Below, piece after piece: positions 1 to 64,000 of a DNA stretch of 64,000 bases. The stretch is from Sphingomonadales bacterium (GTDB taxonomy: Bacteria; Pseudomonadota; Alphaproteobacteria; SMXS01): contig JALHLV010000003.1 in assembly GCA_022844405.1 (NCBI GenBank), forward strand, positions 1-64,000. Reading direction: 5' to 3'. The first letter of the stretch is position 1, and each line of letters starts with the position of its first letter. The notes below the pieces were generated by a model. The model made no database searches, was not told the origin of the DNA, and saw nothing but the letters and a program-made list of their open reading frames with translations. A program made the position numbers and the translations under genes.

Positions 1-1
1 C

Positions 2-226
2 TTCATCCACACCTTCGTCAGGGACTACAATCGAACCAGACTGCGATGCCTCGGACACAAGGCACCTGCCGAAATCTTGGCTAACCTTCCGGGACACAAC
101 ACCTTCGCCGGGATGACAAGAAAGGGTATGGTCTCGCCATGCGAGAGCCGCCTGCACATCCCGTCGTCATTGCTCCCTACGATCCGGCATGGCCACAGAT
201 CGCCATGCTGGAGGGCGCGCGGCTAA
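2..226 (+). CDS. Transposase C-terminal fragment (partial at window start)
   Basis: Frame 2 is open from the window edge to a TAA at 224-226. Its first ~40 codons read FIHTFVRDYNRTRLRC, then a conserved tail with CLGHKAPAEIL and GHNTFAGM. Tails of this kind (a YNxxRxHxxL-like helix followed by xPAE) close the integrase core of rve-type IS transposases such as the IS481/IS3 groups. Only the end of the gene is inside the window, so no catalytic residue can be checked. The last ~30 codons run into the start of the grpB-like gene, so the original stop may have been lost or displaced. It is one of two transposon scars at this edge of the polysaccharide island. Confidence 0.6.
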   Translation, partial: FIHTFVRDYNRTRLRCLGHKAPAEILANLPGHNTFAGMTRKGMVSPCESRLHIPSSLLPTIRHGHRSPCWRARG

Positions 227-687
227 CTGCCGCAGTCGGGCCGACATTGCTGCGGTGGGAGCATTTCGGCTCAACTTCGATTCCCGGACTCGCCGCCAAG
301 CCGGTGATCGACCTAATGGGGATCGTGGTGAGCCTGGATGACCTGGACTGGAGGCGGCCGCAGGTCGAGGCGGCGGGTTATGAATGGTTCGGGGAATTCG
401 GCATCTCGGGGCGCCGGTTCAACACGCTGACACGGGATGGCAAGCGTTCCGTTCACCTGCACTTCTACCAGCAGGAGTCGGAGCAGGTCGCTCGGCATCT
501 CTGTGTCCGCGACTATCTGAGGGCGCATCCGGCGGCGGCGCGGGACTACGAAGCAGAAAAACGGCGCGCCGCGGCGATCCATCCCGGCGACTCGATCGCC
601 TACAATTGGGAGAAGAACGCTTGGGTGAATCGGCTGGAACAGGCGGCCATGGAATGGGCCGGCATCAAGGGCACGGCCCATGCCTGA
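139..687 (+). CDS. GrpB / UPF0157 family protein
   Basis: A 182-residue protein beginning PVVIAPYDPAWP and carrying the family hallmark HFGSTSIPGLAAKPVIDL at about residues 42-60. GrpB proteins have a nucleotidyltransferase fold, and some homologues are fused to dephospho-CoA kinase. Their reaction has not been settled, so no pathway is given. The C-terminal part with YNWEKNAWV is also typical, and the length fits the family, so the gene looks intact. AAGGG lies about 10 bases before the ATG. Its stop overlaps the start of the truncated ruvX copy by 8 bp. It sits among IS debris, so it may be a passenger of the rearrangement rather than an original neighbour of ruvX. Confidence 0.85.
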   Translation: MREPPAHPVVIAPYDPAWPQIAMLEGARLTAAVGPTLLRWEHFGSTSIPGLAAKPVIDLMGIVVSLDDLDWRRPQVEAAGYEWFGEFGISGRRFNTLTRDGKRSVHLHFYQQESEQVARHLCVRDYLRAHPAAARDYEAEKRRAAAIHPGDSIAYNWEKNAWVNRLEQAAMEWAGIKGTAHA

Positions 688-990
688 GCTGATCCTTCAG
701 GAGCTGAAGGCCGCACTCCCGCGCGGCAGCCGTCTGCTGGGCCTCGACCTGGGCTCGAAAACCATCGGCCTCGCCGTCAGCGACGGGGCGTTGATGGTGG
801 CGAGCCCCATCGAGACCATCCAGCGCACCAAATTCACCGCTGATGCCACCAAGCTGCTGGCCATCGTGGATGGGCGGCAGGTGGCCGGGATCGTGGTGGG
901 GCTGCCAGTCAACATGGACGGGACGGAAGGGCCGCGCTGCCAGTCGACGCGGCAGTTCGAGCGCAACCTGCCGGGCATGCGCGACATCGC
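680..990 (+). pseudogene. ruvX: Truncated ruvX (yqgF) copy, 5' part only
   Basis: This stretch encodes the N-terminal ~104 residues of a RuvX/YqgF Holliday-junction resolvase-like protein, including the RNase H-like first strand with LGLDLGSKTIGLAVSDG. It is about 95% identical at DNA level to the intact ruvX at 16548-17012; I count about 14 mismatches over the ~285 bases from the shared CTGAAGGCC onward. Homology stops abruptly at 990, and the frame runs on into unrelated sequence to a stop at 1187-1189. The conserved second half (WDERLSTAA and the DxxAA region) is missing, so it cannot be a working enzyme. The 5% divergence argues against a very recent tandem duplication. Confidence 0.85.
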
Positions 991-1256
991 GCTGGCCCAC
1001 GCTCAGCCGCGCGTCCGCCCCGAAGGCGGTCACCGCGTGCAGCGGCGAGCGCCCCGCCGCCCGGTCGAAGGAGCGCCGCAGTGTCTTGCCGCGATCGCCA
1101 GCACGCCGGCGCCATCATCAGGATGTCGAGAAGCTCGTGCCGCTGCGCGTTGCCGCGCCGCGGGTCCGGCATCTCTTGGAAAATCGTGATCAACGACGCC
1201 TTGGTCTCCCTCGAAAGAAGGACCCCTGCAGAATCCAATTCACCAGATAGCGCCAC
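991..1256 (-). pseudogene. ISAs1-family transposase remnant
   Basis: On the minus strand the N-terminal part reads SLITIFQEMPDPRRG then NAQRHELLDILMMA, the typical start of ISAs1/H-repeat transposases. Instead of the next ~80 residues the sequence jumps to a central stretch that, after a one-base frame change, reads GKTLRRSFDRAAGRSPLHAV and TAFGADARLSVGQ. The intact family motif there is AIDGKTxRRSxD; one base appears lost within its GAC (Asp) codon, so both the frame and a catalytic Asp are disrupted. The fragment stops at 991, where ruvX homology begins. It is a dead element with an internal deletion and a frameshift. I saw no terminal inverted repeats. Confidence 0.75.
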
Positions 1257-1553
1257 ACCTATTTCTCAAATGCGATTCCCCTGTCGGGCACGCCATCGTC
1301 GATTGACATATTCCACCATCATCGACTAATTCATCTCCACGCGCAGGCGATCGGTCGCGCGGCGGGCATGAGCGCTGAGTATGGTGATGAGGCCTCGGTG
1401 TCCTACTTCCCTACAAGTGCCGGAAATCCAGCGCCAACCAAAGACCGTCTAACCGAATGCGCCATGGCAACATATTGTGCAAATGCTACATTAACCTATG
1501 TGCTGGCCAAGAAGCACGCCGGACAAAAGTAATTAACCAACAGGGCGAGACAC
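1257..1553. other. Intergenic region upstream of the polysaccharide operon
   Basis: About 300 bases without a convincing gene, less GC-rich than both sides and most AT-rich just before rfbF. It separates the IS remnant from the first sugar-nucleotide gene and is the natural place for the operon promoter. Short reading frames here show no family signature. Confidence 0.5.
1303..1332 (+). promoter_or_regulatory. Possible sigma-70 promoter of the polysaccharide operon
   Basis: TTGACA at 1303-1308 matches the -35 consensus exactly. The best -10-like hexamer 18 bases later is TAATTC at 1327-1332. It would leave a leader of about 220 bases before rfbF. A good -35 alone is weak evidence in this genome, so this is a candidate only. 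Confidence 0.25.
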
Positions 1554-2330
1554 GTGAAGGCCGTAATATTAGCTGGTGGTATTGGCAGCCGTTTGGGCGA
1601 AGAAACGTCCGTGCGCCCAAAGCCAATGGTAGAGATCGGCGGGAAGCCGATCTTGTGGCACATCATGAAGATTTACTCCACTTATGGGGTAAATGAATTC
1701 ATCGTCTGCCTGGGCTATAAGGGCTACCTCATCAAAGAGTACTTTTCGAACTACTTCCTGCATACGGCGGATATAACGCTTTCCCTCCGGAATAATTCCG
1801 TTGAGGTGCACCAAAACTGGTCCGAACCATGGCGTATCACGCTGGTCGAAACCGGTGCTGAAACCATGACGGGCGGACGGCTGAAAGCCATCAGGCCCTA
1901 CCTGACAGACGATGAATGCTTCTGCTTCACCTATGGCGATGGTGTCGCGGATATCGACATCGGCGCGCTGATCGCTTTTCACAACAGCCACGGCAAGAAG
2001 GCGACCATCACTGCGGTATCACCTCCCGGGCGATTTGGCGCGCTGGAGTTCGATGGCAATCTGGTCAAGAACTTTCGCGAAAAGCCGGCTGGTGACGGCG
2101 GCCTGATCAATGGCGGCTTCTTCGTGGCGCACCCTTCCGTGCTGGACCTGGTGGAGAGCGCCGACACAACCTGGGAAGCCGGGCCGCTTGAACGTCTGGC
2201 GGCCGACCGCGAACTGGCGGCATTCCATCATGACGGGTTCTGGCAGCCCATGGACACGCTTCGGGACAAGCAGCGCCTCGAGGAGCTCTGGACCTCCGGC
2301 GCCGCCCCCTGGAAGACCTGGCAAACATGA
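1554..2330 (+). CDS. rfbF: Glucose-1-phosphate cytidylyltransferase
   Basis: RfbF/DdhA makes CDP-glucose from CTP and glucose 1-phosphate, the entry step to CDP-3,6-dideoxyhexoses. The 258-residue product begins with the nucleotidyltransferase signature LAGGIGSRLGEE followed by RPKPM (residues ~6-24). It also has the YGDGVAD metal-site region and the NGGFFV and DGFWQPMDT stretches typical of RfbF. The start is GTG at 1554, with a purine-rich GGGCGAGA just upstream. Its stop overlaps the rfbG start by 4 bp (ATGA), so the two are translationally coupled. It is the first gene of the island operon. Confidence 0.95.
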   Translation: MKAVILAGGIGSRLGEETSVRPKPMVEIGGKPILWHIMKIYSTYGVNEFIVCLGYKGYLIKEYFSNYFLHTADITLSLRNNSVEVHQNWSEPWRITLVETGAETMTGGRLKAIRPYLTDDECFCFTYGDGVADIDIGALIAFHNSHGKKATITAVSPPGRFGALEFDGNLVKNFREKPAGDGGLINGGFFVAHPSVLDLVESADTTWEAGPLERLAADRELAAFHHDGFWQPMDTLRDKQRLEELWTSGAAPWKTWQT

Positions 2331-3424
2331 CGATCTGGCATGGCAAGCAGGTGTTCCTGACCGGACACACGGGATTCAAGGGGAGCTGGCTGGCGCTCTG
2401 GCTGGCGGAACTGGGTGCGCGCGTGACCGGCTTCGCGTTGCCGCCGCCGACCACACCCAGCCTGTTCGCCGAAGCCCGCGTGGCCGAGGTGCTGCATCAC
2501 ATCGAAGGCGATATCCGCGACGCGGCCGTCTTGACCGCCGCCATGCGCGCGGCGCGCCCGGACGTAGTGATCCACATGGCGGCGCAGCCACTGGTGCGGC
2601 AGTCCTATGTGGAGCCGGTGGAAACATACGCCACTAACGTCATGGGGACGGTCCACCTGTTGGAGGCGGTGCGCCAGACAGGCGGCGTGCGGGCCGTGAT
2701 CTGCGTGACCAGTGACAAATGTTACGAAAACCGGGAATGGATCTGGCCGTACCGCGAGACAGACACGATGGGTGGCCACGATCCCTACAGCAGCAGCAAG
2801 GGCTGCGCCGAACTGGTGATCGCCGCCTATCGGCGATCCTACTTCGATCCGGCCAATGTGTCGGCCCATGGTGTCAGCCTCGCGTCGGTGCGCGCGGGCA
2901 ACGTGATCGGCGGCGGTGACTGGGCAGCGGACCGGCTGATCCCCGACATCATCCGTTCCATGCAGGCCGGCAAGCAGCCTGAAATCCGTTCGCCGGACGC
3001 GATCCGGCCATGGCAGCATGTCCTGGATGCGCTTGGCGGATACATGCAATTGACCGAGGCCATGCTGGCAGGAGAAACGGCGCTGGCCGACAGCTGGAAC
3101 TTCGGCCCGTCTGACGAGGACACACGTCCGGTACGCGCGATCGTCGACCACCTTACCGCGCTTTGGGGCGGTAGCGGCGGATGGCTCGCGCCGTTGCGGG
3201 CCCAGCCCCATGAGGCGATCACGCTCAAACTCGACTGCGCAAAGGCGCGCTTGAAGCTGGGCTGGCGCCCCGGCATACCGCTCGACACGGCGCTGGCCAG
3301 CATCTCCGAATGGCACAAGGCCCATGATGCGGGCGCGGACGCCCGCACCATCACGCTTGAACACATACACCGCTATGGACGCGCCCCTGCCGAGCGCGGC
3401 CTGGGAACAAGGGTAACGACCTGA
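2327..3424 (+). CDS. rfbG: CDP-glucose 4,6-dehydratase
   Basis: RfbG/DdhB converts CDP-glucose to CDP-4-keto-6-deoxyglucose in the cytoplasm. The 365-residue protein is an extended SDR with the NAD-binding TGHTGFKG at residues 12-19, the VTSDKCYEN stretch near residue 130 and the catalytic YxxxK at Tyr154/Lys158 (DPYSSSK). [16 protein letters not shown] is the usual CDP-sugar dehydratase block. Length and motifs are complete. It overlaps rfbF by 4 bp and is followed at once by rfbH. Confidence 0.96.
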
Positions 3425-4818
3425 TGGACGAGTCATTGAACGATCTCATCGCGCGGGTCACGGCCGAGGAAGGCCCCGAGGGCCTGCGCCGCGTCATTCT
3501 CGACTTGACCGGCGCCTACGCAAGGACCGCGCACGCGCCGAAGCCATTCGTGCGTGGCGATAGCCCGGTGCCTGTGTCCGGCAAGGTCTATGGCGAATCC
3601 GAAATGCGCTCGCTGGTGGATTCATCATTGGATTTCTGGCTGACGACCGGCCGGTTCAACGACGCGTTCGAATCCCGGCTCGCCGCCATGATCGGCGTGA
3701 AACATGCGCTGACGACCAACTCCGGTTCATCGGCGAACCTGCTGGCCCTCTCGTCGCTGACCTCGCACTATCTGCGCGACCGCGCGCTCGTGCCGGGCGA
3801 CGAAGTGATCACGGTGGCCACCGGATTTCCAACCACCGTCAATCCGTCGCTGCAATATGGCCTGGTGCCGGTCTTCGTCGATGTGGACATCCCCACCTAC
3901 AACATCCGTCCCGAGATGATCGAGGCGGCGGTGTCCGACCGGACCCGCGCGATCATGATCGCGCACACCCTGGGCAACCCGTTCGACCTGGCCGAAGTGA
4001 TGCGCGTGGCCAAGAAGTACGATCTGTTCGTGGTTGAGGATTGCTGCGATGCGCTTGGCTCCACCTATGACGGCAAGGCGGTCGGCACGTTCGGCGACAT
4101 TGGCACGCTGAGCTTCTATCCGGCGCACCACATCACCATGGGCGAAGGCGGCGCCGTGTTCACCGACAAGCCGCGCCTGAACCGCGTCATCGAATCCATT
4201 CGCGACTGGGGCCGCGACTGCTGGTGTCCGCCGGGCAAGGACAACACCTGCGGCAAGCGGTTCGGCCGCAAGCTGGGTAATCTGCCGTTCGGCTATGACC
4301 ACAAGTACACGTACAGCCATTGCGGCTATAATCTGAAGATTACCGACATGCAGGCGGCGGTCGGCCTGGCCCAGTTGGACCGGGTGGATGACTTCATCGC
4401 GGCGAGGCGCCGGAATTTCGGCATCCTGACAGAAGCGCTTCGACCGCTGGAAGATGTCATGATCCTTCCGCAAGCAACACCGCGCAGCGATCCGTCGTGG
4501 TTTGGCTTCCCGATCACCCTGCGGCCCGGCTTGAACTTCTCGCGTGACGATCTGGTGCAGTTCCTGGACAGCAAGCGCATTGGCACCCGCCTGCTGTTTG
4601 GCGGAAACCTGCTCCGGCAGCCCTATATGCGCTCGCGCCAGTACCGCGTTGTGGGCGAATTGAGTAATGCGGACACAATCACCGAGAAAACTTTCTGGAT
4701 AGGACTGTATCCCGGCCTGGGGACTAACCATCTCCTATATCTGACGGATATGATCTCGGAGTTCGTCCATGGCTCGGCCCGCGCCGGCGAGGAGCGGCGG
4801 TCACAGGCGAACGCATAA
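3424..4818 (+). CDS. rfbH: CDP-6-deoxy-4-keto-glucose 3-dehydrase (E1), PMP and [2Fe-2S] enzyme
   Basis: RfbH/E1 removes the C3 hydroxyl of CDP-4-keto-6-deoxyglucose. The DegT-like fold carries the two features that set E1 apart from aminotransferases. The usual PLP lysine is replaced by histidine in [14 protein letters not shown] (His235/His236). The iron-sulfur cluster cysteines follow the E1 spacing exactly: C208-X57-C266-X-C268-X7-C276. At 464 residues it has family length. E1 normally needs the ferredoxin-type reductase E3 (AscD/RfbI); no such gene is in the window, so it must be elsewhere or replaced by another donor. Confidence 0.95.
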
Positions 4819-5024
4819 TGTCGACGCCGCAGGCAAAAGTGGTGTGGGCCGTGGTAATGAAGGTTGAGGACGGCTCGCCAAAGGCGATTACTGTCCCGCA
4901 CAAAGCAGGGCAGACAAGACAACGCCTCCGATTGCAAGGCGTCGATGTGAAGGATAAGGTGCCACCCAAAGTCCGGGTTCATATGGAAATGTCGGTAAAA
5001 AAAGATCATGAGGCTTTAAAATGA
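4818..5024 (+). CDS. Small hypothetical protein in the sugar operon
   Basis: A 68-residue reading frame whose ATG overlaps the rfbH TAA by one base and whose stop overlaps the next gene by 4 bp, so it looks translated as part of the operon. The product is lysine- and valine-rich, with no signal peptide or membrane segment, and has a patch VHMEMSVKKDHEA at the end. I recognise no family. Composition is less GC-rich than in neighbouring genes. It might be a small acyl-carrier-like or regulatory protein, but nothing visible (no DSL phosphopantetheine motif) supports that. Confidence 0.55.
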   Translation: MSTPQAKVVWAVVMKVEDGSPKAITVPHKAGQTRQRLRLQGVDVKDKVPPKVRVHMEMSVKKDHEALK

Positions 5025-5770
5025 TAGACGGCATGTCAAACAAACTGGCCGACGACGTGTACGCAGAACCCATCTATTCACACTTCATTTCTCTTAAGGG
5101 AGAATTCGAGGCGGAAGGGCTGACACGCGACGAGATCGCCGCGGAGGCGCTGTTCGCCGCTCGCCACGGCCTTGAGTACCTTGTGAAAATCGGTGGCTGC
5201 GAAGCCAAGTCCGACTGCATCTTCCTGCAGCAGGTCGGCATCACCAACATCGTCGCACCGATGATCGAAACCGGGTTCGCCATGGAGAAGTACATGGCCA
5301 TGATCCCGGTCGGATACTTCGATACCGTGGGCGTGACCATCGAAACCATCACGGCCGTAAACAACATCGAGGAAATCCTCGAGGCCGCGAAGCACCTTAC
5401 CAATGTGACGATCGGTCGCACGGACCTGACCGCTTCGATGCGCGGTCAGAATGTTCACAATCCCGAGATCATCGACAAGGTGAAGATTGTTGCCCGCGCC
5501 GCGAAGCGACGCGGACTGACGGTGACCATGGGCGGCAGCATCAACAACATGACCCGCGAGATATTGCGCGCCGATGGCGAGTTGAGGTCAGTGCTGAACC
5601 ACATTGAAACGCGGAAGGCTGTCCTGTCAGTCACGCAGTTCATCAAGAACGGCGCGCTCGAGGCCGCGATTGATGCGGAACACGAGCTGCTGAACTTGCG
5701 CACCGTGGTCTCCAACAAGCGCTCGGAAGATGCCAACAAGCGGATCAACGTGATACGAAGCCGGATCTGA
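5021..5770 (+). CDS. HpcH/HpaI-type aldolase / citrate lyase family protein
   Basis: A 249-residue TIM-barrel enzyme of the HpcH/HpaI/citrate lyase family, whose members make or break C-C bonds using pyruvate- or acetyl-CoA-type donors with a divalent metal. The metal ligands are visible: Glu108 in TIETITAVNN and Asp135 in IGRTDLTASM. The substrate-binding stretch that is PxVRP in HpcH is here EYLVKIGGCEAK, a variant seen in polysaccharide-cluster homologues. It lies between CDP-dideoxyhexose genes and a ThDP enzyme, so a role in extending or branching a sugar is likely. Substrate unknown. Confidence 0.8.
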   Translation: MIDGMSNKLADDVYAEPIYSHFISLKGEFEAEGLTRDEIAAEALFAARHGLEYLVKIGGCEAKSDCIFLQQVGITNIVAPMIETGFAMEKYMAMIPVGYFDTVGVTIETITAVNNIEEILEAAKHLTNVTIGRTDLTASMRGQNVHNPEIIDKVKIVARAAKRRGLTVTMGGSINNMTREILRADGELRSVLNHIETRKAVLSVTQFIKNGALEAAIDAEHELLNLRTVVSNKRSEDANKRINVIRSRI

Positions 5771-5773
5771 TGC

Positions 5774-6493
5774 ATGAAGCTCCAGTTCATCCTCGATTTC
5801 GATGGTGTGCTGTTCGATTCTGCGTTTGAAGCGTTTTCAGTCTGCAATCAATACGCCAAGGTCAATCCGGCCCTGAGGCAGGATGTCACATACGATCAAT
5901 TTTTAGCGTTCCGCTCCGTTGTGACCGATGCGTGGCAATATAACCGGCTTTACAATCCTGCCAGGAAATTGAACAACGTGGCGGAACTGCGCGAAATTCC
6001 ACCGGACGCCGATGACTGGACCTTCTCCAGCGCATTCTTTGCGGCCAGAGAAACCATCATGGCCGACCCTGATTGGCCGGAAATCATGTCTCCCTATGAT
6101 TTCTTCTTCCTGGTGCGACCGCTATTGATCCGGTATCCGGCCAACTTCGCGATCTTGTCGACACGGAACGTCGCCTCGATCAAATCGACCATGCGCTATT
6201 TTAGCGCCGATTCTGTCGAGATTTTCGGCCAGGAAGACATCCGTCGCCATGGATCGAAAGTCGCCGTCGCCGAGATGGCTGGCTGGCTTCGACAGGATGC
6301 CTGCTTTTCAGTTTACGTCGACGACATGAGCGATCATCTCAAGCCCTTCAGGGAGAAGGCGCACCTGCCGCTTCATGCAGGCTGGGGGTACGACACGCAA
6401 AATGCCGGGAGCATGAGCGCAAGCCAGATATTCATGATCCTCGACTCCCTGATAAAACTGAACGAAACCCAACCAAGCGGCAGCCCTTCATGA
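5774..6493 (+). CDS. HAD-superfamily hydrolase, putative sugar-phosphate phosphatase
   Basis: A 239-residue protein with the HAD motif I DFDGVLFDS (nucleophile Asp8, acid/base Asp10), motif II in ILSTRN, a lysine in GSKVAVAEM and motif III in VYVDDMSDH. It is therefore a plausible Mg-dependent phosphatase. The cap is inserted between motifs I and II. It starts 3 bases after the aldolase stop, and its own stop overlaps the ThDP gene by 4 bp. In this setting it could dephosphorylate the product of the aldolase or a precursor of the branched sugar. Confidence 0.8.
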   Translation: MKLQFILDFDGVLFDSAFEAFSVCNQYAKVNPALRQDVTYDQFLAFRSVVTDAWQYNRLYNPARKLNNVAELREIPPDADDWTFSSAFFAARETIMADPDWPEIMSPYDFFFLVRPLLIRYPANFAILSTRNVASIKSTMRYFSADSVEIFGQEDIRRHGSKVAVAEMAGWLRQDACFSVYVDDMSDHLKPFREKAHLPLHAGWGYDTQNAGSMSASQIFMILDSLIKLNETQPSGSPS

Positions 6494-8232
6494 CCATCAA
6501 GTACAGCGACCAAATCGGCCAGTGGCTCCGCGAGGCCGGCTACACACATTATTTTTATGTGGGCGGCGGCAATATCATGCATCTCACCGAGAGCCTCGAT
6601 CGGTGTCTGACAGGCGTGCCGGTGGTCCATGAGGTCGCGGCCGGGATCGCCGCCGAATATTTCAACGAACTGGCCGCGCCGGTGAAGGCGCTGGCGCTGG
6701 TGACCGCCGGTCCCGGCCTGACCAATATCGTGACGGCCCTGTCGGGCGCCTTTCTCGAGAGCCGTGAACTGCTTGTCATCGGCGGGCAGGTCAAAACCGC
6801 CGACCTGGCCAATCAACAGCTTCGCTCCAGGGGCATCCAGGAGGTCGATGGCGTCAGTCTAGTCGCCGCCACATGCAAGCTGTCCCACAGGCTGGTGGCG
6901 CCGGCCAGCGCCCGGGAGTTCCTGGACCTGATCAGCCAGAGCTGGACGCCCCGCAAGGGCCCTGTCTTCCTGGAAATGCCCCTTGACGTGCAGGCCACGC
7001 AGGTGGACGAGCAGCCTCTGGCCGCCAATGCGCCAGTGGCGCTGCCCACGGCGTCCGACGCCATTCTGTCTGAACTGGTGGCCGCCTATAACGCGGCCGA
7101 ACAACCGGTCGTCCTGATCGGTGGCGGCGTGTCCTATGGGGCGATGACCGGGATTCGGGAGCAGTTCCTCTCCAAGCGCATTCCCACCATGACCACCTAT
7201 AATGGCGCGGACCGCATGGGCAGCGACGACCCCAACTACCTGGGCCGGCCGAACACCTGGGGACAGCGCAGCTCCAACATCATCATCCAGAGCGCGGATT
7301 TCATCCTCGCGCTCGGCACGCGGCTCGGCCTGCAGCAAACCGGCTTCAACTGGCAGGAGTTTGGGCGCGCGGCACGTATCGCCCATGTGGACATCGACCC
7401 AAGCGAACTGCACAAGGGCCATCCGCGCACTGACTGGCAATTGCAGGTCGATGCCGACGACCTGATCCAGCGCTTCGTCGCCGCGGATCTGGCCGGCAAG
7501 GATAGCTGGCTTGAAAAAGCCCGGGCGATCCGGCGCGCGGTTCCCCGCGTCGAGGATGTCAACAAGACGGGCGAAGGATATATCTCGCCCTATGATTTCA
7601 TCCTCCGCCTCGAGCGCCTGACGCGCCCGGATGACTTTGTCATACCCTGCAGCAGCGGCAGCGCCTTCACCCTGTCGATGCAGCTCTATCAGCAGAAATA
7701 CGGGCAGCGGATGCTGACCAACAAGTCTCTCGCATCGATGGGATATGGGCTGTCCGGCGCCATTGGCGCCGTGATCGCCGGCGCCGGAAAGCATCGCACC
7801 ATCCTGATCGAGGGCGATGGCGGCTTTGCCCAGAACATGCAGGAACTGGGGACCGTCGATGTCAACCGCTGCAACCTGAAGATATTCATCTTCCACGATC
7901 AGGGTCATGCATCCATCCGGATGACCCAGCGAAGCTATTTCAACGGGAAATATCTCGGCTGCGACCGGCCTTCGGGACTTGGCCTGCCCCAGTGGGAAAA
8001 GCTGTTCGCGGCATGGTCCATCCCGGTGATGCTTCTGCCGCTGGACTTCGAACAGTCACCGACCTTCCAGTCGATGATCAATGATGAAGGACCGGCGGCA
8101 TTCATCGTGCCGATCGATCCCGAGCAGACCTATTTCCCGAAAATCTCCAGCCGCATCACGGCGAGCGGATCGATGGAGTCCAACCCGATCGACCGGATGA
8201 CGCCTGAGATCGATTACCTGGCAAATTTGTGA
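6490..8232 (+). CDS. ThDP-dependent acetolactate-synthase-like enzyme
   Basis: A 580-residue enzyme with the three ThDP-enzyme domains: an N-terminal Pyr domain with the cofactor-activating Glu48 (VVHEVAAG), a central domain (about 200-330), and a C-terminal PP domain with GDG at residues 442-444. Homologues in O-antigen clusters, such as YerE of yersiniose synthesis, transfer a two-carbon unit from pyruvate to a CDP-3,6-dideoxy-4-ketohexose. The CDP-dideoxy genes upstream make that type of reaction likely. The end of the Mg/ThDP motif, usually NN, is His469-Asp470 here (IFHDQGHASIR). A plain acetolactate synthase is less likely: there is no small subunit and the context is polysaccharide. 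Confidence 0.85.
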   Translation: MTIKYSDQIGQWLREAGYTHYFYVGGGNIMHLTESLDRCLTGVPVVHEVAAGIAAEYFNELAAPVKALALVTAGPGLTNIVTALSGAFLESRELLVIGGQVKTADLANQQLRSRGIQEVDGVSLVAATCKLSHRLVAPASAREFLDLISQSWTPRKGPVFLEMPLDVQATQVDEQPLAANAPVALPTASDAILSELVAAYNAAEQPVVLIGGGVSYGAMTGIREQFLSKRIPTMTTYNGADRMGSDDPNYLGRPNTWGQRSSNIIIQSADFILALGTRLGLQQTGFNWQEFGRAARIAHVDIDPSELHKGHPRTDWQLQVDADDLIQRFVAADLAGKDSWLEKARAIRRAVPRVEDVNKTGEGYISPYDFILRLERLTRPDDFVIPCSSGSAFTLSMQLYQQKYGQRMLTNKSLASMGYGLSGAIGAVIAGAGKHRTILIEGDGGFAQNMQELGTVDVNRCNLKIFIFHDQGHASIRMTQRSYFNGKYLGCDRPSGLGLPQWEKLFAAWSIPVMLLPLDFEQSPTFQSMINDEGPAAFIVPIDPEQTYFPKISSRITASGSMESNPIDRMTPEIDYLANL

Positions 8233-9224
8233 CCTCGTCGCCGGCCCATGACACACCGCGGGACCAGACCCTCATGTTGCTTGGAGGGTCCGGTTTTTTC
8301 GGGAAATCCTTCCTGGACATGTTCCAGCGGGGGGGACTTGCGCCATGGGGAATCGACAAGGTCATCGTCGTCGCGCGGCACGCGAGTTCGCTGACCCGGA
8401 CGCACCCGGCCCTGACAGGCGCGACGGTGCAGCTGGTGGACCTTGATGTGTCCTGTTGTGAAAGCCTGCCGCAGGCCGACCTGATCATTCACGCGGCAAG
8501 CTCAACCGACGCGCGGCGTTACGTTACGCACGCTGCCGAGGAACGCGCAAACATCCTGGCGTCGCTGGAAAACTTCAACCGGCTCGCCAGGAAAGCGCTG
8601 TCCGGTGCGCGGATCCTCTACACCAGCAGTGGCGCCGTATACGGCCAGCAGCCGGCATCCGTGAGCCATATCGACGAAACCTATGCCGCCGGGGCCGTGG
8701 AAGACATGGTCGCCTACAAGCGGGACTATGCGGAAGCGAAACGCGCCGTCGAGCAGCAATTGGCTGGTCTCGGCAAGGACGGCATCAAGGTTACCGTCGC
8801 GCGCTGCTTCGCCTTCGTGGGCGTGCATCTGCCCAGAGACCAGCACTTCGCGATCGGCAATTTTCTGGGCGACGGGCTGGCTTCTCGTCCTATCACTGTT
8901 CAGGCAAACCACTTAGTGTATCGTAGCTACATGGACGCCGATGATCTGGTGCGCTGGCTGATGGCGATGGTGGTCGCCGCTGATGAATCGTGCCCTGCCT
9001 ACAATGTGGGGGCCGATGAAAGCATAAGTGTGCAGCAGGCGGCTCAAACCGTCGCCGGGCTGTTTGGAACGACCGCGCATATACCGCCGCTGACGTCGGA
9101 AGTGGTGGACCGGTATGTGCCTTCTGTAGCCAAGGCCCGTCATCAACTGGGCCTTGAGTGTTCAGTGACGCTGGAGCAATCGTTGCGCGGGATTATCGCC
9201 AGATTAGGGGGAGCCACTTGTTGA
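8229..9224 (+). CDS. NAD(P)-dependent epimerase/dehydratase (extended SDR)
   Basis: A 331-residue extended SDR with the Rossmann glycine motif GGSGFFG (residues 19-25), TSSGAVYG in the active-site region and YxxxK in DYAEAK. The GTG start overlaps the ThDP gene stop by 4 bp (GTGA). In yersiniose-type pathways a reductase of this general class (YerF) reduces the keto group left on the new side chain; that is the most economical role here. It could also be a C4 ketoreductase or epimerase for the CDP-sugar. Confidence 0.85.
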   Translation: MTSSPAHDTPRDQTLMLLGGSGFFGKSFLDMFQRGGLAPWGIDKVIVVARHASSLTRTHPALTGATVQLVDLDVSCCESLPQADLIIHAASSTDARRYVTHAAEERANILASLENFNRLARKALSGARILYTSSGAVYGQQPASVSHIDETYAAGAVEDMVAYKRDYAEAKRAVEQQLAGLGKDGIKVTVARCFAFVGVHLPRDQHFAIGNFLGDGLASRPITVQANHLVYRSYMDADDLVRWLMAMVVAADESCPAYNVGADESISVQQAAQTVAGLFGTTAHIPPLTSEVVDRYVPSVAKARHQLGLECSVTLEQSLRGIIARLGGATC

Positions 9225-11224
9225 TGATGCCGAAGAACGATCCGTTCCGGCGGCTTCGTTCCCCCACGCCCGACGCCGCTCCGGTTTTCCGTCGCGGGTT
9301 GATCTCCAACGCCTTCGCGGCAGCTGGTCGCGGTCCCTTGGGACTTCTTGGCCTGGCGATGGCGTTCACCTTGGTCATCGCCCTGCCCGCGCATGCGCAG
9401 GTCGGCAGTCAACGAACCCAACAAAATGATTCCGAGGACCAGGACCGCAACGGAAGCAACAGCCGTTCCGACCGGTATCGGGATTCCGATCGAAGTGACC
9501 CCGACGAACCGGAAGCACTGACAACGCCGTTGGCCAAGGGACCGGTTGAACTGTCCGGCGACAGGCTGCGCGAATCCGAGGGCGCAGCTCTCGATGACGT
9601 GGCTCCCATCGAACCCGCCGAACCTGGCGAGTTCGAGCGCTATGTCGAACGCCAGCTGGGCCGGAAGCTGCCCCGATACGGCGCGAACCTGCTGATTCCC
9701 CAAGCCCGCGATTTCGCGGTCTCCCCGTCGACGACCATTCCGCCGTCATATGTCGTTAATCCCGGCGACTGGCTGTCGGTGAGATCGACCGGCAGCGTGG
9801 AAGCCAATTTCGACGTGAAGGTCGAGCGTGACGGGACCATCTTCATGCCCACGATTGGCCGGGTGCAGGTTGCCGGAACCCGGTATGCCGATCTGGAGAC
9901 CGTGGTCAGCAAGGCCATGAGTTCGCGTTACCGCAAATTCGACGTGACGGTGACCATACCCAAGCTCAGGGGAATGCGGGTCTACGTTACCGGATTTGCA
10001 AACAAGCCGGGCGCCTATACGATCAGCAGCCTTTCCACGCTCGCCAATGCGGTACTCGCGGCGGGCGGCCCATCGGGCGGCGGCAGCTTCCGTTCGATCC
10101 AGCTGATCCGCCAGGGCCGGCTGATCCGGGAATTCGACCTCTACACCCTGTTGCGCAGTGGCGACCAGTCGCAGGATACCGTCCTCGAGAACGAGGACAT
10201 GATCGTGATTCCGTCGGTTGGCGCCCAGATCGCGATTTCCGGCAGCATCAACGAAGAAGCCATCTATGAGGCCAAAGTTGGCGAAACCATCGCCGACATC
10301 ATCGAACGCTATGCCGGCGGACTGAATGCGCTGGCCGACACCACGCGTGTCATGCTGTACCGCGTCGAATATCTGAAGACCAAAGGCAGCCAGGAACTCA
10401 CCATGGACGAGGCTGGCGCGACGCGGGCGCAGGCCGGCGACATCGTTCAGATCCTCTCCGTGGGCAGCATTGCCCGGCCTCTCGAGAAGCAGGCAGTCCT
10501 TGTGCGCATCGATGGCGAAGTGGACAGGCCCGGCGACTATTACGTGGCGCCAAACACCTCGATGCAGGAGGTCCTGGGCCTTGCCGGCGGGCTGACGGAC
10601 CGGGCGTTCGTCTATGGCACGAAATTTACCCGCGTGTCGGTCAGGGAACAGCAGCGAGAGAGCTACAAGGAGGCGGTCGACCAATTGGAAACCGCACTGC
10701 TGAGCGCGCCGCTGAAGGGCAATGACCTGCAGGATCCGGGCGCCGCGGCAAGGCAGGTGGCGGCAGCCCAGGCAGTGCTCGCCAAGCTGAAGGAAGCCGA
10801 ACCGGACGGGCGCATCGTGTTGTCGATCACGCCAAACACGGCGACATTGCCCGGCGCCATGGCCCTGGAGAACAACGACCACATCTACATCCCTCCCCGG
10901 CCGACGACCGTTGGCGTCTTCGGGTCCGTATATCGGCCGGGATCGTTCGAGATCGACTCGCGCCTGAGGGTGAAAGATCTGGTTGACCGCGCCGGCGGCC
11001 CCACCCGCTTCGCCGACAAGGGCGCCATTTTCCTGATGCGGGCCAATGGCGAGGTTATTCCGAAGAATAGGGGCGCGCTGAACGAACCGCTGGTCGAAGG
11101 GGATCTCGTATTCGTCCCAGTCCGGTCGCAGTATTCGTCCGCCTGGTCGAAGATCCGCGACATCAGTACCATCATCCTCCAGCTCGGACTGGGGGCCGCC
11201 GCGTTCGCGGTGCTGGCACCATGA
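9224..11224 (+). CDS. Wza-like outer-membrane polysaccharide export protein with SLBB domains
   Basis: A 666-residue exporter of the OPX/Wza class. A signal sequence ends near ALPAHAQ, followed by an unusually hydrophilic Asp/Arg/Ser-rich linker. The Poly_export domain starts at VVNPGDWLSVRSTG, several SLBB beta-grasp repeats follow (VYVTGFANKPG, VRIDGEVDRPGDYYV, VFGSVYRPGSFEI), and a hydrophobic C-terminal segment probably spans the outer membrane. I chose ATG 9224, overlapping the previous stop, because AGGGGGA lies 8-14 bases before it; an upstream in-frame start would bury the signal peptide. It is longer than E. coli Wza (~380 aa). Confidence 0.9.
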   Translation: MMPKNDPFRRLRSPTPDAAPVFRRGLISNAFAAAGRGPLGLLGLAMAFTLVIALPAHAQVGSQRTQQNDSEDQDRNGSNSRSDRYRDSDRSDPDEPEALTTPLAKGPVELSGDRLRESEGAALDDVAPIEPAEPGEFERYVERQLGRKLPRYGANLLIPQARDFAVSPSTTIPPSYVVNPGDWLSVRSTGSVEANFDVKVERDGTIFMPTIGRVQVAGTRYADLETVVSKAMSSRYRKFDVTVTIPKLRGMRVYVTGFANKPGAYTISSLSTLANAVLAAGGPSGGGSFRSIQLIRQGRLIREFDLYTLLRSGDQSQDTVLENEDMIVIPSVGAQIAISGSINEEAIYEAKVGETIADIIERYAGGLNALADTTRVMLYRVEYLKTKGSQELTMDEAGATRAQAGDIVQILSVGSIARPLEKQAVLVRIDGEVDRPGDYYVAPNTSMQEVLGLAGGLTDRAFVYGTKFTRVSVREQQRESYKEAVDQLETALLSAPLKGNDLQDPGAAARQVAAAQAVLAKLKEAEPDGRIVLSITPNTATLPGAMALENNDHIYIPPRPTTVGVFGSVYRPGSFEIDSRLRVKDLVDRAGGPTRFADKGAIFLMRANGEVIPKNRGALNEPLVEGDLVFVPVRSQYSSAWSKIRDISTIILQLGLGAAAFAVLAP

Positions 11225-12327
11225 AGCCATACTACGGAATTATGGGCCGCTTTAGCGGATTGCCCTGGCTAGCCGAAACGCGCAAGCGGCGGATCCTGTT
11301 CGGCGTGCTGGCTGTCATTTTCGCGATCCTGACGTTCTTCCCCCAGCCATACAAAGCCTATGTCACGCTGACGCCGGCAGACCAGACGACAGGTGGCCTT
11401 GCCGCTGCCGCCGGCACCGTCGGCGCCTTCGCGGGCCTTATCGGGTCCCAGCAGGTCGTGGACGTCCTGCTCAAGCTCTCGCGCGGCGTCGAGGTGCGCA
11501 AAGATGTCATCGCCAAGCTGAAGCTGTCGGAGCGTTGGGATACGGATGATCAGGCCTACATGATGCGCCGGCTGGACCGGATCGTGTCGCTTCGCGCCAT
11601 GCGCGGCAGCATGATCCAGGTTGAAGCCAAGACCCATGACCCTGAATTCGGCCTGCAACTCGTCACCGTTTATTCGGATGTGGTGCGCATCCGCGCCGGA
11701 CAGTTGATCCGCAACCAGACCGCGTTCAAGCGGCAGGTCCTGCGCGATCGATTCAAGGACGCGACGGAGCGGAAGCTGAAGGCTGAAGCCGACCTTGCGG
11801 CCTTCAGCAAGAAATATGGCATGCCGGCGCCGGACAGCGCGCTGGACACGGTCGCCGCACGCGTGCCGGCGCTGCGCAACCAACTGCGGGACAAGCAAAG
11901 CCAGCTGGAGGTCATGCGCCAGTTCCAGACGGATGGCGGCTATCAGATCCAGATGACCCTCGCCGAAATCGAGGAGATCAACCGCCAGATCAAGGTCGCC
12001 ACGACGAAGAGCCCGGAAGACCAGCAGACGGTTGACTGGGTCATCAAGAAGCGCACCGAGTTCGACGATCTCGCCCGCGAGCGGGACTATGCACAGGACC
12101 TGTACGATTCCTACAAGCGGCTCATCGACGGCACGTCGTTCGAAGACCTAGTATCGGATGGCAGCCTGCGGGTGATCGAGCAGCCCTATCTGGACCCGGA
12201 CTACCAGGTCAACCTGGTCCCGCTGTGCCTGCTCGCGCTTGTCCTGGCCTTGGCAGCGGCCATGGAGTTCAACCTCTTCAGCCCCAGGGCTGGCTTGCCA
12301 GAGCGGCGCGTCCATGCAGCCGAGTGA
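11221..12327 (+). CDS. Wzz-like polysaccharide chain-length / co-polymerase protein
   Basis: A 368-residue inner-membrane protein with a transmembrane helix near residues 25-42, a long periplasmic coiled-coil region (about 150-310) and a second helix near the C-terminus (LVPLCLLALVLALAAAMEF). This is the Wzz/PCP layout. There is no cytoplasmic tyrosine-kinase domain (no Walker A, no Tyr tail), unlike Wzc, so kinase control, if any, must come from elsewhere. The start overlaps the exporter stop by 4 bp (ATGA). Confidence 0.88.
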   Translation: MKPYYGIMGRFSGLPWLAETRKRRILFGVLAVIFAILTFFPQPYKAYVTLTPADQTTGGLAAAAGTVGAFAGLIGSQQVVDVLLKLSRGVEVRKDVIAKLKLSERWDTDDQAYMMRRLDRIVSLRAMRGSMIQVEAKTHDPEFGLQLVTVYSDVVRIRAGQLIRNQTAFKRQVLRDRFKDATERKLKAEADLAAFSKKYGMPAPDSALDTVAARVPALRNQLRDKQSQLEVMRQFQTDGGYQIQMTLAEIEEINRQIKVATTKSPEDQQTVDWVIKKRTEFDDLARERDYAQDLYDSYKRLIDGTSFEDLVSDGSLRVIEQPYLDPDYQVNLVPLCLLALVLALAAAMEFNLFSPRAGLPERRVHAAE

Positions 12328-13264
12328 ATGGTCGGGACCGGAGATTTCGGTCGTCATTCCGACACGGAACGAGGAAGAGAACGCAAGGGCCATCGCCTCG
12401 GCGGTCGCGGCCGAACTTGAAAAGCTGCAGATCGACTTTGAACTGATCTTCATCGACAACGCCTCGACCGACGCGACGGTGCCCATCATCAAGGCCATGT
12501 GCCTTGAAGACCCCCGGATCAGCCTGATCGTCAACCAGGCGAATTTTGGCCAGATGCGCTCGCCCACCTATGGCATCTACCAGGCGCGCGGAGCGGCGGT
12601 GATCAACCTGTGCGCGGATTTTCAGGATCCCCCGGCGCTGATACCCGAATTCATCCGCTGCTGGCGGCAGGGGTCCATGATCGTTCTGGGCGTACGAAAG
12701 GCGGAACGCAACGGCCTGGTCCTACGGATGTTCCGGCATTGCGCCTATGCATTCGCCAACCGCTTCTTCGACCACGCCGTCATTCCCCATGCGACGGGCT
12801 TTGGGCTCTATGACCGAAAGGTCGTGGACACGTTGTCGTCCATTGACGAGCCCGAACCCTTCTTCCGCGGGTTGCTCGTGGAGTTCGGCTACCCGTTCAC
12901 CCTGATCCCCTACGATCGGCCCGCCAGATCGGCGGGCCGGTCCAACAACAATTTCTTCACCCTGGTCGATTTCGCCATGTCCGCGCTGGCCGGCATGGGG
13001 AAACGGCTACTGCGGATTCCCATGTATCTGGGGATTTTCAGCGAAGTGCTGGCGATGGTACTGCTGCTGGCGGGTGCGCTCGCCATGATCGGACGTTACG
13101 CCGCATGGCCGTTCTTTCTCTGGGCGATCATCCAGGCGAATGTCGGCATCGTGCTGATCTTCATTGGCCTGCTGGGCGATCAGATCCGCCTGATGTCGGA
13201 GCGAACCCGCGGCACGCCCCTTGTGGTGGAAAAGGAGCGTATCAACCTGGGCCCAAAAAAATGA
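12314..13264 (+). CDS. GtrB/ArnC-like polyprenyl-phosphate glycosyltransferase (GT2)
   Basis: A 316-residue GT2 enzyme. It opens with VVIPTRNEEEN, has the nucleotide-binding FIDNASTDAT and the ADFQDPPALIPE block typical of DPM1/GtrB/ArnC proteins, and ends with two hydrophobic helices (about 240-290). Such enzymes move a sugar from a nucleotide donor onto undecaprenyl phosphate. I chose ATG 12314, which overlaps the wzz-like gene by 14 bp, because the domain begins immediately after it. It is followed by a GtrA protein and a membrane glycosyltransferase, the classic three-part sugar-decoration set. Confidence 0.88.
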   Translation: MQPSEWSGPEISVVIPTRNEEENARAIASAVAAELEKLQIDFELIFIDNASTDATVPIIKAMCLEDPRISLIVNQANFGQMRSPTYGIYQARGAAVINLCADFQDPPALIPEFIRCWRQGSMIVLGVRKAERNGLVLRMFRHCAYAFANRFFDHAVIPHATGFGLYDRKVVDTLSSIDEPEPFFRGLLVEFGYPFTLIPYDRPARSAGRSNNNFFTLVDFAMSALAGMGKRLLRIPMYLGIFSEVLAMVLLLAGALAMIGRYAAWPFFLWAIIQANVGIVLIFIGLLGDQIRLMSERTRGTPLVVEKERINLGPKK

Positions 13265-13665
13265 AGATCCCGGCGGTCTTACCCAAGGAGTCTTTATGGA
13301 CCATATTCCGCTTCTATCAGGCCGCATTACTGAACACGATATTTGGGTTGTCGCTGTACGCGGCACTGATCTATTTTGGTGTCAATAAGTATTATGCGCA
13401 GATCATATCCCATATAATCGGGATGACGTTCAATTACTTCACGTATAGCTGGCACGTGTTTCGGGCGCCGGGCGCCAAATTTCGCTTCCTGCTTTCGTAC
13501 ATATTCAGCGGGCTGTTGAATTTCACCCTGCTCTACCTCGTCAGTTTTTTCATCGTTTCACCGTACATGGCCGGTGTCGGCGCCACCCTGTGCGGTTCGA
13601 TCGTCATGTTCTTCATCCTCAAATACTGTGTGTTTCACAGAGACGGTGAACATCGCGGTGTCTAG
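13261..13665 (+). CDS. GtrA-like membrane protein (putative lipid-linked sugar flippase)
   Basis: A 134-residue protein with four predicted transmembrane helices and the GtrA-family signature around NYFTYSWHVFR and YCVF near the end. GtrA proteins are thought to flip undecaprenyl-phosphate-linked sugars made by GtrB. The start overlaps the GT2 gene by 4 bp (ATGA), which supports joint function. Length is normal for the family. Confidence 0.88.
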   Translation: MKIPAVLPKESLWTIFRFYQAALLNTIFGLSLYAALIYFGVNKYYAQIISHIIGMTFNYFTYSWHVFRAPGAKFRFLLSYIFSGLLNFTLLYLVSFFIVSPYMAGVGATLCGSIVMFFILKYCVFHRDGEHRGV

Positions 13666-14995
13666 CAACAAGCGTGGAATCAACCGTTTTCTGGAACCGA
13701 TCTTCGGCGTATGCGTGCTCGCGGGCATCGCCTACTCACTGTGGTATCTGTCCGAGAACTACTTTCTGCCGCAGCCGTTCTTCTACGCGGCGGACGATAC
13801 CTTCATGGACTGGTTCAACGTCGCTTACTGGGCCAATAATGGCGGCGCCTTCGATACGTTCAATACGATCTACCCACCCATCTCGTTCGTTTTCCTCGAA
13901 ATTTTCTCGCTGGGAAAATGCTATATCGCCTCTACGCCGGGTCTGGCGCGGCTTTGTGACTGGGTGGGCCTTGCCACGCTGCACGGGTTCTTCCTGCTGA
14001 ACATTGGCCTAGTCGCGCGTGCCTACTTCAAGTTCGATCGCCAGACCGCCATATGGCGCACCATTGCCATGGGAGCCGGATTGCCCATGTTGTATGCCCT
14101 GAACCGTGGGCAGCTATTGATCATCTGCTTCACCTTCGTGGTGCTTGCCTTCGGGAACATTCTGACCTCGGCGCGCGGCAGGTGGATTGCCACGGCTATC
14201 GCGATCAACTTCAAGCCCTATCTGATCGTGGCCATGTTCCCGCACCTGCTGAAGCGCCGCTGGTCCCGGTTCGAGGGCTGCGCGCTTGCGACCGCCGCGG
14301 TTTACGGCGTCACCTGGGTCATCCTGGGTGATGGTTCTCCCTTCAAGCTGTACCGCAACATCGTTGATTTTGCGGGCTTTTACCAAGCCATCAACGTGCT
14401 GGACCTGTGGTATTCCGGCACATACATCCCGATGGTCTCGCTCGCGCAGGGGCCGTTTCCGCTGACCAACTATATTGGCTCCACATGGGTGGAGCTCATT
14501 GAAGTCGCGGTACCGCTTCTGTTGCGGTTCACCCAGGCGATCATCGCCCTCACCTGTGTCTGGTCGTTCTTCCGGCCCCGGGTTCTCGGCACCAATCGCC
14601 TGGCCTTGCTGTGCATCAGCTTCGCGCTGTTGTCGACGGAAGCCGGCGGATATACCCAAATCCTGATCCTGTTCTTTATCTTCATGGAAAAATGGGACAG
14701 CGCCTTTCAGAAGGCGGTGCTTGTCATCGCCTATGTGCTCTGCATCCCCGGCGAAATCTCGTTCGGGACCATCCCTGCGTTTCCGGCATACAGCTATTTC
14801 GCGCAGCAACCCGTCTATCTTCAGTTCGGGATTGGTGTGGGATCGCTGATCCGCCCGGCGTTGCTGCAGTTGATGCTGATCCTGATCTCACTGGACAGCA
14901 TGCGCCGCCTGCACCGAAGTACCAGAGAGGCGATCGACGAAGGCGCCGCCCGGGCCCTGGCGAGCCAGGCTCCCAGGAAGCCGGCAGGCCGCTAA
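13658..14995 (+). CDS. Polytopic membrane glycosyltransferase, GT87/DUF2029-like
   Basis: A protein of about 445 residues with some ten hydrophobic segments. ALNRGQLLIICF and INFKPYLIVAMFPHL resemble the NRGQ and KP motifs of GT-C (GT87/DUF2029) enzymes, and an acidic loop after the first helix (FYAADDTFMDW) may hold the metal- or lipid-phosphate-binding Asp residues. It probably transfers the polyprenyl-phosphate-linked sugar to the polysaccharide in the periplasm, the GtrC role. GTG 13658 was chosen because GGTGA lies 8 bases upstream; GTG 13646 is also possible. It overlaps gtrA by 8 bp. Family assignment is by motif resemblance only. Confidence 0.75.
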   Translation: MSSNKRGINRFLEPIFGVCVLAGIAYSLWYLSENYFLPQPFFYAADDTFMDWFNVAYWANNGGAFDTFNTIYPPISFVFLEIFSLGKCYIASTPGLARLCDWVGLATLHGFFLLNIGLVARAYFKFDRQTAIWRTIAMGAGLPMLYALNRGQLLIICFTFVVLAFGNILTSARGRWIATAIAINFKPYLIVAMFPHLLKRRWSRFEGCALATAAVYGVTWVILGDGSPFKLYRNIVDFAGFYQAINVLDLWYSGTYIPMVSLAQGPFPLTNYIGSTWVELIEVAVPLLLRFTQAIIALTCVWSFFRPRVLGTNRLALLCISFALLSTEAGGYTQILILFFIFMEKWDSAFQKAVLVIAYVLCIPGEISFGTIPAFPAYSYFAQQPVYLQFGIGVGSLIRPALLQLMLILISLDSMRRLHRSTREAIDEGAARALASQAPRKPAGR

Positions 14996-15197
14996 GCACC
15001 TGACAGAATTAATGCACTCGGCGGCGCATGCAGGATTTCGGGCGCGGCCGCAGTGCTCCGCCGAAAGCGCCGCCACAGATGTGCAACGGCGCTTCTTGTC
15101 GCAAATCGACAGAAGCGGATCCGTCTGATATCACTCGGTTTAATTCAGCGTTATCTATTGACGAAGTACCGGGTGATTGACGAGCAAGGAGAGGGCG
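14996..15197. other. Intergenic region between the polysaccharide operon and the porin
   Basis: About 200 bases with an AT-richer second half (from about 15130) just before the porin gene, where its promoter is expected. I see no clear -10/-35 pair and no strong terminator hairpin with a U tract behind the glycosyltransferase gene. Confidence 0.4.
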
Positions 15198-16490
15198 TTG
15201 TCTTCAGGAACGCATAACCGACACTTCCAGCGGGTGAGACGGCTGCTATGGGGCGGCAGCCTTGTCTGCGCCGCCTTCTTCGCAGCGCCTGCCTTCGCCG
15301 AGGATGCGCCTGAGACGAGCGATACGTCCTGGGATTTCGATCCGTCCATCCAGATCGCCGACGGTCCGTTCTCCATGCGCCTGACAGGTCTCGTGATGGC
15401 CGACTTCGGGCATATTTCGGACAAGCAGAAGAAGCAGAAGCTGAACGATTTCGAGATCCGCAAATTCGCGCTCGCCCTCGAAGGCACCGCCGGACGCGAC
15501 TTCAACTACAAGATCGAGGGCGCGCTGGTCGATGATGACGTCGAGTTGGAGGATGCCTACCTGCAGTATACCGGGCTGGGACCCGTGCGGCTGACAGTCG
15601 GCCATATGAAGACGCCGAATGGCCTGGAGAATTTCTCCGATCTGCGCAACCTGACGTTGGTCGAAACCAACAATTTCAGCGACGCATTCGGCTTCGACCG
15701 CAGGCTCGGTGCGTCCGTCACCTGGCTGGACGACCTGGTGCGTGCCGATCTGGGCATCTATGACGTCGGTCCCACCGTAAAGACGGGCATCGACTCCAAG
15801 ACGGGATACGCTGTTGCCGCGCGGTTCGCCACCTTCCCCAAGGTATCGGATGACCTGCAGCTGCATTTCGGCGCGTCGATCCTGTACCGGGACTACGGCG
15901 GTCCGGCCACAACGAACACGGTCCGCTACCAAGTGCGCCCGTTGGCCCACCTGTCCAGGCTCTTCTACAACGACACCCTGAACCTGAACGTGGCCAGCGA
16001 CCTGTATTTCGGCGTGGAAGTAGCCGCGTTCTGGGGCCCGTTCTTCTGGGAATCGGAATATGGCTGGCTGAAGCTCAACGACCTACAGGGAAAGGCGACG
16101 CCGCGCGCGACCTATGAAGGCGGCTATCTTGGCCTGGGCTGGTTCCTGACCGGCGAGAAGCGCGGCTACGACAAGAGCCTGCTGACGCGCACCAAGGTGC
16201 TCCGCCCCGTGTTCGAGGGCGGCTGGGGCGCCGTCGCGCTGACGGTTCGCCTCGACTACGAGGAACTGGTGGGCGATGCGACGCAGCAATATGGCGGCGA
16301 GCAGCTCATGTATATCGCCGGCATCAACTGGTATCTGAACGATCACATGGTGATCAAGGCCAACTACGGGCGGGCCGCGGTTCGCGATGCCCTTGACCTG
16401 CGGGATCCGGTGACCGGCGCCTCGCCGGTTGTCAGCCCGCTGGCCAAGAACAACATCAGCACCTTCACGCTCCGACTGCAGATATACTGA
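15198..16490 (+). CDS. OprP/OprO-type outer-membrane porin
   Basis: A 430-residue outer-membrane beta-barrel of the phosphate-selective porin (OprP/OprO) family. A signal peptide ends near FFAAPAFAED. The mature part shows the family blocks FEIRKFALALEGTAGRD and VGHMKTPNGLEN, and the chain ends in an aromatic residue (LRLQIY), as barrel proteins do. The start is probably TTG at 15198, with AAGGAGAG just upstream; a TTG at 15177 is the longer alternative. Substrate specificity cannot be read from sequence. It is the last gene before the intact ruvX and may belong to the island or to the original locus. Confidence 0.85.
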   Translation: MSSGTHNRHFQRVRRLLWGGSLVCAAFFAAPAFAEDAPETSDTSWDFDPSIQIADGPFSMRLTGLVMADFGHISDKQKKQKLNDFEIRKFALALEGTAGRDFNYKIEGALVDDDVELEDAYLQYTGLGPVRLTVGHMKTPNGLENFSDLRNLTLVETNNFSDAFGFDRRLGASVTWLDDLVRADLGIYDVGPTVKTGIDSKTGYAVAARFATFPKVSDDLQLHFGASILYRDYGGPATTNTVRYQVRPLAHLSRLFYNDTLNLNVASDLYFGVEVAAFWGPFFWESEYGWLKLNDLQGKATPRATYEGGYLGLGWFLTGEKRGYDKSLLTRTKVLRPVFEGGWGAVALTVRLDYEELVGDATQQYGGEQLMYIAGINWYLNDHMVIKANYGRAAVRDALDLRDPVTGASPVVSPLAKNNISTFTLRLQIY

Positions 16491-16547
16491 GGCGGGCCGG
16501 CGATCCAAGCGGATCGCCCACCGCCCGCCAATCGGAAGGCGCCGCAA

Positions 16548-17012
16548 TTGCCCGAGATGAGCCTGATCGACCTGAAGGCCGCACTCCCACGCGGCGGCCG
16601 TCTGCTGGGCCTCGACCTCGGCTCGAAAACCATCGGCCTGGCCGTCAGCGACGGGGCGCTGATGGTGGCGAGCCCCATCGAGACCATCCAGCGCACCAAA
16701 TTCACCGCTGATGCCACCAAGCTGCTGGCCATCGTCGACGGGCGGCAGGTGGCCGGGCTGGTGGTGGGGCTGCCGGTCAACATGGACGGGACGGAAGGGC
16801 CGCGCTGCCAGTCGACGCGGCAATTCGCGCGCAACCTGCTGGGCATCCGCGACATCGCCCTCGCCTTCTGGGACGAGCGGCTCTCCACCGCGGCCGTGCA
16901 ACGGGCGATGATCGACGCGGATGTCACGCGGGCGAAACGAGCCAAGGTCGTTGACCAGATGGCCGCCGGGTATATCCTGCAGGGCGCGCTGGATTTTCTG
17001 CGCCGCAACTGA
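16548..17012 (+). CDS. ruvX: RuvX/YqgF, Holliday-junction resolvase-like pre-16S rRNA nuclease
   Basis: A 154-residue RNase H-fold protein that is complete, in contrast to the truncated copy at 680. It has LGLDLGSKTIGLAVSD near the N-terminus, VVGLPVNMDG in the middle, and FWDERLSTAAVQ and DQMAAGYILQ in the second half, which supply the conserved acidic residues. YqgF is needed for 16S rRNA 5' maturation in E. coli. The start is TTG 16548, in register with the ATG of the truncated copy; ATG 16557 is the alternative. It heads the housekeeping block with pyrB 42 bases downstream. Confidence 0.93.
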   Translation: MPEMSLIDLKAALPRGGRLLGLDLGSKTIGLAVSDGALMVASPIETIQRTKFTADATKLLAIVDGRQVAGLVVGLPVNMDGTEGPRCQSTRQFARNLLGIRDIALAFWDERLSTAAVQRAMIDADVTRAKRAKVVDQMAAGYILQGALDFLRRN

Positions 17013-17054
17013 CACTTGCCGGAGAACCCTCTTGCGCCTATACAACCGGCTTCA

Positions 17055-18002
17055 ATGACATCGAAGGACGGCATCAGGCATCTTCTCGGCATCGAGGGGA
17101 TGAAACCGCAGGAGATCGCTGCGCTCCTCGACCTCGGCGATTCCTATCTGGAGCGCTATCGGGGCGGGAAGAAGATCAAGAAGGTCCTGAAGAACCGGAC
17201 CCAGATCAACCTGTTCTTCGAGGAATCCACCCGCACGTCGACGTCGTTCGAGCTGGCCGGCAAGCGGCTGGGCGCGGATGTCATCAACATGGTCACCTCG
17301 ACCTCGTCGATCAAGAAGGGCGAGACGCTGATCGACACCGCCATGACGCTGAACGCCATGCGCCCGAGCGTGCTGGTCATCCGGCACGGATCGTCGGGCG
17401 CGGCCGCGCTGCTGGCGCAGAAGGTGAACTGCGCGGTGATCAACGCCGGCGACGGCCGCCACGAGCACCCGACCCAGGCGCTGCTCGACGCGCTGACCAT
17501 CAGACGGCGCAAGGGTCGCATCGAGGGTCTGACCGTGGCGATCTGCGGCGACATCCTGCATTCCAGGGTGGCGCGGTCCAACATCCACCTGCTCAACGCC
17601 ATGGGCGCCCGCGTCCGCGTCGTGGCACCGCCGACCTTGATGCCGGTCGCCGTCGACCGGCTGGGCGTCGACGTCTTCCACGACATGCGCGGCGGCCTCG
17701 ACGGCGCCGATATCGTCATGATGCTGCGGCTGCAGACCGAGCGGATGAAGGGCGCGTTCGTGCCGTCGACGCGCGAATACTTCCATTTCTACGGCCTCGA
17801 CGCCGACAAGCTGGCCATGGCCAAGCCAGACGCCATGATCATGCATCCCGGCCCGATGAACCGGGGCGTGGAGATCGACACCGAGGTGGCCGACGACATC
17901 GACCGCAGCGCCATCCGCGAGCAGGTCGAAACCGGCGTCGCCGTCCGCATGGCCTGCCTGGACGCCCTGTGCCGTGAACTCGACGCCGAGGAGGACGACT
18001 GA
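17055..18002 (+). CDS. pyrB: Aspartate carbamoyltransferase catalytic subunit
   Basis: A 315-residue ATCase that condenses carbamoyl phosphate with aspartate in pyrimidine synthesis. The carbamoyl-phosphate loop [10 protein letters not shown] is clear, as are [26 protein letters not shown] and [12 protein letters not shown] chose ATG 17055, because the family begins with a short leader before RHLLGIEG; an upstream TTG at 17016 is possible. The stop overlaps the pyrC-like gene by one base. No pyrI regulatory subunit is nearby, which fits the class of ATCases that assemble with a dihydroorotase-like partner. Confidence 0.97.
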
Positions 18003-19276
18003 TGGCCGCCGACCGCCGCGTCGTCTACATGAACGCCAGGCTGATCGATCCGGCGAGTGGCCGCGACGAGCGCGGCGCGCTGCTGACCGTGGGCGGCAAG
18101 ATCTGGGATCTGGGCGCCGCGCTGTTCGCGGACGGCATCACCGACGGCAGCGAGGTGGTCGACTGCAAGGGCATGTGCCTGACGCCGGGCTTCGTCGACA
18201 TGCAGGTGTTCCTGGGCGAGTCCGTCGATACCACGGCCAAGGCCGCGGCGGCGGGCGGCGTGACCACGATCGCCACCATGCCCAACATGAACCCGGTCGT
18301 CGACCGCGCCTCGCTGGTCGACTATGTGGAGCGGCTGGCGCAGGATTCGGGCGTGCGCATCCATCCCATCGCCGCCGCCACCAAGGACCTGGGCGGCGAG
18401 GAGATGACCGAGATCGGCCTGCTGCGGCAGGCGGGCGCGCTGGCGTTTACCGACGGCCGCAAGGCGATCACGGACTCGCAGGTCATGCGCCGCATCCTGA
18501 CCTATGCCAAGGCCCATGACGCGCTGGTGATCCAACACGCCGAGGACCCGATGCTGGCGCGCGAGGGCGTGATGAACGAGGGCGAGATGGCGACGCGGCT
18601 CGGCCTCCCCGGCATTCCTTCCATCGCCGAAGTGATCATGATCGAGCGCGACCTGCGCCTCGTCGCGCTGACCGGCTGCCGCTATCACGTCGGGCTGGTG
18701 ACGACGGCGGCCGCCGTCGACGCTATCCGCAAGGCGAAGGCGGCCGGGCTGCCGGTGACCTGCGGCACCGCGCCGCATTACTTCGCGCTGAACGAGCTGG
18801 CCGTCGCCGAATACCGCACCTTCGCGCGCACCTCGCCGCCGCTGCGCACCGAGGAGGACCGGCGCGCGGTGGTGGAAGGTCTGGCCGACGCCACCATCGA
18901 CGTCATCGTCAGCTCGCACGACCCGCACGACGTGGAGAGCAAGCGGCTGCCGTTCGACCTGGCGGCCTCGGGCGTGATCGGGCTCGAAACCATCCTGCCG
19001 ATCATGCTGGAGCTGCATCATGGCGGCCATGTGAAGCTGGCGCGGCTGCTGGCGGCGCTGACCTCGCGGCCCGCCGAAATCCTCGGCATTCCCGGCGGCA
19101 AGCTGGCCAAGGGCGAACCGGCCGACCTGGTCGTGTTCGACCCGAACACGCCGTGGCGGATCGATCCGGCGCAATTCCGCAGCAAGGCGAAGAACAGCCC
19201 CTTCGAAGGCCGTCCGGTACAGGGTAGAATCGCCCGGACAGTCGTGGGCGGGCGCACCGTCTACCAAGCGGGGTAA
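18002..19276 (+). CDS. pyrC: Dihydroorotase-like protein, probably non-catalytic (PyrC'/PyrX type)
   Basis: A 424-residue amidohydrolase homologous to dihydroorotase and coupled to pyrB by a one-base overlap. The metal-binding HxH that follows PGFxD in active enzymes is absent: residues 64-70 read FVDMQVF, with Gln68 and Phe70 in the His positions. The late DHAPH motif is SHDPHD preceded by Ser, so the catalytic Asp position is also changed. The remaining His positions (IQHAED, YHVGL) are kept. Known PyrC' proteins with such losses serve as structural partners of ATCase. An active dihydroorotase is then expected elsewhere in the genome. Confidence 0.85.
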   Translation: MAADRRVVYMNARLIDPASGRDERGALLTVGGKIWDLGAALFADGITDGSEVVDCKGMCLTPGFVDMQVFLGESVDTTAKAAAAGGVTTIATMPNMNPVVDRASLVDYVERLAQDSGVRIHPIAAATKDLGGEEMTEIGLLRQAGALAFTDGRKAITDSQVMRRILTYAKAHDALVIQHAEDPMLAREGVMNEGEMATRLGLPGIPSIAEVIMIERDLRLVALTGCRYHVGLVTTAAAVDAIRKAKAAGLPVTCGTAPHYFALNELAVAEYRTFARTSPPLRTEEDRRAVVEGLADATIDVIVSSHDPHDVESKRLPFDLAASGVIGLETILPIMLELHHGGHVKLARLLAALTSRPAEILGIPGGKLAKGEPADLVVFDPNTPWRIDPAQFRSKAKNSPFEGRPVQGRIARTVVGGRTVYQAG

Positions 19277-19279
19277 CCG

Positions 19280-19873
19280 ATGGACGGCATACTCGGAGTC
19301 ATCATCGCGGCCGTGGTCGGCTACCTGCTGGGCTCGATCCCGTTCGGGCTGCTGCTGACCAAGGCGGCCGGCATGGGCGACATCCGCGCGGTGGGATCGG
19401 GCAATATCGGCGCCACCAACGTGCTGCGCACCGGCAACAAGTGGCTGGCGCTGGCGACCCTGCTGCTCGACGCGGGCAAGGGCGCGCTGGCGGTGTTCGC
19501 GGCCAGCGAGATCGCGCCCGACGCCATGCTGATCGCCGCCGCGTCGGCATTCTTCGGCCATCTCTATCCCATGTGGCTCAACTTCCGCGGCGGCAAGGGC
19601 GTGGCGGTGTTCCTGGGCATCGCGCTGGCGATCAATCTGGGGCTGGGCGCCGTCTGCTGCGTGATCTGGCTGCTGACCGGGCTGCTGTTCCGCTATTCGT
19701 CGGTGGCGGCGCTGGCCGCCGCGACCATCGCGCCGATCTACGCCATGGTGATGGTGCCGCCGCTGGAGACCGCCGTGCTGTTCCTGCTGCTGGCGCTGAT
19801 GATCTTCCAGCGCCATTCGTCGAACATCCGCCGCCTGCTGCGCGGCGAGGAACCCAAGATCGGACAGAAATAG
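19280..19873 (+). CDS. plsY: Acyl-phosphate:glycerol-3-phosphate acyltransferase
   Basis: PlsY makes lysophosphatidic acid from acyl phosphate and glycerol 3-phosphate at the inner membrane, the first committed step of phospholipid synthesis. The 197-residue protein has about five hydrophobic helices and the three conserved blocks GSIPFGLLL, VGSGNIGATNVLR and GHLYPMWLNFRGGKGVA. It starts 3 bases after the pyrC-like gene and is followed 3 bases later by dprA. Confidence 0.97.
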   Translation: MDGILGVIIAAVVGYLLGSIPFGLLLTKAAGMGDIRAVGSGNIGATNVLRTGNKWLALATLLLDAGKGALAVFAASEIAPDAMLIAAASAFFGHLYPMWLNFRGGKGVAVFLGIALAINLGLGAVCCVIWLLTGLLFRYSSVAALAAATIAPIYAMVMVPPLETAVLFLLLALMIFQRHSSNIRRLLRGEEPKIGQK

Positions 19874-19876
19874 CGC

Positions 19877-20977
19877 ATGGCGGTGGGCACGCTCACGGAT
19901 CGTGATCTGCGCGACCGCGTGCGGCTGATTCGCAGCGCCAATGTGGGTCCCATCGTCTTCCGGCAGTTGCTGGCCCGTTACGGCACCGCCGGCAAGGCGC
20001 TCGACGCGCTGCCGGAGCTGATCCGCAAGGGCGGCTACCAGGGCACGGCGCTGTGTTCGGCCGACGAGGCCGAGGACGAGATCGCCGCCGTCGAAAAGCT
20101 GGGCGCCCGGCTGCTGCATTTCGACGACTCCGCCTATCCGCCGCTGCTCGCCGACGTTTCGACCGCGCCGCCTGTGCTGACCGTGCTGGGTAAAGTGGAA
20201 TTATTGAGCGCCCCCGGCATCGGCGTGGTGGGGGCGCGGAACGCATCCGCGGCAGGCGTCCGGTTCACCCGGCAACTGGCGGCCGACCTGGGCAACCAGG
20301 GCTTCGCGGTGATCTCCGGCATGGCGCGGGGAATCGACACCGCCGCGCACCAGGCGGCGCTGCCCACCGGCACCGTCGCGGCCATGGCCGGCGGCATCGA
20401 CGTGGTCTATCCGCCGGAGAATCAGGCGCTCTACGAAAGCATCGCCGCGACAGGCGCCATCGTGTGCGAGATGCCGCTGGGCACCAAGCCGCAGGCACGG
20501 CACTTCCCGCGCCGGAACCGGCTGATTTCCGGGCTGTCGCTGGGCCTGGTGGTGGTCGAGGCGGCGATGAAATCCGGCTCGCTGATTACCGCCAACTATG
20601 CGCTCGAACAGGGCCGCGAGGTGTTCGCCGTGCCGGGCTCGCCCCTCGACCCGCGCTGCCGGGGAACCAACAACCTGATCCGGCAGGGCGCGGTGCTGAC
20701 CGAGGGCGTCGAGGATGTTCTGAATAACCTTCCGGACTGGCGCAGACGACCTGCGACGGTCGAGCAGCCGAGCCTGAAACTGGAGCAGACTCCGGCCGAC
20801 GCCGACGATGCGGCCAGAGGGTCGCTGATGGAGAAGTTGGGGCCGACGCCGGTGGACGTGGATGAACTGATCCGGCAAAGCGGTTTGACACCCGAGGTAG
20901 TTTTGACCATTTTGCTGGAACTCGAATTGGCCGGTCGCCTCGATCGGCACTCAGGAAACAAGGTTTCTCTGGCCTGA
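19877..20977 (+). CDS. dprA: DNA-processing protein DprA
   Basis: DprA loads RecA onto single-stranded DNA that enters by transformation. The 366-residue protein has an N-terminal SAM-like region (about 1-80), the Rossmann-like DprA core with VVGARNASAAG, ISGMARGIDTAAH, AGGIDVVYPPEN and FPRRNRLISGLS, and a C-terminal winged-helix-like domain (about 300-366). Presence of dprA does not prove natural competence, since most bacteria keep it. It belongs to the plsY-dprA-topA block. Confidence 0.96.
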   Translation: MAVGTLTDRDLRDRVRLIRSANVGPIVFRQLLARYGTAGKALDALPELIRKGGYQGTALCSADEAEDEIAAVEKLGARLLHFDDSAYPPLLADVSTAPPVLTVLGKVELLSAPGIGVVGARNASAAGVRFTRQLAADLGNQGFAVISGMARGIDTAAHQAALPTGTVAAMAGGIDVVYPPENQALYESIAATGAIVCEMPLGTKPQARHFPRRNRLISGLSLGLVVVEAAMKSGSLITANYALEQGREVFAVPGSPLDPRCRGTNNLIRQGAVLTEGVEDVLNNLPDWRRRPATVEQPSLKLEQTPADADDAARGSLMEKLGPTPVDVDELIRQSGLTPEVVLTILLELELAGRLDRHSGNKVSLA

Positions 20978-21017
20978 AGCCGGACCCCTCTGAGACCAGC
21001 CCGCAGAAACGGACGTC

Positions 21018-23627
21018 ATGAATCTGGTTATCGTCGAATCGCCGGCGAAGGCAAAAACCATCAACAAATACCTGGGCAGCAACTTCAAGGTGCTGGCCAG
21101 CTTCGGCCATGTGCGCGACCTGCCGTCGAAGGACGGTTCGGTGCGCCCGGCCGAGGACTTCGCCATGGACTGGGAGATCGACGCCAATTCCAAGAAGCGG
21201 ATGAAGGACATCGCCGACGCCGCCAAGGGTGTCGAGATGCTCTACCTGGCGACCGATCCCGACCGCGAGGGCGAGGCCATCTCGTGGCACGTCCAGCAGA
21301 TCCTGAAAAACACGAAGGGCCTGGCCGCCACGCCGATGAAGCGCGTGGTGTTCAACGAGATCACCAAATCGGCGGTGCTCGAGGCGATGGCCAATCCGCG
21401 CGACGTGGACCAGGAGTTGGTCGACGCCTACCTGGCGCGCCGGGCGCTCGACTATCTGGTCGGCTTCACCCTGTCGCCGGTGCTGTGGCGCAAGCTGCCG
21501 GGCGCACGCTCGGCCGGCCGGGTCCAGTCGGTGGCGCTGCGGCTGATCTGCGACCGCGAGCTGGAGATCGAGGCGTTCCGGGCGCGCGAGTACTGGACCG
21601 TCGACGTCGACCTGAAGACGCCGTCAGGCGAGCCGTTCGCCGCGTCGCTGACCGAGCTGAACGGCAGGAAGCTGGACAAATTCGACCTGGCCGATGAAGC
21701 CGCGGCCAAGGCCGCCGTCGCCGCCATCGAGGCGCGCGACTACAAGGTGTCGACGGTCGAGAGCAAGCCGGCGCGGCGCAATCCGGCGCCGCCCTTCACC
21801 ACCTCGACCCTGCAGCAGGAAGCGGCGCGCAAGCTGGGCTTCTCGGCGTCGCGCACCATGCGCATCGCCCAGAAGCTCTATGAGGGCATGGACATCGGCG
21901 GCGAGACCGTCGGCCTGATCACCTATATGCGGACCGACGGCGTGCAGCTCGCCGGCGAAGCCATCGCCGGCGCCCGGTCGCTGATCGCCAGGGACTATGG
22001 CGACCGCTACGTGCCGCCGCAGCCGCGCATCTACAAGGCCAAGGCGAAGAACGCGCAGGAAGCCCACGAGGCGATCCGCCCGACCGACCTGCACCGGCGT
22101 CCGGCGCAGGTGGCGCGCGCGCTCACCGACGAGCAGCTCAAGCTCTACGAGCTGATCTGGAAGCGCACCGTGGCGAGCCAGATGGAAAGCGCCCAGTTCG
22201 AGCGCACCGTGGCCGATATCAAGGCGCCGGACGGCCAGGTGGTGCTGCGCGCGCGCGGCTCGGTGGTGACGTTCCCCGGCTTCCTGACGCTCTACCAGGA
22301 AGGCCTCGACGACAGCGACGATCCGGATGCCGACACCCGCCTGCCCGCGCTGGTGAGCGGCGATGCCGTCAGCCGCCAGAAGGTGAAGCCCGAGCAGCAT
22401 TTCACCGAACCGCCGCCGCGCTATACCGAGGCGAGCCTGGTGCGCAAGATGGAGGAGCTCGGCATCGGCCGGCCGTCCACCTACGCGTCGATCCTCGACG
22501 TGCTGCGCGACCGGTCCTATGTGAAGATGGACCGCAACCGGTTCGTGCCCGAGGACAAGGGACGGCTGGTGACAGCGTTCCTGGAGAGCTTCTTCCGCCG
22601 CTATGTGGAGTACGACTTCACGGCGCAGATGGAGGAGAAGCTGGACGAAATCTCGGCCGGCAATATCGACTGGAAGGCCGTGCTGCGCGAGTTCTGGGGC
22701 GACTTCAGCAACGCCATCGCCGGCACCGCGGACCTGCGCGTCGCCCAGGTGCTCGAGGCGATCAACGAAATCCTCGGCCCGCACATCTTCCCGGTGCCGG
22801 AAGACGGCGGCGATCCCCGCGCCTGCCCGACCTGCGGCACCGGCCGGCTGAGCCTGAAGCTGGGCAAGTTCGGTGCGTTCATCGGCTGCTCGAATTATCC
22901 GGACTGCAAGTTCACCCGCCAGCTCGGCACCAATGGCGAGGGCGCCAACGGCGACACCAACGGCCACAAGGTGCTGGGCGAGGCCGACGGCGACGAGATC
23001 AGCCTGCGCGGCGGCCGGTTCGGCCAGTACCTGCAGCGGGGCGAGGCCAAGGACGGCGCCAAGCCGCCGCGGGTGTCGATTCCCAAGGACATTCCGGTCG
23101 ACAGCATCGACCTGGACAAGGCGGTGGCGCTGCTGGCGCTGCCCCGCGAGGTGGGCATGCATCCGGAATCGGGCAAGCCGATCCTGGCCGGCATCGGCCG
23201 CTACGGGCCATACGTCAACCATGACAAGAAATATGTGAACCTGCCGTCGAGCGACGAGGTGTTCAGCATCGGCATCAACCGCGCCGTCGACATGCTGGCC
23301 GCCGAGCGTCCCGGCCGCCAGGCCAGCTCCAGCGTGATCAAGGCGCTGGGCGACCATCCGGCCGACGGCAAGCCGGTCAACGTGATGAAGGGCCGCTTCG
23401 GGCCTTACGTGACCCATAACAAGGTCAATGCGACATTGCCGCGCAGCGCCGATCCGGAAGCATTCACCATGGCCGACGCGGTCCCGCTGCTCGAAGCCAA
23501 GGCCGGCCAGCCGAAAAAGGGCAAGGTCAAGGCCGCGCCCAGGGCCGCCGCCGCGCCGAAGAAGGCGGCGGCCAAGAAGAAGCCCGCCGCCAAAAAGGCT
23601 GCCAAGCCGGCGGCGAAAGCGAAGTAA
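21018..23627 (+). CDS. topA: DNA topoisomerase I
   Basis: Type IA topoisomerase of 869 residues that relaxes negative supercoils. It starts with the TOPRIM strand VIVESPAKAKTINKYLG, has the acidic TDPDREGEAISWH, and holds the active-site tyrosine in ITYMRTDGV. One C4 zinc finger is visible (CPTCGTGRLSLKLG then CSNYPDC), followed by further zinc-ribbon-like repeats that have lost their cysteines (GRFGQYLQ, GRYGPYVNH, GRFGPYVTH). The last ~45 residues are a lysine/alanine tail, common in alphaproteobacterial TopA and likely to bind DNA. Confidence 0.97.
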   Translation: MNLVIVESPAKAKTINKYLGSNFKVLASFGHVRDLPSKDGSVRPAEDFAMDWEIDANSKKRMKDIADAAKGVEMLYLATDPDREGEAISWHVQQILKNTKGLAATPMKRVVFNEITKSAVLEAMANPRDVDQELVDAYLARRALDYLVGFTLSPVLWRKLPGARSAGRVQSVALRLICDRELEIEAFRAREYWTVDVDLKTPSGEPFAASLTELNGRKLDKFDLADEAAAKAAVAAIEARDYKVSTVESKPARRNPAPPFTTSTLQQEAARKLGFSASRTMRIAQKLYEGMDIGGETVGLITYMRTDGVQLAGEAIAGARSLIARDYGDRYVPPQPRIYKAKAKNAQEAHEAIRPTDLHRRPAQVARALTDEQLKLYELIWKRTVASQMESAQFERTVADIKAPDGQVVLRARGSVVTFPGFLTLYQEGLDDSDDPDADTRLPALVSGDAVSRQKVKPEQHFTEPPPRYTEASLVRKMEELGIGRPSTYASILDVLRDRSYVKMDRNRFVPEDKGRLVTAFLESFFRRYVEYDFTAQMEEKLDEISAGNIDWKAVLREFWGDFSNAIAGTADLRVAQVLEAINEILGPHIFPVPEDGGDPRACPTCGTGRLSLKLGKFGAFIGCSNYPDCKFTRQLGTNGEGANGDTNGHKVLGEADGDEISLRGGRFGQYLQRGEAKDGAKPPRVSIPKDIPVDSIDLDKAVALLALPREVGMHPESGKPILAGIGRYGPYVNHDKKYVNLPSSDEVFSIGINRAVDMLAAERPGRQASSSVIKALGDHPADGKPVNVMKGRFGPYVTHNKVNATLPRSADPEAFTMADAVPLLEAKAGQPKKGKVKAAPRAAAAPKKAAAKKKPAAKKAAKPAAKAK

Positions 23628-23632
23628 GGCCG

Positions 23633-25849
23633 GTGGTGAAGGACAGTTCCAAACCGGCGCCCTTCCCGACCAAGGCAGACATCATCCGCTTCGTCGAGGA
23701 GAACCCGGGCCTCGTCGGCAAGAACGAGATCGCCCGCGCCTTCCATGTGCGCGGCGACAACCGGGCGTTGCTGAAGGACCTGCTGCGCGACATGGCGCAG
23801 GAAGGACTGCTGGAACGGGGCCACCGCCGCTCGCTGAAGCCGGTGGCGGCGTTGCCCAACGTCACCGTCGTCGAGATCACCGGCCAGGACGTGGATGGCG
23901 AATTGCTGGCCAAACCGGTCAAGTGGACCGACAAGAACAGCGATCCGCCGCGCATCCTGGTGGCGCCCGGCAAGCATGCGACCGGCAATCTGGGCGCGGG
24001 CGACCGCGTGCTGGCACGTCTGGAGCGCCTGCACGACGGCTACCAGGCGACCATCCTAAAGAAGCTGGAAGCGACCCGCGACCGCATGCTGGGCGTCTAC
24101 CGCCGCAAGGACGCGCGCGTGGTTCCCACCGACAAGCGCGAGCGCAGCGAGTTGATCGTCGAGCAGGAAGACAGCGGCGGCGCCCAGGACGGCGAGCTGG
24201 TGCTGGTCGAAATTCGGGGATCGAAGAGCAACAGGCTGGGCCTGAAACACGCTCGCGTCATCGAGCGGCTGGGCGACCTGAACGCACCGCGCAGCACCAG
24301 CCTGATCGCCATCCACGCCCACGGCATTCCGACCGAATTCCCCCGCGACACCGTCGACGAGGCGAACGCCGCCAAACCGGTCGGACTGGATGGCCGCACC
24401 GACCTGCGCGCCGTGCCGCTGGTCACCATCGACCCGGCCGACGCCCGCGACCATGACGACGCGGTCTGGGCCGAACCGGACCCCGACCCGAAGAACCCCG
24501 GCGGCTGGCACGTCATCGTCGCCATCGCCGATGTGGCCCATTACGTGACGCACGGCGGCGCGCTCGACCGCGAGGCCTACCGGCGCGGCAATTCTGTCTA
24601 CTTCCCCGACCGCGTGGTACCCATGCTGCCGCACGAGCTGTCGTCGGACCTGTGCTCGTTGCTGCCGGGCGTCGACCGGGCCTGCCTCGCCGTCTCCATG
24701 TGGTTCGACGCCGACGGCAACAAGCTGGCGCACCAATTCGTACGCGGCCTGATGCGCTCGGCGGGCAACATGAGCTACGAGCGGGTGCAGGCGGCCTATG
24801 ACGGCCATCCGGACGACGAGACCGGCCCGCTGCTGGAGCCGGTGATCAAGCCGCTCTACGCGGCCTACTACGCGCGGGTGAAGGAGCGCACCAGGCGCGG
24901 CCCGCTCGACCTGGACCTGCCCGAGCGCAAGGTGGAGCTGGACGAGCTGGGCGCCGTCAAGCGCATCGCCCTGCGCGAACGCTTCGACGCGCACAGGCTG
25001 ATCGAGGAGTTCATGATCGCGGCCAACGTCGCGGCCGCCGAGGAGCTGGAGAAACACCGGACGCCGTGCATGTACCGCGTCCACGAGCCGCCGTCCGAGG
25101 AAAAACTGGCATCACTGCGCGAGTTCCTCGAGACACTGGACCTGAAACTGCCCAAGGGGCAGAAGCTGGGTCCGCACCACTTCAACCGGGTGCTGCAGAA
25201 GTCGCATGAGACCGCCCAGTCGCACATCGTCAGCACCGTGGTGCTGCGCAGCCAGAGCCAAGCCAATTACGGCCCGGACAACCAGGGTCATTTCGGGCTG
25301 GCGCTGCAGCGCTACGCCCATTTCACCTCGCCGATCCGGCGCTATTCCGACCTGCTGGTCCATCGCGGGCTGATCCGAGCCCTGCGTTTCGGGCAGGACG
25401 GCCTTCGCGACGACGCAGGCGGCAACTTCCAGGAGATCGGCGAGCACATCTCGATGACCGAGCGGCGCGCCATGGTCGCCGAGCGCGATGCCAACGACCG
25501 CTACATGGCCCAGTTCATGTCGGACAAGGTCGGCAGCCAGTTCCAGGGGCGGATTTCCGGGGTTTCCCGCTTCGGCCTGTTCATTGCGCTAAGCGATACC
25601 GGCGCCGAAGGGCTGGCGCCGATCAGCTCGCTGGGCTGGGAGTTCTTCACCCACGACGAAAAGGCGCACGCCCTTGTCGGGCGCGAGACGGGACACATCT
25701 TCAGGCTGGGCGACCCGGTGGACGTGCGCCTGGCCGAGGCCGCGCCAATAACCGGTGGCCTTCGTTTTGAAGTCATCTATGATGCCGGCCCACGCCGCTC
25801 CCGCGGAATGCCTCGGAAATCAGGCGGTCCGCCCCGGCGCCGACGGTGA
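23633..25849 (+). CDS. rnr: Ribonuclease R
   Basis: A 738-residue RNB-family 3'-5' exoribonuclease. Order of parts: N-terminal helix-turn-helix-like region, cold-shock domains, the RNB catalytic core with the acidic VTIDPADARDHDDAV, the HFTSPIRRYSDLLVHR block, then one S1 domain (about residues 640-715) and a basic tail rich in Arg. The HTH and the S1 with basic tail distinguish RNase R from RNase II. The start is GTG 23633 or the next GTG at 23636, 5-8 bases after topA, so the two are probably co-transcribed. Confidence 0.96.
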   Translation: MVKDSSKPAPFPTKADIIRFVEENPGLVGKNEIARAFHVRGDNRALLKDLLRDMAQEGLLERGHRRSLKPVAALPNVTVVEITGQDVDGELLAKPVKWTDKNSDPPRILVAPGKHATGNLGAGDRVLARLERLHDGYQATILKKLEATRDRMLGVYRRKDARVVPTDKRERSELIVEQEDSGGAQDGELVLVEIRGSKSNRLGLKHARVIERLGDLNAPRSTSLIAIHAHGIPTEFPRDTVDEANAAKPVGLDGRTDLRAVPLVTIDPADARDHDDAVWAEPDPDPKNPGGWHVIVAIADVAHYVTHGGALDREAYRRGNSVYFPDRVVPMLPHELSSDLCSLLPGVDRACLAVSMWFDADGNKLAHQFVRGLMRSAGNMSYERVQAAYDGHPDDETGPLLEPVIKPLYAAYYARVKERTRRGPLDLDLPERKVELDELGAVKRIALRERFDAHRLIEEFMIAANVAAAEELEKHRTPCMYRVHEPPSEEKLASLREFLETLDLKLPKGQKLGPHHFNRVLQKSHETAQSHIVSTVVLRSQSQANYGPDNQGHFGLALQRYAHFTSPIRRYSDLLVHRGLIRALRFGQDGLRDDAGGNFQEIGEHISMTERRAMVAERDANDRYMAQFMSDKVGSQFQGRISGVSRFGLFIALSDTGAEGLAPISSLGWEFFTHDEKAHALVGRETGHIFRLGDPVDVRLAEAAPITGGLRFEVIYDAGPRRSRGMPRKSGGPPRRRR

Positions 25850-25856
25850 GGAAAAA

Positions 25857-26285
25857 ATGACGGCCAGTACCGACGAAACCACCCTGAAGTTCGGCGGCGA
25901 GGCCGAGCGCCTCACCGGGGAAAGCCTGAAGCGCGGCTGGCTGGGCAAGTGCCCACGCTGCGGCAAGGGGCACATCTTTCGGGCTTACCTGAAGGTGCGC
26001 GACGATTGCGAGGTCTGCGGGCTGGCGCTGTCGCACCACCGGGCCGACGACGCGCCGCCCTACTTCACCATCCTGATCGTCGGCCACGTCATCGTGCCGC
26101 TGATGATCGTGTATGACCGCATGACCATGCCGCCGCTGTGGCACCAGATGCTGTTCGCGGTGTTCGGCACGCTCGCCGCCTGCCTGATCCTGCTGCCGCG
26201 GATCAAGGGCGCGCTGGTGGCGTTCCAGTGGGCCAAGCAGATGCACGGCTTCGGCAACGAGCCCAAGGTTCTCGGCGACAGCTAG
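25857..26285 (+). CDS. DUF983 family zinc-ribbon membrane protein
   Basis: A 142-residue protein with two CxxC knuckles (CPRCGKGHIF and CEVCGL) and two transmembrane helices after them (about 75-95 and 100-120). This is the DUF983 layout, and DUF983 genes commonly follow rnr in alphaproteobacteria. The function is unknown; the zinc ribbon faces the cytoplasm if the N-terminus is inside. I chose ATG 25857, with GAGGAAAAA upstream, because longer starts would lie inside rnr. Confidence 0.9.
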   Translation: MTASTDETTLKFGGEAERLTGESLKRGWLGKCPRCGKGHIFRAYLKVRDDCEVCGLALSHHRADDAPPYFTILIVGHVIVPLMIVYDRMTMPPLWHQMLFAVFGTLAACLILLPRIKGALVAFQWAKQMHGFGNEPKVLGDS

Positions 26286-26292
26286 TTCATTC

Positions 26293-27444
26293 ATGCCCAG
26301 CCGCTCGTCCATTCGAACGCTGGCGGCCATTCTGGGCATGGTTTCGGTCGTTGGACTGGTGTTCGGCCTGACCGGGCCGCTGCTGAACCTGCTGCTCGAA
26401 CGCCAGGGGCTTAGCGGGCGCACGATCGGCCTGAACGGGGCGATGACGGCGCTTGGCGCACTGGTGTTCACGCCTTTCATTCCCATACTGGCCGTGCGGA
26501 TCGGGGCGTTCCGCATCCTGTTCGCCACGTTGGTGGCCACTGCGCTCCTGCTGCTCAGCTACAAGATTTTCGATGACTACAGGATATGGTTCGCGCTGCG
26601 TTTCATGATGGGCGTGGCCGTCGTCGTGCCGTTCCTGATCAGCGAGATCTGGATCAACCAGATCGCCACGCCGCAAAACCGGGGACGGCTGCTGGCGCTG
26701 TACGGCGCGTCCATCTCGGCCGGCTTCGGTGCGGGTCCCCTGATGCTGCAGCTCACCGGCGTCGGAGGCTGGCCGCCATTCCTGGCCAGCGCGGCCCTGG
26801 TGCTGGCGGCCATGGCGATAATCACCCTGGCTCGCAATGAGAGGCCCTATCTGGACACGCACGGGCACAGGTCGCCCTGGCCCTATGTCAGGCAGAGTCC
26901 GCTCGCCATCCTGGCCGGGCTGATGTACGGCGCCATCGAGACCGGCATATTCGGGCTGCTGCCGGTCTACGGCGTTCGCTCCGGCTTCTCCGAAACCACG
27001 GCCGCGGCCCAACTCACGGTGATCGCCGCGGGCAACATCCTGCTGCAGTATCCGGTGGGCTGGCTGGCCGACAGGACGGAGCCGCGGCGGGTCTTGGCGC
27101 TGTGCGCGGTGGTTGGCCTGCTGGGCGCCGCGCTGCTGCCGGGATTGAAGGATTCAGTGCTGATGTGGCCGCTGCTATTCGTGTGGGGCGGCACCATTAC
27201 CGGCATGTACACGGTGGCGCTGACCATGCTGGGGCAGAAATATACCGGCCTGGCCCTCGCCTCGGCCAACGGCGCGCTGATCATGGCCTACAACGCGGGC
27301 GCCATGGGCGGAACGCCGGTGCTCGGACAGGCCATGGATCTGATCGATCCCAACGGCATGGTCTATGGCCTGGCGGGCTTCTTCCTGATCTTCGTGATCG
27401 CCAACCTGGTGCTGCAGCGGGAGCGGCCGGGCCCGGCGGCCTGA
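26293..27444 (+). CDS. MFS transporter (YcaD-like)
   Basis: A 383-residue major facilitator with about twelve hydrophobic helices. ISEIWINQIATPQNRGRLLALYG (read across residues ~115-140) is characteristic of the YcaD-type subfamily, and the loop between helices 8 and 9 has GWLADRTEPRRVLALC, a standard MFS motif A variant. The substrate is unknown. The gene starts 7 bases after DUF983 and converges with the exported protein gene at 27446, leaving essentially no terminator space. Confidence 0.88.
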   Translation: MPSRSSIRTLAAILGMVSVVGLVFGLTGPLLNLLLERQGLSGRTIGLNGAMTALGALVFTPFIPILAVRIGAFRILFATLVATALLLLSYKIFDDYRIWFALRFMMGVAVVVPFLISEIWINQIATPQNRGRLLALYGASISAGFGAGPLMLQLTGVGGWPPFLASAALVLAAMAIITLARNERPYLDTHGHRSPWPYVRQSPLAILAGLMYGAIETGIFGLLPVYGVRSGFSETTAAAQLTVIAAGNILLQYPVGWLADRTEPRRVLALCAVVGLLGAALLPGLKDSVLMWPLLFVWGGTITGMYTVALTMLGQKYTGLALASANGALIMAYNAGAMGGTPVLGQAMDLIDPNGMVYGLAGFFLIFVIANLVLQRERPGPAA

Positions 27445-27445
27445 C

Positions 27446-28102
27446 CTAGCGGCCCACCGAAACCGGCGCGCCGTAGCTGAGTTCGCCGTCCGGATAGGTC
27501 ACGGTCAGCCGGCCGCCGGCGCCGTCGATGATCACGTCGTCGCGCGACAGGTCCATGCGCTTCAGCGCCAGGTTGCCGATACGGATGCTCACGAACGGGA
27601 CGGCGTCACTGAAGTTCTGGCGCAGCCACTGGGTCGCGGTCTGGCCGATCCGCCGGGTCACGCCATGGGCGCGCTGCAGGTCCCGCGCCGACGCCGCCAG
27701 CGTCACCCGGCGCCCCGCGGAGAGCGCGTTCCAGTCGCCCTTGACGAACCGCGCCGGCACCGTGACCTCGTTCGGCAGCTCCCGCGCCCAGATCCGCAGC
27801 TGCGGCTGGCCGTTGCGCGCCCTGGCCAGGGTAAAGCCCCGCGGCTCCTGTCCCGGCGCGAAGCTGTCATCGCGGGTTTGCGGCGCGTTGCCGATGCGCT
27901 GGCTCGCCAGGAAGCCGCTGCCGTTGGCCGACAGCGTGTATTGCACCCGGGCGCGAGTCACCGCGAAACGCAGCGGCGTCGCGTCGCTGACATAGGTTTC
28001 GGTGAGGCCGCGGACGGCGATATGGACGTCGATACCCGCCTCCTGCGCCACGGCGGGAACAGCCGTCATCGCCATGGCGGCAAGCGCCAGCACGCGGAGC
28101 AC
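27446..28102 (-). CDS. Exported protein of unknown function, paralogue 2 of a tandem pair
   Basis: A 218-residue protein with a cleavable signal (MTAVPAVAQEA). The mature part begins GIDVHIAVRGLTETYVSD, and beta-strand-rich segments dominate. It aligns along its length with the protein encoded just upstream (28123-28800): both share GIDVxxxxxxLxExY, GQEPRGxxLxxxxxGQPxLRI, KGDWN/RSDWN and a YP near the end. No cysteine pairs or enzymatic motifs are visible. The two genes are 20 bases apart and probably co-transcribed. I recognise no named family. Confidence 0.75.
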   Translation of the reverse strand: MLRVLALAAMAMTAVPAVAQEAGIDVHIAVRGLTETYVSDATPLRFAVTRARVQYTLSANGSGFLASQRIGNAPQTRDDSFAPGQEPRGFTLARARNGQPQLRIWARELPNEVTVPARFVKGDWNALSAGRRVTLAASARDLQRAHGVTRRIGQTATQWLRQNFSDAVPFVSIRIGNLALKRMDLSRDDVIIDGAGGRLTVTYPDGELSYGAPVSVGR

Positions 28103-28122
28103 CGTCTGCGATCGGAACTGTT

Positions 28123-28800
28123 TCAGGGCGCGGCTTTCAGCTCGGAACTGTAGGTGGCGGTCACCGCCGGATAGCTGATGGTGAAGCCCATCTTGTTGCC
28201 CTGGATGATGACCTGGTCGCCGCCTTCCGTTCGGTTGGTACGGAGTTCCAGCTTTTCGAGGCCGGCCGGCGGGACATTGGTCAATTGCTCCCTGACTTCC
28301 TTGTTGAGCGCGCCGCCGATCTGGTTGAGGACAAACGGCAGAATCCCGAGTCCTTCCGCCGGCGCGATGATAGTGACCGTCTTGCCTTCCACCAGCATGT
28401 TCCAGTCGCTTCTGATGAACTTACCCTGCACGCCGATGTCGGACTTCTGCCCCGTAATCCGGATGCGCAGTACCGGTTGGCCACCGGCGCCCTTGGTCAG
28501 GATGATGCCGCGCGGCTCCTTGCCCGGTGTGATCGCCTGGTCCACGTCCTGCCGGGGCTTGTTGAACTTCTGCGCCCCCAGCACACCGCGGCCGGTGCCC
28601 GAGAGCTCGTAGCCGAAGCTGACGTCGCGGATCAGAAACGCCAGCGAGGTCTTCGACGCCGCGTATGATTCGACCAGGTCGTCCATGCGGAACTGGACGT
28701 CGATACCGCCGGACGGCGCGGCCTGCGCCAGGGACGGTACGGCCGCGAGGCAGACAAACATGGTGCACACAATGCGCGTGGAGCGTTTCCCCTTCATCAC
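28123..28800 (-). CDS. Exported protein of unknown function, paralogue 1 of a tandem pair
   Basis: A 225-residue protein with a signal peptide ending around SLAQAAPSG. The mature part starts GGIDVQFRMDDLVESYAAS and shares a chain of conserved positions with its downstream neighbour, including PGKEPRGIIL, GGQPVLRIRI and a C-terminal SYPAVTATYSSEL against TYPDGELSYG. The pair looks like an old tandem duplication of a periplasmic or surface protein. No catalytic motif was seen. It is the first gene of the minus-strand pair. Confidence 0.78.
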   Translation of the reverse strand: MMKGKRSTRIVCTMFVCLAAVPSLAQAAPSGGIDVQFRMDDLVESYAASKTSLAFLIRDVSFGYELSGTGRGVLGAQKFNKPRQDVDQAITPGKEPRGIILTKGAGGQPVLRIRITGQKSDIGVQGKFIRSDWNMLVEGKTVTIIAPAEGLGILPFVLNQIGGALNKEVREQLTNVPPAGLEKLELRTNRTEGGDQVIIQGNKMGFTISYPAVTATYSSELKAAP

Positions 28801-28866
28801 GGCTTCCGGTCATTGTTGGTGATTGACCATAGTTTAGGTGCTTCGTCCCGCTCCTGCCATGCCCTG

Positions 28867-29085
28867 CTAGCGGATTTCCGAATAATCGCCGCCGCCGAGC
28901 GAACTGGGCATCGCGCTGGCCGGCTCGCGGACCGGCGCCTGTGTCGCGAAGCGGCACTCGGCGCGAAAGCACGGGCTTGGCGGCCAGCCTTTCACCAGCA
29001 CGATCTGGCACAGGCGGCAGCGGACTTTCATTTCTTTCGAACGGGCCCAGGATTTGTACGCAGGCTGCTTCAATGGCCCCTCCAT
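28867..29085 (-). CDS. Small cysteine-rich (zinc-finger-like) protein
   Basis: A 72-residue protein with CRLC and, 12 residues on, CFRAEC: a C-X2-C-X12-C-X4-C pattern that could bind one zinc. The region around it is basic (KSWARSKEMKVR). I place the start at ATG 29085; ATG 29097 is also in frame but would lie inside the GAAC repeat described below, and a short form could begin at 29031. No good ribosome-binding site precedes any of them. The gene is transcribed away from the S24 repressor. Family not recognised. Confidence 0.55.
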   Translation of the reverse strand: MEGPLKQPAYKSWARSKEMKVRCRLCQIVLVKGWPPSPCFRAECRFATQAPVREPASAMPSSLGGGDYSEIR

Positions 29086-29091
29086 GAATTG

Positions 29092-29106
29092 GAACATAAC
29101 AAGAAC
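29092..29106. promoter_or_regulatory. Candidate LexA (SOS) box, GAAC-N7-GAAC
   Basis: GAAC at 29092-29095 and 29103-29106 are separated by ATAACAA, the direct-repeat format of alphaproteobacterial LexA sites, and the same format (other strand) as the site before imuA. It lies between the small cysteine-rich gene and the S24 repressor gene, so it could control either or both. A 4+4 match can occur by chance, so position is the main support. Confidence 0.5.
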
Positions 29107-29173
29107 ATTTGTATGCTAGGCGAGTCGCCGCGTCGCGGTCAACAAATTTTCTAGTAGTCTTTGGCGTCTAAAA

Positions 29174-29187
29174 TGGTTGCATAACCA
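29174..29187. promoter_or_regulatory. Palindromic operator candidate before the S24 repressor
   Basis: TGGTT-GCAT-AACCA is a perfect 5-bp inverted repeat with a 4-base centre, 25 bases before the repressor ATG at 29213. The surrounding ~80 bases are AT-rich, and TAGTCT occurs at 29155 and again at 29200. An autoregulatory operator for the dimeric repressor would be expected here. Confidence 0.4.
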
Positions 29188-29212
29188 CAAGTTTTATTGT
29201 AGTCTATGGGCC

Positions 29213-29857
29213 ATGAACGATCTGGCGGAAAGAGTGGCGAAGGCCCGCGAAGCCCGCGGCTGGAGTCAGGCCGAGCTGGCGCGGCGGGTCAGCGCGCGCC
29301 GCCGTGCCCGAGGCAAGGGCACGGTCAGGCAGCAGTCGGTCAACCAGCTCGAGCAAGGCGGTGTCGATGCGCCGCGTTACCTGCTGGAGCTGGCCGAGGC
29401 GCTGGAGGTTGACGTGGCATGGCTGTCGGGACAGGGCGGCGCGCCGGCCGCTATCGCAAGGGCGCAGGCCGGCATCGTCCGCGTACCCCTGGTGAGCTGG
29501 GTGGAAGCCGGCGGCCTGGCCGACGCGCTGGAGCCCTACATGCCGGGCGACGCGGCCGAGTGGCTGCCGGTGGTCCACCAGCATGACAATCTGATCGCGC
29601 TGAGGGTGAAGGGCCAGAGCATGGACCGGGTGGCGCCGGAAGGCACCATCGTCATCGTCGACCTGGGCGACCGCGCCCTCGTCGATGGCAGGCACTATGT
29701 GTTCCGCCACGAAGGCCGCGCCACCTTCAAGACCTGGCGCAAGGGTCCGCCGGAGCGGCTGGAGCCGCAGAGCAGCGATCCTGACTATCAGCCAATCGTT
29801 CCGGTCGATGGCGTCGAGGTGGTCGGCCGGGTTATCCGCAAGACCGAAGAAATCTAG
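29213..29857 (+). CDS. S24/CI-type transcriptional repressor with LexA-like autoprotease domain
   Basis: A 214-residue phage-repressor-like protein. The N-terminal helix-turn-helix covers about residues 4-70 (LAERVAKAREARGWSQAELA, then QQSVNQLEQGG). The C-terminal S24 domain has an Ala-Gly cleavage-site candidate at 99-100 (SWVEAGG), the nucleophile Ser136 in GQSMDRV and Lys173 in ATFKTW as general base, so RecA-stimulated self-cleavage is plausible. ATG 29213 is preferred over upstream starts because these would overlap the palindromic operator candidate. It resembles repressors that control SOS-linked or prophage genes, but no prophage is next to it. Confidence 0.85.
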   Translation: MNDLAERVAKAREARGWSQAELARRVSARRRARGKGTVRQQSVNQLEQGGVDAPRYLLELAEALEVDVAWLSGQGGAPAAIARAQAGIVRVPLVSWVEAGGLADALEPYMPGDAAEWLPVVHQHDNLIALRVKGQSMDRVAPEGTIVIVDLGDRALVDGRHYVFRHEGRATFKTWRKGPPERLEPQSSDPDYQPIVPVDGVEVVGRVIRKTEEI

Positions 29858-29918
29858 CCGCGGCCTCCCCGCTTCCGCTAACGTGCCACGGGAGTTCAGC
29901 CAGAAAGGGGAGACAACC

Positions 29919-30248
29919 ATGGCCGATCATCTGCTGGTGGCGATCAGCAACGCCCAGCCGGGACGCGACGCCGAGTACAACACCTGGTACGAAACCATCC
30001 ACATGCAGGAAGTGCTCGCCCTGCCCGGCTTCGTCTCGGCCCAGCGCTTCGCGCCGGCGCAACTGTCGGCGGACGGGCCGAACCGCTACATGGCGGTCTA
30101 CGAGATCGAAGGCGACGCCGACGCGGCCATGGGCGGCCTGATGAGCGCGGTACGCGGCGGCAAGCTGAACATGACCGACTCCATCGATGGCAAGACCGTG
30201 GCCATGGTGGTCTACAAGGCGACGACGCCGAAGATTACCGAGCGGTAA
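29919..30248 (+). CDS. Small EthD/DUF4286-like protein
   Basis: A 109-residue protein with the pattern of dimeric alpha-beta-barrel (EthD-like) proteins: NAQPGRDAEYNTWYETIHMQ, then a strand with PGFVSAQRF and RYMAVYEIEGD. Such proteins occur in catabolic operons as small oxygenases or isomerases, and often their role is unknown. AAAGGGGA lies before the ATG at 29919. The next gene, an MFS carrier, is in the same direction. Confidence 0.75.
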   Translation: MADHLLVAISNAQPGRDAEYNTWYETIHMQEVLALPGFVSAQRFAPAQLSADGPNRYMAVYEIEGDADAAMGGLMSAVRGGKLNMTDSIDGKTVAMVVYKATTPKITER

Positions 30249-30327
30249 ATAAGCACACATAACGGTGGACGGGGCCTGATGGCCCTGCCTAAGCTTGGTC
30301 TCACGCTTATCCGGGGAGAAAAGCGGG

Positions 30328-31575
30328 ATGCCCTGGTATTACGGATGGAACGTGGTCGGCGTTGGAATGACCTTCCAGGCGATCACGTTCGGCCTCACCG
30401 TGTATGTGTATGGCTTCTGGGTAAAGCCGCTTTCCGACGAGTTCGGTGCAAGCCGGTTCGACATCATGCTGGGCCTGACGCTGCTCAACGTCGTGATGGG
30501 CCTCGTCGCGCCGTTCGCCGGCCGCGCCATGGACATCAAACCCATCCGCCTGCTGATCATCGGCGGTGCGGTCGCCATGGCGGCCGGCTTCGCCGTCGCA
30601 GGCAGCGCGCCCGCGCTGTGGGTGTTCGTGGCCGCCTACGCACTGCTGGTTTCCCTGGGTGTGCTGATGGCCGGTCCGCTGGCGTCATCGACCCTGGCCG
30701 CAAAATGGTTCCGCGCCCGGCGCGGGCTTGCCATCGGCTGGTCATCGGTCGGCACGTCCATTGGCGGGCTTGCCATGCCGGCGGCGGTGACATGGCTGAT
30801 TGCGAGCGAGGGCTGGCGGCACGCGCATTACACCATGGCGCTGATCGTCCTCGTGGGCATCATCCCGCTGGTCTGGCTGGTGGTGGCGAACGGCCCCGAG
30901 GACAAGGGCATCGCGCCGGAGCCGGAATCGACCAAGCCCCATCTCATCGCGCAGGCCGCGATGGCGAAGAACTGGACCACCCGCGGCATCCTGAGCGACC
31001 GCAGCTTCTGGGCCGCTGCCATCGCCTTCGGCTTTCTCACCATGGTGTTCGGCGGCGTGCAGGCGCATCTGGTGCCCTATGTGCAGGACCGCGCCATCGT
31101 TGGCGAGAACCCGGCGATCCTGATGTCGATCCTGGCGTTCGCGGGCATCGTCGGCAAGATTCTGTTCGGCGCGGCGACCGACCGGTTCAGCCACCGGCTG
31201 CTGTTCTACGTGACCTCGACGATCCTGGCGGCGGCGCTGGTGCTGCTGCGACTGAGCCCCGGATTCGAGGTGCTGATGGTGGCCAGCGGGCTGCTGGGGC
31301 TGGCGACGGGCGGCTTCCTGCCGCTGATCGGCGCCGTCGTCGCCGGGCGTTTCGGGCATCTGGCCTTCGGCCGTGTCATGGGTCTGCTCGGGCCGTTCAC
31401 CATGCCGGTCGCCGTTCTAGGGCCGCCGCTCGCGGGCTATATCTTCGATGTGACAGGCAGCTATGTGCGCGCGTTCGAGGTGTTCCTGGGCATGATCGTG
31501 ATCGCCGGCATCGCGGTGGCCTTCCTGCGAGAGGAAGACAAGCGTCCCAAGCCAGCGATCGTGCCCGCCCAGTGA
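30328..31575 (+). CDS. MFS transporter, monocarboxylate/oxalate-formate type (first of pair)
   Basis: A 415-residue, twelve-helix carrier beginning WYYGWNVVGVGMTFQ, as in MCT/OFA-family porters for carboxylates. AKWFRARRGLAIGWSSVGTS is the R-rich helix-loop typical of that family. I chose ATG 30328, preceded by GGGGAGAAAAG. The next gene encodes a paralogue with the same opening (WYHGWNVLAVT). Substrate not predictable; organic acids are likely. Confidence 0.88.
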   Translation: MPWYYGWNVVGVGMTFQAITFGLTVYVYGFWVKPLSDEFGASRFDIMLGLTLLNVVMGLVAPFAGRAMDIKPIRLLIIGGAVAMAAGFAVAGSAPALWVFVAAYALLVSLGVLMAGPLASSTLAAKWFRARRGLAIGWSSVGTSIGGLAMPAAVTWLIASEGWRHAHYTMALIVLVGIIPLVWLVVANGPEDKGIAPEPESTKPHLIAQAAMAKNWTTRGILSDRSFWAAAIAFGFLTMVFGGVQAHLVPYVQDRAIVGENPAILMSILAFAGIVGKILFGAATDRFSHRLLFYVTSTILAAALVLLRLSPGFEVLMVASGLLGLATGGFLPLIGAVVAGRFGHLAFGRVMGLLGPFTMPVAVLGPPLAGYIFDVTGSYVRAFEVFLGMIVIAGIAVAFLREEDKRPKPAIVPAQ

Positions 31576-31598
31576 GTTCCAAGGATGCGGGAGTCGCC

Positions 31599-32846
31599 AT
31601 GCGCTGGTATCACGGTTGGAACGTCCTGGCGGTCACCGTGCTTTTCCAGGGCATCCTGCTGGGCTCGACCGCCTCGTCGTTCACCCTGCTGATCACCGAG
31701 TGGTCGCGCGAGTTCAATGCCGGCATCGGCGATCTGCAGGTTGCCATCCTGATCTTCACCGCCGTCCAGTGCCTGCTGGCGCCGATCCCCGGCACGTTCA
31801 TCGACCGCACATCGATCCGCGCCATGATCATCACCGGCACGGTCCTGGCCGCCTCGGGCATGGTGGTGCTGTCCATGGTCACCGCCGTGTGGCAGATCCT
31901 GGCGGTCTACGGCACGCTGATCTCGACGGGCGTCCTGCTCGCCGGCCTGCTGCCCGCGCAGACGCTGGCGGTGAAATGGTTTCGCGGACGGCGGGGACTG
32001 GCCATCGGCCTGTCGACCGCAGGCGCCTCCATCGGCGGCATCGTGATGCCGATCGTCGTCACCCAGCTTTTTCTCGCCGTCGGCTGGCGTGACGCGCACC
32101 TCATCCTCGCGGCCGCGGCCATCTTGCTGATCGTGCCGGCGGTCTGGTTCGTCGTGCGCAATTCGCCCGAGGAGATGGGGATAGAACCCGAACCCGAAAG
32201 CGAGATCAGCGCGGCTCGGACCGCCGCCCGCGTGTTTCCGAAATGGACGGTCGTCCAGATTCTTCGCGAACGCACCTTCTGGGTCATGGTCGCGTCGCTG
32301 GTGCCCATGGCGATGGCGCTGGCGGCCGTGGCGCAGAATATCGGCCCGCTGGCGCGGCAGGTCGGCGTGAGCCCGATGAACGCGGCCTTCCTCGTCTCGC
32401 TGTTCTCGGGCTGTGCGCTGCTGAGCAAGATCCTGGTTGGAATGACCGCGGACCGGGTCGATCTGCGGGTGCTGTTCTGGGTGACCAACTCGTCGCTGAC
32501 TCTGGGCCTGCTGTTGTTCGCCATGCAGCCGGTCTATCCGCTGATGCTGCTGGCGGCTGTCATGCTCGGCCTGGGCGGCGGGGCGTTCCTGCCGCTGCTG
32601 GCGTCACTGATCAGCACCCGGTTCGGACCGCAGTCCTTCGGCCGGGTGATGAGCATGTTCGGACCGGCCACCATCATCACCGGCACCGGCCCCTGGATCG
32701 CTGGGCGTATCCGCGACAGCACCGGCGACTTCTCGCTGGCGCTCAACGTCTTCCTGGTGATCCTGATCCCGGCCATGCTTGCCATGTTGCTGCTCAAGCC
32801 CCTCGCGGCGGCGCAGCCGCCGCCCAAGCTGGCGCCCGGAGAATAG
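31599..32846 (+). CDS. MFS transporter, monocarboxylate/oxalate-formate type (second of pair)
   Basis: A 415-residue carrier, paralogous to the one just upstream and the same length. It has WYHGWNVLAVT at the start, VKWFRGRRGLAIGLSTAGAS in the central conserved loop and twelve hydrophobic segments. The ATG at 31599 lies 23 bases after the first carrier, so both are likely on one transcript, which ends at the hairpin near 33015. The pair probably arose by tandem duplication. Confidence 0.88.
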   Translation: MRWYHGWNVLAVTVLFQGILLGSTASSFTLLITEWSREFNAGIGDLQVAILIFTAVQCLLAPIPGTFIDRTSIRAMIITGTVLAASGMVVLSMVTAVWQILAVYGTLISTGVLLAGLLPAQTLAVKWFRGRRGLAIGLSTAGASIGGIVMPIVVTQLFLAVGWRDAHLILAAAAILLIVPAVWFVVRNSPEEMGIEPEPESEISAARTAARVFPKWTVVQILRERTFWVMVASLVPMAMALAAVAQNIGPLARQVGVSPMNAAFLVSLFSGCALLSKILVGMTADRVDLRVLFWVTNSSLTLGLLLFAMQPVYPLMLLAAVMLGLGGGAFLPLLASLISTRFGPQSFGRVMSMFGPATIITGTGPWIAGRIRDSTGDFSLALNVFLVILIPAMLAMLLLKPLAAAQPPPKLAPGE

Positions 32847-33014
32847 CTGCGGCAATTCGGTGGCGATTTCGCGGCAAATACTACGGAAGCGGCTAGGTTG
32901 CCGCGGCGCCGAGTGATCGGCGAGAGTGGACCTTGGCTGATGCGCAGAAGCGAGAAATCCCGTCGGGACGACCGGCTTCAACAGAATGCCTTTTTTCGGC
33001 ATGACGCGTATCGA

Positions 33015-33042
33015 GGGGCGCACCGCGAGGTGCGCCCCTTTT
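33015..33042 (+). terminator. Rho-independent terminator after the MFS pair
   Basis: A 10-bp perfect stem GGGGCGCACC / GGTGCGCCCC with a GCGA tetraloop, followed by TTTT. The T tract is on the plus strand, so it terminates the MFS transcript, about 170 bases past the stop codon. Confidence 0.85.
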
Positions 33043-33066
33043 ACTTCGTCCCTACGCGACCGGTCC

Positions 33067-33396
33067 CTAGTGCGTAGCGTCGTGCGCTGCGTCACCGGCC
33101 TTCTCGGCGGCGTCTCCCGCCCTTTCGGCGGCCTCGCCGGCTTCGGCGGCGGCATCATCGGCTGCTTCTCCCGCGCCATCGGCCGCGTCCTCGGCGGCAT
33201 CCTGCGCCTTCTCGCCGGCCTGCTCGGCGGCATCGCCGGCCTGCTCGGCGGCGTTGTTGGTGGCGTCACGGGCGCCTTCGGTGGCGTTGTCGATCTTTTC
33301 GCCCGCCGCTTCCGCCGGACCCTCCTTATCGCAGCCAGCCAGCGCCATGCCTCCCAGAAGTGCCGCCGCGGCAATCCATGTCGTGATCTTCATCAT
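33067..33396 (-). CDS. Alanine-rich repeat lipoprotein
   Basis: A 109-residue lipoprotein: a signal peptide with the lipobox LAGC (Cys22) and then a highly regular sequence of Ala/Glu/Asp/Lys 11-mer-like units (EQAGDAAEQAGEKAQDAAED and so on) to the C-terminus. This is an amphipathic helical repeat like those of LEA, apolipoprotein-like or YtxH/CsbD-type stress proteins. It has no aromatic residues beyond the signal. It is probably anchored in the outer membrane and extends into the periplasm. Function unknown. Confidence 0.75.
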   Translation of the reverse strand: MMKITTWIAAAALLGGMALAGCDKEGPAEAAGEKIDNATEGARDATNNAAEQAGDAAEQAGEKAQDAAEDAADGAGEAADDAAAEAGEAAERAGDAAEKAGDAAHDATH

Positions 33397-33454
33397 TCAC
33401 TCCGTTACTGATTCGGGCAGCCGCCCATAGGACCGACCTGAACGGGAGAACACC

Positions 33455-34444
33455 ATGTCCAGCCCTGACAACAGTCAGATCAGGTTCATCAAACGCCCGG
33501 AAGGGCCCGTTGGTGCCGACAGCTTCGAAATAATCAGCGGTCCGGTGCCGGAGCCGGCTACCGGACAGGTGGTGATCCGCAACCGCTACCTGTCCCTCGA
33601 CCCCTACATGCGCAGCGCGCTCAACAATGTCGAGAACCTGGGCCGGCCCATCGAGGGCCGCGTGGTGGGCCAGATCATCGCGTCGCGCCATCCGGACTTC
33701 CGCGAGGGTGACTGGGTGTTCGCCATGGGGCGCTGGGAGCAGGTATCGCTGGTCGACGGGGCTGCCGCCCGGCACGTGAACACGAACATCGCGCCCGCCT
33801 CCGCCTATCTGGGCGTGCTGGGATTCACCGGCCTCACCGCCTGGTCGGGCCTGAAGCACTACGGCGCCCTGCGCGCGGGGGAGACCTTGTTCGTCTCCGC
33901 CGCCTCGGGCGCGGTCGGCTCCGTCGCCGGTCAGATCGGCAAGATCAGGGGATTGAGGGTCGCCGGTTGCGCCGGCACGGACGACAAGGTGGCCTGGCTG
34001 CTCGACGAGCTGGGCTTCGACGCCGCCTTCAACCACCGCACCGCGCCGGACCTGGCGCAGGCCGTGGCGCGCGCCTGCCCCGAGGGCATCGATGTCGACT
34101 ACGAGAACGTGGGCGGCATGGTGTTCGACGCCGTGTTCGGCACCATGCGGTATGGCGGCCGCATCGTGGTCTGCGGCGCCATCTCGCAATATGAGCGCGA
34201 GCCGCGCCCATGCGTTCCCAACATCGGCGACTTCATCACCAAGCGGCTGACAATGCGGGGCTTCTCGGTCCGCGACCACGCGGCCGAGATCTACGAATAC
34301 ATCGAGGAAGCGGCAGGCTGGCTGCGCGACGGCAAGTTGAAGTACCGGGAGACTGTCGTCGCCGGCATCGAGAGCGCGCCCGCCGCCTTCGCGAGACTGT
34401 TCAGCGGCGAGAACTTCGGCAAGCTGGTGGTCGACGTCGGCTGA
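33455..34444 (+). CDS. NADP-dependent oxidoreductase, zinc-free MDR (CurA/YncB-like)
   Basis: A 329-residue medium-chain reductase of the leukotriene B4 dehydrogenase/CurA type, which reduces alpha,beta-unsaturated ketones with NADPH. It has YLSLDPYMR near residue 48, TGLTAWSGL, the nucleotide motif AASGAVGSVAGQIGK and the YENVGG block. Zinc-ligand cysteines are missing, as expected. GGGAGAACACC precedes the ATG. A second member of the family lies at 60808-61836. Confidence 0.92.
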   Translation: MSSPDNSQIRFIKRPEGPVGADSFEIISGPVPEPATGQVVIRNRYLSLDPYMRSALNNVENLGRPIEGRVVGQIIASRHPDFREGDWVFAMGRWEQVSLVDGAAARHVNTNIAPASAYLGVLGFTGLTAWSGLKHYGALRAGETLFVSAASGAVGSVAGQIGKIRGLRVAGCAGTDDKVAWLLDELGFDAAFNHRTAPDLAQAVARACPEGIDVDYENVGGMVFDAVFGTMRYGGRIVVCGAISQYEREPRPCVPNIGDFITKRLTMRGFSVRDHAAEIYEYIEEAAGWLRDGKLKYRETVVAGIESAPAAFARLFSGENFGKLVVDVG

Positions 34445-34480
34445 AAGGCTGGATCCCCACCTCTGCCACCGACCAGACAC

Positions 34481-34515
34481 AAAAAAAGAGCCGCCTGGAT
34501 TGCTCCAGGCGGCTC
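34481..34515 (-). terminator. Rho-independent terminator for the TetR gene (minus strand)
   Basis: A 12-bp perfect stem GAGCCGCCTGGA / TCCAGGCGGCTC with a 4-base loop. On the minus strand it is followed by seven T residues (A 34481-34487 on the plus strand). It sits past the end of the TetR gene and may also stop transcription of the oxidoreductase from the other side. Confidence 0.85.
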
Positions 34516-34671
34516 TTCGCGCGTGCACAGGGGAGAGCCGCGCTCAATGTCTGTCAGACGTAGGAATGTTCCACCGAGATGCGCATGGAAGCAATAGAGA
34601 AATTCATCGGCGATGCTTTTCTCTGCTGCCGCTCGGTTCCGCGACCGATTTTTGCCGCACACCAGAGACGA

Positions 34672-35337
34672 TCAGTTGCGGAAAGTGCCCGGCGTACCGT
34701 GCTCGAAAATCTCGCGCACCCTGTCGACCAGATATGCGCGAACGCGCTCCGACCGGACCATGGCGCCCCGATGGGTCAATTCCTGCAGCGCCAGGCCCTC
34801 CAGAACCACGTGCGCCAGCCCGCAAGCCAGTTCCAGGTCACTCTGGCGGCCCTCCCACTCGGGAAAAGCTTCGAGCGCTGTGGCGACCCACGCGTCCCAG
34901 AACGACTGCTGCGCCTGCTGCATCAGCGACGCCAGGTCGGTGTCGGTGCGCGAGGCCACGGAGATTTCGAAGTAGGCGATGCTGACGGGCTCGAACATGA
35001 ACCGCCAGAGTCCTTCGACCCGCGCCGTGAAACCATCGCCTTCAGCGCCGCGCGCCGTTTCCCTCGCGGTGCGTCGCAAGGCTCCGAGTCGCAGTTCCTG
35101 AATATGCGCGAGTGTTGCCCGCAACACATCGGTCATGGTCTCGAAATGATACTGCATGGCCCCGCGCGACAGGCCGGCAGTCTTGGCGATCATCGTCATG
35201 GTCGTCTGGGTGTAACCGATCTCGCTCAGGCAGACGATCGCCGCGTCGAGGATCAGACGCCGGGTCTGGTCGCTCTTTTCCGCCTGCCGGGTCCCCGCGC
35301 GGGACCGGACGCGGCCTGTTGTCATCGCGGTATGCAC
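34672..35337 (-). CDS. TetR/AcrR family transcriptional regulator
   Basis: A ~221-residue TetR regulator. The helix-turn-helix reads RRLILDAAIVCLSEIGYT then MIAKTAGLSRGAMQYHF, the canonical TetR recognition region. The C-terminal ligand-binding half is helical and unassigned. The most likely start is GTG 35337, with GGAGG 4 bases before it; ATG 35325 and a longer form at 35385 are alternatives. The adjacent SDR gene runs in the same direction upstream and is a possible target. Confidence 0.88.
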   Translation of the reverse strand: MHTAMTTGRVRSRAGTRQAEKSDQTRRLILDAAIVCLSEIGYTQTTMTMIAKTAGLSRGAMQYHFETMTDVLRATLAHIQELRLGALRRTARETARGAEGDGFTARVEGLWRFMFEPVSIAYFEISVASRTDTDLASLMQQAQQSFWDAWVATALEAFPEWEGRQSDLELACGLAHVVLEGLALQELTHRGAMVRSERVRAYLVDRVREIFEHGTPGTFRN

Positions 35338-35526
35338 CTTGCCTCCATCATTCCTGCGCCCCGACCGCTTCAAGCGGACCATCACGCATGACTTTAGATA
35401 TACCCGATCCTCCGCCGCTTGTATCGTCTAAAAATTCAGCAGCGGTGACTTTTGCCCCGAGCATGAACGCACTTGCCGCATGGCGCAACAATTACCGGCG
35501 ACCGCCCAGCCGGCGGCCCGCCAGGC

Positions 35527-36339
35527 TCATCCGGCGTCGAACGACCTGTCGATGCGCTCGAAGCGCCGCCGGACGAATTCCCGGCTCTCGTCATGGGTAA
35601 TGATATAGAGCTCCTGCTTGCGGATGGCGCGCAGAACGCGCTCCGCCACTTCCGGTGTCTCCAGCGTCCGGCCCTGCAGGGAACTCTGCTCCTCCTGGTT
35701 GCGGCGCCGGACCATGCTCGAGCCGCCCAGTTCCGCCGGCCGGTTGCGGGCGCTGTCGCCGATGTTCGTCTTGACCAGCATGGGGCACAGGACCGACGCG
35801 CTGAGCTTCGTGCCCCGCAGGTCCCGGTACAGGCATTCCGACAGCGCGACCACGCCGTACTTGGTCACGCAATAGACCCCCAGTCCGCTGTTGGGAACCA
35901 GCCCGGCGAAGGATGCGGTGCTGACCACGTGGCCCTCGTCGCCCTGTTCCAGCATGCGCGGCACGAACGCCTCGATGCCGTGGATCACGCCCCAGAGATT
36001 GACGTTGATCGACCATTCCCAGTCCTCGTGCTTCATCTCCTGCACGGGTCCGTAGACGGCCACGCCCGCGTTGTTGAACAGCACGTTGACGCCGCCGAAC
36101 TCGTTCCAGGCCGCGTCGGCCAGCGCCTTGACCTGGTCCCGCTTGCTGACGTCGGTCCGGACGCCGATGGCGGGCGTCCCCTGCGAGGTGAACTCGGCCA
36201 CGGCCTTGTCGAGCGAGTCCTGCTCGATGTCGGCGAGCACCAGCTTCATACCCTCCCTGGCGAGACGGCGCGCCGTGGCGAGGCCGATGCCGCTCGCGCC
36301 GCCAGTGATGACCGCCACGCGGCCGTTGACCTGCTCCAT
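35527..36339 (-). CDS. Short-chain dehydrogenase/reductase
   Basis: A 270-residue classical SDR. The cofactor motif TGGASGIG is at residues 12-19, followed by Asp at the end of the second strand (LADIEQD), NNAG near residue 90, a catalytic serine in STASFAGL and YCVTK for Tyr/Lys. The Asp after strand 2 suggests NAD rather than NADP. The C-terminal part (RRRFERIDRSFDAG) is the shape seen in SDRs of lipid or xenobiotic catabolism. Substrate unknown. Confidence 0.9.
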   Translation of the reverse strand: MEQVNGRVAVITGGASGIGLATARRLAREGMKLVLADIEQDSLDKAVAEFTSQGTPAIGVRTDVSKRDQVKALADAAWNEFGGVNVLFNNAGVAVYGPVQEMKHEDWEWSINVNLWGVIHGIEAFVPRMLEQGDEGHVVSTASFAGLVPNSGLGVYCVTKYGVVALSECLYRDLRGTKLSASVLCPMLVKTNIGDSARNRPAELGGSSMVRRRNQEEQSSLQGRTLETPEVAERVLRAIRKQELYIITHDESREFVRRRFERIDRSFDAG

Positions 36340-36542
36340 GCTTTCCTCCCGGTTCGATCCCGCGCCATAATGCCACGGCAGCGTCCCATGCCAATGGCGG
36401 GAACTGCATCAGCGGCGATTTTCAGGCGCGCATCTGAAGCGAATGTCTGACGGGCCGCCTGCGCCGGCCGTTCGGATTAGCCGGCGACACCCGGCGGCCG
36501 CCATCTCTATAGTATGACGAGCAACACCTTGGAGGGGGCTTC

Positions 36543-36941
36543 ATGGACGCCTATGTCTATCCCGGCATCGTCAGCAGCCTGGCGCTGCTCGTCTGCTATT
36601 ACACCCTGCTGCGGTCGGGAGTAGCCCGGCGCCGCTTCAAAATCGAGCCGCCCGCGCACAGCGGACCCGAAGAATATGAACGCTACGTCCGGGCCCATCA
36701 GAACACGGTGGAGCACCTGGTGCTGTTTCTGCCTGGCCTGTGGCTCTTCTCCTACGCCGTTGATCCGGTATGGGGAGCCGCCATCGGTGCGACCTGGCTG
36801 CCCGCCCGCCTGTTCTACGCCCACGGCTATTACCGGTCGGCCCCCGCGCGCCGGCCCGGCCTGCTGGCCAGCATGCCGGCGGTCTATATCCTCGTGCTGG
36901 GCTCTCTCGTCGGCTTCGTGATCAAACTCTTCCCGGGTTGA
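36543..36941 (+). CDS. MAPEG family membrane protein
   Basis: A 132-residue protein with four hydrophobic helices and the MAPEG signature around YERYVRAHQNTVEHLVLFLPGLW, including the Glu-x-x-x region and the Arg of the glutathione site (WLPARLFYAHGYY). Family members are glutathione transferases or peroxidases of the membrane. GGAGGGGGC lies before the ATG. A TATAGT hexamer at 36508 could be its -10 element. The ATP-grasp gene follows 13 bases after. Confidence 0.88.
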   Translation: MDAYVYPGIVSSLALLVCYYTLLRSGVARRRFKIEPPAHSGPEEYERYVRAHQNTVEHLVLFLPGLWLFSYAVDPVWGAAIGATWLPARLFYAHGYYRSAPARRPGLLASMPAVYILVLGSLVGFVIKLFPG

Positions 36942-36954
36942 AGCCCCGATCACC

Positions 36955-38802
36955 ATGAGCACCGTGCCCGTTGTCCGGATATTGCGGACCTATTACGGAC
37001 CCAGCCTGTACTCGCTGCATCCGGTGATCCTGTGGACGCTCGATGTTGAACCAGGCATGGCGCCCGTCCTGGCCGACGCAGCTTCGGCCGCGTTCCAGGC
37101 CAGCTATCCTGAGGCCAATCCGCCACTTGCGGCCGCGGATGCCGACCCGATTCTCAGGGCGATCGGGCTCATGGCGGCCTGGGCGAAGGAACTGCAGAAC
37201 TCCGCCAACGGCCTGATCGACGAGGCGGGAGCAACCGTGATCGCGGTCGGCCGGGTCGTCGGCTGGTGCGGATTTCACGACGAACGGGTCGGGCGGCTCG
37301 CGCTCGATATCGCCGCCGCATCCATCGCCAGCGCCGCGGGAATAAAAATCGCCGACGCCGACCTTGCCACGGCCCGGCGGCACTTCGACACCGAGTCCGC
37401 CTCCCGCCATCCCGGTCGCTACAGCCGGCCACTTGCCGTCGGCGCCCGCGCTCATGGTATTCCCTACGAGCCTTCCCTCTTCTACTCAATTTACTGGCAC
37501 TATGGCTGGGGCCGCGCCGGCCGCCTCCATCTCGAATGCACGAGCAACGGGGACGGCCTTATCGGTCAGCAGATCGCCAGGAACAAACGGGTAACCCGGG
37601 AGTTCCTGCGCAGCCTTGGTTTTCCAACGGCCGCGCATATACCTGTCGTTTCGGCCGACGACGCGGTGGCGGCCGCCGCAAAGATGAACGGACCGGTCGT
37701 CGTGAAACCCGCGAACCGCGGCAAGGGTCGCGGCGTCGCGGTCGGCATCGAAAGCGAGGAAGAAATCCGCGCCGCTTTCGCCGGCGCGAGGGAATGGAGC
37801 AGCGACCCGATCCTCGTCGAGCGGTTCGTGCCCGGAAGCGACCACCGCCTGCTGGTGATCGGCGGCAAGCTGGTCGCGGCCGCCCGGCGTGAACCGGCGA
37901 CCGTCACGGGCGACGGCCAGAAAACAGTCCGGCAACTGATCGCCGAGTTCAGCGAGCGCCGTGCCGCCGATCCGGTTATCGCCATGTATGGTTCCGATAT
38001 CCCGGTCGACGCGACGCTGGACGAGGAACTGCGCCGGCAGGGCGCCGACCTCGAGTCGATCCCCGCGTCGGGCGTCAGTCTGCGGCTTCGCGGCAATGCC
38101 AATGTGAGCACAGGCGGCACGCCGACCGACGTCATGCCCGCCGTGCACCCCGATGTCCGGGCCATGGCGGAAGCCATATCACGCAACGCCCAGGTCTATG
38201 CGCTGGGCATCGACTACATCACCACGGACATTACCAGGTCATGGGCCGAGACGGGCGGCGCGATCATCGAGATCAATCTGGCGCCGGGCCTCGACGTCCA
38301 CATCATCAGCGGTCTTGGCGAGGCTGAGATCGGCATGGCCGTCCTCGGCGATGGCATCGGAAGGATACCGGTCGCGGTCGTCATCGCGCCATTGGCGGAA
38401 CAAGCCGCGCTGCTCGCGCGGGTCCGCGCTGCGCTCGATCCCTCGCCGGGTTGGCGGTGCGGCCTGCTGGGTAATGGGGAAATGACGGTCGGCGCGACCA
38501 GGCTCGTGCCCGCGGGCAGGTCGAGCCATATCCATGTGCGGCAGCTCCTGCAGAACCGCGACTGCGATGCCGCGCTGCTCTGCGTAACCCCCAACAGCGT
38601 CGCGGCGCTCGGCTTTCCGGTCGACCGCTGCCTGTTGACGGTCCTGGGGGAAGACCTGCCGGCCCCCGGCCTCATGCGCGCGCTGGCCGCCCGTTGCTCC
38701 GAGCGCGTTGTCACCGTCTCCACGGCCATGGGCTGGCCCGGCCAGGGAACCATCGACGCGCTGATGTCGGTACTGGGCCCCTCGGATCCCGTCGGCGAAT
38801 AG
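36955..38802 (+). CDS. Cyanophycin-synthetase-like ATP-grasp protein with degenerate Mur-like C-terminus
   Basis: A 615-residue protein. Residues ~8-160 resemble the N-terminal domain of cyanophycin synthetase (ILRTYYGPSLYSLHPVIL). Residues ~185-450 are an ATP-grasp domain with Lys251 in VVVKPANRGKGRGVAV, RFVPGSDHRLLVIGGK and the Mg ligands Glu439/Asn441 in IEINLAPGLD. In CphA the Mur-ligase domain follows with the P-loop GTNGKTT; here the matching place reads IPVAVVIAPLAEQA and the chain ends ~155 residues later. It is likely a single-site amide or peptide ligase. Substrate unknown; it is not expected to make normal cyanophycin alone. Confidence 0.8.
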   Translation: MSTVPVVRILRTYYGPSLYSLHPVILWTLDVEPGMAPVLADAASAAFQASYPEANPPLAAADADPILRAIGLMAAWAKELQNSANGLIDEAGATVIAVGRVVGWCGFHDERVGRLALDIAAASIASAAGIKIADADLATARRHFDTESASRHPGRYSRPLAVGARAHGIPYEPSLFYSIYWHYGWGRAGRLHLECTSNGDGLIGQQIARNKRVTREFLRSLGFPTAAHIPVVSADDAVAAAAKMNGPVVVKPANRGKGRGVAVGIESEEEIRAAFAGAREWSSDPILVERFVPGSDHRLLVIGGKLVAAARREPATVTGDGQKTVRQLIAEFSERRAADPVIAMYGSDIPVDATLDEELRRQGADLESIPASGVSLRLRGNANVSTGGTPTDVMPAVHPDVRAMAEAISRNAQVYALGIDYITTDITRSWAETGGAIIEINLAPGLDVHIISGLGEAEIGMAVLGDGIGRIPVAVVIAPLAEQAALLARVRAALDPSPGWRCGLLGNGEMTVGATRLVPAGRSSHIHVRQLLQNRDCDAALLCVTPNSVAALGFPVDRCLLTVLGEDLPAPGLMRALAARCSERVVTVSTAMGWPGQGTIDALMSVLGPSDPVGE

Positions 38803-38931
38803 GGGCTCACCGCAGTCAAGACAAATTATGGCCCAATTAGTACAATTTTTAGACAAAAAGATACATTTGCCTTAATTGTAGCCTGAGTATAGCCCTAACC
38901 TTGACGAAGTCCGACAAGAGGCCAGCTTAGA
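38803..38931. other. AT-rich intergenic region before the sensor kinase
   Basis: About 130 bases much richer in A/T than the rest of the window, with ACAATT at 38842-38847 and its complement AATTGT at 38874-38879 about 32 bases apart. Probably the promoter region of the histidine kinase; no defined element can be called. Confidence 0.4.
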
Positions 38932-41145
38932 ATGCTTGAGGGCGCAAACCTAGGCGGTATCAACGCCGTCGGCGCAATCGTTTGGGGCGCCACTGCTTGC
39001 GTATCCCTCTACGTGCTGATCACCATCCGCAGTATGCGGATTCTGTTCGGCACAGCGTCGCTGCTGTTGATTGCTCTGGCCGCCTGTCTGCAGGCTGGAT
39101 TCATCGACCTAACGGGCCTCGACATTGCGTCGCTCGGCGGCAGCCAACTGCTGCTGACGCTCAGCAGTATCCCCATGCTCCTGTCCGTGCTGCTGGCCGC
39201 CCAGTACCGGCAGCAGCGCAGTATCCAGGAAACCGCGCTCGGCAATTCCCTCAGCGGCGTCGCCATCGCCGGCCTGGACGGCAAGCTCCAATACGCCAAC
39301 GACTCGTTTCTCACGCTGGTGGGCGCGAACGGGCTCAAGGATGTGCTGGGCCGTCACGCCCATGAGTTCTTTCTCGACCCCGAAAGAGCCCGGGATATCC
39401 TGGAGATCATCCGCGACAAGGGCAGCTGGCGGGGCGAAGTCATCGCCCGAGGCACCGACGGCAGCAGCAAGGAAGTCGACCTTCATGCCTCCTTGACCCA
39501 CGATTCCGCGGGCCTACCGACCGCCATCATCGGCTCCTTCGCCGACATGAGCCACGGCCGCGAGAAGGAACGGCAGCTGCGCTTCAGCAATTCGCTGCTC
39601 ACCAATCTGGTCGAGAGCGCACCGATCCTGCTCTGGACGGCCGATGCTGGCGGTGAGATCGGCCTCGTTTGCGGCCGTGGTCTCGATCGTATCAAGCAAC
39701 TGGCCGATGACGGCGCCGGCGTCGTCAGGCCGGCCCCAGGCACGTCGATCTACGAGCTTTTCCACAATGTGCCGGAGATCAGGCGGCACGTGGCGCGCGC
39801 GCTGGTCGGCAAGCCGGCGCGGTTCGAGTGGCAATGCAGCGATTCGGTGGTGTTCGAGGCGCAGATCAGCCCGCGCCACGGCCCCGGCGGCACGATCACC
39901 GGCATCGTCGGCGTGGCGCTGGATGTTTCCACCCGCATTGCCGCGGAGCATGCGCTCGAGCGGAACATCAAGCGCCAGGTCGACATCGAGCAGCGGCTCG
40001 ATCGGGCCCAGCGGCTGGAGGCTGTCGGCCGCCTGACCGGCGGCGTCGCCCATGATTTCAACAATCTGCTGACCACGATCCTCGGCAACATCGACCTCAT
40101 CGTCGAGCGCGTCGAGAACGACCCACAGCTAAGGCTCTATGCCGAGTCGGCGGCGCGAGCCGCCGAACGCGGCTCCGAACTCACGCAGCGGCTGCTGACC
40201 TTCTCGCGCCAGCAGGCGCTCCGTCCACGGCCGACCGATGTCCACGCGCTGCTGGATGACCTGACCGGCATGCTCGCGCGCACCCTGCCGGAAAACATCT
40301 CCATCGCGCGGGATTTCGACACCGTGCCCGTGCGTGCCGCTATCGATCCTGGCCAACTCGAGAACGCCATCCTGAATCTTGCGCTCAACGCCCGCGACGC
40401 CATGCCGGCAGGCGGCACGCTGACCATTTCCACACGCGCCCACCCGCGTCGTGCAGGATTGCATGCCGGCCTGGCAGACCGCCTGGTCGCCATCGCCGTC
40501 AGCGACACCGGAACAGGCATGAGCCAGGAGGTGATGGAGAAAGCGTTCGAGCCGTTCTTTACCACCAAAAAGGGCGAGATGTCGGGCGTTCCCGGCTCCG
40601 GCCTGGGGCTAAGCATGGTTTATGGGTTCGCGGCCCAGTCCGGTGGGCATGTCGAGATCGAGAGCATCCCGGGCAAGGGCACCACGGTGACGCTGCTCCT
40701 GCCCTTTGCAGAAGACCTTGAGGCACATACCGAGGACAAGATGACCGACTTGCGTGAGATGCAGCAAGGCAGCGACAGGATCATGGTTGTCGAGGATGAT
40801 CCCGACGTCCGCCAGTTCATCGTCAATGCACTCAAGCGCCTCGGCTATTCGGTGGTGTCCGCCGAGAACGGGCCCGAGGCCATGCAGGTCGCCCGGGAAT
40901 CGGGCAAGATCGACCTGCTGATTTCCGATGTGGTGCTGCCGGGCGGCATGACCGGTCCCGACGTGGCCGACGGGTTCCTGGAGATTTTCCCGAAGGGCAA
41001 GGTACTGTTCACCTCGGGCTATATCGGTGACGATCTGGCGATGCGGTCACGCCTGGAAAGCGACGTGGAGCTGCTCTCTAAGCCGTATACGCTCCAGACG
41101 CTGGCCGCCAAGGTGCGAACCGCGCTCGACCCCATGCTTCACTGA
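38932..41145 (+). CDS. Hybrid sensor histidine kinase with PAS domains and receiver
   Basis: A 737-residue membrane kinase. Order: three hydrophobic helices (to ~90), PAS domain ~95-210 (SGVAIAGLDGKLQYANDSF), a second PAS ~220-340, HisKA with the phospho-acceptor His374 in GGVAHDFNNLL, HATPase with N-box NAILNLALNARDAMP, G1 DTGTGM, F EPFFTTK and G2 GSGLGL, then a C-terminal receiver with Asp666 (LLISDVVLPGG) and the conserved Lys in LLSKPY. No response regulator lies next to it, so its output partner is unlinked or the receiver acts on a separate regulator. The signal is unknown. Confidence 0.93.
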   Translation: MLEGANLGGINAVGAIVWGATACVSLYVLITIRSMRILFGTASLLLIALAACLQAGFIDLTGLDIASLGGSQLLLTLSSIPMLLSVLLAAQYRQQRSIQETALGNSLSGVAIAGLDGKLQYANDSFLTLVGANGLKDVLGRHAHEFFLDPERARDILEIIRDKGSWRGEVIARGTDGSSKEVDLHASLTHDSAGLPTAIIGSFADMSHGREKERQLRFSNSLLTNLVESAPILLWTADAGGEIGLVCGRGLDRIKQLADDGAGVVRPAPGTSIYELFHNVPEIRRHVARALVGKPARFEWQCSDSVVFEAQISPRHGPGGTITGIVGVALDVSTRIAAEHALERNIKRQVDIEQRLDRAQRLEAVGRLTGGVAHDFNNLLTTILGNIDLIVERVENDPQLRLYAESAARAAERGSELTQRLLTFSRQQALRPRPTDVHALLDDLTGMLARTLPENISIARDFDTVPVRAAIDPGQLENAILNLALNARDAMPAGGTLTISTRAHPRRAGLHAGLADRLVAIAVSDTGTGMSQEVMEKAFEPFFTTKKGEMSGVPGSGLGLSMVYGFAAQSGGHVEIESIPGKGTTVTLLLPFAEDLEAHTEDKMTDLREMQQGSDRIMVVEDDPDVRQFIVNALKRLGYSVVSAENGPEAMQVARESGKIDLLISDVVLPGGMTGPDVADGFLEIFPKGKVLFTSGYIGDDLAMRSRLESDVELLSKPYTLQTLAAKVRTALDPMLH

Positions 41146-41213
41146 AAAGTCCTCCGGCGGTTGCCGAGGGCCGTTCCATCGGGCGCAAGGCCCGGAAGGA
41201 GGCCGACTGCGGC

Positions 41214-42377
41214 TCACGCCGTCTCCTCGAACAGCTCCCGACCGATGAGCATCCGCCGGATTTCGCTTGTACCGGCGCCGATCTCATAGAGCTTGGCGTC
41301 GCGTAGCAGCCGGCCGGTCGGATAGTCGTTGATATAGCCGTTGCCGCCGAGCGCCTGGATCGCTTCCAGCGCCATCCACGTCGCCTTCTCGGCGGCGTAG
41401 AGAATGCAGCCTGCCGCGTCCTTGCGCGTCGCCTTGCCCCGGTCGCAGGCCTGGGCGACAGCGTACACATAAGCCCGGCACGCGCTCCAGGTGGCGTACA
41501 TGTCGGCGATCTTCCCCTGCATCAGCTGGAACATGCCGATCGGCTGGCCGAACTGCTCGCGCTGGTGGACGTAGGGCAGCACCGCGTCCATGCACGCCGC
41601 CATGATGCCCAGCGGACCGCCCGACAGTACCACGCGCTCATAGTCCAGCCCCGACATCAGCACCCGGGCGCCCCGTCCCTCCTCGCCCAGCACGTTCTCG
41701 AACGGCACCTCGCAATCCTCGAAGATCAGCTCGCAGGTGTTCGAGCCGCGCATCCCGAGCTTGTCCAGCTTGGCGCCGCTTGAGAACCCGGCCATGTCCC
41801 GCTCGATCAGGAAGGCGGTGATGCCCTTCGGGCCGGCCGCGGGATCGGTCTTGGCATAGACCACCAGCACGCCGGCGTCCGGCCCGTTGGTGATCCACAT
41901 CTTGGCGCCGTTGAGCACATAGCGGTCATTGCGCTTGTCGGCGCGCAGCCGCATGGACACCACGTCCGAGCCAGAACCCGGTTCGCTCATCGCCAGCGCG
42001 CCGACCACGCTGCCGTCGATAAGGCCGGGCAGGAATCGGCGCTTCTGCTCCGGCGTGCCGTTGCGCACGATCTGGTTGATGCACAGGTTGGAATGGGCGC
42101 CATAGGACAGGCCTACGCTGGCCGAGGCCCGCGAGATCTCCTCCATGGCGATCACATGCGCCAGATAGCCCAGCCCGGCGCCGCCATCGGCCTCCGGCAC
42201 GGTGATCCCCAGCACGCCGAGCGCGCCGAGCTTGGCCCAGATATCCGCCGGAAATTCGTTGCGCGCGTCGATGGCGGCGGCCCGTGGCGCCAGCTCCTGT
42301 GCGGCGAAGCGCCGGACGCTGTCGCGCAGCATGTCGATGTCTTCGCCATGGCCGAAGTTCAGCGCCGGCAGTTCCAT
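41214..42377 (-). CDS. ivd: Isovaleryl-CoA dehydrogenase
   Basis: A 387-residue flavin acyl-CoA dehydrogenase of leucine breakdown (isovaleryl-CoA to 3-methylcrotonyl-CoA). The catalytic base is at Glu247 in [12 protein letters not shown], the position that sets IVD apart from short- and medium-chain enzymes, where Glu lies in the later helix. Also present are [37 protein letters not shown] and the C-terminal [13 protein letters not shown]. The usual partners mccA/mccB are not adjacent in this window, which is uncommon. Confidence 0.92.
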
Positions 42378-42434
42378 GAGACGGCTCCCGTTTCCCTCTG
42401 GGTGAGGCTAGCTCGAAACCGTCCCCGCCGACAG

Positions 42435-43004
42435 TCAGCCGATGACGTGTCTCAACAACACCAAGATGCCCAAAAGCACGAAGACGACCGCTGCGGCGAT
42501 CCTGATAGCCTTGAGCGGCAGCCGCGACGCCGCCGCCTCGCCCACCAGCACCACCGGCACATTGGCCAGCATCATGCCCAGCGTCGTGCCGGCGGTAACC
42601 CAGATCACACTCTGGTATTTAGCGGCGAGCGCCATGGTGGCCACCTGCGTCTTGTCGCCGATCTCGACGAAGAAGAAGGCCACGAGCGTGACCAGGAACG
42701 CGCTGGCGCCGGTGATCCGCCGTCGCTCGTTGTCCTCCAGCGTGTCGGGTTTCAGCGCCCACAGCCCCATGACGATGAACGAGGCGCCCAGCACCCACTG
42801 AAAGAAGTCGCCCCGCAACCAATTCGATAAGGCCATACCAACCATCGCCGCGATGGCGTGATTGGCCAGCGTCGCCGCCAGGATCCCCAGGATGATCGGC
42901 ACCGGCTTGCGAAAGCGCGCCGAGAGCAGCAGGGCGAGAAGCTGGGTCTTGTCGCCGATTTCGGCAATCGCGACGACGCCTGTGGAAACGAGGAGGGATT
43001 CCAT
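42435..43004 (-). CDS. TMEM165/GDT1 family cation transporter
   Basis: A 189-residue membrane protein with six hydrophobic helices in two halves, each carrying the family motif E-x-G-D-K-T (residues 15-20 and 114-119). Members export Mn2+ or exchange Ca2+/Mn2+ for protons; the bacterial MneA proteins protect against manganese. ATG 43004 is chosen because the first motif follows directly; a longer reading frame upstream would run through the structured leader. The leader looks like a yybP-ykoY riboswitch, in keeping with Mn2+ export. Confidence 0.9.
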   Translation of the reverse strand: MESLLVSTGVVAIAEIGDKTQLLALLLSARFRKPVPIILGILAATLANHAIAAMVGMALSNWLRGDFFQWVLGASFIVMGLWALKPDTLEDNERRRITGASAFLVTLVAFFFVEIGDKTQVATMALAAKYQSVIWVTAGTTLGMMLANVPVVLVGEAAASRLPLKAIRIAAAVVFVLLGILVLLRHVIG

Positions 43005-43021
43005 GACTGTTCCCTGGGCCG

Positions 43022-43101
43022 GCCGCGCCATGGCAGAAGCCAGGTCTGTCGGCGCATCCCCGCCTGCGATGGAGGCGGCTACGCCCCGGTGGATGCGCGG
43101 C
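43022..43101 (-). promoter_or_regulatory. Candidate yybP-ykoY (Mn2+) riboswitch
   Basis: Read on the minus strand, the leader has GCCGCGC (43101-43095), then ATCCACCGGGGCGTAGCC, a hairpin GCCGCCT / AGGCGG, then GCGCCGACAGACC, and finally GCGCGGC (43028-43022), which pairs with the first element as a 7-bp closing stem. GGGGCGTAG and CCGACA resemble the invariant loop sequences GGGGAGUAG and GUCAACA of yybP-ykoY with one or two differences each. It lies 18 bases before a TMEM165/GDT1 gene, a known target class. Confidence 0.5.
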
Positions 43102-43121
43102 ACACTACTGCGGCGTCTCGT

Positions 43122-43166
43122 GCCCGGCAATCGTTCAAAGGGCTCTCATGAGCTTCATTGCCGGGC
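43122..43166. repeat. Long inverted repeat upstream of the Mn transporter leader
   Basis: GCCCGGCAAT at 43122-43131 and its exact complement at 43157-43166 form a 10-bp stem enclosing 25 bases, with a small inner hairpin at 43142-43153. It has no T tract on either side. It lies between the GST gene and the riboswitch candidate. Confidence 0.6.
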
Positions 43167-43295
43167 TTGGACAACCGGAGCGCCTGTCCCGGCTCGAGAT
43201 ACATCGACGACGGGCAGGATCGACAGCGATCAGGCCGAGGTCGCGATCGGCTTCAGCCGGGAAGAATCGGTGACATCATGACCGCGCTTTAGCCT

Positions 43296-43883
43296 TCAGT
43301 ACGGAGCGGTCTGGGCCATTGAAGGCCGCCGGGCGAAGGCGTCGTACCACGCCTTCAGGGTGGGCCGGCTCTTGTGCCATGCGTCGTCCGGGAAGCGGAA
43401 GTCCAGATAGCCCAGCGCACAGGCGACGGCGATGGTGCCGATATTGACGCCGTCCAGTCCTGCCACGTCCGTCTCCAGCACGTCCAGCACCTGCCGGATC
43501 GACCGTTCGTAGGCGGCAATACGTGACGGCGACTGCTGCGGCTGGGGGCGCAACACCTCGCCGCGCCGTGGCACCGCCGCGTCCATGATGCCGTCGCCCA
43601 ACGCCTGCAGCTTCAGCACTCGCCAGCGCTCCGGCCCCGGCGGCGGAAAGAACCCGCCGCCATGGGTCGCGTCCAGGTATTCGCAGATCACCGGGCTGTC
43701 GAACAGCACCTCGCCATTGTCCAGCTCCAGCGCCGGCACGCGGTGAATTGGGTTGATCCTGCCATAGGACGAGTCCGCCGCCGCGGCGTCGGCGAGCACC
43801 ACCTCGATCGGCACGCCCAGCTCGACGGCAAGCGCGCGGACCTTGCGCACATAGGGCGATGCGGGTGAGGCATGGATTTTCAT
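43296..43883 (-). CDS. Glutathione S-transferase family protein
   Basis: A 195-residue GST with a thioredoxin-fold N-terminal half (KIHASPASPYVRKVRALAVELG, cis-Pro in HRVPALEL, then DSPVICEYLD for glutathione binding) and an all-helical C-terminal half ending with RPTLKAWYDAFARRPSM. The Ser/Pro stretch SPASPYVRK holds the putative catalytic Ser. Substrate is unknown. It is transcribed toward the Mn transporter and may be separated from it by the inverted repeat. Confidence 0.9.
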   Translation of the reverse strand: MKIHASPASPYVRKVRALAVELGVPIEVVLADAAAADSSYGRINPIHRVPALELDNGEVLFDSPVICEYLDATHGGGFFPPPGPERWRVLKLQALGDGIMDAAVPRRGEVLRPQPQQSPSRIAAYERSIRQVLDVLETDVAGLDGVNIGTIAVACALGYLDFRFPDDAWHKSRPTLKAWYDAFARRPSMAQTAPY

Positions 43884-43944
43884 CGGCGGCTCCTGCGTGC
43901 GCTCGACCGCAGAGTGGCCGGTGCCGCCGGCCGTGGCAAGCTTG

Positions 43945-46900
43945 TCAGTGGAAGAACCGGCCCTTGTCCAGGAACGCTTCCGGCCGTTCCACGCGCTGGT
44001 CGGTCAGTAGGGTCAGCCAGCCGTTGATCTCGTCGACTTTCTCGACGATCAAGTGGATGACGCCCTCGGCGCTCTCGATCTTGCCCTCGCAGGCCATCAG
44101 TCGCGCGGTCAACGTCGGCCGCCGGTATTTTTCATAGACCCCCGGGAACACCACCAGATTGGCCACGCCGGTTTCGTCTTCCAGGGTGATGAACATCACG
44201 TCCTTGGCCGTGCCGGGACGCTGACGCGCCAGCACCACACCCGCCACCACGATTCTGCTGCCATTGCGCGCCGTCAACAGGTCCCGCGTCGGCCGCGCGC
44301 CGGCGGCCGTCAGACGCTCCCGCAGCAGTGCCACCGGATGCTGTTTCAGGGAAAGCTGCGTGGTCTGGTAGTCGGCAATCACATGCTCACCCAGCCCCAT
44401 CCCGGGCAGATGACGTTCCTTCTCGACCTTCGCGCCGTAGTCCAGTGCCTCGAACAGCGGCAGCGGCTTGGTCTCGGTCAGCCGCTTCACTGCCCACGCC
44501 GCCTGCCGCCGGTCCAGCCCCAATGACTGGAACGCGTCCGCCTCGGCCAGCCGCACCAGCGTCCTCGGCATCAGCCCGGCCTTCTGCCACAGGTCGAGCG
44601 GCGACCGGTAGCCGCTGCCACGGCACTCAACCAGCTTCCCGGCCTCGGCCTTGGCTAATCCCTTGATCTGCCGCAGCCCCAGCCGCAACGCGGGTCGCGA
44701 ACCATCGACCGGCTCCAGCGTGCAATCCCAGTCGGACAGGTTCACGTCGGCCGGCCGCACCTCGCCCTCGTGCTCGCGCAGATCGCGCACCAATTGCGCC
44801 GGCGCATAGAATCCCATCGGATAGGAGTTCAGCAGCCCGGCGGTGAACGCCTCCGGGTAATGGAACTTCAGCCACGACGACACATAGGCCAGCAGCGCGA
44901 AGCTGGCCGCATGGCTTTCCGGGAAGCCGTAGTCGCCGAACCCTTCGATCTGCCGGAAGCAGCGCTGGGCGAACTCCCGCTCATAACCGTTCCCGACCAT
45001 CCCTTCGATGAACTCGTCGCGGAACTGATCGATCGTGCCCAGATGCCTGAAGGTGGCCATGGCGCGCCGCAGCCTGTCGGCCCGCGACGGGCTGAACCCG
45101 GCGGCGACGATGGCGATCTTCATCGCCTGTTCCTGGAACAGCGGCACTCCCAGCGTGCGCTTCAGGACCTCCTCCAGTTCCTTGCTGGGATAGTCCACCA
45201 GCTCCGGATTCTTCCGCCGCCGCAGATAGGGATGCACCATGTCGCCCTGGATCGGCCCCGGCCGCACGATCGCCACCTCGATCACCAGATCATAATAGGT
45301 CTTGGGCCTGAGCCGCGGCAGCATGGCCATCTGCGCCCGGCTCTCGATCTGGAAGACACCGACCGTGTCCGCTCTCTGAATCATCTCATAGACGGCCTTG
45401 TCGTCCTGGGGAACTGTCGCGAGATCAAGGGTTTGTCCATAATGTTTACGGATGAACTCGAACGTCTTCCGGATCGCCGTCAGCATGCCGAGCGCCAGCA
45501 CGTCGACCTTGATCAGGCCCAATTCCTCTAGATCATCCTTGTTCCACTCGATGACCGTGCGGCCCTCCATGGCCGCGTTCTCGATCGGCACCACCTCGCA
45601 CAGCGGCCCGCGCGACATCACGAATCCACCCGTGTGCTGCGACAAATGCCGCGGGAACCCGCGCAGCTCCCCGGCCAGCTCAAGCGCCTGCATCAGCGTC
45701 TTGTCGCCGGGATCGAGCCCTTCCTCCCGCGCCTTGTCCTCGTCCAGAGGACCCGACCACCGGGTGATGGTCCTCGACAGCTTGTCGATCAGGTCCGTGC
45801 TCAGTCCCATGGCCTTGGCCACATCACGGATCGCGCCCTTGCTGCGGTAGCAGATCACGGTCGCGACGATGCCGGCCCGCTCGCGGCCGTACTTCTCGTA
45901 GATGTACTGCATCACCTCTTCGCGCCGCTCGTGCTCGAAATCCACGTCGATGTCCGGCGGCTCGTTCCGGTCCGCCGATACGAAGCGTTCGAACAGCAGC
46001 TCGACCTCGACGGGATTGACCGAGGTGATGCCCAGACAATAGCAGACCACCGAATTGGCCGCCGATCCACGGCCCTGGCACAGGATGTCCTGACTGCGGG
46101 CGAACCTGACCACATCATTCACGGTCAGGAAGTAGGGCGCATACTCCTTGTAGGCGATCAGCTTCAACTCGTCGTTGATGCCTTTTCTCACCTTGTCAGG
46201 GATGCCATCCGGATAGCGCCACGCGGCTCCCTTCCAGGCCAGAAACTCCAGCTCTTCCTGAGGGTTGCGGCCGTTTTCTGTGATCTCGTGGGGATATTCG
46301 TAGCGCAGCTCGTCCAGCGAGAACCGGCATTGCTCCAATACCTCCATGGTCCGCAGGACCGCCTCGGGATGCTGGCGGAACAGCCGTGCCATCTCGTCGG
46401 GCGGCTTCAGGTGCCGCTCGGCATTGGCTGCCAGCCGCCAGCCGGCGGTGGTGATCGTGCAACGCTCGCGGATGCAGGTCAGCACGTCCTGCAAGCGACG
46501 CCGCCCGGGTTCGTGATAGTGCACGTCGCCCGTCGCCACCATCGGCGTCCGCATCCGCACCGCCAGCGCGTCGAGCCGCTCCAGTCGCTTGGCGTCGTCG
46601 CCCCGGTAGTAATGGGTCGCGGCCAGATAGAGCGGCGCCTGCAGCCCATCTCGCCACAGTTTCAGCTCGGCTTCATATGCTTCGTCCAGCACCACCGGCG
46701 GCACCGCGATGAACAGGTTGTCTTCGGCTGCCTCGCACACATCCGCGCGGGTCAGCCGGCACTCGCCCTTGGGCGCCGCCCGCCGTCCCTTGGTGATCAG
46801 CCGCGACAGCCGCGCATATCCCGCCCGGTTGCGTGACAGGCACAGCACGCCCGGCGCATCCGTCACGTCGAGGCGCGCCCCCACCGCCAGCCGGATATTG

Positions 46901-47073
46901 TACTCCTTGGCCGCCACATGCGCCCGCACCACGCCCGCCAGCGTGTTGCGGTCGGCGATGGCCACCCCCTCCATGCCCAGCGCCGCCGCCTGCCCGATCA
47001 GTTCATATGGATGAGAACCACCCCGCAAGAAGCTGAAATTACTGGTGATCTGCAATTCGGCATATGCCGTCAC
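43945..47073 (-). CDS. dnaE2: Error-prone DNA polymerase (ImuC)
   Basis: DnaE2/ImuC is the C-family polymerase that carries out damage-induced mutagenic synthesis with ImuA and ImuB. The 1042-residue protein has an N-terminal PHP domain (ELQITSNFSFLRGGSHP), the polymerase acidic residues in PPDIDVDFEHERR and KVDVLALGMLTA, and the shorter C-terminus (OB domain, no tau-binding tail) typical of DnaE2 against DnaE1. Its GTG start overlaps the imuB stop by 4 bp (GTGA), so translation is coupled. Expression should follow the LexA box at 49340. Confidence 0.96.
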   Translation of the reverse strand: MTAYAELQITSNFSFLRGGSHPYELIGQAAALGMEGVAIADRNTLAGVVRAHVAAKEYNIRLAVGARLDVTDAPGVLCLSRNRAGYARLSRLITKGRRAAPKGECRLTRADVCEAAEDNLFIAVPPVVLDEAYEAELKLWRDGLQAPLYLAATHYYRGDDAKRLERLDALAVRMRTPMVATGDVHYHEPGRRRLQDVLTCIRERCTITTAGWRLAANAERHLKPPDEMARLFRQHPEAVLRTMEVLEQCRFSLDELRYEYPHEITENGRNPQEELEFLAWKGAAWRYPDGIPDKVRKGINDELKLIAYKEYAPYFLTVNDVVRFARSQDILCQGRGSAANSVVCYCLGITSVNPVEVELLFERFVSADRNEPPDIDVDFEHERREEVMQYIYEKYGRERAGIVATVICYRSKGAIRDVAKAMGLSTDLIDKLSRTITRWSGPLDEDKAREEGLDPGDKTLMQALELAGELRGFPRHLSQHTGGFVMSRGPLCEVVPIENAAMEGRTVIEWNKDDLEELGLIKVDVLALGMLTAIRKTFEFIRKHYGQTLDLATVPQDDKAVYEMIQRADTVGVFQIESRAQMAMLPRLRPKTYYDLVIEVAIVRPGPIQGDMVHPYLRRRKNPELVDYPSKELEEVLKRTLGVPLFQEQAMKIAIVAAGFSPSRADRLRRAMATFRHLGTIDQFRDEFIEGMVGNGYEREFAQRCFRQIEGFGDYGFPESHAASFALLAYVSSWLKFHYPEAFTAGLLNSYPMGFYAPAQLVRDLREHEGEVRPADVNLSDWDCTLEPVDGSRPALRLGLRQIKGLAKAEAGKLVECRGSGYRSPLDLWQKAGLMPRTLVRLAEADAFQSLGLDRRQAAWAVKRLTETKPLPLFEALDYGAKVEKERHLPGMGLGEHVIADYQTTQLSLKQHPVALLRERLTAAGARPTRDLLTARNGSRIVVAGVVLARQRPGTAKDVMFITLEDETGVANLVVFPGVYEKYRRPTLTARLMACEGKIESAEGVIHLIVEKVDEINGWLTLLTDQRVERPEAFLDKGRFFH

Positions 47074-48593
47074 GCGAACACCCCGTGCAGGAACCAGCGC
47101 GGCTGGACCCCGGCGTCATACAGGCCCTGCCGATACAGCCAGTAACGCCGGCCTTCCTCATCCTCCACCTGGTAATAGTCCCGTGGCGGCTCGTCCTTCA
47201 GCCACCACTCGCCTTCCAGTCGCTCCGGACCGTCGGCGGCTTTCACCCGGTACGCCTTGCCGTGTCGGCGAAACAGCACCGGCGGATCGTCGGGCACCGG
47301 CGCCATGGTCTCCACCGGCTCCGGCACCGCCAGCAGCCGCAGCGGCCGCTCGCGTCCCGCCGGCCACTCCGTCGCAGCGGAGGATGAGAACGGCGCGGCA
47401 TCCTCCACCGCCCGCTCGGGCAGCCAGCTCTGGCGCGGTGTTGGCCGGGTGATACGGCCAAAGCCGAAACGGTTGCCCAGCCGGTCGACCAGCTCGGCGA
47501 GCCCGGCGCCGCCGCCGCCCTTCACCTGCCAATTCTCCTGCGCCGGCTTCAGCGCCTCCACGCGGGTCGCCGAGACCGTCACCACCTCGATCCCGAACCC
47601 CGGATTTACCTCATCCAGTTTTTCGGCAAACAGCCGGAACAGCGGCTCCACCCAGCGCGATGGCCGGCTGGTGCCCACATGGATGCGCGCCGTGGTCCCG
47701 TCCACCCGGTGGCAGGCCAACGTCAGTTGCCGCGCGCCCTGGCCCGACTGGGTGAGACTCCGGCACAGCTCGTCCAACAATGTCCGCAGCCCGGTCTCGA
47801 CGCCGTCGCGCGTCATCAGCGGCTCCAGGCAGGCGACCCGCGCCTCGTGGGCCGGCACCGGCGCGATCGGCGAGATCGGCTCGTCGACCACACCCAGCGC
47901 CTGATCCAGCCGTTGCACCGGCTCGGCCCCGAACCGCTCGGCCAGCGCCCGCCGCTCCAGCGGATAGAGCGCGCCCAGCGTCCGCAGCCCAAACGAAGTC
48001 AGGCTGTCGAGCGTATCGCCCGGCAGCCGCAGGGTTGGCAGCGGGAACGTCTTCAGCGCCGTCATGGCGTCGGTCAGGCTGTCGAACGGCGGCAGGATGG
48101 CCGTTTCCTGCTGCCGCGCCCGACAGGCCGCCCAGGCGGCGCCCGGTGTATCGGCGGTCGCCGTCAGCGGCGTCAGGCCGAAGCCCTTCAGCCGCGCCAC
48201 CAGGTCCGCCGCCAGCGCCGCCTCGCCGCCGAACAGATGCGCGCAGCCGGAAATGTCGAGGAACAGGCTGTCGCCTTCCGCCAGCCCCGCCCAGGGCGTG
48301 TAGCGCGTCGCCCAGCTGGCCAGCCGCACCAACGCCGCCCGGTCAGCCGCCGCGTTGACGAAGCGGGTCTGCAGCGTCGGCTGCACCGCCCGCGCGTCCG
48401 CGAGCACCATGCCGGGTTTCAGACCGCCATGCAGCGCCCGGCGGTTGACCGCCGCCAGCACCAGCCGGCCGCGCCGCTCCTCGATGGCCGCCAGCACCTG
48501 CTTGGCCAGTTCCGGCTCCCGCCGCACCAGCCGCTCGCTGACCAGCCACGGGAACCAGACATTCATGATGCGCCTTTTATGGCCTTTCTTCAT
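47070..48593 (-). CDS. imuB: ImuB, inactive Y-family polymerase-like protein
   Basis: A ~507-residue Y-family homologue that acts as the beta-clamp-binding hub of the ImuA-ImuB-DnaE2 mutasome. It begins MNVWFPWLVSERLVRR after a short basic leader. The palm region that in active DinB polymerases carries the DxD and SxDE acidic residues reads FLDISGCAHLFGG, so polymerase activity is not expected. I chose ATG 48593, 4 bases after the imuA stop; ATG 48566 is a plausible shorter start and the longest form (48620) would overlap imuA by 23 bp. Confidence 0.92.
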   Translation of the reverse strand: MKKGHKRRIMNVWFPWLVSERLVRREPELAKQVLAAIEERRGRLVLAAVNRRALHGGLKPGMVLADARAVQPTLQTRFVNAAADRAALVRLASWATRYTPWAGLAEGDSLFLDISGCAHLFGGEAALAADLVARLKGFGLTPLTATADTPGAAWAACRARQQETAILPPFDSLTDAMTALKTFPLPTLRLPGDTLDSLTSFGLRTLGALYPLERRALAERFGAEPVQRLDQALGVVDEPISPIAPVPAHEARVACLEPLMTRDGVETGLRTLLDELCRSLTQSGQGARQLTLACHRVDGTTARIHVGTSRPSRWVEPLFRLFAEKLDEVNPGFGIEVVTVSATRVEALKPAQENWQVKGGGGAGLAELVDRLGNRFGFGRITRPTPRQSWLPERAVEDAAPFSSSAATEWPAGRERPLRLLAVPEPVETMAPVPDDPPVLFRRHGKAYRVKAADGPERLEGEWWLKDEPPRDYYQVEDEEGRRYWLYRQGLYDAGVQPRWFLHGVFA

Positions 48594-48597
48594 GGCA

Positions 48598-49320
48598 TTA
48601 CCCGGCAATTCTGATGTCATCAGGCAGAACTTCCGTCTCCCCTGCCTCGGTAATCGCCGTCCAGCCCTTCGGGCTCCAGACCACCGTCCACGCCGCTGGG
48701 CGTCCGCCCCGGGAACGGATCAGTTCAACCCGCCAGCATGGCCATCCCACGCCCGCGCCATCCGGCAGGCTGGGCATGGACGTCACCTGCCAGCGGCTCA
48801 GCGCCGTCGCCGCGCCGCCGCGCCCGGTCTCGCCCAGCAGCAGGCAGGTCACCCCGCCGGTTTCCGCCGCCAGCTGCAACCGCCGGCTGGCGGTGAAGTC
48901 GGCGGCGCGAATCTCGCCCACCACCGCCGACAGCGCGCCGCAGTTCAGCGCTTCCTCGATGGCCCACAGCATGTCCGCGTCCCGGCTGATCCCCGAGACG
49001 GTCAGCACCGCCCCCGGCTTCAGCCCGAACCGCGCCAGCCCCGGCATGTAGAGGTCGTTCCCCCGCTCAAGCCACAGCACCGGCCTGCCGTCCATGACGT
49101 GAAGCCGCGCCAGCAGCGCCGCGCAGAACCCGGTCGCCGCGCCGTCGCCATGCACCTCATGCACCCCGGCCAGCGGCAACCCACCTTCCGGCAACGCCCG
49201 GTCGATGGGCTTCATGCCGAGCGGCAGCACCGGATGCCCCGCCGCCTGGCCGACGCCCTCGATCCGGCGGATACGGTCACGCAACACCGCCACCGCACTG
49301 CTGTTCATGGTCCCTGGCAT
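48598..49320 (-). CDS. imuA: ImuA, SOS mutagenesis protein (RecA/SulA-like fold)
   Basis: A 240-residue RecA-like protein and the first gene of the imuA-imuB-dnaE2 operon. It contains the central block GLPLAGVHEVHGDG, where a canonical P-loop would be, FCAALLARL, VLWLERGNDLYMPGL and an RRLQLAAETGGVTCLLL block, all usual for ImuA. The start is ATG 49320 (MNSSAVAVL could start four codons later), 20 bases after the LexA box. Confidence 0.92.
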   Translation of the reverse strand: MPGTMNSSAVAVLRDRIRRIEGVGQAAGHPVLPLGMKPIDRALPEGGLPLAGVHEVHGDGAATGFCAALLARLHVMDGRPVLWLERGNDLYMPGLARFGLKPGAVLTVSGISRDADMLWAIEEALNCGALSAVVGEIRAADFTASRRLQLAAETGGVTCLLLGETGRGGAATALSRWQVTSMPSLPDGAGVGWPCWRVELIRSRGGRPAAWTVVWSPKGWTAITEAGETEVLPDDIRIAG

Positions 49321-49339
49321 CGCTGGTCACACCACGTTT

Positions 49340-49354
49340 GTTCTCTTTTTGTTC
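49340..49354 (-). promoter_or_regulatory. LexA (SOS) box of the imuA-imuB-dnaE2 operon
   Basis: GTTC at 49340-49343 and 49351-49354 with seven bases between (TCTTTTT). This is the alphaproteobacterial LexA direct repeat, 20 bases before imuA. The match, the position and the known SOS control of imuABC agree well. Confidence 0.88.
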
Positions 49355-49393
49355 TAATCCGCGGCAGACCGGGAGTCAAGAGGAACACCCGTT

Positions 49394-49513
49394 CTACGCG
49401 GCGGCCAGACCCAGCAGGAACGCCGCCGCGGCCATCACCGCCAGCGCCGTCCAGAACTCCGCGAACTTCGCCAGATACTTGAAGTCGCACCACTTGATGG
49501 GCTTGCCGATCAT
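49394..49513 (-). CDS. Small single-span membrane protein after Rz1
   Basis: A 39-residue product beginning MIGKPIKWCDFKYLAKF and ending in a hydrophobic helix (LAVMAAAAFLLGLAAA). Its ATG overlaps the Rz1 stop by 4 bp (ATGA) and GGAG lies 7 bases before it, so it looks translated. It is the third gene of the phage lysis remnant and could be a holin-like or antiholin-like peptide, but its small size and single helix leave this open. Confidence 0.5.
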   Translation of the reverse strand: MIGKPIKWCDFKYLAKFAEFWTALAVMAAAAFLLGLAAA

Positions 49514-49788
49514 CGCTTTTCTCCATTGATGGTTGCTCTCGAAGCCTCATGGGCCGCCACCGCCGCGGCGTGGCGCCGCTGGCATTCCGCATAGGCCGCC
49601 ACCGCCTCGCCGTCGGCGATGGCCAGCGCGCCCATGGACGGGTCAGCGATCGGCGGCAATGGCGGGCATGGCTGCGCCGCTTCCGGCGGCAGCGCCGGGA
49701 CCAGTGGCCGCACGCAGCTCGTTGAGGCCGCGCCACACCCGCTCAGTAAGACGGCACTCGCCGTAAACAGGCACGCTATGAACCTCAT
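49510..49788 (-). CDS. Rz1-like outer-membrane lysis lipoprotein (o-spanin)
   Basis: A 92-residue lipoprotein: signal with lipobox LLSGC (Cys18), then a proline-rich mature part (PLVPALPPEAAQPCPPLPPI). Its first half is encoded in another frame inside the 3' end of the Rz gene, sharing 146 bases (49643-49788). A short proline-rich lipoprotein nested in the end of a coiled-coil Rz gene is diagnostic for phage Rz/Rz1 pairs, which fuse inner and outer membranes at lysis. It is longer than lambda Rz1. Confidence 0.75.
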   Translation of the reverse strand: MRFIACLFTASAVLLSGCGAASTSCVRPLVPALPPEAAQPCPPLPPIADPSMGALAIADGEAVAAYAECQRRHAAAVAAHEASRATINGEKR

Positions 49789-50086
49789 CGACGATCCTCC
49801 TGTTGATGGTCTTGTGTTCGATCCGCAGCCGGGAAAGATCCGCGCTCAGCCGCGCGCCGATGGCGTCGACGGCGTGCTGCACCAGCCGCTCCTCCGCCCT
49901 CGCCCGCCGGTCGGCGTTACGGACTGCCGCGTCCCAGCGCGCCTGCACTTCGGCCTTGCCTGTCTCGTAGCCGTCATTGCGGATCGCCCAAACGCCCCAG
50001 GCGAGTCCGCCCAGCAGCACGACCGCCGCCGCCGCCGCCAGCACAATCCAATGTGCGCCGATCCAGCGCACCAAGGTGAGCCACAT
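49643..50086 (-). CDS. Rz-like inner-membrane lysis protein (i-spanin)
   Basis: A 147-residue protein with one N-terminal transmembrane helix (WIVLAAAAAVVLLGGLAWGVWA), a charged coiled-coil stretch (ETGKAEVQARWDAAVRNADRRARAEE) and the C-terminal cysteine/tryptophan motif YGECRLTERVWRGLNELR. This is the Rz layout. I chose ATG 50086, since the helix begins a few residues later and upstream codons belong to another gene. It overlaps Rz1 in a different frame. Confidence 0.75.
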   Translation of the reverse strand: MWLTLVRWIGAHWIVLAAAAAVVLLGGLAWGVWAIRNDGYETGKAEVQARWDAAVRNADRRARAEERLVQHAVDAIGARLSADLSRLRIEHKTINRRIVDEVHSVPVYGECRLTERVWRGLNELRAATGPGAAAGSGAAMPAIAADR

Positions 50087-50130
50087 CAGATAACCTCTTG
50101 ATTTGAGAGATGAGTGTCGGTCCGGCGGCT

Positions 50131-50295
50131 CTAGTAGGACGAGCCGTATTCCCGGCCATAGGACTCGCTGCGTCGCATGCTGATATCCTCCCATGCCGCG
50201 CCGAACACGTACGTCAGACCGACCACATCCGCATAGGTGGTGCTCGTCGTCGTCTGCCGGGCCAGCGCCTGGTTCCGATGCCAGGTGCGCGCCAT
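50131..50295 (-). CDS. Short phage-type hypothetical protein
   Basis: A 54-residue reading frame starting MARTWHRNQALARQTTTSTTY and ending with RRSESYGREYGSSY. GAGGTG lies 5 bases before its ATG. Sequences with TTTSTTYxDVxGL occur at the start of phage tail or structural proteins, so this may be the truncated head of one, but the match is weak. It lies immediately before the Rz/Rz1 pair on the same strand. Confidence 0.35.
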   Translation of the reverse strand: MARTWHRNQALARQTTTSTTYADVVGLTYVFGAAWEDISMRRSESYGREYGSSY

Positions 50296-50469
50296 CGGTC
50301 ACCTCGATCTCATTGGGGAAGGCCGTCCGGTTGGAGTGCGCTCGACACCCGGATTTCCAGCCTGATTTACGCAACATCGACCCGCTTTCGGTACCGCTTC
50401 AAGAACAATCTGCGGCTGGAAAGCGAGCGCAAATTGCCGGCGCGACACCGCGCCTGCGGGTCGACCGGG

Positions 50470-50730
50470 CTATTTGACGCCCATCTGCAACGCCAGGAAT
50501 GCCCCGAATGCCTCGTATGATCGGAAGGTGAGATGCGCGCCGTCCCGGACCATCGCATAACCGTCCTCATGGAAGACCGTGCAGCGTTGCTGCTCCATGC
50601 TGCAGAGGTGCTCCCTTTTCCCGATCCACCGAAGCCGCGGATTAGCCAATACGAGCGAACGGAGCTTGTCGTCGTCGCCTCCCTTCTCGAGCGCCGCCTC
50701 TGGTCCTGCGCATCGCTCGGACATAGCCAC
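50470..50730 (-). pseudogene. Possible remnant of an SGNH-domain O-acyltransferase (C-terminus)
   Basis: An 86-residue frame whose second half, HLCSMEQQRCTVFHEDGYAM then VRDGAHLTFRSYEAFGAF, resembles the end of acyltransferase-3/SGNH proteins, where C...C and D-x-x-H-L-T close the esterase domain. The upstream ~550 residues of such a protein are missing, so this is a fragment if the assignment is right. It lies next to phage lysis genes, which often accompany O-antigen-modifying acyltransferases. Confidence 0.35.
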
Positions 50731-51015
50731 GCCTCATGAGGCTTCTGTCTCGCACGCGAAGCTAAAAAAAGGGGCACATGCTGCATCAGGCCACTCACAT
50801 CCATGGACCGGATCGGCGATGCAGGCGGTCGCACCTCGCGATGGTGGCGACTCGAAGGCGGCGCACCAAATTGGCGGGCACACCCCATTGCCGCACGCAC
50901 AGTCATCGAAAAGGCACGCTTGCCATCCCCGGCAGGCCCATTAACCTGTCGGTAACAACAAGGTGCCGGCAAAACCGGCGCATCCCGTTCCGGCAATTCC
51001 GAAGGCCCATCCCCC
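50731..51015. other. Gene-free stretch before the OYE gene
   Basis: About 285 bases with no convincing reading frame on either strand. An A-run near 50763 and a short GC-rich inverted segment near 50964-50982 (GGTGCCGGCAAAACCGGCGC, not a perfect stem) are the only structures I can see. Confidence 0.4.
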
Positions 51016-52065
51016 ATGCCCACGCTTCTCGATCCCATCGACATCGGCCCCCTCCGCCTGCCCAACCGCATCATCATGGCGCCGCTCACCCGCGCCCGCG
51101 CCGGCGCCAGCCGCATCCCCAACGAGCTGATGCGCGACTATTACGTCCAGCGCGCCTCCGCCGGCCTCATCCTCACCGAAGCCACGTCGGTCGAGCCCAT
51201 GGGCGTCGGCTATGCCGACACGCCCGGCATCTGGTCCGACGATCAGGTCGACGGCTGGAAGCGCATCGTCGCCGCCGTCCACGACGCCGGCGGCCGCATT
51301 GCCATGCAACTCTGGCATGTCGGGCGCATCTCCCACCCCATGTTCCTCAACGGCGACGAGCCCATCGCGCCCACCGCCATCGCCGCCGAGGGCCATGTCA
51401 GCCACGTCCGGCCCAAGGCCGCCTTCCCCACGCCCCGCGCGCTGGCGACCGGCGAGATCGGCGGCATCGTCGAGGCGTTCCGCAACGGCGCCCGCAACGC
51501 CCTGCGCGCCGGCTTCGACGGCGTCGAGATCCACGGCGCCAATGGCTACCTGGTCGACCAGTTCCTCCAGACCGCCTCCAACCGCCGCAACGACTTCTAC
51601 GGCGGCGCCATCGAGAACCGCGCCCGGCTGATGCTGGAAGTCGCCGACGCCGTCGCCGGCGTCTGGGGCGCCGACCGGGTCGGCATGCATCTCGCCCCGC
51701 GCGGCGACGCGCACTCCATGGGCGACGAGAACCCCGCCGCCACCTTCGGCTATGTGGCGGCCGAACTCGGCAGGCGCGGCCTGGCCTATCTGTGCGTCCG
51801 CGAATATGTCGGCGAAAACCGCATCGGCCCGCAATTGAAGAAGCAGTTCGGCGGCGTCTACATCGCCAACGAGCGCTACACCCGGGAAACCGCCGAAGCC
51901 GCTCTCGCCGCCGGCGAGGCCGACGCCATCGCCTTCGGCCAGCTGTTCATCGCCAACCCCGACCTGCCCCGCCGCTTCGCCGAGAACGCCGGGCTCAACG
52001 AGCCCGACGTCAAGACCTTCTACGCCAGCGGCCCCGCCGGCTACACCGACTATCCGGCGCTTTAG
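51016..52065 (+). CDS. Old yellow enzyme family alkene reductase
   Basis: A 349-residue FMN-dependent TIM-barrel ene-reductase (NemA/OYE class), which reduces activated C=C bonds or nitro esters with NAD(P)H. It has PNRIIMAPLTRARA near the start, the LWHVGRISHP block, DGVEIHGANGYLVDQFLQ with the substrate-binding His/Asn pair, NRRNDFYGGAIENRARL, and FGQLFIANPDLPRR near the end. Family length is complete. The start codon is ATG 51016. Confidence 0.95.
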   Translation: MPTLLDPIDIGPLRLPNRIIMAPLTRARAGASRIPNELMRDYYVQRASAGLILTEATSVEPMGVGYADTPGIWSDDQVDGWKRIVAAVHDAGGRIAMQLWHVGRISHPMFLNGDEPIAPTAIAAEGHVSHVRPKAAFPTPRALATGEIGGIVEAFRNGARNALRAGFDGVEIHGANGYLVDQFLQTASNRRNDFYGGAIENRARLMLEVADAVAGVWGADRVGMHLAPRGDAHSMGDENPAATFGYVAAELGRRGLAYLCVREYVGENRIGPQLKKQFGGVYIANERYTRETAEAALAAGEADAIAFGQLFIANPDLPRRFAENAGLNEPDVKTFYASGPAGYTDYPAL

Positions 52066-52089
52066 GCATCCAGCGAGGAAGCCACGGTT

Positions 52090-53754
52090 GTGACCACTGA
52101 CGGCGGCAATGGCAAACCAGACGAAGTGGTTCGCGACGACAAGCTCGTCATCGCCGCCGCGTCACTGGGCACCGTCTTCGAGTGGTACGACTTCTATCTC
52201 TACGGGCTGCTCGCCACCTCCATCTCCAAGGTGTTCTTCGCCGGCGTGAACGAGACCACCGGCTTCATCCTCGCCCTCGGCGCCTTCGCCGCGGGCTTCG
52301 CCGTGCGGCCGTTCGGCGCCCTGGTCTTCGGGCGGATCGGCGACCTTGTGGGCCGCAAATACACCTTCCTGGTCACCATGGCGATCATGGGCCTGTCGAC
52401 CTTCGCGGTCGGCCTGCTGCCCGGCTACGACAGCATTGGCATCGCGGCGCCGGTCCTGCTCGTGGTGTTGCGGCTTCTCCAGGGCCTTGCGCTGGGCGGC
52501 GAGTATGGCGGCGCGGCAACCTATGTCGCCGAGCACGCCCCCAACGGCCGGCGCGGGCTCTACACCAGCTTTATCCAGACGACCGCGACCCTCGGGCTGT
52601 TCGCCGCGCTGCTGGTCGTCATCGGCTTCCGGGTTTGGCTGGGCGAGGAAAGCTTCGCCGCCTGGGGCTGGCGGCTGCCCTTCCTGATTTCGATCGTCCT
52701 TCTGGGCATCTCCCTGTGGATTCGCCTGAAGCTCGACGAGAGCCCCGTGTTCCGCAGGATGAAGGACGCCGGCACCACCTCGAAAGCGCCGCTGAGCGAA
52801 GCCTTCGGCCGGTGGGGTAACCTCAAATTCGTTCTCATCTGCCTGTTCGGCGCGGTGGCCGGCCAGGCGGTGGTCTGGTATGGCGGCCAGTTCTACGCCC
52901 AGTTCTATCTCGAGAAAACCCTCAAGGTCGACGGCGTCACCACCAACATCCTAGTGGCGACCGCCCTGGTGCTGGGCACGCCGTTCTTCATTTTCTTTGG
53001 CTGGCTTTCCGACCGCATCGGCCGCAAGTTCATCATCCTCGGCGGCTGCGCGCTGGCGGCGGCGACCTACTTTCCGGCCTTCCATATGCTGTCGGACGCC
53101 GCCAATCCGGCGCTGAGCGCCGCGACGGCGAGATCGCCGGTGACGGTCGCGGCCGATCCCGGCGAATGCTCGTTCCAGTTCGACCCGGTCGGCCGCAACA
53201 GGTTCGACGCGACCAGTTGCGACATCGCCAAGTCCTGGCTGGCCAAGGCCGGCGTCAACTACCGCAACGTCGCCGCGCCGCCCGGCACCGTCGCCTCGAT
53301 CTCCATCGGCGGCGTCGAGCTCGCCGCGCCCGACCCGGCGACGACCTCCGGCGCGGATCGGGCCGCGGAGATCAAGGCCTATGGCGCAAGTATCGGCAAG
53401 GCGCTGGCCGACGCCGGCTATCCCGCCAGGGCCGATCCCGCGCGCATCGACAGGATCACGGTCGTCGCCGTGCTGTTCTACCTCGTTCTGCTGGTGACCA
53501 TGGTCTACGGCCCGATCGCCGCCATGCTGGTCGAGCTGTTTCCCAGCCGCATCCGCTACACCTCCATGTCGCTGCCCTATCACATCGGCAATGGCTGGTT
53601 CGGCGGCTTCCTGCCGACCACCGCATTCGCCATGGTCGCCGCGACGGGCAACATCTACTACGGCCTCTGGTATCCGGTCGTCGTGGCGGCTGCGACGGTC
53701 GTCATCGGCCTGGTCTTCCTTCCCGAAACCTTCCGCCGAAGTATTGATCAATAG
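52090..53754 (+). CDS. MHS-family MFS transporter with a ~120-residue insertion
   Basis: A 554-residue carrier of the metabolite:H+ symporter group (ProP/ShiA/KgtP-like): SLGTVFEWYDFYLYG in helix 1, FGRIGDLVGRKYTF as motif A, and RLLQGLALGGEYGGAATYVAEHAP. Usual members have 430-450 residues. Here about 120 polar residues (about 335-455), with a possible disulfide pair (GECSFQF and TSCDIAK), are inserted between two helices in the second half. The start is GTG 52090. The substrate is unknown. Confidence 0.9.
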   Translation: MTTDGGNGKPDEVVRDDKLVIAAASLGTVFEWYDFYLYGLLATSISKVFFAGVNETTGFILALGAFAAGFAVRPFGALVFGRIGDLVGRKYTFLVTMAIMGLSTFAVGLLPGYDSIGIAAPVLLVVLRLLQGLALGGEYGGAATYVAEHAPNGRRGLYTSFIQTTATLGLFAALLVVIGFRVWLGEESFAAWGWRLPFLISIVLLGISLWIRLKLDESPVFRRMKDAGTTSKAPLSEAFGRWGNLKFVLICLFGAVAGQAVVWYGGQFYAQFYLEKTLKVDGVTTNILVATALVLGTPFFIFFGWLSDRIGRKFIILGGCALAAATYFPAFHMLSDAANPALSAATARSPVTVAADPGECSFQFDPVGRNRFDATSCDIAKSWLAKAGVNYRNVAAPPGTVASISIGGVELAAPDPATTSGADRAAEIKAYGASIGKALADAGYPARADPARIDRITVVAVLFYLVLLVTMVYGPIAAMLVELFPSRIRYTSMSLPYHIGNGWFGGFLPTTAFAMVAATGNIYYGLWYPVVVAAATVVIGLVFLPETFRRSIDQ

Positions 53755-54205
53755 CGTCCCCGCTCCTGCCGGTGCTTTAGGCAAAGAACACCGCTGCGCC
53801 GCCAAGAATCGACCGGCGGTAGTAGGATGGAACGGCTCTAACGCGTGCCCCGCAGACAAGCAGCCCAAGTTTTTGTTAAATACCCCATACTGACAACTGT
53901 GTCAGTGATGTGAATTGCATATTTGAATGATTTTTCGATCACTCCCCATTAACTTATGACATCCGTAAACAATTCAATCTCTCCACTATCCTGTCAACCC
54001 GATGGCTCATATTGAGTACGTGAGTTATGGACAGTATTGCCCAACTATATGTAAATCCATGTCAGGGCTAATGGGAACTATCTAACTGAAATGCGCCGCT
54101 CACCGCGCGCAGCATGACTATTGCGTTCACCGTGCCGCCTCCGGTGACCGCTGCGCTCAGCCAAAGAGGCGGATTTATTTGGGCATAACAAACAAGAGAG
54201 TTTCG
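53755..54205. other. AT-rich upstream region of the pilus operon
   Basis: About 450 bases without a gene and clearly richer in A/T than its surroundings, most so from 53875 to 54080. It holds the inverted repeat at 53889-53906 and, near 54128-54153, a GC-rich TCACCG / CGGTGA stem. The pilus promoter should lie here. Confidence 0.6.
53889..53906. promoter_or_regulatory. 18-bp palindrome, lux-box-like (CTG-N10-CAG)
   Basis: ACTGACA-ACTG-TGTCAGT is a perfect 7-bp inverted repeat with a 4-base centre. It fits CTG-N10-CAG, the core of LuxR-type binding sites, and lies about 300 bases before the first pilin gene. It may equally be another dimeric regulator's operator; no LuxR gene is in the window. 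Confidence 0.35.
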
Positions 54206-54754
54206 ATGCGTTTTCGCAAGACCATCTGCACCGCCGCCGCCCTCGTGTTGGGCGGCGCTGGCATCGCCGTCGCGGCCACCCAGGGCACCGTGGGTTCGAC
54301 CTCGACCGGCACCGTCAACCTCAGCCTGACGATTCCCAAGCTCGTTCGAATTTTCGGCCTGACCGATATCGCTCTGGGCACCTATGGCGGCACGAGCGAC
54401 GTCACCGGCTCGGAGACGTTCTGCGTCCACAACAATGCCTCCGCCGGTACCTACAAGATCAGGGCGACCTCGACCAACGGAACCGGCACTGACTTCAGGC
54501 TGAAGGCCGGCTCGGACTTCATCGTCTATGACGTGACGTTCGACGACAGCACGACGCCGGCGGGCGGCACCAACCTCGACAACGCCGTCGAAGCCGCCGG
54601 ACCCTACACCGGCACGAAGTACACCGGCGTCGGTCTGGCCACCTGCAGCGCGGCGAATGCGTCCATCGAGGTCAAGGCCCTGGAAGCCGCCCTCCAGGAC
54701 GCCAACCCCGGCGCCTACACGGATACGCTGACACTGCTGGTTACGCCTCTTTGA
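54206..54754 (+). CDS. Putative major pilin subunit of a chaperone-usher pilus
   Basis: A 182-residue secreted protein: signal peptide (AAALVLGGAGIAVAAT), then a beta-strand-rich body with LTIPKLVRIFGLTDIALGTY, one Cys in ETFCVHNNAS and another in LATCSAANAS that could form the pilin disulfide, and a C-terminal strand TDTLTLLVTPL suited for capture by a chaperone. I chose ATG 54206, with GAGAG just upstream. It is the first of four genes ending with usher and chaperone. It does not clearly match type 1 pilins, so the assignment rests largely on context. Confidence 0.7.
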   Translation: MRFRKTICTAAALVLGGAGIAVAATQGTVGSTSTGTVNLSLTIPKLVRIFGLTDIALGTYGGTSDVTGSETFCVHNNASAGTYKIRATSTNGTGTDFRLKAGSDFIVYDVTFDDSTTPAGGTNLDNAVEAAGPYTGTKYTGVGLATCSAANASIEVKALEAALQDANPGAYTDTLTLLVTPL

Positions 54755-54828
54755 GATGAGCGGCCAAATCCGCCCACGGCGACGTGGGCGGAGTCTGCTC
54801 AGTTTGCACCGACGGGAGTCTTGCATAG

Positions 54829-55353
54829 TTGCCGCTGTCCAGAGTCGCATCCGGGCTATTTGCGGCCATGGTCGCGTGCCTCACGCCCCACCCGGCGCGG
54901 GCGGACATATTCTGCGTCAGCCAGCTCAACGACCTCACGAGAACCTACAACCCCGCCACGGGAACGATAGAGGCCGCTGATTCCGCCATCCGGGTCCGCA
55001 AGAAACTGATCCCGGCGGTCGGCTCGAGCACCCAGTATTCGCTGAAGGCCAACGGCAGTGCCGGCGGAGGATTCAACCTGTCGGGCCCTGGCGGTGCGTT
55101 GTTGCCCTACAAGGTCTACTGGGCGGGCACCAACGGCGTGACCTCGTCGGCCAGTGCGACCCAGATGACCCACAACATCCCGCAGACCTTCTCTGGCGCG
55201 CAGCTCGTACCCGGCGCCTACACAGTCGGCGCCGCGTGCGGCGGCACGGCCAACCAGGCCTCCCTGATCATCCGCTATGAATCGGCCGACATGGCCGCGG
55301 CGACGGCTGGCACGTATACGGGCGTGTTGACCCTGCTCGTCGGGGCGCCGTGA
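54829..55353 (+). CDS. Second putative pilin/minor subunit
   Basis: A 174-residue secreted protein. The signal peptide runs to HPARADIFC; the mature part has a Cys pair (DIFC and GAACGG), PGGALLPYKVYWAG in the middle and the C-terminal beta strand GTYTGVLTLLVGAP, nearly the same ending as the first subunit (TLTLLVTPL). The start is TTG 54829, with GGGAG about 10 bases before it. It overlaps the usher gene by 4 bp (GTGA). It may be the tip or a second structural subunit. Confidence 0.65.
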   Translation: MPLSRVASGLFAAMVACLTPHPARADIFCVSQLNDLTRTYNPATGTIEAADSAIRVRKKLIPAVGSSTQYSLKANGSAGGGFNLSGPGGALLPYKVYWAGTNGVTSSASATQMTHNIPQTFSGAQLVPGAYTVGAACGGTANQASLIIRYESADMAAATAGTYTGVLTLLVGAP

Positions 55354-57938
55354 ACCGGCTCCGGCGAGCCGGCCAAGTCGCGGCGACGGTGTTTCTGGCC
55401 TTGTGGGGTCATCACCCCGTGGCGCTGGCCACGCCCGGCGTGCTCCACGCTGCCAATATGGAAATCGCCGTGGATGTCGGCACCCCGGCCGGCTTCGAGG
55501 GACTGGGCGCGCCGCAGGACGCGATCGTCGATGTCTATGTCACCGGCGAGCGGCGCGGCACCGCCGCCATTCGCTACCGGCCGGGTACCCTGAGCTTTCG
55601 CGACCCCGCGGCGGTGCTGGGCCTGCTGCCGCCGCTCAAGCCCGGCGCCGCCCGGACCCTGGCCGAGGCCCTGTCCGGCCAGGTTGAATCCCATGTGGGC
55701 AACGCCTGCTATCCGGTCCGCAAGCTGGGCTGCGGATCGCTGGAGCCATCCGTCGCCGGCGTCATCTTCGACGAGGCCAATCTGCGGCTGGACCTGTTCG
55801 TCAATCCCGGCCTGCTCGAACCCCAGAGCACGTTCGGCGCGTCCCGGCATATCCCGCCGCCGACGGAGCAGGGCCTGACCTTCTACAGTCCGGTTTCGGT
55901 GTTCCTGGGCGCCAACAATGGACCCGACGGCTGGGACGAGAGCCTGGGGTTTACCTCGCGCAGCTATCTGTCGAAAGGCGCCTACTCCATGAAGGTGGAG
56001 ACGAGCTATCTCGACGACAGCCAGCCCTCCGGCGAGCAGGATTCCCCCCGGGAAAGCCTCGACCCGGGATTCTCGCTGGACAATGCGTCGGTCCTCCATG
56101 TCCGTCCCGGCTGGCTCTACGAAGCCGGCCTGCAGCGCACCGTCGGACTTGACCTCACCGGCGGCAAACGGATTCTCGGCGTCAGCGCCACGACGACCAC
56201 CCAGACCAGGATCGACCTGGCGCAGGCGAGAGGCAGTCAACTGCTCGTCTATCTGCCGACCCGGTCGACCGTTGATCTGCTGGTCAACGGGCGGCTCATC
56301 TCCCGCCGCGTCTACCCCGCGGGCAACCAGATGCTCGATACCGAAGGGCTGCCGGAAGGCGGCTACAACGTCACCCTGCGGATTCAGGACAGCTCGGGCG
56401 GCGTGACCGAGGAGACGCGCTTTTTCGCCCGCTCGACGCGAATCCCTCCGGTCGATCAGCCGACCATAATCCTGCAGGCCGGGATGCTGGTCAGCGACGA
56501 GCGGCGCGACATGCCCGACATACGTGGCATTCCCATCGCGCGCGTCGGCACCGCGCTGCGCGTCGCCAGCGATCTCGCGGTCTTCGCCGATATCCTCACC
56601 TCGGACCGCCAGACCGTCGGGTCGGTCGGCGGCACCTGGATGAGCCGCATGGGTGTCGTCTCCGCGACGGTGCTGGGTTCGGCCGATGGCGATTACGGCG
56701 GATCGCTGACCGCCTATGGTCAGCTCGCGGGCGATTTGAGCTACGGCGTTTCAGCCCAGATTCTCGAGCGGTCGGACAAGTTCGAGCCCGGCCGGGATTT
56801 CGACGAGGATCTTCTGGGCGAAAGCTACCGCCAGGCCAGTGTCTCGCTCTCCTATCCCGTCACGCCAAGGCTCGACCTGTCGGTGCGCGGTTATTGGCGT
56901 GCCTCCGCGTTGGACACCTCGGAATGGGCCATCGGCCCGCGGCTCAGCTGGCAGCTGTTCTCCGGCAGCCGGACCAATGCCAGCATCGACGCCGAAATCA
57001 CCGTCGGTGACAACGGGGTCTATGGCTTCGTCAAGCTGCGGCTGTTCCAGTTCGGCGGCGCCGACAGCCGCTGGAGCTTCAATGGCGCGGCGGGCATCAG
57101 CTCGCCGGCCGAGGGTTCGAGCGGCCACCAGGGCGTCGCGCCGGTTGCAAGCGCTCAGGCCCAGTGGCAGGACGGCGATCTGTTTCCGGACGATCTGCGC
57201 GCGACCGCCGGCGCGGACCTGGGTCCCGACCGCGACGCCACGGCCTTCCTCTCCGGCGAGCATGACGGTCCGCTGGGCCTGGCGACCGGCGAAATCCAGG
57301 AACACCGGGCCCGTGGCGGCAACCTGACGACCTCGCTGTCCGCCAGCTTCTCCACCGCGCTCACCCTGAACCGGGGCGGCATCGCCCTCGGCGGTGGCTA
57401 CGGCAACGACGCGGCCCTGCTGGTCCGCCTGCGCGGCACCGACGAGACGTCCAGGTTCGACGTTCTGGTCAACGGGCAGGCCTCGGGCCAGATCGAGGGC
57501 AGCGGCACCCTCGTCATTCCGGTGCCCGCCTACAATACCTACAGCGTCCACCTGCAGCCCGTCGGCGCTGCCTCGGTCACCGTCGACACGGCGGCGCGCA
57601 AGGTGACGCTGTACCCCGGCAATACCGCCGAGCTCGACTGGGATGCCTACACGGTCGTCGCGCTGTTCGGACGCGCCCTCGGCGATGACGGCGCGCCGCT
57701 GGCGACGGCGAAGATCATCGGTGCCGAGGATTTCGCCTTCACCGACCGGGCCGGTTACTTCCAGATCGACGCCCGGCCCGGCACCGCGATCACCCTGCGC
57801 CTGCCGGACGGCCGGGATTGCACCCTCGACCTGCCGCCCGCGAGCGGCGGAGACGCCGCCGTCGCTCTCTACAGAAATGTCGGCGAACGACGTTGCCGGC
57901 CCATCGCTACCCCACAAGACCATAAGGACATCAAATGA
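55350..57938 (+). CDS. Outer-membrane usher protein (chaperone-usher pilus)
   Basis: An 862-residue usher that forms the secretion pore for pilin-chaperone complexes. It has a signal peptide, an N-terminal region with a Cys pair (NACYPVRKLGCGS), a central beta-barrel with plug (residues ~150-620; VNGRLISRRVYPAGN and GGYNVTLRIQDSSGG in the plug region), and a C-terminal part with VPAYNTYSVHLQPVG, then a carboxypeptidase-like beta domain (GDDGAPLATAKI, DRAGYFQIDARPG). It resembles the TcfC/CooC type more than FimD. GTG start, 4-bp overlap with the gene before; 4-bp overlap with the chaperone. Confidence 0.85.
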   Translation: MNRLRRAGQVAATVFLALWGHHPVALATPGVLHAANMEIAVDVGTPAGFEGLGAPQDAIVDVYVTGERRGTAAIRYRPGTLSFRDPAAVLGLLPPLKPGAARTLAEALSGQVESHVGNACYPVRKLGCGSLEPSVAGVIFDEANLRLDLFVNPGLLEPQSTFGASRHIPPPTEQGLTFYSPVSVFLGANNGPDGWDESLGFTSRSYLSKGAYSMKVETSYLDDSQPSGEQDSPRESLDPGFSLDNASVLHVRPGWLYEAGLQRTVGLDLTGGKRILGVSATTTTQTRIDLAQARGSQLLVYLPTRSTVDLLVNGRLISRRVYPAGNQMLDTEGLPEGGYNVTLRIQDSSGGVTEETRFFARSTRIPPVDQPTIILQAGMLVSDERRDMPDIRGIPIARVGTALRVASDLAVFADILTSDRQTVGSVGGTWMSRMGVVSATVLGSADGDYGGSLTAYGQLAGDLSYGVSAQILERSDKFEPGRDFDEDLLGESYRQASVSLSYPVTPRLDLSVRGYWRASALDTSEWAIGPRLSWQLFSGSRTNASIDAEITVGDNGVYGFVKLRLFQFGGADSRWSFNGAAGISSPAEGSSGHQGVAPVASAQAQWQDGDLFPDDLRATAGADLGPDRDATAFLSGEHDGPLGLATGEIQEHRARGGNLTTSLSASFSTALTLNRGGIALGGGYGNDAALLVRLRGTDETSRFDVLVNGQASGQIEGSGTLVIPVPAYNTYSVHLQPVGAASVTVDTAARKVTLYPGNTAELDWDAYTVVALFGRALGDDGAPLATAKIIGAEDFAFTDRAGYFQIDARPGTAITLRLPDGRDCTLDLPPASGGDAAVALYRNVGERRCRPIATPQDHKDIK

Positions 57939-58639
57939 CGCGCTTTCCGGCCCGGTGGCTGATCGCCGCTTTGGCATTCCTTGGACTGGCCGCTGGAGCC
58001 CTGCCGGCCAGCGCCGAGATGACGGTCAATCCCATCGTCGCCGAACTGACGGGACGCAACGCCTTCAAGAAGGACCTCCAGGTTTCGAACCTGTCGGAAG
58101 CCGAGACCATCTACGTGCAGGTCACCGTTTTCGAAGTGACCTATCCGGGCACGCCTGAAGAAAAATGGGTCGAGCGCAAGTCGCCCGACGAGTCCGGATT
58201 GCTGGCCGCGCCGGCCCAACTGGTTCTGGCGCCCGGACAGACCCGCGTCGTGCGGCTGGTCAGCGTGTCGCAGCCAACGCAAACCGACCGCATCTACCGC
58301 GTCGAGATCAAGCCGGTGGTGGGCGAGATCACGGCGACCCAGTCGGTCATCAAGGTCGTCGTCGGATACAATGTGCTGGTGATGGCCCGGCCCGATGGCG
58401 CGACGACCGAAATCGTCGGGTCGCGCTCCGGTGGCAGCCTGATCCTGCGCAACGCCGGCAATTCCGCGGGATTTCTGTTCGACGGCAAGGCCTGCGATCC
58501 CGCGGGCCGGACTTGCAGCGACCTCCAGGCCGTGCGCATGTATGCCGGCAACGAACTGATTATTCCGCTGCGGCCGGGCCAGGACCGCGTCGAATACAGC
58601 CTCGAAGTCAGCGAGACGGTGAAGAAGCTGAAGTTCTAG
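57935..58639 (+). CDS. Periplasmic pilus chaperone (PapD-like)
   Basis: A 234-residue exported chaperone that donates a beta strand to pilin subunits. The signal ends near LPASAEM, the first Ig-like domain has LQVSNLSEAETIYVQVTVFEV, and the G1 region with APGQTRVVRLVS is followed by DRIYRVEIKPV, close to the PapD pattern. The ATG overlaps the usher stop by 4 bp. It is the last gene of the pilus operon, before a hairpin at 58670. Confidence 0.85.
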   Translation: MTRFPARWLIAALAFLGLAAGALPASAEMTVNPIVAELTGRNAFKKDLQVSNLSEAETIYVQVTVFEVTYPGTPEEKWVERKSPDESGLLAAPAQLVLAPGQTRVVRLVSVSQPTQTDRIYRVEIKPVVGEITATQSVIKVVVGYNVLVMARPDGATTEIVGSRSGGSLILRNAGNSAGFLFDGKACDPAGRTCSDLQAVRMYAGNELIIPLRPGQDRVEYSLEVSETVKKLKF

Positions 58640-58669
58640 ATCGGGTTCGAGCCAGCCCGCGCCGCCATC

Positions 58670-58700
58670 CCCTTCCCAGGCGCGGCAGCGCCGGGAAGGG
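58670..58700. terminator. Hairpin between the pilus operon and the thiolase gene
   Basis: CCCTTCCC-A-GGCGC with loop GGCA and GCGCC-GGGAAGGG makes a 13-bp stem with one bulged A. It sits in the 78-base gap between convergent genes. There is no T tract on either strand, so it may act as a barrier rather than a classic intrinsic terminator. Confidence 0.45.
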
Positions 58701-58717
58701 AGAATGGTGGGGAAGGA

Positions 58718-59950
58718 TCAGATCCGCTCGATGATCGTGCAGGGCGCCATGCCGCCGCCGGTGCACATGGTCACCAGGCCGGTCGCCAGGTCGCGGCGCT
58801 CCAGCTCGTCCAGCAGCGTGCCCAGCAGCATGGCGCCGGTCGCGCCGATCGGGTGGCCCAGCGCCATGGCGCCGCCGTTCACATTGACCTTTTCCGGGTC
58901 CACGTTCAGGTCGCGCATGAACTTCAGCGGCACCACCGCGAACGCCTCGTTCACCTCCATCAGGTCGATGTCACCCAGCGTCATGCCGGCCTGCTTCAGC
59001 GCCTTCCTGGCCGCCGGCACCGGCGCGTTCAGCATCAGCTCCGGCGAGTCGCCCGAGGTCGCCACGGTGATGATGCGCGCCCGCGGCTTCAGGCCGTGCG
59101 CCTTGGCATAGTCCGGCGACGCCAGCACCACGCCGCTCGCGCCGTCGACCACGCCCGACGAGTTGCCGGCATGGTGGATGAAGTCGATCTTCACGTCCGG
59201 ATAGGCCGCCTCGACCAGCTTGCGGTAGGTCAGCCCTTCCTCGTTCAGCGGATACTGGTACAGGTCGGTGAACGCCGGCTTCAGCTGCGCCAGGCCTTCC
59301 AGCGTCGTCTGCGGCCGCGGGAACTCCTCCCGGTCCAGCGCCACGCTGCCGTCGTCATGATGCACCGGCACCACGCTCTTGTCGAAGTAGCCGTTCTTGA
59401 TGGCGTAGTCGGCGCGCTTCTGGGATTCTACCGCCAGCTTCTCGGTATCCTCTCGGGTGATGCCCTCCAGCGTCGCGATCAGGTCGGCGCAGACGCCCTG
59501 GTGCGGCTGCGGATGGATGGCGCGCAGATGCAGATTGTCGCGGTCCATGGTCGGCAGGCCGCCGCGCTGGGTCGAACCATAGGACATCGACTCCACGCCG
59601 CCCGAGATCACCAGGTTCTGCATGCCCGACATGATGCCCATGGCGCCGAGCTGCACCGCCGTCAGCGCCGAGCCGCAGAAGCGGTCGATCGAGAAGCCGG
59701 TCGCCAGATTGCTCCAGCCGGCGTCGAGCGCCGCCATGCGCGCGATGCACGCGCCCTGCTTGCCCACCTGCGAGCCGCAGCCGGCGATCACATCGTCGAC
59801 CTCGTCGGTGTTCAGGTTGTTGCGCTTGCCCAGCGCGGTCAGCACCGTCGACAGCAGCCGCTGCGGATGAACATCCGCCAGCGCGCCCTTGCCCACCTTG
59901 CCGATGCCGCGCGGCGTCCGCGCCGTGTCGATGATCCATGCTTCGGTCAT
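58718..59950 (-). CDS. Acetyl-CoA C-acyltransferase (thiolase)
   Basis: A 410-residue thiolase that cleaves 3-ketoacyl-CoA or joins two acetyl-CoA. The nucleophile is Cys92 in SIDRFCGSAL, the catalytic His lies in GHPIGATGA and the second Cys in TMCTGGGMAP. NEAFAVVP is also present. The family is certain; degradative versus biosynthetic role is not decided by sequence. GGGAGCAGATC precedes the ATG at 59950. Confidence 0.95.
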   Translation of the reverse strand: MTEAWIIDTARTPRGIGKVGKGALADVHPQRLLSTVLTALGKRNNLNTDEVDDVIAGCGSQVGKQGACIARMAALDAGWSNLATGFSIDRFCGSALTAVQLGAMGIMSGMQNLVISGGVESMSYGSTQRGGLPTMDRDNLHLRAIHPQPHQGVCADLIATLEGITREDTEKLAVESQKRADYAIKNGYFDKSVVPVHHDDGSVALDREEFPRPQTTLEGLAQLKPAFTDLYQYPLNEEGLTYRKLVEAAYPDVKIDFIHHAGNSSGVVDGASGVVLASPDYAKAHGLKPRARIITVATSGDSPELMLNAPVPAARKALKQAGMTLGDIDLMEVNEAFAVVPLKFMRDLNVDPEKVNVNGGAMALGHPIGATGAMLLGTLLDELERRDLATGLVTMCTGGGMAPCTIIERI

Positions 59951-60252
59951 GATCTGCTCCCGTCTCTCTCGCAGTGATATTCCGGCCGGAACGGCGCGTT
60001 GCCGCAGTTAGAGCATGGCCCGCGCGTCTCTTCCAGCGGAATTTACCACCCGGGAACGTGCTTTCGCTCAGGTCCTGTTGCGATTTTGAAGCAGCCGTTC
60101 CAGACGGCCCATCGAGCGCTTTCAGGCAAGGCCTGATCGCCTGCCGTCCGAAACCCGCGACGACGAAGCTAGCCAAAGGCGCTTGGGCAACCTTATGCTT
60201 TTTTACAGGGGCTTATTCGAGGCGACCTCGACACAGGTGGAGAGGACGTGCC
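59951..60252. other. Gene-free stretch upstream of the thiolase and a membrane protein gene
   Basis: About 300 bases between divergent genes. A plus-strand frame runs through it into the membrane protein gene, but it has no family signature and the good ribosome-binding site lies just before 60253. It probably contains two divergent promoters; no clear elements were found. Confidence 0.45.
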
Positions 60253-60789
60253 ATGGCATCGGAAACCATCGACCTTCTCTCGCCGTTCCGGCCCGAGGAA
60301 TGCGCCCGGCGGCTGCGGATGGTCACCGATCCACGGCGCCGATCCCGCAGGAACAACCCGCTCATCGGCACCGTCACCGACGCCGCGATGCGGCTGCGGC
60401 GCCGCCTCGCCTACCGCAACTCGTTCCAGACCTTCCTGTTCGCCACCATGGAGCGCGAAGGCGCCGGCGCCCGCATCCGCTGCCGCTTCGGCATGCATCC
60501 GGCCGCGGTGATCTTCCTGATCGTCTGGTTTTTCTTCGTGATCCTCGGCCTCGGAGTCGGCTTCACCGTGGCGTTCGACCTGTTCGGCGTCGATCACGGC
60601 ATCGACAGGCCGCTCTGGCCCGCGGCCATCGTGCCCGTTTTCATGGCGGTGTTCGCGCTGGTCTGGCTGAGACTGTCGCGCCGCCTCGCCGAGGAGGACG
60701 AGGTCTTCATGATCGAGTTGCTGCGCTTCAGCCTCGACGCCGAGCCGGCGCCCAAGGAAGCGGCGCGCCGCGCGGCCCGGCCGCGCTGA
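60253..60789 (+). CDS. Hypothetical membrane protein with two helices
   Basis: A 178-residue protein with an Arg-rich N-terminal region (CARRLRMVTDPRRRSRRNN), a middle part reading FGMHPAAVIFLIVWFFFVIL as the first transmembrane helix and a second helix near residue 135. The N-terminal region faces the cytoplasm by the positive-inside rule. I chose ATG 60253 with GGTGGAGAGGACGTG upstream. No family is recognised. Confidence 0.7.
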   Translation: MASETIDLLSPFRPEECARRLRMVTDPRRRSRRNNPLIGTVTDAAMRLRRRLAYRNSFQTFLFATMEREGAGARIRCRFGMHPAAVIFLIVWFFFVILGLGVGFTVAFDLFGVDHGIDRPLWPAAIVPVFMAVFALVWLRLSRRLAEEDEVFMIELLRFSLDAEPAPKEAARRAARPR

Positions 60790-60807
60790 CGCACCGCCAG
60801 GAGACTC

Positions 60808-61836
60808 TCACGCCGGATCGGCGACCTTCAGGATGGTCTTGCCCTTGTTCTGGCCGGTGAACAGGCCCTGCAGCGCCAGCGGCGCGTTCTCCAGGCCCTC
60901 CGACAGCGTCTCATGCACCTTCAGCTTGCCTTCCTTGACCCACTTGCCGATGTCGGCAATGGCCTGCGGGAACTTGTGCGCGTAGTTGAACAGCAGGAAG
61001 CCCTCCATCCGCGCGCTCTTGAGGATCAGGAACAGGTAGTTGTTGGGACCCTCCGGCATGCCCCAGCCCGAATAGCCCGACGCGATGCCGCCGCAGATCA
61101 CCACCCGCGCGCCCTGCGCCAGGTTGGCCAGCGCGGCGTTCAGGATCGGCCCGCCGGTGTTGTCGTAGAACACGTTGACGCCACCCGGCGCCAGCTCGCG
61201 CAGCCTGGCTTCCATGTCGTCGCTCTTGTAGTCGATGGCCGCGTCGCAGGCGCCTTCCTCGACCACCCACTTGCACTTGTCCGCGCCGCCCGCCACGCCG
61301 ATCACCTTGCTGGCGCCGCGGATCTTGGCGATCTCGGCCACCGCCGAGCCGGTCGCGCCGGCCGCGCCTGAGACCAGCACCACGTCGCCTTCCTTCACCT
61401 GCCCCACCTCCTGCAGGCCGAAATAGGCGGTCAGCGTGGTGATGCCGAACACCGAGAACGCCCAGGTCAGCGGATAGTCGCGCGACACCACCTGCAGCGG
61501 CATCAGGCCCTCGCCGTTCTTCAGCACCGCATAGTCCTGCCACGGCATCATGCCGTTGACCACGTCGCCTTCCTTGACCGCCGGATCGTTCGACTTGACC
61601 ACCTGGCCCAGGCCCGACCCGAACATCGGCGCGCCGATCTTCACCGGGTCCATGTAGCCCGGTCCCTCGTTCAGCCAGCCGCGCTGGGTCGGATCGAACG
61701 ACAGATACAGCGTCTTCACCAGGATCTCGCCCGGCCCCGGATCGGGGACGGTCGTGGTCTTCAGCTCGAAATGCTCAGGCCCCACCAGTCCCGGCGGACG
61801 CGACTTCAAAACCCACTGACGGCTCTCTTTGCTCAT
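60808..61836 (-). CDS. NADP-dependent oxidoreductase, zinc-free MDR
   Basis: A 342-residue reductase of the same CurA/leukotriene B4 dehydrogenase class as the gene at 33455. It has LYLSFDPTQRGWLN, TLTAYFGLQEVGQ, the dinucleotide motif GAAGATGSAVAEIAK, GGADKCKWV and FYDNTGGPIL. The start is ATG 61836, with AAAAGGA 8 bases upstream; longer in-frame starts at 61845 and 61860 exist. Substrate is likely an enone or an enoyl compound. Confidence 0.92.
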   Translation of the reverse strand: MSKESRQWVLKSRPPGLVGPEHFELKTTTVPDPGPGEILVKTLYLSFDPTQRGWLNEGPGYMDPVKIGAPMFGSGLGQVVKSNDPAVKEGDVVNGMMPWQDYAVLKNGEGLMPLQVVSRDYPLTWAFSVFGITTLTAYFGLQEVGQVKEGDVVLVSGAAGATGSAVAEIAKIRGASKVIGVAGGADKCKWVVEEGACDAAIDYKSDDMEARLRELAPGGVNVFYDNTGGPILNAALANLAQGARVVICGGIASGYSGWGMPEGPNNYLFLILKSARMEGFLLFNYAHKFPQAIADIGKWVKEGKLKVHETLSEGLENAPLALQGLFTGQNKGKTILKVADPA

Positions 61837-62105
61837 GATGTGCATCCTTTTGAAATTCATCGGCGCCGATCTTCACCGTCGGCCCGTTCAGGCAGCACCA
61901 TAGATGATCCTGCCAGCGGGTCAATTCGGGTAGTTTCGGTGACAGTGCACTAAAATGCCGGCCGCATCGCCGCGGCGAACCCGGTCCTGGACGCGGCGGC
62001 TGGCCGGAGGGCCGGCCATCGGCTAACATCCCGACAGAACCGTGCGTCGCGGCAGGGGCAAGACATCCGCCGCCGCTCGAGCGCCAGCAGAAAAGGGGAT
62101 TGCCC

Positions 62106-62549
62106 GTGCGACAGACCATGCCGTTGGAAGTGGGAATCCCGGTCGTCGACCTCGACCGGATGTACGCGTTCTACACCCAGGTGCTGTCCTGCACCGAGGC
62201 GCGGCGCGCCGACATCCCCGCCTCGCTCAGCAGCAGCCTCGGCGTCGCCCCCGACGGCTACATCAATATCTGGCTGAAAACGCCGGGCAACGAGGTCATC
62301 AAGCTGGTCCGCCCGCCGATGCCACCCACCATCCCGCCCACCCCCGAATGGATGAGCGCCCGCACCGGCATCTCCTACCTCACCTTCTACTGCAGCGACC
62401 TCGACGCCACCCTCGCCGCCGCCGAAGCCGCCGGCGCGGTCCTGAAGTCCGACCGCGCCCTCATCGCCAAGGACCGCGATTTGCGGCTCTGCTTCTTCGC
62501 CGACCCCGAGGGCAACATCATCGAACTGGTGGAGCCGAAGCAAGCTTGA
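62106..62549 (+). CDS. VOC family (glyoxalase/bleomycin-resistance) protein
   Basis: A ~147-residue paired beta-alpha-beta-beta-beta protein: GIPVVDLDRMYAFYTQVL begins the first module and the second ends with CFFADPEGNIIELVEP, whose Glu is a metal ligand in the family. The start is probably GTG 62106, 7 bases after GGGG. It lies in a run of small dimeric-fold enzymes (ABM and a second VOC) that look like one catabolic operon. Confidence 0.88.
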   Translation: MRQTMPLEVGIPVVDLDRMYAFYTQVLSCTEARRADIPASLSSSLGVAPDGYINIWLKTPGNEVIKLVRPPMPPTIPPTPEWMSARTGISYLTFYCSDLDATLAAAEAAGAVLKSDRALIAKDRDLRLCFFADPEGNIIELVEPKQA

Positions 62550-62644
62550 GGTCCGCTACGGCCTTGCCAAACATCCCCCGCCTCCCCCACTCTCCTGATC
62601 GGCCGATCAACGGGCGGCCGGAACACGCAGGAAAGGGGATTCCG

Positions 62645-62992
62645 ATGGCCATCATCATCGCGGGCTGGATCGACCTGGACGTCGAGGACGTCACCGACAT
62701 CATCGCCAGCGCCAAGGCGCATATCGACGGCGCCTACACCGAGAACGGCTGCATCCACTACATCTGGACCAAGGACGTCTTCGTCCCCGGCCGCATCCAT
62801 GTCTACGAGGAGTGGGCCGAGACCGCCGACCTGCAGTACCATTTCGACAATCACTGGTACAAGGACATGGGCGGCCATTTGCGCCGGTTCCCGCGCAGGG
62901 GCTCGCAGATCCGCAAGTTCCGCGTCGACCTGATCGAGCCGGTCTACGACCCCTCGGGCACCCCGCGCGCCGACTTCTTCACCGCCAGATGA
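62645..62992 (+). CDS. ABM-domain monooxygenase-like protein
   Basis: A 115-residue protein with the antibiotic-biosynthesis-monooxygenase fold: IIIAGWIDLDVEDV, then ENGCIHYIWTKDV and IHVYEEWAETADLQYHFDN, the usual pattern of strands with a conserved EEW. Such proteins act on aromatic or polyketide-like substrates without cofactor, or have no enzymatic role. AAAGGGGATTCCG lies before the ATG. It is followed 11 bases later by a VOC gene. Confidence 0.85.
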   Translation: MAIIIAGWIDLDVEDVTDIIASAKAHIDGAYTENGCIHYIWTKDVFVPGRIHVYEEWAETADLQYHFDNHWYKDMGGHLRRFPRRGSQIRKFRVDLIEPVYDPSGTPRADFFTAR

Positions 62993-63003
62993 CGGAGGCC
63001 GCC

Positions 63004-63546
63004 ATGGCCCTGCCCCAATACCAGGTGATCCAGAACGCCTATCTGGTGAACGATCTCGACGAGGCGGTCCGCCGCCTCGCCCGCCAGGCCGGCTACGGAC
63101 CCTGGCTGATGCTGCGCCACATCGAGGTGCCGCGCGTGCACTACCGCGGCCAACCTGCCGTCATCGACATGTCGGGCGCGTTCACCCAGGCAGGCGACGT
63201 CCAGATCGAGCTGATCCAGGTCCACAGCACTGGCCCGTCCTGCTACCGCGACATCTATCCGGTCGGCAAGCAGGGCTTCCACCACACCGCCATGTTCGTG
63301 CCGGACTTCGAGGAGGCCTACGCCGCCTTCGAGGCCGCAGGCTGCCCCTGCGCCCAGCTCTTCGAGCTGCCCGACGGCGGCATGGCCGCCTACATGGACA
63401 CCAGCACCGTCAACGGCCACATGATCGAGATCTACAAGGACTCTCCCGGCATCCGCGCGCTCTACAGCACCGTCCGCGAGTTCTGCGCGACCCATCCCCG
63501 CGACACCGTCATGGACGGCGGCACCGTCGCCAGCATCATGACTTAG
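63004..63546 (+). CDS. VOC/glyoxalase_4-like protein
   Basis: A 180-residue vicinal-oxygen-chelate protein: IQNAYLVNDLDEAVRRLARQ opens the first module, GFHHTAMFVPDFEEAYAAF the second, and NGHMIEIYKDSPGI gives the C-terminal Glu ligand. The internal HxxxF and GHMIEIY His/Glu positions would bind a metal. ATG 63004 is chosen, as GGAGG lies 5 bases before it; ATG 62989 overlaps the previous stop. It belongs to the VOC-ABM-VOC group. Confidence 0.85.
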   Translation: MALPQYQVIQNAYLVNDLDEAVRRLARQAGYGPWLMLRHIEVPRVHYRGQPAVIDMSGAFTQAGDVQIELIQVHSTGPSCYRDIYPVGKQGFHHTAMFVPDFEEAYAAFEAAGCPCAQLFELPDGGMAAYMDTSTVNGHMIEIYKDSPGIRALYSTVREFCATHPRDTVMDGGTVASIMT

Positions 63547-63627
63547 GGGAAGAGGATCAGGGTTCTACCCGGGTCTGGCCCGCGATCATCTCGTCCTGCT
63601 TGATGAGATTGTCCACGAAACCATCCA

Positions 63628-64000
63628 TTACGCCCCCGCCGCCGCCCGCTTCATGGTCATGCGCGCGATGGTCACTTGGTGGATCTGGCTGGCGCCCTCG
63701 TACAGCCGGAACGGCCGAACGTCGCGGTAGAACCGCTCGATGCAGCTATAGTCGGCGATATAGCCCGAGCCGCCGAAAATCTGCACCGTGCGGTCGGCGA
63801 CTCGGCCGCACATCTCGGTCGCGAAGTACTTCGACATGGACGCTTCCATGCTCGTGTCCTCGCCCCGGTCGCGCTTGCGCGCCGTTTCCATGATCAGCGC
63901 CCTGGCCGCATGGATTTCCGTCTGGCAGTCGGCGATCAGCCCCTGGACGAGCTGGAACTCGCCAATCGGCTGGCCGAACTGCTTGCGGGTCATCGCGTGC
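63628..64000 (-). CDS. Acyl-CoA dehydrogenase (C-terminal part, truncated by window end)
   Basis: The last ~123 codons of an acyl-CoA dehydrogenase. Visible are TRKQFGQPIGEFQLVQGLIADC, the helix with MSKYFATEMCGRVADR, QIFGGSGYIADY and the closing RFYRDVRPFRLYEGASQIH, where the Glu of LYEGASQI is the catalytic base used by short/medium-chain-type enzymes. The frame continues past 64000, so the start is not known. It differs from the Ivd at 41214, whose base lies elsewhere. Confidence 0.9.
   Translation of the reverse strand, partial: HAMTRKQFGQPIGEFQLVQGLIADCQTEIHAARALIMETARKRDRGEDTSMEASMSKYFATEMCGRVADRTVQIFGGSGYIADYSCIERFYRDVRPFRLYEGASQIHQVTIARMTMKRAAAGA

Follow-up and report, generated by a model that had tools for sequence, protein, structure and literature searches.

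The gene at positions 36,955 to 38,802 of the window, by which we mean the whole 64,000-nucleotide stretch of a Sphingomonadales contig analysed here, encodes a 615-residue relative of cyanophycin synthetase (CphA). The protein is probably, though by no means certainly, a single-site ATP-grasp carboxylate-amine ligase that descends from cyanophycin synthetase and serves the making of tailored peptides or of surface or secreted glycoconjugates, and not nitrogen storage. Its fold, the retention of its catalytic residues, the loss of its Mur site, its paralogy, the purifying selection acting upon it and the gene orders of its relatives were all computed, and it is from these that we infer what its substrates, its product and its role at the cell surface may be.

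Domain layout and kinship to cyanophycin synthetase

The protein is composed of a CphA N domain, an ATP-grasp G domain and the first part of a Mur core. The features of the locus are as follows.

36543..36941, + strand: MAPEG-family protein, 132 aa, ending 13 bp upstream of the ligase gene (PF01124, 1e-17)
36955..38802, + strand: predicted CphA-derived single-site ATP-grasp ligase, 615 aa (ORF, profile and structure matches)
36955..37449, + strand: N domain, residues 1-165 (approximate boundary; profile alignment, motif scan)
37450..38346, + strand: G (ATP-grasp) domain, residues 166-464 (approximate boundary; K211, K251, R298, R312, D420, E439 and N441 kept)
38293..38295, + strand: codon of D447, at the place of CphA1 Arg458 (alignment; residue role from PMC9427784)
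38347..38799, + strand: Mur-core remnant, residues 465-615, without the P-loop and without the Mur C-terminal (lid) domain
38386..38403, + strand: place of the lost Mur P-loop, APLAEQ (A478-Q483) against GTNGKT (profile alignment)
38932..41145, + strand: PAS/hybrid histidine kinase, 737 aa, starting 129 bp downstream of the ligase gene

An initial annotation, made from the sequence alone, had held the N-terminal and ATP-grasp regions to be CphA-like, and this is borne out. The best NCBIfam-type match is PRK14016 (cyanophycin synthetase; 2.7e-86, 290.5 bits against a cut-off of 877), and the CphA1 model TIGR02068 matches at 1e-69 with 235.5 bits, its cut-off of 850 not being reached; nor are those of the models for GshF (119.7 bits, cut-off 425) and N-acetylglutaminylglutamine synthetase (169.7 bits, cut-off 569). 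The matches of a phmmer search of PDB sequences were CphA1 chains (7lgn at 6.8e-55) and the CphA2 chains 7ta5 and 8fxh, and when the window protein and four relatives were compared profile to profile with eight CphA1s, residues 1-578 aligned with CphA1 residues 1-593 at a probability of 100, an E-value of 2.1e-73 and 27% identity. The comparison of a predicted structure with CphA, which the annotation had proposed as a check, gave a concordant result: for an AlphaFold2 model built on 18 sequences (pLDDT 90.5, pTM 0.87), the top Foldseek match was the CphA2 of Gloeothece citriformis (7ta5; E 9.1e-45, TM 0.80 of the query), with CphA1s and the Stanieria CphA2 ranked below it. By VIA-align a CphA1 chain (Z 30.4) and 7ta5 (Z 29.5; rmsd 3.4, 563 residues aligned) are tied, and the next family is bifunctional glutathione synthetase (Z 23.0). 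The relatedness of the window protein to CphA is far beyond chance.

The Mur segment is indeed short and devoid of its P-loop, as had been reported, and breaks off ahead of the Mur C-terminal domain. The three forward frames between 36955 and 39000 contain no P-loop pattern, and a motif scan of the N domain found no HxxEH endo-cyanophycinase motif. A frameshifted or truncated CphA1 is ruled out by this absence of the pattern in the forward frames to 39000, by frames below the stop codon that hold no Mur sequence, and by the like ends of the orthologues in G002, G003 and G005 (G-numbers denote genomes, G000 being that of the window); a frameshift restoring a full Mur domain in these relatives, which the annotation had named as grounds for refutation, was thus not found.

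Active site and the cyanophycin cycle

In TeCphA1, according to the active-site account in PMC9427784, Lys220 and Lys261 contact the ATP phosphates, Asp431 and Glu450 the Mg, Arg309 the C-terminal carboxylate of the donor, and Arg323 and Asn394 the beta-carboxylate of the incoming Asp, whose alpha-carboxylate lies close to Arg458; His267 and Glu215 are also named, and mutants at His267 and Arg458 are impaired. Mapped by pairwise alignment to SuCphA1, with Te and Su numbering taken as equal, the first four correspond to K211, K251, D420 and E439, so that the ATP and Mg residues are all present, as the annotation had it, and R298, R312 and N383 stand for Arg309, Arg323 and Asn394. Three residues are changed: Arg458 to D447, His267 to K257 and Glu215 to Q206. 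Across 52 aligned rows K211, K251, R298, D420 and E439 are invariant (52/52), and R312 and N383 are found in 50 and 48 rows, respectively. In a looser set of 114 P-loop-less ORFs, which takes in a few fragments and probable betaproteobacterial tandem second copies and so does not consist wholly of relatives of the window clade, K211 is kept in 96 (with 16 gaps), K251 in 109, R298 in 113, and D420 and E439 in 112 each, but R312 only in 71 and N383 only in 88.

The site of Arg458 provides a concrete and testable marker of substrate change. Among the aligned rows it is occupied by Arg in 12 of 13 Mur-bearing proteins and in four P-loop-less ones, by Asp in the window protein and nine others, by Gly or Ser in 17, and by Phe or Tyr in the two CphA2s. 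For the 178 distinct CphA-like ORFs at the fetched loci, Arg was counted in 53/64 P-loop-bearing against 9/114 P-loop-less ORFs and Asp in 0/64 against 13/114, counts for which we claim no p-value since the rows are related. The His267 site is less constant among the four orthologues, which carry K, K, T and Q. Many genomes (e.g. G605, G708, G573) have a long CphA-like frame with a shorter second one close by, and such second copies perhaps account for the 33 P-loop-less ORFs, of 114, in which Leu occupies the Arg458 site.

With these residues in place, the acyl donor would be held by R298, as by Arg309 in CphA1, ATP would phosphorylate its terminal carboxylate, and an amine lying beside S385, N383 and R312 would attack the acyl phosphate to give one amide bond, the Mur half presumably being a structural remnant only. 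D447 in place of Arg458 would be expected to repel a free alpha-carboxylate, and the incoming amine would therefore probably not be a free amino acid held by that group; a cationic or carboxylate-capped amine may be the better guess for the acceptor. The guess is a soft one because position 458 varies with substrate, being Phe/Tyr in CphA2 and Met/Tyr in GshF (PMC9427784); CphA2 likewise lacks Arg458 and yet uses beta-Asp-Arg, and four P-loop-less rows, as noted, keep the Arg.

The annotation had further reasoned that cyanophycin synthesis needs both sites and that the protein hence likely makes another amide or a peptide of one amino acid type. The premise fails: CphA2, which is without the Mur P-loop and lid, joins beta-Asp-Arg dipeptides directly (PMC9427784) and works with a single active site (PMC10206079), and since it polymerises in this way the loss of the Mur site alone is no argument against cyanophycin. 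That cyanophycin is probably not made can nevertheless be concluded on other grounds, namely the absence of CphA1 and cyanophycinase, the changed acceptor site and the gene context of relatives, in view of which cyanophycin is an unlikely product and fits poorly.

In the window genome (3.78 Mb in 41 contigs, completeness 100) there is no CphA1 over the TIGR02068 cut-off, no Peptidase_S51 match and no cyanophycinase match. We extended the search to genomes of the same genus or class in which CphA-like proteins were matched, and retained 20 of 22; G048 and G050 were dropped because their matches (592 and 553 aa) group with a G024 protein that we take, in part from the tree, to be an N-acetylglutaminylglutamine synthetase. 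The cut-off of the cyanophycinase model TIGR02069 is exceeded in five of the 20 (G024, G085, G158, G221, G298), exactly the five in which that of TIGR02068 is exceeded, and there is no cyanophycinase match in the remaining 15, which are without CphA1 over the cut-off. Such a split, 5/5 against 0/15, has a chance of 1 in 15,504 if the genomes are independent, and of 1 in 1,287 when counted by genus (5/5 against 0/8). Among the 15 cyanophycinase-free genomes, however, are some with long CphA-like proteins under the cut-off, Mur-bearing ones included: the scores are 812 bits in G010, 694 in G183 and 611 in G357. Neither CphA1 nor cyanophycinase exceeds its cut-off in the Erken MAG, Ramlibacter, the Burkholderiales MAG, Shimia, G674 or G412, and many of the genomes sampled look like MAGs; for the betaproteobacterial ones the absence of cyanophycinase says little because, according to PMC5178258, no gene for it had been detected in that class. 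Besides cyanophycinase and CphA1, the cyanophycin loci of G221 (L121) and G158 (L122) encode another CphA-like protein, some 587 aa long, whose GTNGKT lies near residue 200.

Copy number, descent and gene neighbourhoods

The window genome has eight CphA-like copies, and the Mur place is without a P-loop in all of them, as in the 19 other genus rows examined. One copy (L009) does contain GKNGRT at residue 219, a chance occurrence that precedes the ATP-grasp domain and is not at the Mur place, and a copy of 999 aa from the genus (G001_c) lacks the P-loop yet keeps a tail of Mur length. Matches to the CphA model at E <= 1e-30, a few of them long or Mur-only, number 8 in the window genome, 6, 2, 4, 3, 3 and 4 in G001 to G006, and 13 each in G183, Ramlibacter sp. 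WS9 and the Burkholderiales MAG; three genomes from other genera of the same family gave none at that threshold. Proteins resembling the window protein are uncommon: 17 of 386 same-class genomes gave a match at 1e-40, CphA1 being among the matching proteins in five, and 35 of 397 genomes of the phylum did so at 1e-60, mostly through proteins that are long CphAs by frame length, the copy counts per genome in both surveys being lower bounds (three candidates were scored per genome). A plasmid survey matched 100 records, none with 80% of the query covered, and the genes named among the 40 matches listed are CphA, Ngg and, once, CapA. In the titles and opening lines of the abstracts listed we found no description of a P-loop-less CphA family in proteobacteria, which does not prove its absence from print. 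In G183 (L108:7626-14389) a divergent Mur-bearing CphA-like protein overlaps a multi-domain glycosyltransferase/TPR protein of 1254 aa.

Three presumed N-acetylglutaminylglutamine synthetases served to root a tree built from 52 G domains, which is weak at its deep forks (94/61 and 87/64); it groups cyanobacterial CphA2 with CphA1 and apart from the window clade, which is made up of P-loop-less proteins and one Mur-bearing protein, G010_C8. Forcing all P-loop-less rows together with CphA2 costs 27 log units (AU p 0.055); forcing them together without CphA2 costs 3.6 (p 0.30). By these tests, a common origin with cyanobacterial CphA2 appears disfavoured but is not rejected, and a loss of the Mur site separate from that in CphA2 appears favoured but is not proven.

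The ligase gene is under purifying selection, yet fast-changing. Against the G003 orthologue dN/dS is 0.36 (NG86; dN 0.31, dS 0.88) and against that of G005 it is 0.28 (dN 0.37, dS 1.31), and the open frame is kept in four orthologues; these ratios rule out a pseudogene. The MAPEG and kinase genes in the same comparisons give dN/dS of 0.10-0.13 (dN 0.08-0.12, dS 0.63-0.95), so that the dN of the ligase is 3-4 times that of both neighbours, with dS at most 1.1-2.1 times theirs.

The order MAPEG-ligase-kinase recurs in G003 and G005, with MAPEG 13-25 bp upstream in these and the window genome; in G002 the ligase precedes the kinase without an adjoining MAPEG gene, the kinase thus lying downstream of the ligase in four genomes of the genus. 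In G001 and G004 the MAPEG and kinase genes form a pair, 94 and 145 bp apart between ORF ends, with no gene between, and MAPEG matches occur in all 10 genus and family genomes searched. Because the pair stands without the ligase in G001 and G004, and the ligase without MAPEG in G002, the ligase is to be regarded as an accessory gene of which MAPEG need not be the partner. The earlier remark that a MAPEG gene lies just upstream is correct as to position, but a functional link is weak, and the MAPEG gene is probably a mere neighbour. Elsewhere in the window, the genes at 680-1189 and 16548-17012, which we take to be of RuvX type and which have near-identical starts, flank epimerase-type and glycosyltransferase-like genes, as if duplicated copies bracketed a surface-polysaccharide block, and 43945-49320 looks like what we assume to be a DnaE2-ImuB-ImuA mutagenic repair cassette.

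The window copy adjoins just MAPEG and the kinase and has no group-transfer gene beside it. Of its sisters in the genome, L009 and L013 adjoin methyltransferases; L010 a formyltransferase-like protein and a permease; L011 an AlkP-like protein, a GT1 and two sulfotransferases; L014 a sulfotransferase; and L015 a P450, a GT2 and a Phosphodiest protein, L012 being without a co-directional partner. Only the L015 protein passes the Pfam cut-off for Phosphodiest; those of L011, L164 and L173 are called AlkP-like on the strength of 37-38% identity to it over about 533 aa. A neighbourhood survey of P-loop-less homologues, also suggested by the annotation, revealed gene orders, around some of them, that recur across Alpha- and Betaproteobacteria, the class of a genome being read from its record title and kinship code. 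Ligase, AlkP-like protein and GT1 follow one another in the window genome, Ramlibacter WS9 (L164) and the Burkholderiales MAG (L173), with identities across the three of 43-52% for the AlkP-like protein and 45-59% for GT1. A methyltransferase-ligase pair is common to the window genome and the Burkholderiales MAG (methyltransferase 56% identical); ligases in G183 and G241 are also preceded by methyltransferases, which have no detectable similarity to those of that pair. A fusion of ligase and Glyco_tranf_2_4, the latter Pfam-tested in G006, is found in G006 and in the Burkholderiales MAG (51% over 942 aa, Asp at the 458 site), where it comes after an OEP outer-membrane protein and an RTX/Ig protein. 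In Ramlibacter sp. WS9 (L062:8001-13614) three tandem P-loop-less ligases have a DUF4214 protein of 1411 aa upstream and, downstream, a protein of 205 aa that matches nothing in Pfam or NCBIfam and two ABC transporters, which we presume to be exporter-like; in Shimia abyssi RTX and cadherin-like proteins lie upstream of the ligase. Ramlibacter WS9 (L163:3091-7862) and the Burkholderiales MAG (L172:3476-8033) also have in common an order of protein, ligase and protein, the first 72% identical and without NCBIfam match, the third 62% identical, with GT11 below cut-off in the MAG.

As a control, 105 other ORFs from the fetched stretches of the window genome were searched (106 less one sulfotransferase belonging to the L011 operon), and the 25 commonest of 175 Pfam families included no methyl-, sulfo-, formyl- or glycosyltransferase; this control is crude and bounds without counting, as families matching two genes or fewer may be hidden. 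That gene orders are common to Alpha- and Betaproteobacteria argues for pathways rather than chance neighbours. A role in anti-phage defence was rejected, none of eight proteins having a match in PADLOC-DB. The products of the sister genes would likely be passed on to tailoring enzymes, of which kind the window copy has no linked partner, and operons of ligase, AlkP-like protein and GT1, of methyltransferase and ligase, or of ligase fused to glycosyltransferase may each yield different tailored peptides or surface glycoconjugates.

On this basis we propose tentatively, with somewhat less than even confidence, that there exists a CphA-derived ligase family whose Mur half was lost separately, which reaches some 8-13 copies per genome in some Alpha- and Betaproteobacteria, and which, with changed acceptor sites and in small conserved operons, would constitute a modular, ribosome-independent toolkit for amide bonds. 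If true, what was once an enzyme of storage-polymer synthesis has given rise to many one-bond ligases per genome, whose products the recurring gene orders of Ramlibacter sp. WS9 would make directly searchable. This family-level finding, of multi-copy ligases in recurring orders outside the cyanophycin cycle, is of more interest than the single gene. For each of the three members tested, the best-matching curated models are those named 'cyanophycin synthetase', a name that is thus easily transferred; the cyanophycin cycle itself was not found.

Rival readings and known systems

The closest competitor in architecture is a CphA2-like enzyme that polymerises beta-Asp-Arg, and the truncated Mur core behind N and G domains, the top Foldseek rank of 7ta5, the Lys at the His267 site (K257, as in both CphA2s) and the missing HxxEH motif, likewise missing from CphA2 in the account of PMC9262961, are all consistent with it. 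We nevertheless consider it unlikely, as the genome has neither CphA1 over the cut-off nor cyanophycinase as a source of beta-Asp-Arg (uptake from outside being possible), the tree places CphA2 with CphA1 (though at AU p 0.055), Asp447 is not Phe or Tyr, the orthologues vary at the His267 site, and eight divergent paralogues share one genome. Similarly improbable is a small-molecule amide synthetase paired with MAPEG, which might, for example, attach a polyamine or basic amino acid to the end of a glutathione-like peptide, after the logic of glutathionylspermidine: the close spacing of the two genes in three genomes, the GshF-like G domain and an Asp447 that would suit a cationic amine speak for such a pairing, which is weakened by the sites in G001 and G004 that have MAPEG and kinase without the ligase, by the G002 ligase without MAPEG, and by the slow evolution of MAPEG against the fast evolution of the ligase.

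A RimK-like ligase that modifies a secreted adhesin or another protein is suggested by the company of certain Asp-site relatives, namely the Ramlibacter WS9 tandem copies with their DUF4214 protein and two ABC transporters, the Burkholderiales MAG relative with RTX/Ig and OEP proteins, and one in G183 with an RTX protein. These are, however, only 4 of 13 Asp-site ORFs, from three genomes; no RTX-type or exporter gene was recognised beside the other nine, whose neighbours were judged mostly by the starts of their sequences and not all Pfam-tested, and the window copy has none beside it, so that we rate the reading as quite unlikely. Very unlikely indeed is a decaying CphA relic of little or no function. 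The lost Mur site, a protein evolving 3-4 times faster than its neighbours and the failure to find the gene at the MAPEG-kinase site of two congeners are what decay would produce, but the dN/dS of 0.28-0.36, ATP-grasp residues intact in 52/52 rows, the open frame in four orthologues and a confidently predicted fold are not.

The single-site ligase for tailored peptides or glycoconjugates, which remains our preferred reading, can be set beside several known systems. With CphA1 the window protein shares an alignable stretch (residues 1-578), the ATP and Mg residues, Arg309, Arg323 and Asn394; unlike CphA1 it is without the Mur P-loop and Mur C-terminal domain, and His267 and Arg458 are replaced. 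GshF and N-acetylglutaminylglutamine synthetase have a related ATP-grasp domain and one-bond amide chemistry, but the window protein falls far below the cut-offs of their models. CphA2 (7ta5 from Gloeothece citriformis; 8fxh/8fxi from Stanieria) is alike in having N, G and a truncated M that lacks P-loop and lid, in its Lys at the His267 site and in the missing HxxEH; it differs in being cyanobacterial and tied to beta-Asp-Arg, where the window genome has eight paralogues and no cyanophycin cycle that we could find, and in having Phe or Tyr where the window protein has Asp. The window protein works like a CphA2-type single-site ligase; we do not name it a CphA2, given the Asp at the Arg458 site, the missing host pathway and a tree that sets the two apart without being decisive (AU p 0.055). 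A CphA-derived single-site family does not figure in the passage of PMC4431377 on linked ligase sets, which describes linked peptide-ligase genes for secondary metabolites, teichuronopeptides and O-antigen; in those sets ligases are grouped with other ligases or acyltransferases, as they are here.
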